Part shown: positions 1 to 11,687 of the stretch, in pieces
Layout of the letters: every line of letters begins with the position of its first letter
Numbering within the stretch: position 1 is the stretch's first letter
NCBI GenBank assembly: GCA_030592145.1
Contig: JAUVKJ010000021.1
Coordinates: 1 to 11,687, forward strand
Direction: 5' to 3'
Source of the DNA: Bacteroides sp.
GTDB taxonomy: Bacteria > Bacteroidota > Bacteroidia > Bacteroidales > SM23-62
DNA: 11,687 nucleotides
Notes under the pieces: model-generated
What the model saw: only the letters and a program-made list of their open reading frames with translations
What the model was told of the DNA's origin: nothing
Databases searched by the model: none
Translations under genes and position numbers: made by a program

Positions 1-76
1 GACCGACCGTTCCTCCAAAAAGCCTCTCGATAAAATTTATTAATTCGTATTCAGACCCCCGGGCGCTCCGTCGTAT

Positions 77-121
77 GTCGGGGACCTGCCCCAGCCTGCC
101 CCGACTTAAGCCGGGGACCTG
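77..121. repeat. GC-rich inverted-repeat cluster, REP-like
   Basis: This stretch can fold in two competing ways. GTCGGGG at 77-83 pairs with CCCCGAC at 99-105 (7 bp, 15-nt loop). Alternatively CCCCG at 99-103 pairs with CGGGG at 112-116 around a CTTAAG-centred loop. The word CGGGGACCTG occurs twice, at 79-88 and 112-121. Related words (CCTGCCCC and ATGTCGGGG) recur in another intergenic gap at 7411-7439, which suggests a dispersed intergenic repeat family rather than a gene-specific site. It could act as a terminator or mRNA-stabilising hairpin for an upstream gene, but no T-run follows it directly. Confidence 0.55.
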
Positions 122-126
122 TTTAA

Positions 127-141
127 CCTTCCCCGGAAGGG
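127..141. repeat. 15-bp near-palindrome, second copy at 11630
   Basis: CCTTCC and GGAAGG form a perfect 6-bp inverted repeat around two C residues, followed by a G. The identical 15-mer occurs inside coding sequence at 11630-11644. It lies about 100 bp upstream of the first operon gene, so it might be an operator or part of the repeat cluster at 77-121. A chance match is not excluded. Confidence 0.35.
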
Positions 142-239
142 TGATAAGCAGGATTTAATAACTTTTTAACAAAATATTATAACAAAAGATCCGGGGAAAA
201 CCCGAGTTTTGTGTTTTTAAATTAAATAATTATCGTGTT
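142..239 (+). promoter_or_regulatory. AT-rich leader upstream of operon
   Basis: The 98 bp before the first gene turn sharply AT-rich after the GC-rich repeats, as expected for a promoter or leader region in Bacteroidota. TAACTTTT at 159-166 is one base from the TAnnTTTG -7 consensus of that phylum, but I find no convincing TTTG -33 element at the right spacing. Small hairpins are possible at 192-204 (CGGG/CCCG) and 197-210 (AAAAC/GTTTT), followed by a T-rich tract. No Shine-Dalgarno sequence precedes the ATG at 240, which is normal for the phylum. The placement is inferred from position and composition only. Confidence 0.3.
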
Positions 240-488
240 ATGCAAATAAAAAGGAATATTGCCGTCAGTGAGACCGGGTTTGTATTTGACCCGACCAGCG
301 GTGAATCGTATACGATAAACCGGGTGGGACAGGAGATCATAGCCCTGCTGAAGGAAGGGAAAACGCCCGAAGAGATCTCTGCCACGATGTGCGGGGAATA
401 CGAGATCGACCCGGCCAGCTTTGAGAAATATTATTATGATTTTATCGGAATGCTCCGGCAATTCCAGTTAATCGGAGGAGATGAGTAA
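240..488 (+). CDS. PqqD-like small protein (RRE-type fold)
   Basis: This 82-residue protein fits the PqqD family in length and pattern. An N-terminal beta-hairpin region (IAVSETGFVFDPTSGESYTI, about residues 8-27) is followed by a helix (VGQEIIALLKEGKTPEEI) and a helical C-terminal part with an aromatic EKYYYDFIGML segment. PqqD proteins bind precursor peptides and present them to a modifying enzyme; the fold underlies RiPP recognition elements. No PqqA-E genes are nearby, so a role in PQQ synthesis is not supported. The gene overlaps the ATP-grasp gene by 8 bp, which implies coupled translation and a joint function. I infer that it is a recognition or carrier subunit for that ligase. No precursor peptide is obvious next to it. 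The family call is fairly secure; the role is open. Confidence 0.8.
   Translation: MQIKRNIAVSETGFVFDPTSGESYTINRVGQEIIALLKEGKTPEEISATMCGEYEIDPASFEKYYYDFIGMLRQFQLIGGDE
474..481 (+). promoter_or_regulatory. Shine-Dalgarno inside PqqD-like gene
   Basis: GGAGGAG lies immediately upstream of the ATG at 481, inside the last codons of the PqqD-like gene. It supports this start and coupled translation of the two proteins. Such strong ribosome-binding sites are rare elsewhere in the window. Confidence 0.45.
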
Positions 489-1527
489 AAAGAAGATTTC
501 CGTGGCCCTCACGGGGCTCAATAATACGGACAATCCGGGTCCCGGGGTACCAGTTATCCGCGGTATCCGGGAATCAAAGGAGTTCGATGCAAGGATCATC
601 GGACTTGCCTACGAAAACCTGGAACCGGCCATCTACATGCACAAGGTGGTCGACAAGACCTACCAGGTGCCCTATCCGTCGGACGGAACGGATGTGCTGG
701 TGCAACGGATCCTCGATATCCATGAAAAAGACCCGATCGACGTGTTGATCCCAAATTTCGACGCCGAGCTCTATGCCTTCATGAAGGCTGGAAAAATCCT
801 TAAAAAAGCCGGCATCAGCACCTTTCTGCCCACCCTGGAGCAGTTCGAAGAAAGGCATAAGGCCAACCTCCCCGATTTCGGTGAGAAATACGGTGTGAAG
901 GTGCCCTTCAGCAAGCCCATTTTAAAGCAGGACGAGATATTTAAGCTGAAAAAAGACTTCGAGTACCCACTCATGGTGAAAGGAAAGTTTTACGATGCCT
1001 ACCTGGCCTACAACACCGAGCAGGTGAAGATGCATTACAACAAGATTTCCGCCCAATGGGGACTCCCAATCATCATCCAGGAATTCATTAAGGGGACTGA
1101 GGTGAACGTAGTGGCCCTGGGCGACGGGCGAGGCAATACCGTGGGTGCCGTTCCAATGCGAAAGCAGTACATCACCGACAAGGGAAAGGGATGGGCCGGC
1201 ATCACCCTCGACGACAGAAAACTTCTGGATCTGACCGATAAAATCATCTCGGGGATGAAATGGAGGGGAGGCATGGAAATTGAAATCGTCAAATCCTTTG
1301 AGAACGAACTCTACGTGATCGAGATCAATCCCCGTATCCCGGCCTGGGTTTACCTGGCGGTGGGCGCGGGACAAAACCTGCCCGAGGCGCTTATAAAACT
1401 GGCCCTGGGCATACCGGTGAAACCCTATACGGAATACGAGGTCGGGAAGATGTTCATACGCTATTCCAACGACCTGATCACCGATGTACGTGAATTTGAA
1501 AAACTAGCAACACTTGGAGAACTATAA
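481..1527 (+). CDS. ATP-grasp carboxylate-amine ligase-like protein
   Basis: The 348-residue protein has the three-part ATP-grasp layout. An N-terminal pre-ATP-grasp region (about 1-115) begins with a beta strand and glycine-rich turn (VALTGLNN) and contains PNFDAELY at 91-98. The central part holds the nucleotide-binding lysine region YPLMVKGK (162-169) and the hinge QEFIKGTEVNV (200-210). The C-terminal lobe has GGMEIEIV (263-270) and the metal-binding EINPR (281-285). The layout resembles carbamoyl-phosphate-synthase-large-chain-like and D-Ala-D-Ala-ligase-like enzymes, which activate a carboxylate as acyl phosphate and join it to an amine. No substrate can be read from the sequence. It overlaps the PqqD-like gene by 8 bp and precedes the decarboxylase by 11 bp, so the three products probably act on one substrate. 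The key ATP-grasp residues appear intact. Confidence 0.88.
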   Translation: MSKKKISVALTGLNNTDNPGPGVPVIRGIRESKEFDARIIGLAYENLEPAIYMHKVVDKTYQVPYPSDGTDVLVQRILDIHEKDPIDVLIPNFDAELYAFMKAGKILKKAGISTFLPTLEQFEERHKANLPDFGEKYGVKVPFSKPILKQDEIFKLKKDFEYPLMVKGKFYDAYLAYNTEQVKMHYNKISAQWGLPIIIQEFIKGTEVNVVALGDGRGNTVGAVPMRKQYITDKGKGWAGITLDDRKLLDLTDKIISGMKWRGGMEIEIVKSFENELYVIEINPRIPAWVYLAVGAGQNLPEALIKLALGIPVKPYTEYEVGKMFIRYSNDLITDVREFEKLATLGEL

Positions 1528-1538
1528 TATCAACAATC

Positions 1539-2885
1539 ATGGAAAAAAAGCAATTCGAAAGACCTTATATTAAAAAACTACAGGCCGGGATGCCCAGCAA
1601 ATTCGGCATGAAATCAAAGCCCGAACCGATAACCCATATCGATGACAACTCCGTCGCGGACCTGATCGGGGAATTCGGATCCCCCCTGTTCGTGATCTCT
1701 GAAAAAACCATACGGGAGACCTATAAAAAGGCCCATCATGCCTTTGCCACCAGGTATCCGAAGGTGCAATTTGCCTGGTCGTACAAGACCAATTACCTGG
1801 ATGCGGTCTGCCGTATATTTCACCAGGAAGGGTCCTGGGCAGAAGTGGTGTCCGGATTCGAGTACGACAAGGCCCTGGCCAACGGGGTAAAGGGGAGCCA
1901 GATCATATTCAACGGGCCGGATAAGAACGATGAGGACCTTAAAAAAGCCGTGGGAAACGATTCCCTTATTCATATCGACCATTTTGACGAGATGTATTCC
2001 ATCCTTGCCCTGTCCGAAAAACTCGGCAAAAAACCCAAGGTGGCCATACGGGTAAATATGGATACGGGTGTGTATCCTATGTGGGACCGCTTCGGATTCA
2101 ATTACGAGAATGGTGATGCATGGGATGCCATCAACCGCATCATGATCAATGAAAAGCTGGAGCTGGTAGGATTGCATGCCCATATCGGGACCTATATGAT
2201 GTCTGCTGATTCATACAAGATCGCGGCCGGGAAACTGGCCGACCTGGCCCACGGTGTGGAGAAGAAATACGGCATCCATATCAGATACATAGATATGGGA
2301 GGAGGATTTGCCTCCCGGAACACTCTTAAGGGGGCCTATTATCCGGGAACGGATACAACGCCCAGCTTCGAGGAATATGCCGAAGCGATCTCCTCGGCCC
2401 TGCTCAACTCTGAACTGGATCCCAGGAAACTGCCCACCCTGATCCTGGAAACAGGCAGGGCCCTGATCGATGATGCAGGCTGGCTCCTGGGAACCGTTAT
2501 TGCAAACAAGCGGCTCTCATCGGGCAACCGTGCTACCATCGTGGATGTAGGCGTGAACCTGATGTTCACCTCTTTCTTTTACGAACACGAGGTCTATCCC
2601 GCAGCGCCGGTATCGGAGCACCTTGAAGAAACCACTCTTTACGGTCCCCTTTGCATGAACATCGACGTGTTGCGCGAGGCTATCGCCTTCCCACTACTGA
2701 AAAAAGGCGACCATTTCGTAATCAAACGAATCGGGGCCTACAACATGACACAGTGGATGCAGTTCATTACCCTCAGGCCAAACGTGGTGTTGATCGACCT
2801 GGAAGGCAAGTCCCATATCATACGAAAACAGGAAACCATAGAAAACATCACACAGCAGGAGGTGCTGCCGGCCTACCTGGCCTGA
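1539..2885 (+). CDS. PLP-dependent fold-III decarboxylase (DapDC-like)
   Basis: The 448-residue protein has the alanine-racemase-type barrel plus C-terminal beta domain of diaminopimelate/ornithine/arginine decarboxylases. Visible motifs in order are the PLP-lysine region WSYKTN (K83), RFGF (184-187), LHAHIGT (212-218, the HxHIGS-type element), the phosphate-binding glycine loop MGGGF (253-257), ETGR (304-307, EPGR in most relatives), YGPLCMNID (368-376) and the C-terminal GAYNMTQWMQF (399-409, the GAY element). The catalytic cysteine C372 is kept, but LysA-type enzymes usually read CESxD here, so the substrate-contacting glutamate is missing. That argues for an amino-acid decarboxylase whose substrate is not free diaminopimelate. 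An N-terminal extension of about 30 residues precedes the usual start of the fold. The enzyme is cytosolic and probably part of the same operon. A racemase activity is less likely. Confidence 0.88.
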   Translation: MEKKQFERPYIKKLQAGMPSKFGMKSKPEPITHIDDNSVADLIGEFGSPLFVISEKTIRETYKKAHHAFATRYPKVQFAWSYKTNYLDAVCRIFHQEGSWAEVVSGFEYDKALANGVKGSQIIFNGPDKNDEDLKKAVGNDSLIHIDHFDEMYSILALSEKLGKKPKVAIRVNMDTGVYPMWDRFGFNYENGDAWDAINRIMINEKLELVGLHAHIGTYMMSADSYKIAAGKLADLAHGVEKKYGIHIRYIDMGGGFASRNTLKGAYYPGTDTTPSFEEYAEAISSALLNSELDPRKLPTLILETGRALIDDAGWLLGTVIANKRLSSGNRATIVDVGVNLMFTSFFYEHEVYPAAPVSEHLEETTLYGPLCMNIDVLREAIAFPLLKKGDHFVIKRIGAYNMTQWMQFITLRPNVVLIDLEGKSHIIRKQETIENITQQEVLPAYLA

Positions 2886-2899
2886 CCCCGTCCCAGCCA

Positions 2900-2937
2900 A
2901 TGATCAAAAACGCCATACATACTGCTCGCGAAACCGG
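2900..2937 (+). repeat. Direct repeat, copy 1 of UT-M23 start
   Basis: These 38 bp match 2986-3023 at 35 positions; the two copies are 86 bp apart. The last 24 bp (2914-2937) are followed directly by a tandem degenerate copy at 2938-2961 that matches at 18 of 24 positions. The 24-bp period is eight codons, so the reading frame is kept. Confidence 0.9.
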
Positions 2938-2989
2938 CATACATATTGCAGCTGAAACCAGTCCTGAAAGCAGGCCAGATACCAGATGA
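2900..2989 (+). CDS. 29-codon ORF duplicating next gene's start
   Basis: The ORF begins 14 bp after the decarboxylase stop and ends with TGA overlapping the ATG of the UT-M23 gene (ATGA at 2986-2989), the classic arrangement for translational coupling. Its first 13 residues (MIKNAIHTARETG) nearly match the first 13 of the next protein (MIRTAIHTARETG). It then continues with IHIAAETS, a third degenerate copy. It is most likely a by-product of start-region duplication that may still serve as a coupling leader. A role as a precursor peptide for the PqqD-like protein is possible but has no direct support. Confidence 0.3.
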   Translation: MIKNAIHTARETGIHIAAETSPESRPDTR

Positions 2990-3023
2990 TCAGAACCGCC
3001 ATACATACTGCCCGCGAAACCGG
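2986..3023 (+). repeat. Direct repeat, copy 2 at UT-M23 start
   Basis: This copy contains the start codon and first twelve-plus codons of the UT-M23 gene. Differences from copy 1 are at three positions, mostly transitions. See the entry at 2900-2937 for the first copy. Confidence 0.9.
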
Positions 3024-5205
3024 AGATATAAAACTTTTTATCAGGGGCATTCCAAATTCCTATGCCCAGGTATTCTTTTCGGATAACCGGGTCTTTGCCA
3101 TCATACTGGTGGCGGTAACCTTCATCGATCTGTACGGGGGGATCATGGGTCTCCTTTCGGTGATAACAACCAACCTGACGGGATTCCTGCTGGGATTTGA
3201 CCGGCGCACCATCTCGAAGGGTCTGTATGGGTTTAATTCACTGCTCGTCGGACTTGCACTGGGGGTGTACTTCGCGCCGGGGGGCCTGCTCATAATGATC
3301 GTGGTGCTGGCGGCCATTCTTACCCTGCTTGTGTCGGTCTCCATGCAGGGGGTGATCGGCAAGTACGCCCTTCCCTTCCTCAGTATCCCTTTCCTTATTT
3401 CCGTATGGATCATGACCCTGGCCACCCGTGAGTATACTGCCCTGGGTGTAAGTGAGCGGGGCATCTACACCTTCAATGACCTGTATATGATCGGGGGGAG
3501 CAGCCTGGTGCAACTCTATGAATGGTGGAACGCACTGAGCATCGCGCAGAGCATAAGGATCTACCTGATCTCCCTGGGGGCCATCCTTTTCCAGTACAAT
3601 ATCCTGTCGGGCATCCTCCTTGCGATCGGACTATTTTGCTATTCGAGGATCTCCTTTATCCTTTCGCTGTTCGGCTTCTATACGGCCTTTGTCTTTTACG
3701 AACTGATCGGCGCAAGCATCTCGGAACTAAGCTACAGCTATATCGGCTTTAACTATATCCTGACCGCGATTGCCGTCGGCGGCTTTTTCATTATTCCCTC
3801 GAGAAGGTCGTATTTATGGGTCCTCATTCTGATCCCGATGGTGGCCCTGGTCACGGTCAGCCTTACAAGCATTTTTAACATTCTGGGCCTTCCCATTTAT
3901 TCCCTCCCTTTCAATATCGTGGTGCTGCTTTTCCTGTATGCCCTGAAATTCCGGATCAAACCTTCCGAAAAACTCTCGGAGGTATATATCCAGCAGAATT
4001 CCCCGGAAAAAAACCTGTATTCTTTCCACAACCACCTCATCCGCTTCCATCATTCTGACAAGGAACCCGTCAGGCTGCCCTTTCTGGGGAAGTGGACGGT
4101 CTCGCAGGGACACGAGGGCGAGTACACCCACAAGGACGATTACCGCCATGCCTGGGATTTTATCATTACGGACCTTGAGGGAAAGCAATTTTCAGGAAAA
4201 GGAGACTATCCCGGTGACTATTTCTGTTTCGACAAACCGGTACTGGCCCCGGCTGACGGCACGGTGGAATACATCACCGACAACATCGAAGACAACATCA
4301 TCGGCGAGGTGAATATAAAGGAAAACTGGGGGAACACGGTGATCATCCGCCACGACGATTCACTGTTCACATCGCTGAGCCACCTGAAAAAGGAATCCAT
4401 TCCTGTCAATGTAGGGGAGCGTGTGAAAGCGGGAGACATCATCGGGAGATGCGGGAATTCAGGACGTTCTCCTTATCCCCATCTGCACTTCCAGGTACAG
4501 GAAACCCCGTACATCGGGTCGCCCACTCTCGATTATCCTGTATCCTATTATGTGCTAACCCACAAGGACCGGTTCAGCCTCTGTTCGTTCGACAGGCCGG
4601 GGAAAGACGAGCTGGTCTCGAACATCGAAACCAACGACCTGCTTCACGATGCCTTCCATTTTATACCGGGAAGAAAGTTTTTCTTCGAGGTGGTTGACAA
4701 CGGGCATTCCGGGAGAGTGCAGTGGGAAGTGCAGACCGATCCATTCAACAATACCTTTATCAGGTGCCTGAAGACGAAGTCAACCGCCTGGTTCACCAAC
4801 GATGGCAACCTGCTGTATTTCACCCATTATGAGGGAGACAAAAAGGCCCTCCTGTATTATTTCTTCCTGGCCGCCTTCAAGGTGCAGCAGGGATATTACC
4901 AGGATATGGTATTGAAAGACCGTTATCCGCTGAACCTGCTTTACAGGCCGCCTCTTCTGACCCTGCAGGACATTATTGCCCCTTTCTGGAAATTCCTTTC
5001 CTCCGAATTTGAGCTGCGATATGTCACCATCGATAATGAGATGTCTCCCACCGAGATCACACTGGAATCATCTGCCTGCAACGTCCTTATGGGTGGCGAG
5101 CTGAAACGGCTGGATTTTATTATTTCGGTCAATGAAAAGGGGATCAAACAACTGGATGTCAACGGCGCCAGGTTTAACATAAAAGCAAAATGCACAGACT
5201 GCTGA
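2986..5205 (+). CDS. Urea-transporter-like domain fused to M23 peptidase
   Basis: The 739-residue protein has three parts. Residues about 20-325 form a multi-spanning membrane domain with the internal duplication of the urea transporter (UT) family. GFNSLLVGLALG (82-93) is mirrored by GFNYILTAIAVGG (254-266), and LPFLSIPF (129-136) is mirrored by LPIYSLPFN (302-310). The family's usual threonine in LPxxTxPF is serine in both halves. Residues about 350-525 form a LytM/M23 zinc peptidase domain with RHAWDF (387-392), TVIIRHDDSLFTSLSHL (451-467), VKAGDIIG (480-487) and PHLHFQV (498-504). The first metal ligand is probably H382 or H388 with D391. Residues about 526-739 form a further region I do not recognise. 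The start follows an ATGA overlap with a small ORF. M23 enzymes cut peptidoglycan cross-bridges or similar peptides. No urease or urea pathway is visible nearby. Confidence 0.88.
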   Translation: MIRTAIHTARETGDIKLFIRGIPNSYAQVFFSDNRVFAIILVAVTFIDLYGGIMGLLSVITTNLTGFLLGFDRRTISKGLYGFNSLLVGLALGVYFAPGGLLIMIVVLAAILTLLVSVSMQGVIGKYALPFLSIPFLISVWIMTLATREYTALGVSERGIYTFNDLYMIGGSSLVQLYEWWNALSIAQSIRIYLISLGAILFQYNILSGILLAIGLFCYSRISFILSLFGFYTAFVFYELIGASISELSYSYIGFNYILTAIAVGGFFIIPSRRSYLWVLILIPMVALVTVSLTSIFNILGLPIYSLPFNIVVLLFLYALKFRIKPSEKLSEVYIQQNSPEKNLYSFHNHLIRFHHSDKEPVRLPFLGKWTVSQGHEGEYTHKDDYRHAWDFIITDLEGKQFSGKGDYPGDYFCFDKPVLAPADGTVEYITDNIEDNIIGEVNIKENWGNTVIIRHDDSLFTSLSHLKKESIPVNVGERVKAGDIIGRCGNSGRSPYPHLHFQVQETPYIGSPTLDYPVSYYVLTHKDRFSLCSFDRPGKDELVSNIETNDLLHDAFHFIPGRKFFFEVVDNGHSGRVQWEVQTDPFNNTFIRCLKTKSTAWFTNDGNLLYFTHYEGDKKALLYYFFLAAFKVQQGYYQDMVLKDRYPLNLLYRPPLLTLQDIIAPFWKFLSSEFELRYVTIDNEMSPTEITLESSACNVLMGGELKRLDFIISVNEKGIKQLDVNGARFNIKAKCTDC

Positions 5206-5328
5206 ATAATACAGGCGCGAGTTTGCTGAACGGGAGCAAAATGCACAGGCTGTTAAATAAACCCGGCAGACTGTTAAATATGGCTGGACTTGCTTTGCCG
5301 AACAGAATCAAAATGCACAGGCTGCACA
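5185..5328 (+). repeat. Threefold in-frame repeat of gene start
   Basis: The word CAAAATGCACAGRCTG occurs at 5187, 5238 and 5310, placing ATG codons at 5190, 5241 and 5313, all in the same frame (spacings 51 and 72 bp). Copies 1 and 2 also share CTGYTRAATAA just after, and the text before copies 2 and 3 is similar (TTGCTGAACGGGAGC and TTGCTTTGCCGAACAG). Copy 1 overlaps the end of the UT-M23 gene, so its last codons (MHRL frame: KCTDC-stop) come from the same repeat. Confidence 0.85.
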
Positions 5329-6656
5329 AGTTGCTGCTCATAGCGTGCCTTGTTCTGCTGATTCAGCCCCTGAGATCACAGTCGTTCACAGAGGTTGATT
5401 CCGGAACCTATCAGCTTTACGTGGAGAAAAACTGGGTGGAACTGATCCGTACCGGAAGGGCTGCCCTGAAGCAGGACATTGATTATTATTACCTGCGCAT
5501 GCGTATCGGGATCGCGTATTACGAAAAGAAAAACTACAAATCGGCCCAGTCCCATTTTCGTAAGGCCCTTGAATTCAGCGAAGGGGATCCCCTGGCATTG
5601 GAATACCTGTATTATTCATATCTTTTCGTCCGACAAACACAGCAGGCCGCATTAGTGTACAAGGGTTTTACGGATTCACTTAAGGAGAAGATTCCGGACC
5701 CCGGCCAGGAGGCGGTAGAAGGACTTTCTGTCGAATACCTTAACGACCGGTCCTTTACAGACGATCTGATTGCCGATCCGGATCTTTTTACAGGACTGCC
5801 CACAGGGGTGCAGATACTAGGCAGGAGTTACCATAACCTGAACATAAGGCTGCATCATTTTATGCATCCCGGCACTTCCTTTATCCATGCCTATACCTAC
5901 CTGAATAAGTCCAATTTTTATTATTACAACGACGGACTTAACCGCTTCGGGGTGGATGGGCAAAAGGTCAGCCAGCACCAGTATTACCTTTCTCCCTCGT
6001 TTACATCGGGCGGGGGACTAGTTATTAGTCCCGCGTTCCACTTTCTGCGGGTCGCATACGAGGTGCCGTATTTCTCTAGCGGGGGACCCGGTGCCGGGGG
6101 AGGAAACAGCGCGAAGTTCATAAATGAATACCTGAGCCAGATAGTTGGGGGACTGAACCTTACGAAGTACCAGGGGCCTTTCCGCTTCCGGCTCGGGGCC
6201 CTGTATTCAAACCTGAACCATGCCAGGCAGTTCACCGGATCGGCCAGACTCAGATGGTACCCCCTGGGTAACCTGGATCTTTACATGGGAGCCTCCCTGA
6301 ATGCCCACATGGAAGATGCCGGTGAAGGCGGCACGGAGCTGATCCCGGACTTTATGCTCGGTTACGGTATTGCCTCAAAGGTCTGGATCGAAATCTCCGG
6401 AGCTTACGGGGAAATGAAAAATTATAGCGAGTTAAACGGATACATCATTTATAACGGGACTGACTGGATGAAATACAAAGCCATCGGCAACATTGTCGTG
6501 CCCCTGACGGAAAAGGGTTCGGTGATCTATGCCGGCGCGCGTTTTGCTCAGTATGAAAGCCGGTTCATTCCTTTTGAACCGGCACAGCCGGAAGACCTGA
6601 ACATTATTAATTATAACAGCATATCAATATTTGGAGGTTTATCATGGAAATTTTAA
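5313..6656 (+). CDS. TPR plus outer-membrane beta-barrel protein
   Basis: From the ATG at 5313 the 447-residue protein starts with a good signal peptide: MHRLHK, a hydrophobic core LLLIACLVLLIQPL, and likely cleavage near RSQ (about residue 22). A TPR-like helical region follows (about 35-119, with RIGIAYYEKKNYKSAQSHF). From about 150 to the end there are alternating strands rich in Tyr, Gly and Asn, closing with GGLSWKF, a terminal aromatic strand typical of outer-membrane barrels. The frame is open upstream to ATG at 5190 and 5241, but these would add 41 or 24 residues before the signal peptide, so 5313 is preferred. Its overall plan resembles YaiO-type barrels. It probably forms an outer-membrane partner for the inner-membrane UT-M23 protein. 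The substrate is unknown. Confidence 0.8.
   Translation: MHRLHKLLLIACLVLLIQPLRSQSFTEVDSGTYQLYVEKNWVELIRTGRAALKQDIDYYYLRMRIGIAYYEKKNYKSAQSHFRKALEFSEGDPLALEYLYYSYLFVRQTQQAALVYKGFTDSLKEKIPDPGQEAVEGLSVEYLNDRSFTDDLIADPDLFTGLPTGVQILGRSYHNLNIRLHHFMHPGTSFIHAYTYLNKSNFYYYNDGLNRFGVDGQKVSQHQYYLSPSFTSGGGLVISPAFHFLRVAYEVPYFSSGGPGAGGGNSAKFINEYLSQIVGGLNLTKYQGPFRFRLGALYSNLNHARQFTGSARLRWYPLGNLDLYMGASLNAHMEDAGEGGTELIPDFMLGYGIASKVWIEISGAYGEMKNYSELNGYIIYNGTDWMKYKAIGNIVVPLTEKGSVIYAGARFAQYESRFIPFEPAQPEDLNIINYNSISIFGGLSWKF
6633..6644 (+). promoter_or_regulatory. Shine-Dalgarno deciding start at 6644
   Basis: GGAGG at 6633-6637 sits 6 nt before the ATG at 6644, inside the end of the barrel gene. It is one of the few clear Shine-Dalgarno sequences in the window and favours this start over the in-frame ATG at 6734. 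Because it also encodes the conserved GGL of the barrel's last strand, its presence may be partly coincidental. Confidence 0.4.
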
Positions 6657-7381
6657 AAATTAAAAAAATAATTGGTGGCGGCGGGATATTCTGCCGGCGA
6701 AAGAGCATACAGGAAAATTTTAGCACTGTCGGAATGACTCGGCCGGGAAGGATATCCGGCTCACAGATTTTAAAATTACTTTTCGGCGGACTAATCCTTC
6801 TGATTGTTCCGCTGATTGTTTCGGCACAGGATTTTGCAGCTACAAGGGATGCTTTCCAGGAAAGCTACATCCAGGAGGCATCCGGTGTGACCCTAAGTGC
6901 CATCAGTTCGCTGCAAGCCGTGTATGATGAAAAATCTTATGAACTGAACCTTCGCCTGGGCTGGCTGAGCTATCAGGCGGGAAGATTTACCGAATCGGTC
7001 GCCTATTACAGCAAAGCCATAGATCTGATGCCCTATGCCGTTGAACCCCGCTTCGGGATCGTTTACCCGGGTGCCGCGATGGGAAACTGGAACATGGTGA
7101 TCAGTCAGTATGATAAGATCCTGGAGATCACTCCCAACAATTCCATTGCGATGCATCGTCTGGGACTCATCTACTACGGAAGAGAGGACTATGAGATGGC
7201 CCGGAAGTATTTTGATAAGGTGATGAACCTGTTCCCCTTTGATTACGATGCCCTGACCATGCTTGGCTGGTCCTATTTCAGGCTAAAAAACTTCCGGGAG
7301 TCAAAGGTACTTTTCCAGAAGGCCCTGCTACACACACCCGGTGGTACTTCCGCAATCGAGGGACTGGAACTTTTAGACTAA
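6644..7381 (+). CDS. Secreted TPR-repeat protein
   Basis: The 245-residue protein overlaps the barrel gene by 13 bp. A hydrophobic segment (ILKLLFGGLILLIVPLIVSAQ, about 42-62) ends in a likely signal-peptidase site at SAQ. About four TPR-type repeats then fill residues 95-245: NLRLGWLSYQAGRFTESVAYY, a degenerate repeat around MGNWNMVISQYDKIL, HRLGLIYYGREDYEMARKYF and TMLGWSYFRLKNFRESKVLF. Such repeats make protein-protein contact surfaces, here probably in the periplasm. With the start at 6644 the signal peptide would have an unusually long basic n-region; the in-frame ATG at 6734 (residue 31) gives a more ordinary one. I infer a scaffold that links the inner- and outer-membrane members of the cluster. 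It has no catalytic motif. Confidence 0.8.
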   Translation: MEILKIKKIIGGGGIFCRRKSIQENFSTVGMTRPGRISGSQILKLLFGGLILLIVPLIVSAQDFAATRDAFQESYIQEASGVTLSAISSLQAVYDEKSYELNLRLGWLSYQAGRFTESVAYYSKAIDLMPYAVEPRFGIVYPGAAMGNWNMVISQYDKILEITPNNSIAMHRLGLIYYGREDYEMARKYFDKVMNLFPFDYDALTMLGWSYFRLKNFRESKVLFQKALLHTPGGTSAIEGLELLD

Positions 7382-7410
7382 TGATCTCAAAAAATGGTAT
7401 TATCCACAGA

Positions 7411-7439
7411 GCCTGCCCCAATACATGTCGGGGGCAAGC
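7411..7439. repeat. GC-rich inverted repeat, second family copy
   Basis: TGCCCC at 7414-7419 pairs with GGGGCA at 7431-7436, and after one mismatch GC at 7411-7412 pairs with GC at 7438-7439. ATGTCGGGG and CCTGCCCC are shared with the cluster at 77-121. It lies in the 85-bp gap between the TPR gene and the T9SS-sorted protein, where it may mark the 3' end of the operon transcript. No T-run follows, so it is not a standard intrinsic terminator. Confidence 0.5.
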
Positions 7440-7466
7440 CGGGACATAAATATAAATCCCTGAACC

Positions 7467-8267
7467 ATGAGAAATTTACTGACCGGAATTCTGATAGTGG
7501 CAGGCATGACTGCCCTTGCACAAACCGACCTTGAATCAAGCCTTGAATACACTTACCCGGTATCCGCATCCATCTGCTGCCTGGAGAAATCCGGAGATAA
7601 GTATTTTTCAATGGATGTGACAAACAAGCAATGCCGGATCTACAACCTGGATCATACCCTGTTCAAGACCATTAACCTGACAGTCCCTGCCGATTATTAC
7701 CTGTACAATATCCTGTACGTGAGCGAGCACACCTTTAACCAGGACGACCTGATCGAATTAGCCTACATCTATTCGAAGTACAATCTCACGGAAACCTCGT
7801 ATTACTACTCGTACGAGACAAGGGTGATCAACGAGAACGGGGTGGAGATGCTGAAGGTTCCCGGCGCAGGCCACACCGAGATCCTGGAAACGGAGAATAA
7901 CGGGCGGAAATTCCTGGTATATGTCTATGATTTTTACCAGATCCCGGCAAGCACCCAGACAAAAGTGTATTCCCTGCCTGAAAGTCCCCTGAAATCCGGA
8001 CCGATCCGGCAGCAGCATAAGCTGGGCAATCCCTGGCCCAATCCTTCACGAGGAATGGTAAACATCCCTGTAAAAATCCCTCCCGGTGCGGGGCCCGGGG
8101 AGCTGATCCTGTACAACATCCACGGCCAGGAAGTTATGCGCCACCCGGTAAACGGCGACGAAGAACTCATCGTCATGCCGGGCGGAACCCTGATCCCCGG
8201 AACCTACGTATATAAACTTAAATCCGGCAACACGGAATCTCCGGGAAAAAAGATCAGTATTCACTAA
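7467..8267 (+). CDS. Secreted protein with T9SS type A sorting domain
   Basis: The 266-residue protein has a signal peptide (MRNLLTGILIVAGMTALAQ, cleavage near residue 18). A central domain of about 150 residues is rich in Tyr and Asp and looks like beta strands (for example LVYVYDFYQIP, 150-160). It ends in a type IX secretion C-terminal sorting domain: GNPWPNPSRGMVNI (187-200), LYNIHGQEV (215-223), GTYVYKL (245-251) and a terminal KKISI. That domain directs export through the outer membrane and cell-surface attachment in Bacteroidota. The central part is not recognised; two adjacent cysteines occur at 37-38 and another at 56. An 85-bp gap with a repeat separates it from the operon upstream, so co-regulation is uncertain. 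Confidence 0.85.
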   Translation: MRNLLTGILIVAGMTALAQTDLESSLEYTYPVSASICCLEKSGDKYFSMDVTNKQCRIYNLDHTLFKTINLTVPADYYLYNILYVSEHTFNQDDLIELAYIYSKYNLTETSYYYSYETRVINENGVEMLKVPGAGHTEILETENNGRKFLVYVYDFYQIPASTQTKVYSLPESPLKSGPIRQQHKLGNPWPNPSRGMVNIPVKIPPGAGPGELILYNIHGQEVMRHPVNGDEELIVMPGGTLIPGTYVYKLKSGNTESPGKKISIH

Positions 8268-8321
8268 CTTTACAGCAGCTGACTCGCATGATCTTCCGAA
8301 AACATCATTCCGGTTAATAAT

Positions 8322-11300
8322 ATGTTTGAAAGGATCATTTCATTCTCAATTAAGTACAAAGCCATTGTCGCTTTTCTGGTGGCCGTAATGGCGGGAATGG
8401 GAATCTGGTCGATGACACAGATCCCGATCGATGCGGTACCCGACATCACCAACAACCAGGTCCAGGTAGTAACCAGTTCCCCCTCCCTTTCCCCCCAGGA
8501 GGTAGAGAAATTCATTACCTACCCGCTGGAGGTGACCATGGCCAACATCAAGGATGTTATTGAGATCCGCTCCATTTCCCGTTACGGGCTCTCGGTTGTG
8601 ACCGTAGTATTTAAAGACCGGGTTCCCATTCTTGATGCCCGGCAGCTTGTAAATGAACAGATCGGGATGGCCCGCAGCGAGATCCCCGAAGAGCTGGGCA
8701 CTCCAGAGATGCTTCCCATTACCACGGGACTTGGAGAAGTTTATCAGTATACCCTGCAGGTCGATAAAGGTTTTGCCGATCGCTATGATGCCATGGAGCT
8801 GAGGACCCTGCAGGACTGGATTGTCAAGCGGCAGCTTTCAGGAATCCACGGAATTGTGGAGATCTCAAGTTTTGGCGGATTCCTCAAGCAATATGAGGTC
8901 TGCGTCGACCCGGTCCGGCTAAAATCCTTCGGCCTGACTATCACCGACATTCACGAGGCCGTTTCAAAGAATAATCAGAATACCGGTGGGTCCTACATTG
9001 AAAAAGGACCTTATGCTTTTTATATAAGGGCAGAGGGACTGGTGGAGGAGCTTTCGGACCTGGAAAACGTTGTGGTGAAAACGTTTGCCGGGATACCCGT
9101 TCTCCTGGGTCAGGTGGCCACACTCCGGTATGGCCATGCAACCAGATTCGGGGCCATGACCGCCAACGGGAAAGGCGAAGCCGTCGGTGGTATCACCCTG
9201 ATGCTGAAAGGGGCTAATTCATCCGAAGTCATCCGCCAGGTCAAGGAGCGCATAGACAGGGTGCAGGAATCCCTTCCCGAAGGGGTAAGGATCGTTCCCT
9301 ACCTTGACAGGGCGGAACTGGTTTCCAAGACCACCCATACAGTAGCCGAGAACCTGATCCTCGGGGGACTCCTGGTTATCTTTGTACTTGTCCTGCTGCT
9401 TGGCAACATTCGTTTGGGACTTATCGTAGCTTCGGTCATTCCCCTGTCCCTCCTGTTCTCCTTTATCATGATGAACCTGTTCGGGGTCTCTGCCAACCTG
9501 ATGTCGCTGGGGGCCATAGACTTCGGGATCGTTATCGACGGGGCAGTGATCATTGTCGAAAGCATCATGCACCAGTTATACAAAAAACACCGGAATAGGA
9601 AGTTCACACGCGATGAAATGGATAAGGTGATTACCACAGCGGCCACCTCCATATATAAATCAGCGGGATTCGGGGTAATCATCATCCTGATCGTTTTCAT
9701 TCCCATCATGACCCTGACCGGCATTGAGGGAAAGACCTTCAAACCCATGGCCCAGACCTTCAGCTTTGCCATCCTGGGGGCTTTCATCCTTTCGATGACC
9801 TATGTTCCCATGATGTCAGCCCTGATCATGAAAAGGAACATCATCTGGAAGGAAACCTTTTCCGACAAGATCATAAAGTTCCTCAAGCTTACGTATCATC
9901 CTGTTCTGAAGCTTTCACTCAGGAACAAAACACCTCTCCTGCTGAGTACCCTGGCTGTGGTCGTTTTCTCGGCCTTTATCTACAGCCGTATGGGAGGAGA
10001 GTTCCTGCCTACCCTGGAGGAGGGAGACCTGGCCATGCAGATGACCATACCACCGGGATCGTCCCTTTCGCAGAGCGTACGCCAGACCACCCGGGCAGAA
10101 AAGATATTGCTGGATAATTTTCCGGAAGTGGAACAGGTCGTCTCCAAGATCGGGACCGCCGAAGTGCCGACCGATCCCATGGCCGTGGAGGATGCCGACA
10201 TTATGATCGTACTCAGGGAAAAAAAGGAATGGACCTCGGCCCGGACCCGGGAAGAACTGATTGAACAGATGAAGGAAAAGCTGGAGGTTATCACAGCTGC
10301 CTCCTTCGAATTCACCCAGCCCATACAATTGCGGTTCAACGAACTGATGACGGGGGCCAAGACCGATATTGCCGTAAAGATCTACGGGGAGGACATCGAT
10401 GAGCTCTACCGGGCGGCCAACCGGGCCGCTTCCCTGATCCAGGGGATGGAAGGGGCGTCAGACGTCAAAGTGGAACAGATATCCGGACTGCCCCAGTATG
10501 TAATCCGGTACGATCGTCAGAAAATGGCCAGGTACGGCCTGAACATCGAAGAGCTTAATACCATCGTACGTACCGCTTTTGCCGGTGAGGTAGCAGGAGT
10601 AGTTTTCGAGGGCGAGCGGAAGTTTGACCTGGTCGTACGGATGGATTCCACTTTCCGGAAAGACATGAACCTGGCGTACATTTTTGCGCGTTCTTCGGGT
10701 GGTGTACTCGTCCCCTTAAGTGAAGTGGCCACCATGGAATACCTTGAGGGCCCTCTTCAGATCTCCCGCGACGACACCAAACGCAGGGTGACCATAGGGA
10801 TCAATGTCCGTAACCGGGATGTCAAAAGCCTGGTCTGGGAGATCAACCGGGAACTTTCGGCGAAGCTGGAGCTGAAGGCCGGTTATTACATCACGTACGG
10901 AGGACAGTTTGAGAACCTTGAAAATGCCCTCCGACGGCTGAAGGCAGCCGTACCTATTGCTCTTATCCTGATCCTCATACTCCTGTTCTTCACCTTCAAC
11001 TCGGTAAAATATGCCCTGCTGATCTTTACCGCCGTACCCCTTTCGGCGGTCGGCGGGGTACTGGCCCTGTGGATCCGGGGAATGCCTTTCAGCATTTCGG
11101 CCGGTGTGGGATTCATAGCCCTCTTCGGAGTGTCTGTTCTGAATGGCATTGTCCTGATCTCCTACTACAACGACCTGAGAAAGGAAGGAGTGAAGAACAT
11201 CAATTACATTATCGTTAAGGGGGCCTGCACCCGGTTGAGGCCCGTGCTGATAACCGCGGTAACGGATATTCTGGGATTTCTTCCCATGGCCATTTCCGTT

Positions 11301-11687
11301 TCGGCCGGAGCAGAGGTCCAGAGGCCACTCGCCACAGTGGTGATCGGCGGACTCATAACCTCAACTCTCCTGACCCTGATCATTTTACCTATACTATACA
11401 GCATGATGAACCGACAGGAACCTCCAGCGCTAACCAGTCCCATGCAGCCTGCACCGGACTCACCCCTGTCAACGGGCAGCGGTAAAGGCCGCCTGGGTAG
11501 TCGCCTGAATTTCCACCGGAATGATCACCTCAGTGGTGGACGGGAAAACCGGCCTAAAGGGTTTTTGAAAGGGGGCCGGTTTAAGCCTGCCCTGCTCCTG
11601 TTTCCCCTGGTGCTTGTAACGCTGCTTCTCCTTCCCCGGAAGGGAAATGCCCAGGATGGTACTACTTCCGGCGCCATTCAAACCGAT
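8322..11687 (+). CDS. czcA: Heavy-metal RND efflux pump CzcA/CusA, 3' open
   Basis: The frame is open for 1122 codons to the window edge with no stop. Residues 1-1031 are a complete heavy-metal RND pump, the inner-membrane proton-driven part of a tripartite exporter. It opens with MFERIISFSIKYK and the first membrane helix, then PDITNNQVQV and two periplasmic porter regions. TM4 carries DFGIVIDGAVIIVE, giving D400, D406 and E413, close to CzcA D402, D408 and E415. This pattern is typical of pumps for divalent ions (Zn, Co, Cd, Ni) rather than the Cu/Ag class. NELMTGAKTDIAVKIYG and a closing membrane bundle ending near ILYSMMNR follow. After a 56-residue basic linker comes a second signal-like hydrophobic stretch (1088-1110, ending GNAQ). 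Some Bacteroidota pumps carry a C-terminal TolC-type domain, and this one may do so. No MFP gene is seen in the window. The symbol is for the family only. Confidence 0.9.
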   Translation, partial: MFERIISFSIKYKAIVAFLVAVMAGMGIWSMTQIPIDAVPDITNNQVQVVTSSPSLSPQEVEKFITYPLEVTMANIKDVIEIRSISRYGLSVVTVVFKDRVPILDARQLVNEQIGMARSEIPEELGTPEMLPITTGLGEVYQYTLQVDKGFADRYDAMELRTLQDWIVKRQLSGIHGIVEISSFGGFLKQYEVCVDPVRLKSFGLTITDIHEAVSKNNQNTGGSYIEKGPYAFYIRAEGLVEELSDLENVVVKTFAGIPVLLGQVATLRYGHATRFGAMTANGKGEAVGGITLMLKGANSSEVIRQVKERIDRVQESLPEGVRIVPYLDRAELVSKTTHTVAENLILGGLLVIFVLVLLLGNIRLGLIVASVIPLSLLFSFIMMNLFGVSANLMSLGAIDFGIVIDGAVIIVESIMHQLYKKHRNRKFTRDEMDKVITTAATSIYKSAGFGVIIILIVFIPIMTLTGIEGKTFKPMAQTFSFAILGAFILSMTYVPMMSALIMKRNIIWKETFSDKIIKFLKLTYHPVLKLSLRNKTPLLLSTLAVVVFSAFIYSRMGGEFLPTLEEGDLAMQMTIPPGSSLSQSVRQTTRAEKILLDNFPEVEQVVSKIGTAEVPTDPMAVEDADIMIVLREKKEWTSARTREELIEQMKEKLEVITAASFEFTQPIQLRFNELMTGAKTDIAVKIYGEDIDELYRAANRAASLIQGMEGASDVKVEQISGLPQYVIRYDRQKMARYGLNIEELNTIVRTAFAGEVAGVVFEGERKFDLVVRMDSTFRKDMNLAYIFARSSGGVLVPLSEVATMEYLEGPLQISRDDTKRRVTIGINVRNRDVKSLVWEINRELSAKLELKAGYYITYGGQFENLENALRRLKAAVPIALILILILLFFTFNSVKYALLIFTAVPLSAVGGVLALWIRGMPFSISAGVGFIALFGVSVLNGIVLISYYNDLRKEGVKNINYIIVKGACTRLRPVLITAVTDILGFLPMAISVSAGAEVQRPLATVVIGGLITSTLLTLIILPILYSMMNRQEPPALTSPMQPAPDSPLSTGSGKGRLGSRLNFHRNDHLSGGRENRPKGFLKGGRFKPALLLFPLVLVTLLLLPRKGNAQDGTTSGAIQTD
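11418..11687 (+). other. C-terminal extension of the RND pump
   Basis: Residues about 1033-1087 form a low-complexity linker rich in Pro, Ser, Gly, Arg and Asn. Residues 1088-1110 (KPALLLFPLVLVTLLLLP, then RKGNA) form a hydrophobic stretch with a plausible signal-peptidase site before Q1111, and the reading frame continues. Ordinary pumps of this family end soon after residue 1031. The codons around 11630-11644 contain the 15-mer also found at 127-141. The extension probably leads to a periplasmic or outer-membrane domain beyond the window. Confidence 0.6.

Follow-up and report, generated by a model that had tools for sequence, protein, structure and literature searches.

A conserved six-gene unit of Bacteroidota combining a PqqD-like protein, a ligase and a decarboxylase with a UT-M23 fusion, an outer-membrane barrel and a TPR protein

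Gene content and conservation of the locus

The stretch of DNA analysed here (the window, 11,687 nucleotides from a Bacteroides sp. assembly) is an entire contig, and the region 5' of base 1 is therefore not visible. It carries the six same-strand genes of the original prediction, all of them ORFs on the + strand (Table 1). Their named parts were recovered as well, with Pfam matches for the PqqD, ATP-grasp, PLP decarboxylase, UT-M23 and TPR proteins and a 14-strand structure model for the barrel. The junctions had been described as overlaps or very short gaps. According to the ORF coordinates, they are in gene order an 8-nt overlap, an 11-nt gap, a 100-nt gap, a 16-nt overlap and a 13-nt overlap, and the description thus fits all but the 100-nt gap. 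In the window, the barrel gene contains a local repeat at its 5' end, and the ATG at 5313, immediately 5' of the signal peptide, may be its true start, in which case its overlap with the UT-M23 gene would vanish in the window. PADLOC gave no defence-system match for the six genes. Our search of the open literature found no paper describing them together, consistent with the earlier remark that a characterised pathway of this composition is not known.

Table 1. Genes of the locus and an accessory, non-core gene next to it
Feature	Position	Strand	Basis
PqqD-like protein, 82 aa (small peptide-binding family)	240..488	+	Pfam PF05402
ATP-grasp ligase, 348 aa, carbamoyl-phosphate-synthase-like	481..1527	+	Pfam PF15632, PF02655, above cut-off
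Alanine-racemase-fold PLP decarboxylase, 448 aa	1539..2885	+	Pfam PF02784/PF00278; nearest solved relative FigC (7kh2)
UT-M23 fusion, 739 aa	2986..5205	+	Pfam UT + Peptidase_M23
TPR + 14-strand outer-membrane beta-barrel protein	5190..6656	+	Pfam TPR; barrel from structure model
TPR protein, 245 aa, probably exported	6644..7381	+	Pfam TPR_2; hydrophobic N-terminal core
Accessory, non-core: secreted beta protein with type IX (T9SS) sorting tail	7467..8267	+	NCBIfam TIGR04183

Relatives' loci were selected by likeness to UT-M23, and 80 of 87 were retained. All six genes occur in the same order and on the same strand in 50 of the 54 loci with sufficient flank. The exceptions are two loci with a lone UT-M23 gene (L073 and L110) and two without a recognisable barrel (L090 and L101). 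The barrel gene overlaps the UT-M23 gene in 56 of 61 loci and the TPR gene in 49 of 56, the latter by exactly 13 nt in 43, although these counts may be inflated by the use of longest-ORF starts.

The ligase, the decarboxylase and UT-M23 share an identical set of 27 among 296 Bacteroidota genomes and are found in none of the other 269; the UT-M23 list comprises genomes with the UT and M23 parts together, hand-picked from the search results, and in one of the genomes surveyed (G255) the match stops at residue 530. PqqD occurs in the same 27 genomes, with one weak extra match (G211). Since only candidates from a loose first pass were scored, single misses are possible in these searches. Neither of the outcomes that the original prediction had named as refuting it, a lack of co-conservation or a regular occurrence of the first three genes without UT-M23, was thus observed. 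The 27 genomes span 14 families, and among the listings bearers and non-bearers stand side by side in at least seven families and two genera, which indicates that the operon genes are gained and lost jointly. In the two genomes with a lone UT-M23 gene, the PqqD, ligase and decarboxylase genes are present at another site; the parting of the trio from UT-M23, with both retained, suggests separate modules.

The six genes are confirmed as a real, conserved unit, and their arrangement is far beyond chance. We can practically dismiss the possibility that they are neighbours by accident or because an old gene order was passed down vertically. Shared ancestry alone does predict the gene-to-gene identity correlations of 0.79-0.93 found in 41 loci, but it does not account for genome sets that are patchy yet identical. 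The gene for the T9SS-tail protein (25.8 bits with TIGR04183, NCBIfam cut-off 23) served as a control: it is found in 5 of the 296 genomes, two of them operon genomes, and in one of these two (G166) it is distant from the operon; it does not co-occur with the operon. In 9 of 80 loci, a homologue is found next to or within the operon, and in four of these nine it separates the ligase gene from the decarboxylase gene.

Envelope genes are variable in distant genomes. We surveyed regions from 15 of the 27 bearer genomes and from two others. Among the 15 bearer regions, the TPR gene was recognised in 12 and the barrel gene in seven; four further regions have an unassigned gene of 274-309 aa at the barrel position, and four (L131, L134, L136 and L142) have no barrel gene, L134 stopping near the contig end. 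Gene order also differs in several of the 15.

An AraC-type regulator is encoded upstream of the operon in 20 of 57 loci, and a CusA-type pump downstream of it in the window. The N-terminus of the regulator is presumably heavy-metal-like, but its cysteines vary among the copies compared. A pump homologue with >50% identity was found close to the operon in just one further locus (L050), and we do not claim a metal role.

The PqqD-like protein, the ligase and the decarboxylase

Alignments were restricted to ORFs of 0.75-1.4 times the length of the corresponding ORF in the window and include the window itself (n=57 for PqqD, 68 for the ligase, 94 for the decarboxylase, 96 for UT-M23, 70 for the barrel and 68 for the TPR protein). 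The small protein belongs to the PqqD family (Pfam PF05402, E 7.3e-10, 39.5 bits, cut-off 23.4), its sole Pfam match at E 0.01; it does not qualify as an acyl-carrier protein of the butirosin type. It falls short of the NCBIfam equivalog cut-off of TIGR04353 (HPr-rel-A system PqqD; 34.1 vs 35 bits). Residues G13, F16, G21, S23, N27, Y54 and L72 are conserved among its homologues. We rejected a carrier role via a conserved C-terminus, as the C-terminus is variable. The family assignment first proposed thus stands, and a carrier role via the C-terminus is not supported.

The two enzymes are the most conserved members of the unit, with mean pairwise identities of 0.64 and 0.66 in 41 loci, and the barrel is the least conserved (0.27). 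The ligase matches ATPgrasp_Ter (Pfam, E 5e-10), and its residues K167, K228, E268, E281, N283 and R285 are invariant in all 68 aligned sequences. Ligase and decarboxylase parts are found in one chain in a Streptomyces zaomyceticus plasmid protein, one of only two plasmid records among the ligase relatives.

The decarboxylase matches Orn_Arg_deC_N (Pfam, E 1e-31), and a PDB search returned the FigC structure 7kh2 as its best solved relative (E 2.3e-59), with BtrK structures also among the matches. It reaches the NCBIfam cut-offs neither of the FslC model (239.8 bits vs 500) nor of the diaminopimelate decarboxylase LysA (TIGR01048; 226 bits vs 297.9). Eight residues (K83, H213, C372, M373, I375, D376, Y401 and Q405) are invariant in 94 of 94 aligned sequences, and they include the PLP lysine (K83) and the active-site Cys and Asp of the FigC/FslC type (C372 and D376). 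The FigC contact residues are taken from the FigC report (PMC7857480), where the citrate-binding His357 and Arg387 come from a docking model. The amide and chain contacts are retained, T327 as T344 (93/94), Y331 as Y348 (92/94), and M355 and Y383 as M373 and Y401 (94/94 each). The citrate contacts are swapped in all 94 sequences, H357 for I375 and R387 for Q405.

The operon would share with the rhizoferrin pathway of Francisella (FigA/FslA, FigC/FslC and an MFS transporter) an amino acid-acyl ligation followed by decarboxylation by an alanine-racemase-fold PLP enzyme, with an adjoining transporter gene. It differs in having an ATP-grasp ligase rather than an NIS synthetase, I375 and Q405 in place of the citrate-binding residues, and UT-M23 rather than an MFS transporter, plus PqqD, barrel and TPR proteins. 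The butirosin side-chain system likewise combines a small protein (BtrI), a ligase (which we take to be BtrJ) and a same-fold decarboxylase (BtrK), but BtrI is an acyl carrier, whereas the small protein here is PqqD-like, and we know of no envelope part of the butirosin system.

PqqD membership, together with the fact that the NCBIfam relatives here are peptide-maturation proteins, raises the question of a RiPP-like maturation, in which PqqD would present a peptide encoded elsewhere, the ligase and decarboxylase would modify it and the UT-fused M23 peptidase would cut the leader before export. The fusion of a peptidase to a channel would suit such a system, although a UT pore offers little width for a peptide. 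There is also a precedent in microcin C, whose MccE is a same-fold decarboxylase (PMC8503589); the amino-acid unit on which it acts is already borne by a peptide product. However, the partners differ from those of microcin C and no precursor peptide was seen at the operon: most intra-operon junctions are too short to hold one, and no conserved small precursor ORF was detected in the 700 nt flanking the operon, examined upstream in 63 loci and downstream in 49, a search that very short, diverged or distant ORFs could escape. None of the eight largest clusters of small ORFs is common to more than five loci. Six of the eight are encoded on the opposite strand, and the clusters thus resemble shadows of neighbouring genes. 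On balance, we regard RiPP-like maturation as unlikely.

The UT-M23 fusion and the barrel and TPR proteins

UT-M23 (Pfam UT, E 2e-64; Peptidase_M23, E 3e-18) consists of a urea-channel fold (residues ~8-352), an M23 metallopeptidase (~350-536) and a beta-rich C-terminal domain (~540-739). Of nine members analysed for the last domain, seven have no Pfam match and two a weak match below the cut-off, and we do not put it forward as a novel fold. The UT fold is complete, as judged from the structure model and its fold matches. The two central filter threonines of dvUT are replaced, T130 by S133 in 62 of 62 UT-M23 proteins and T294 by S306 in 51 of 62 (10 A, one T); in the wider set of 96, S133 is invariant and position 306 is S in 65, A in 15, V in 12 and T in four. 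The E/Q187 position of UT channels is also replaced, and ordinary bacterial UTs have T at both filter positions (6/6).

These replacements bear on the simplest explanation of the UT family assignment, an ordinary urea uptake serving urease. Urease alpha is encoded in 10 of the 296 genomes, a single one of which is among the 27 with the operon (Fisher p = 1.0), which together with the altered filter makes that explanation very improbable. The operon's UT thus departs from the urea channels dvUT and UT-B in its filter, in its fused M23 and further domains and in having no urease link.

The M23 residues H382, D391, H466, H499 and H501, to which we presumptively assign individual catalytic and zinc roles, are intact in 96 of 96 sequences. 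In 62 of 62 UT-M23 proteins, the loops assigned to the inside carry more K+R than those assigned to the outside (means of 10.9 and 2.8), and ordinary UTs follow the same pattern (8.2 inside vs 3.2 outside, 6/6). This charge pattern places the UT C-terminus inside, and the M23 domain is therefore predicted to face the cytoplasm rather than the cell wall. To our knowledge, a cytoplasmic M23 peptidase has no precedent, and we would expect no cell-wall peptidase there. Conserved cysteines were considered as a topology test and dropped, because L029, a stand-alone Bacteroidota relative of the M23 domain that looks exported, has several too. In one genome (G005), UT and M23 lie in two frames, which is uninformative as a signal-peptide test.

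Alternatively, a periplasmic M23 domain might cut peptidoglycan so that a channel spanning the envelope can be seated, or might free wall peptides, and the trio would make an amine that modifies the wall or surface. The intact catalytic residues agree with such a cell-wall system, as do the many peptidoglycan endopeptidases among the M23 fold matches listed, the signal peptide with which L029 starts (as judged by eye) and the signal peptide-like N-termini of the barrel and TPR proteins. Nevertheless, it would require an inverted UT, against the charge pattern, and the only additional long helix that the model shows between the two domains is 340-354, which by its composition is no membrane span. 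We consider the cell-wall system unlikely.

The barrel protein has 14 long strands in a confident structure model. Its barrel fold was not detected by Pfam or NCBIfam, and the YaiO outer-membrane family model is not among the 13 families listed for the 58 barrel members scanned. The TPR protein matches TPR_2 (Pfam, E 2.4e-22) and has a hydrophobic N-terminal core in 55 of 56 homologues; both this count and the likeness of the two N-termini to signal peptides come from a crude hydrophobicity count. The nearest folds of the barrel include the importers FadL, TodX and CymA, and UT channels are passive and bidirectional. The barrel and TPR proteins might thus import a small amide or amine that UT passes inward and M23 and the trio consume. 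As those fold matches are at 5-12% identity only, and as a ligase and a decarboxylase would be an unusual start for a catabolic route, we find uptake quite unlikely.

Proposed function and significance

We tentatively propose, as a reading that may well prove wrong, that the six genes form one functional unit with two modules, a cytoplasmic one for the chemistry and one in the envelope. Together they would ligate, decarboxylate, process at the inner face of UT and export via the barrel. First, the ATP-grasp enzyme would couple an amino acid to an acyl or peptide partner held by the PqqD-like protein; this amino acid is probably a diamino acid or has some other second reactive group. Then, as the conservation of its active site suggests, the PLP enzyme would strip the alpha-carboxylate of the coupled amino acid to give an amine, in parallel with FigC on N-citrylornithine, the acyl group being other than citrate. 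If the topology is as predicted, the product would arrive at the inner face of the UT-type channel, where the fused M23 peptidase may trim or release it in the cytoplasm. Finally, it would exit via the UT pore and cross the outer membrane via the TPR-barrel protein, possibly assisted by a periplasmic TPR protein. UT proteins being passive, export would require a gradient.

In its specific form, an export system in which PqqD presents an intermediate, already ligated and decarboxylated, to a UT-fold pore that clips it with a cytoplasmic, catalytic M23 domain and hands the small product to the TPR-barrel, this proposal is possible but doubtful. PCAT ABC transporters are peptidase-fused exporters with a C39 cysteine peptidase. 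UT-M23 would share with them, if the predicted topology holds, a peptidase at the cytoplasmic face of an exporter, but it joins an M23 zinc peptidase to a passive UT channel rather than a C39 peptidase to an ABC transporter. The joint function originally suggested, making or processing an amino-acid-derived compound and moving it across the envelope, is thus supported in part: families, folds and signal peptide-like N-termini agree with a biosynthetic trio accompanied by envelope parts.

The unit is co-inherited, has invariant active sites and is present in 14 family-level groups of one phylum; as such it should serve a fixed chemistry, and we found none named. The named homologues listed are mostly labelled 'urea transporter' and 'carbamoyl-phosphate synthase large subunit', labels that hide the operon from view. 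Since cultured bearers exist (Algoriphagus, Cyclobacterium, Aquiflexum, Mariniradius and Marinifilum), both product and topology are open to testing. If the export system proved true, it would provide, as far as we know, the first M23 peptidase with an intracellular role and the first biosynthetic pathway served by a UT-fold channel, and the predicted topology, if correct, would change the view of the roles of M23 peptidases and UT channels.

Conservation of the six-gene unit

The window is an entire contig of 11,687 bases and comes from a 2.0-Mb draft genome with a completeness of 72.8%. ORF analysis of the window retrieved the six genes where the original prediction had placed them, all on the + strand, and Pfam matches agreed with the guessed families (PqqD, ATP-grasp, PLP decarboxylase, UT plus M23, and TPR twice). 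The barrel protein is recognised by neither Pfam nor NCBIfam, and structure modelling predicts a clear barrel. All NCBIfam scores listed for the six proteins are under the curated cut-offs, and none of the six is named. Short direct repeats in the start regions of the UT-M23 and barrel genes blur their true start codons. A homologue of the neighbouring efflux pump with >50% identity is found near the operon at only one other locus, L050.

Coordinates of the operon and of associated features
Feature	Sequence	Position	Description
Six-gene operon	Window	240-7381	+ strand
Repeat at UT-M23 start	Window	2900-3023	38-nt direct repeat copy (92%), 86 nt upstream
Repeats at 5' end of barrel gene	Window	5184-5339	33-nt block present three times (82% and 61% relative to the first copy)
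CusA-type RND heavy-metal efflux pump	Window	8322-11687	Directly downstream; truncated by contig end
Split UT-M23	G005, C1	2246015-2248146	UT and M23 parts in two overlapping frames
Ligase-decarboxylase fusion	Streptomyces zaomyceticus plasmid NZ_CP108525.1 (L112)	11998-14274	758-aa protein, ATP-grasp-like part plus PLP decarboxylase

The proteins were searched one at a time against the same 296 Bacteroidota genomes, requiring the UT and M23 parts together, E <= 1e-30 for the ATP-grasp ligase and E <= 1e-60 for the decarboxylase. Each of these three proteins is present in 27/296 genomes, in every case the same ones (Fisher p = 7e-39, with shared ancestry not taken into account). Of the 70 genomes with a UT-M23 match of any kind, 43 are not bearers; in 41 of these the match falls in the M23 part, and the remaining two, G109 and G206, have a UT-like stretch with stops. 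PqqD is found in the same 27 genomes, plus one further weak match (E 9e-4). The coordinates place the ligase, decarboxylase and UT-M23 genes in succession within 1 kb in all 27 bearers, and PqqD at most 80 nt from the ligase in 26 of them; in G255 a 661-aa gene separates PqqD and ligase, and the UT-M23 match stops at residue 530. The split UT-M23 of G005, one of the 27 bearers and an otherwise complete one-contig genome, may equally reflect decay, frameshifting or an error in sequencing. The gene that follows in the window codes for a T9SS-tailed protein and served as a control; it is present in five of the 296 genomes, two being bearers, and in one of those two (G166) it lies far from the operon. 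The bearers carry 14 family labels. At least seven families (f4, f7, f10, f11, f15, f17, f24) and two genera (g16, g17) among those listed contain both bearers and non-bearers, so the genes are acquired or lost together as one set.

For synteny, public genome contigs were scanned with UT-M23, yielding 80 loci from 87 relatives. All six genes occur in the same order and on the same strand in 50 of the 54 loci with enough flanking sequence. Together with the identical genome lists, this establishes that the row of genes is a conserved six-gene unit rather than a chance arrangement, a firmer statement than the sequence alone had allowed.

Modules and variation

Of the other four loci, L090 and L101 have no recognisable barrel gene, and L073 and L110 harbour UT-M23 by itself. 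The genomes of the latter two encode the PqqD-ligase-decarboxylase trio on a separate contig, where nothing in the surrounding 12 kb matches UT-M23, barrel or TPR. The operon thus comprises two modules, which are physically separable yet retained within the same genome. Among 15 regions drawn from the 27 bearers, the TPR gene was recognised in 12 and the barrel gene in seven; no barrel gene was seen in L131, L134, L136 and L142, and no TPR gene in L133, L134 and L136. In five distant regions the genes run PqqD-ligase-decarboxylase-UT-M23-TPR, and next comes a gene for a 274-309-aa protein, which matches the barrel profile in L130 (E 1e-7) and has no assignment in L132, L137, L139 and L144.

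Additional genes accompany some loci. L049, L050 and L053 have a ~280-aa membrane protein inserted between PqqD and ligase (DUF4405 in the one example scanned) and a DUF2202-type protein upstream. The distant L130, L132, L139 and L144 encode, directly upstream of PqqD, another type of secreted beta protein with a T9SS tail.

Identities of the six proteins correlate gene to gene across 41 loci (0.79-0.93, values reached in 0/500 shuffles), which shared ancestry alone can explain.

Decarboxylase and ligase chemistry

Among solved structures, the closest relative of the decarboxylase is FigC, which acts on N-citrylornithine (7kh2, E 2.3e-59), with diaminopimelate decarboxylases behind (1e-39). 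In PMC7857480, docking assigns FigC T327, Y331, M355 and Y383 to the imine, the amide and the aliphatic chain, and H357 and R387 hold the citrate. We transferred these contacts to 94 operon decarboxylases by alignment with 7kh2. The amide and chain contacts are retained, as T344 (93/94), Y348 (92/94), M373 and Y401 (94/94 each), and the citrate contacts are replaced in all 94 (H357 by I375, R387 by Q405). The position of T330 is W in 93/94 and F in the window protein. We infer from these alignments that the substrate is probably a ligated amino acid, not a citryl one. Decarboxylases of the same fold, according to PMC8503589, act on citrylated amino acids, on a microcin C modification and on glutamate in butirosin. 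In the ligase, K167, K228, E268, E281, N283 and R285 are present in 68/68 sequences. The ligase-like half of the S. zaomyceticus fusion shares 25% identity with the ligase of the window (E 4e-23) and scores below the Pfam cut-off for ATP-grasp; the fusion of the two enzymes supports consecutive steps. Downstream of it are genes for a 195-aa protein, which has no match in Pfam, and for a fatty acid desaturase.

Topology of UT-M23 and possible roles

UT proteins have both termini in the cytoplasm. In agreement, a published description places the loop joining the two UT halves on the periplasmic side. Lys and Arg residues are more numerous in inside- than in outside-assigned loops in 62/62 UT-M23 proteins (mean 10.9 vs 2.8) and in 6/6 ordinary UTs (8.2 vs 3.2). 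The excess holds in 62/62 UT-M23 proteins even when neither the N-terminus nor the long loop in the middle is counted. The stretch between the last UT helix and M23 has a mean of 3.4 such residues, compared with 0.3 in ordinary UTs, whose tail at this point is short. This charge pattern predicts a cytoplasmic M23 domain. Against this, L029, a relative of the domain from Bacteroidota, begins with a signal peptide, as judged by eye, and to our knowledge every known M23 function sits in the cell wall; a cell-wall role of the operon is possible. M23-domain relatives in Thermus, Thermomicrobium and haloarchaea (L114, L115, L116, L117) are preceded by two or three hydrophobic segments and give no clear indication of the location. 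Haloarchaea have no peptidoglycan.

An uptake role is also possible; uptake of urea for a urease is unlikely, as urease alpha was found in 10/296 genomes and in only one of the 27 bearers. The six proteins match no defence families. A RiPP-like role is possible as well; a search around the operon revealed no conserved small ORF, and passages on PqqD and ATP-grasp in two RiPP papers describe no such operon. More generally, our search, which covered openly accessible published papers, yielded no relevant description of the six-gene combination.

Mean identities over the 41 loci are highest for the decarboxylase (0.66) and ligase (0.64), followed by TPR (0.49), PqqD (0.47), UT-M23 (0.46) and the barrel (0.27), which suggests a fixed chemistry and a variable surface part. 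The operon would ligate, decarboxylate and export, as known systems do; in a bolder reading, which we keep open, the UT fold would be an exporter with an internal M23 peptidase.
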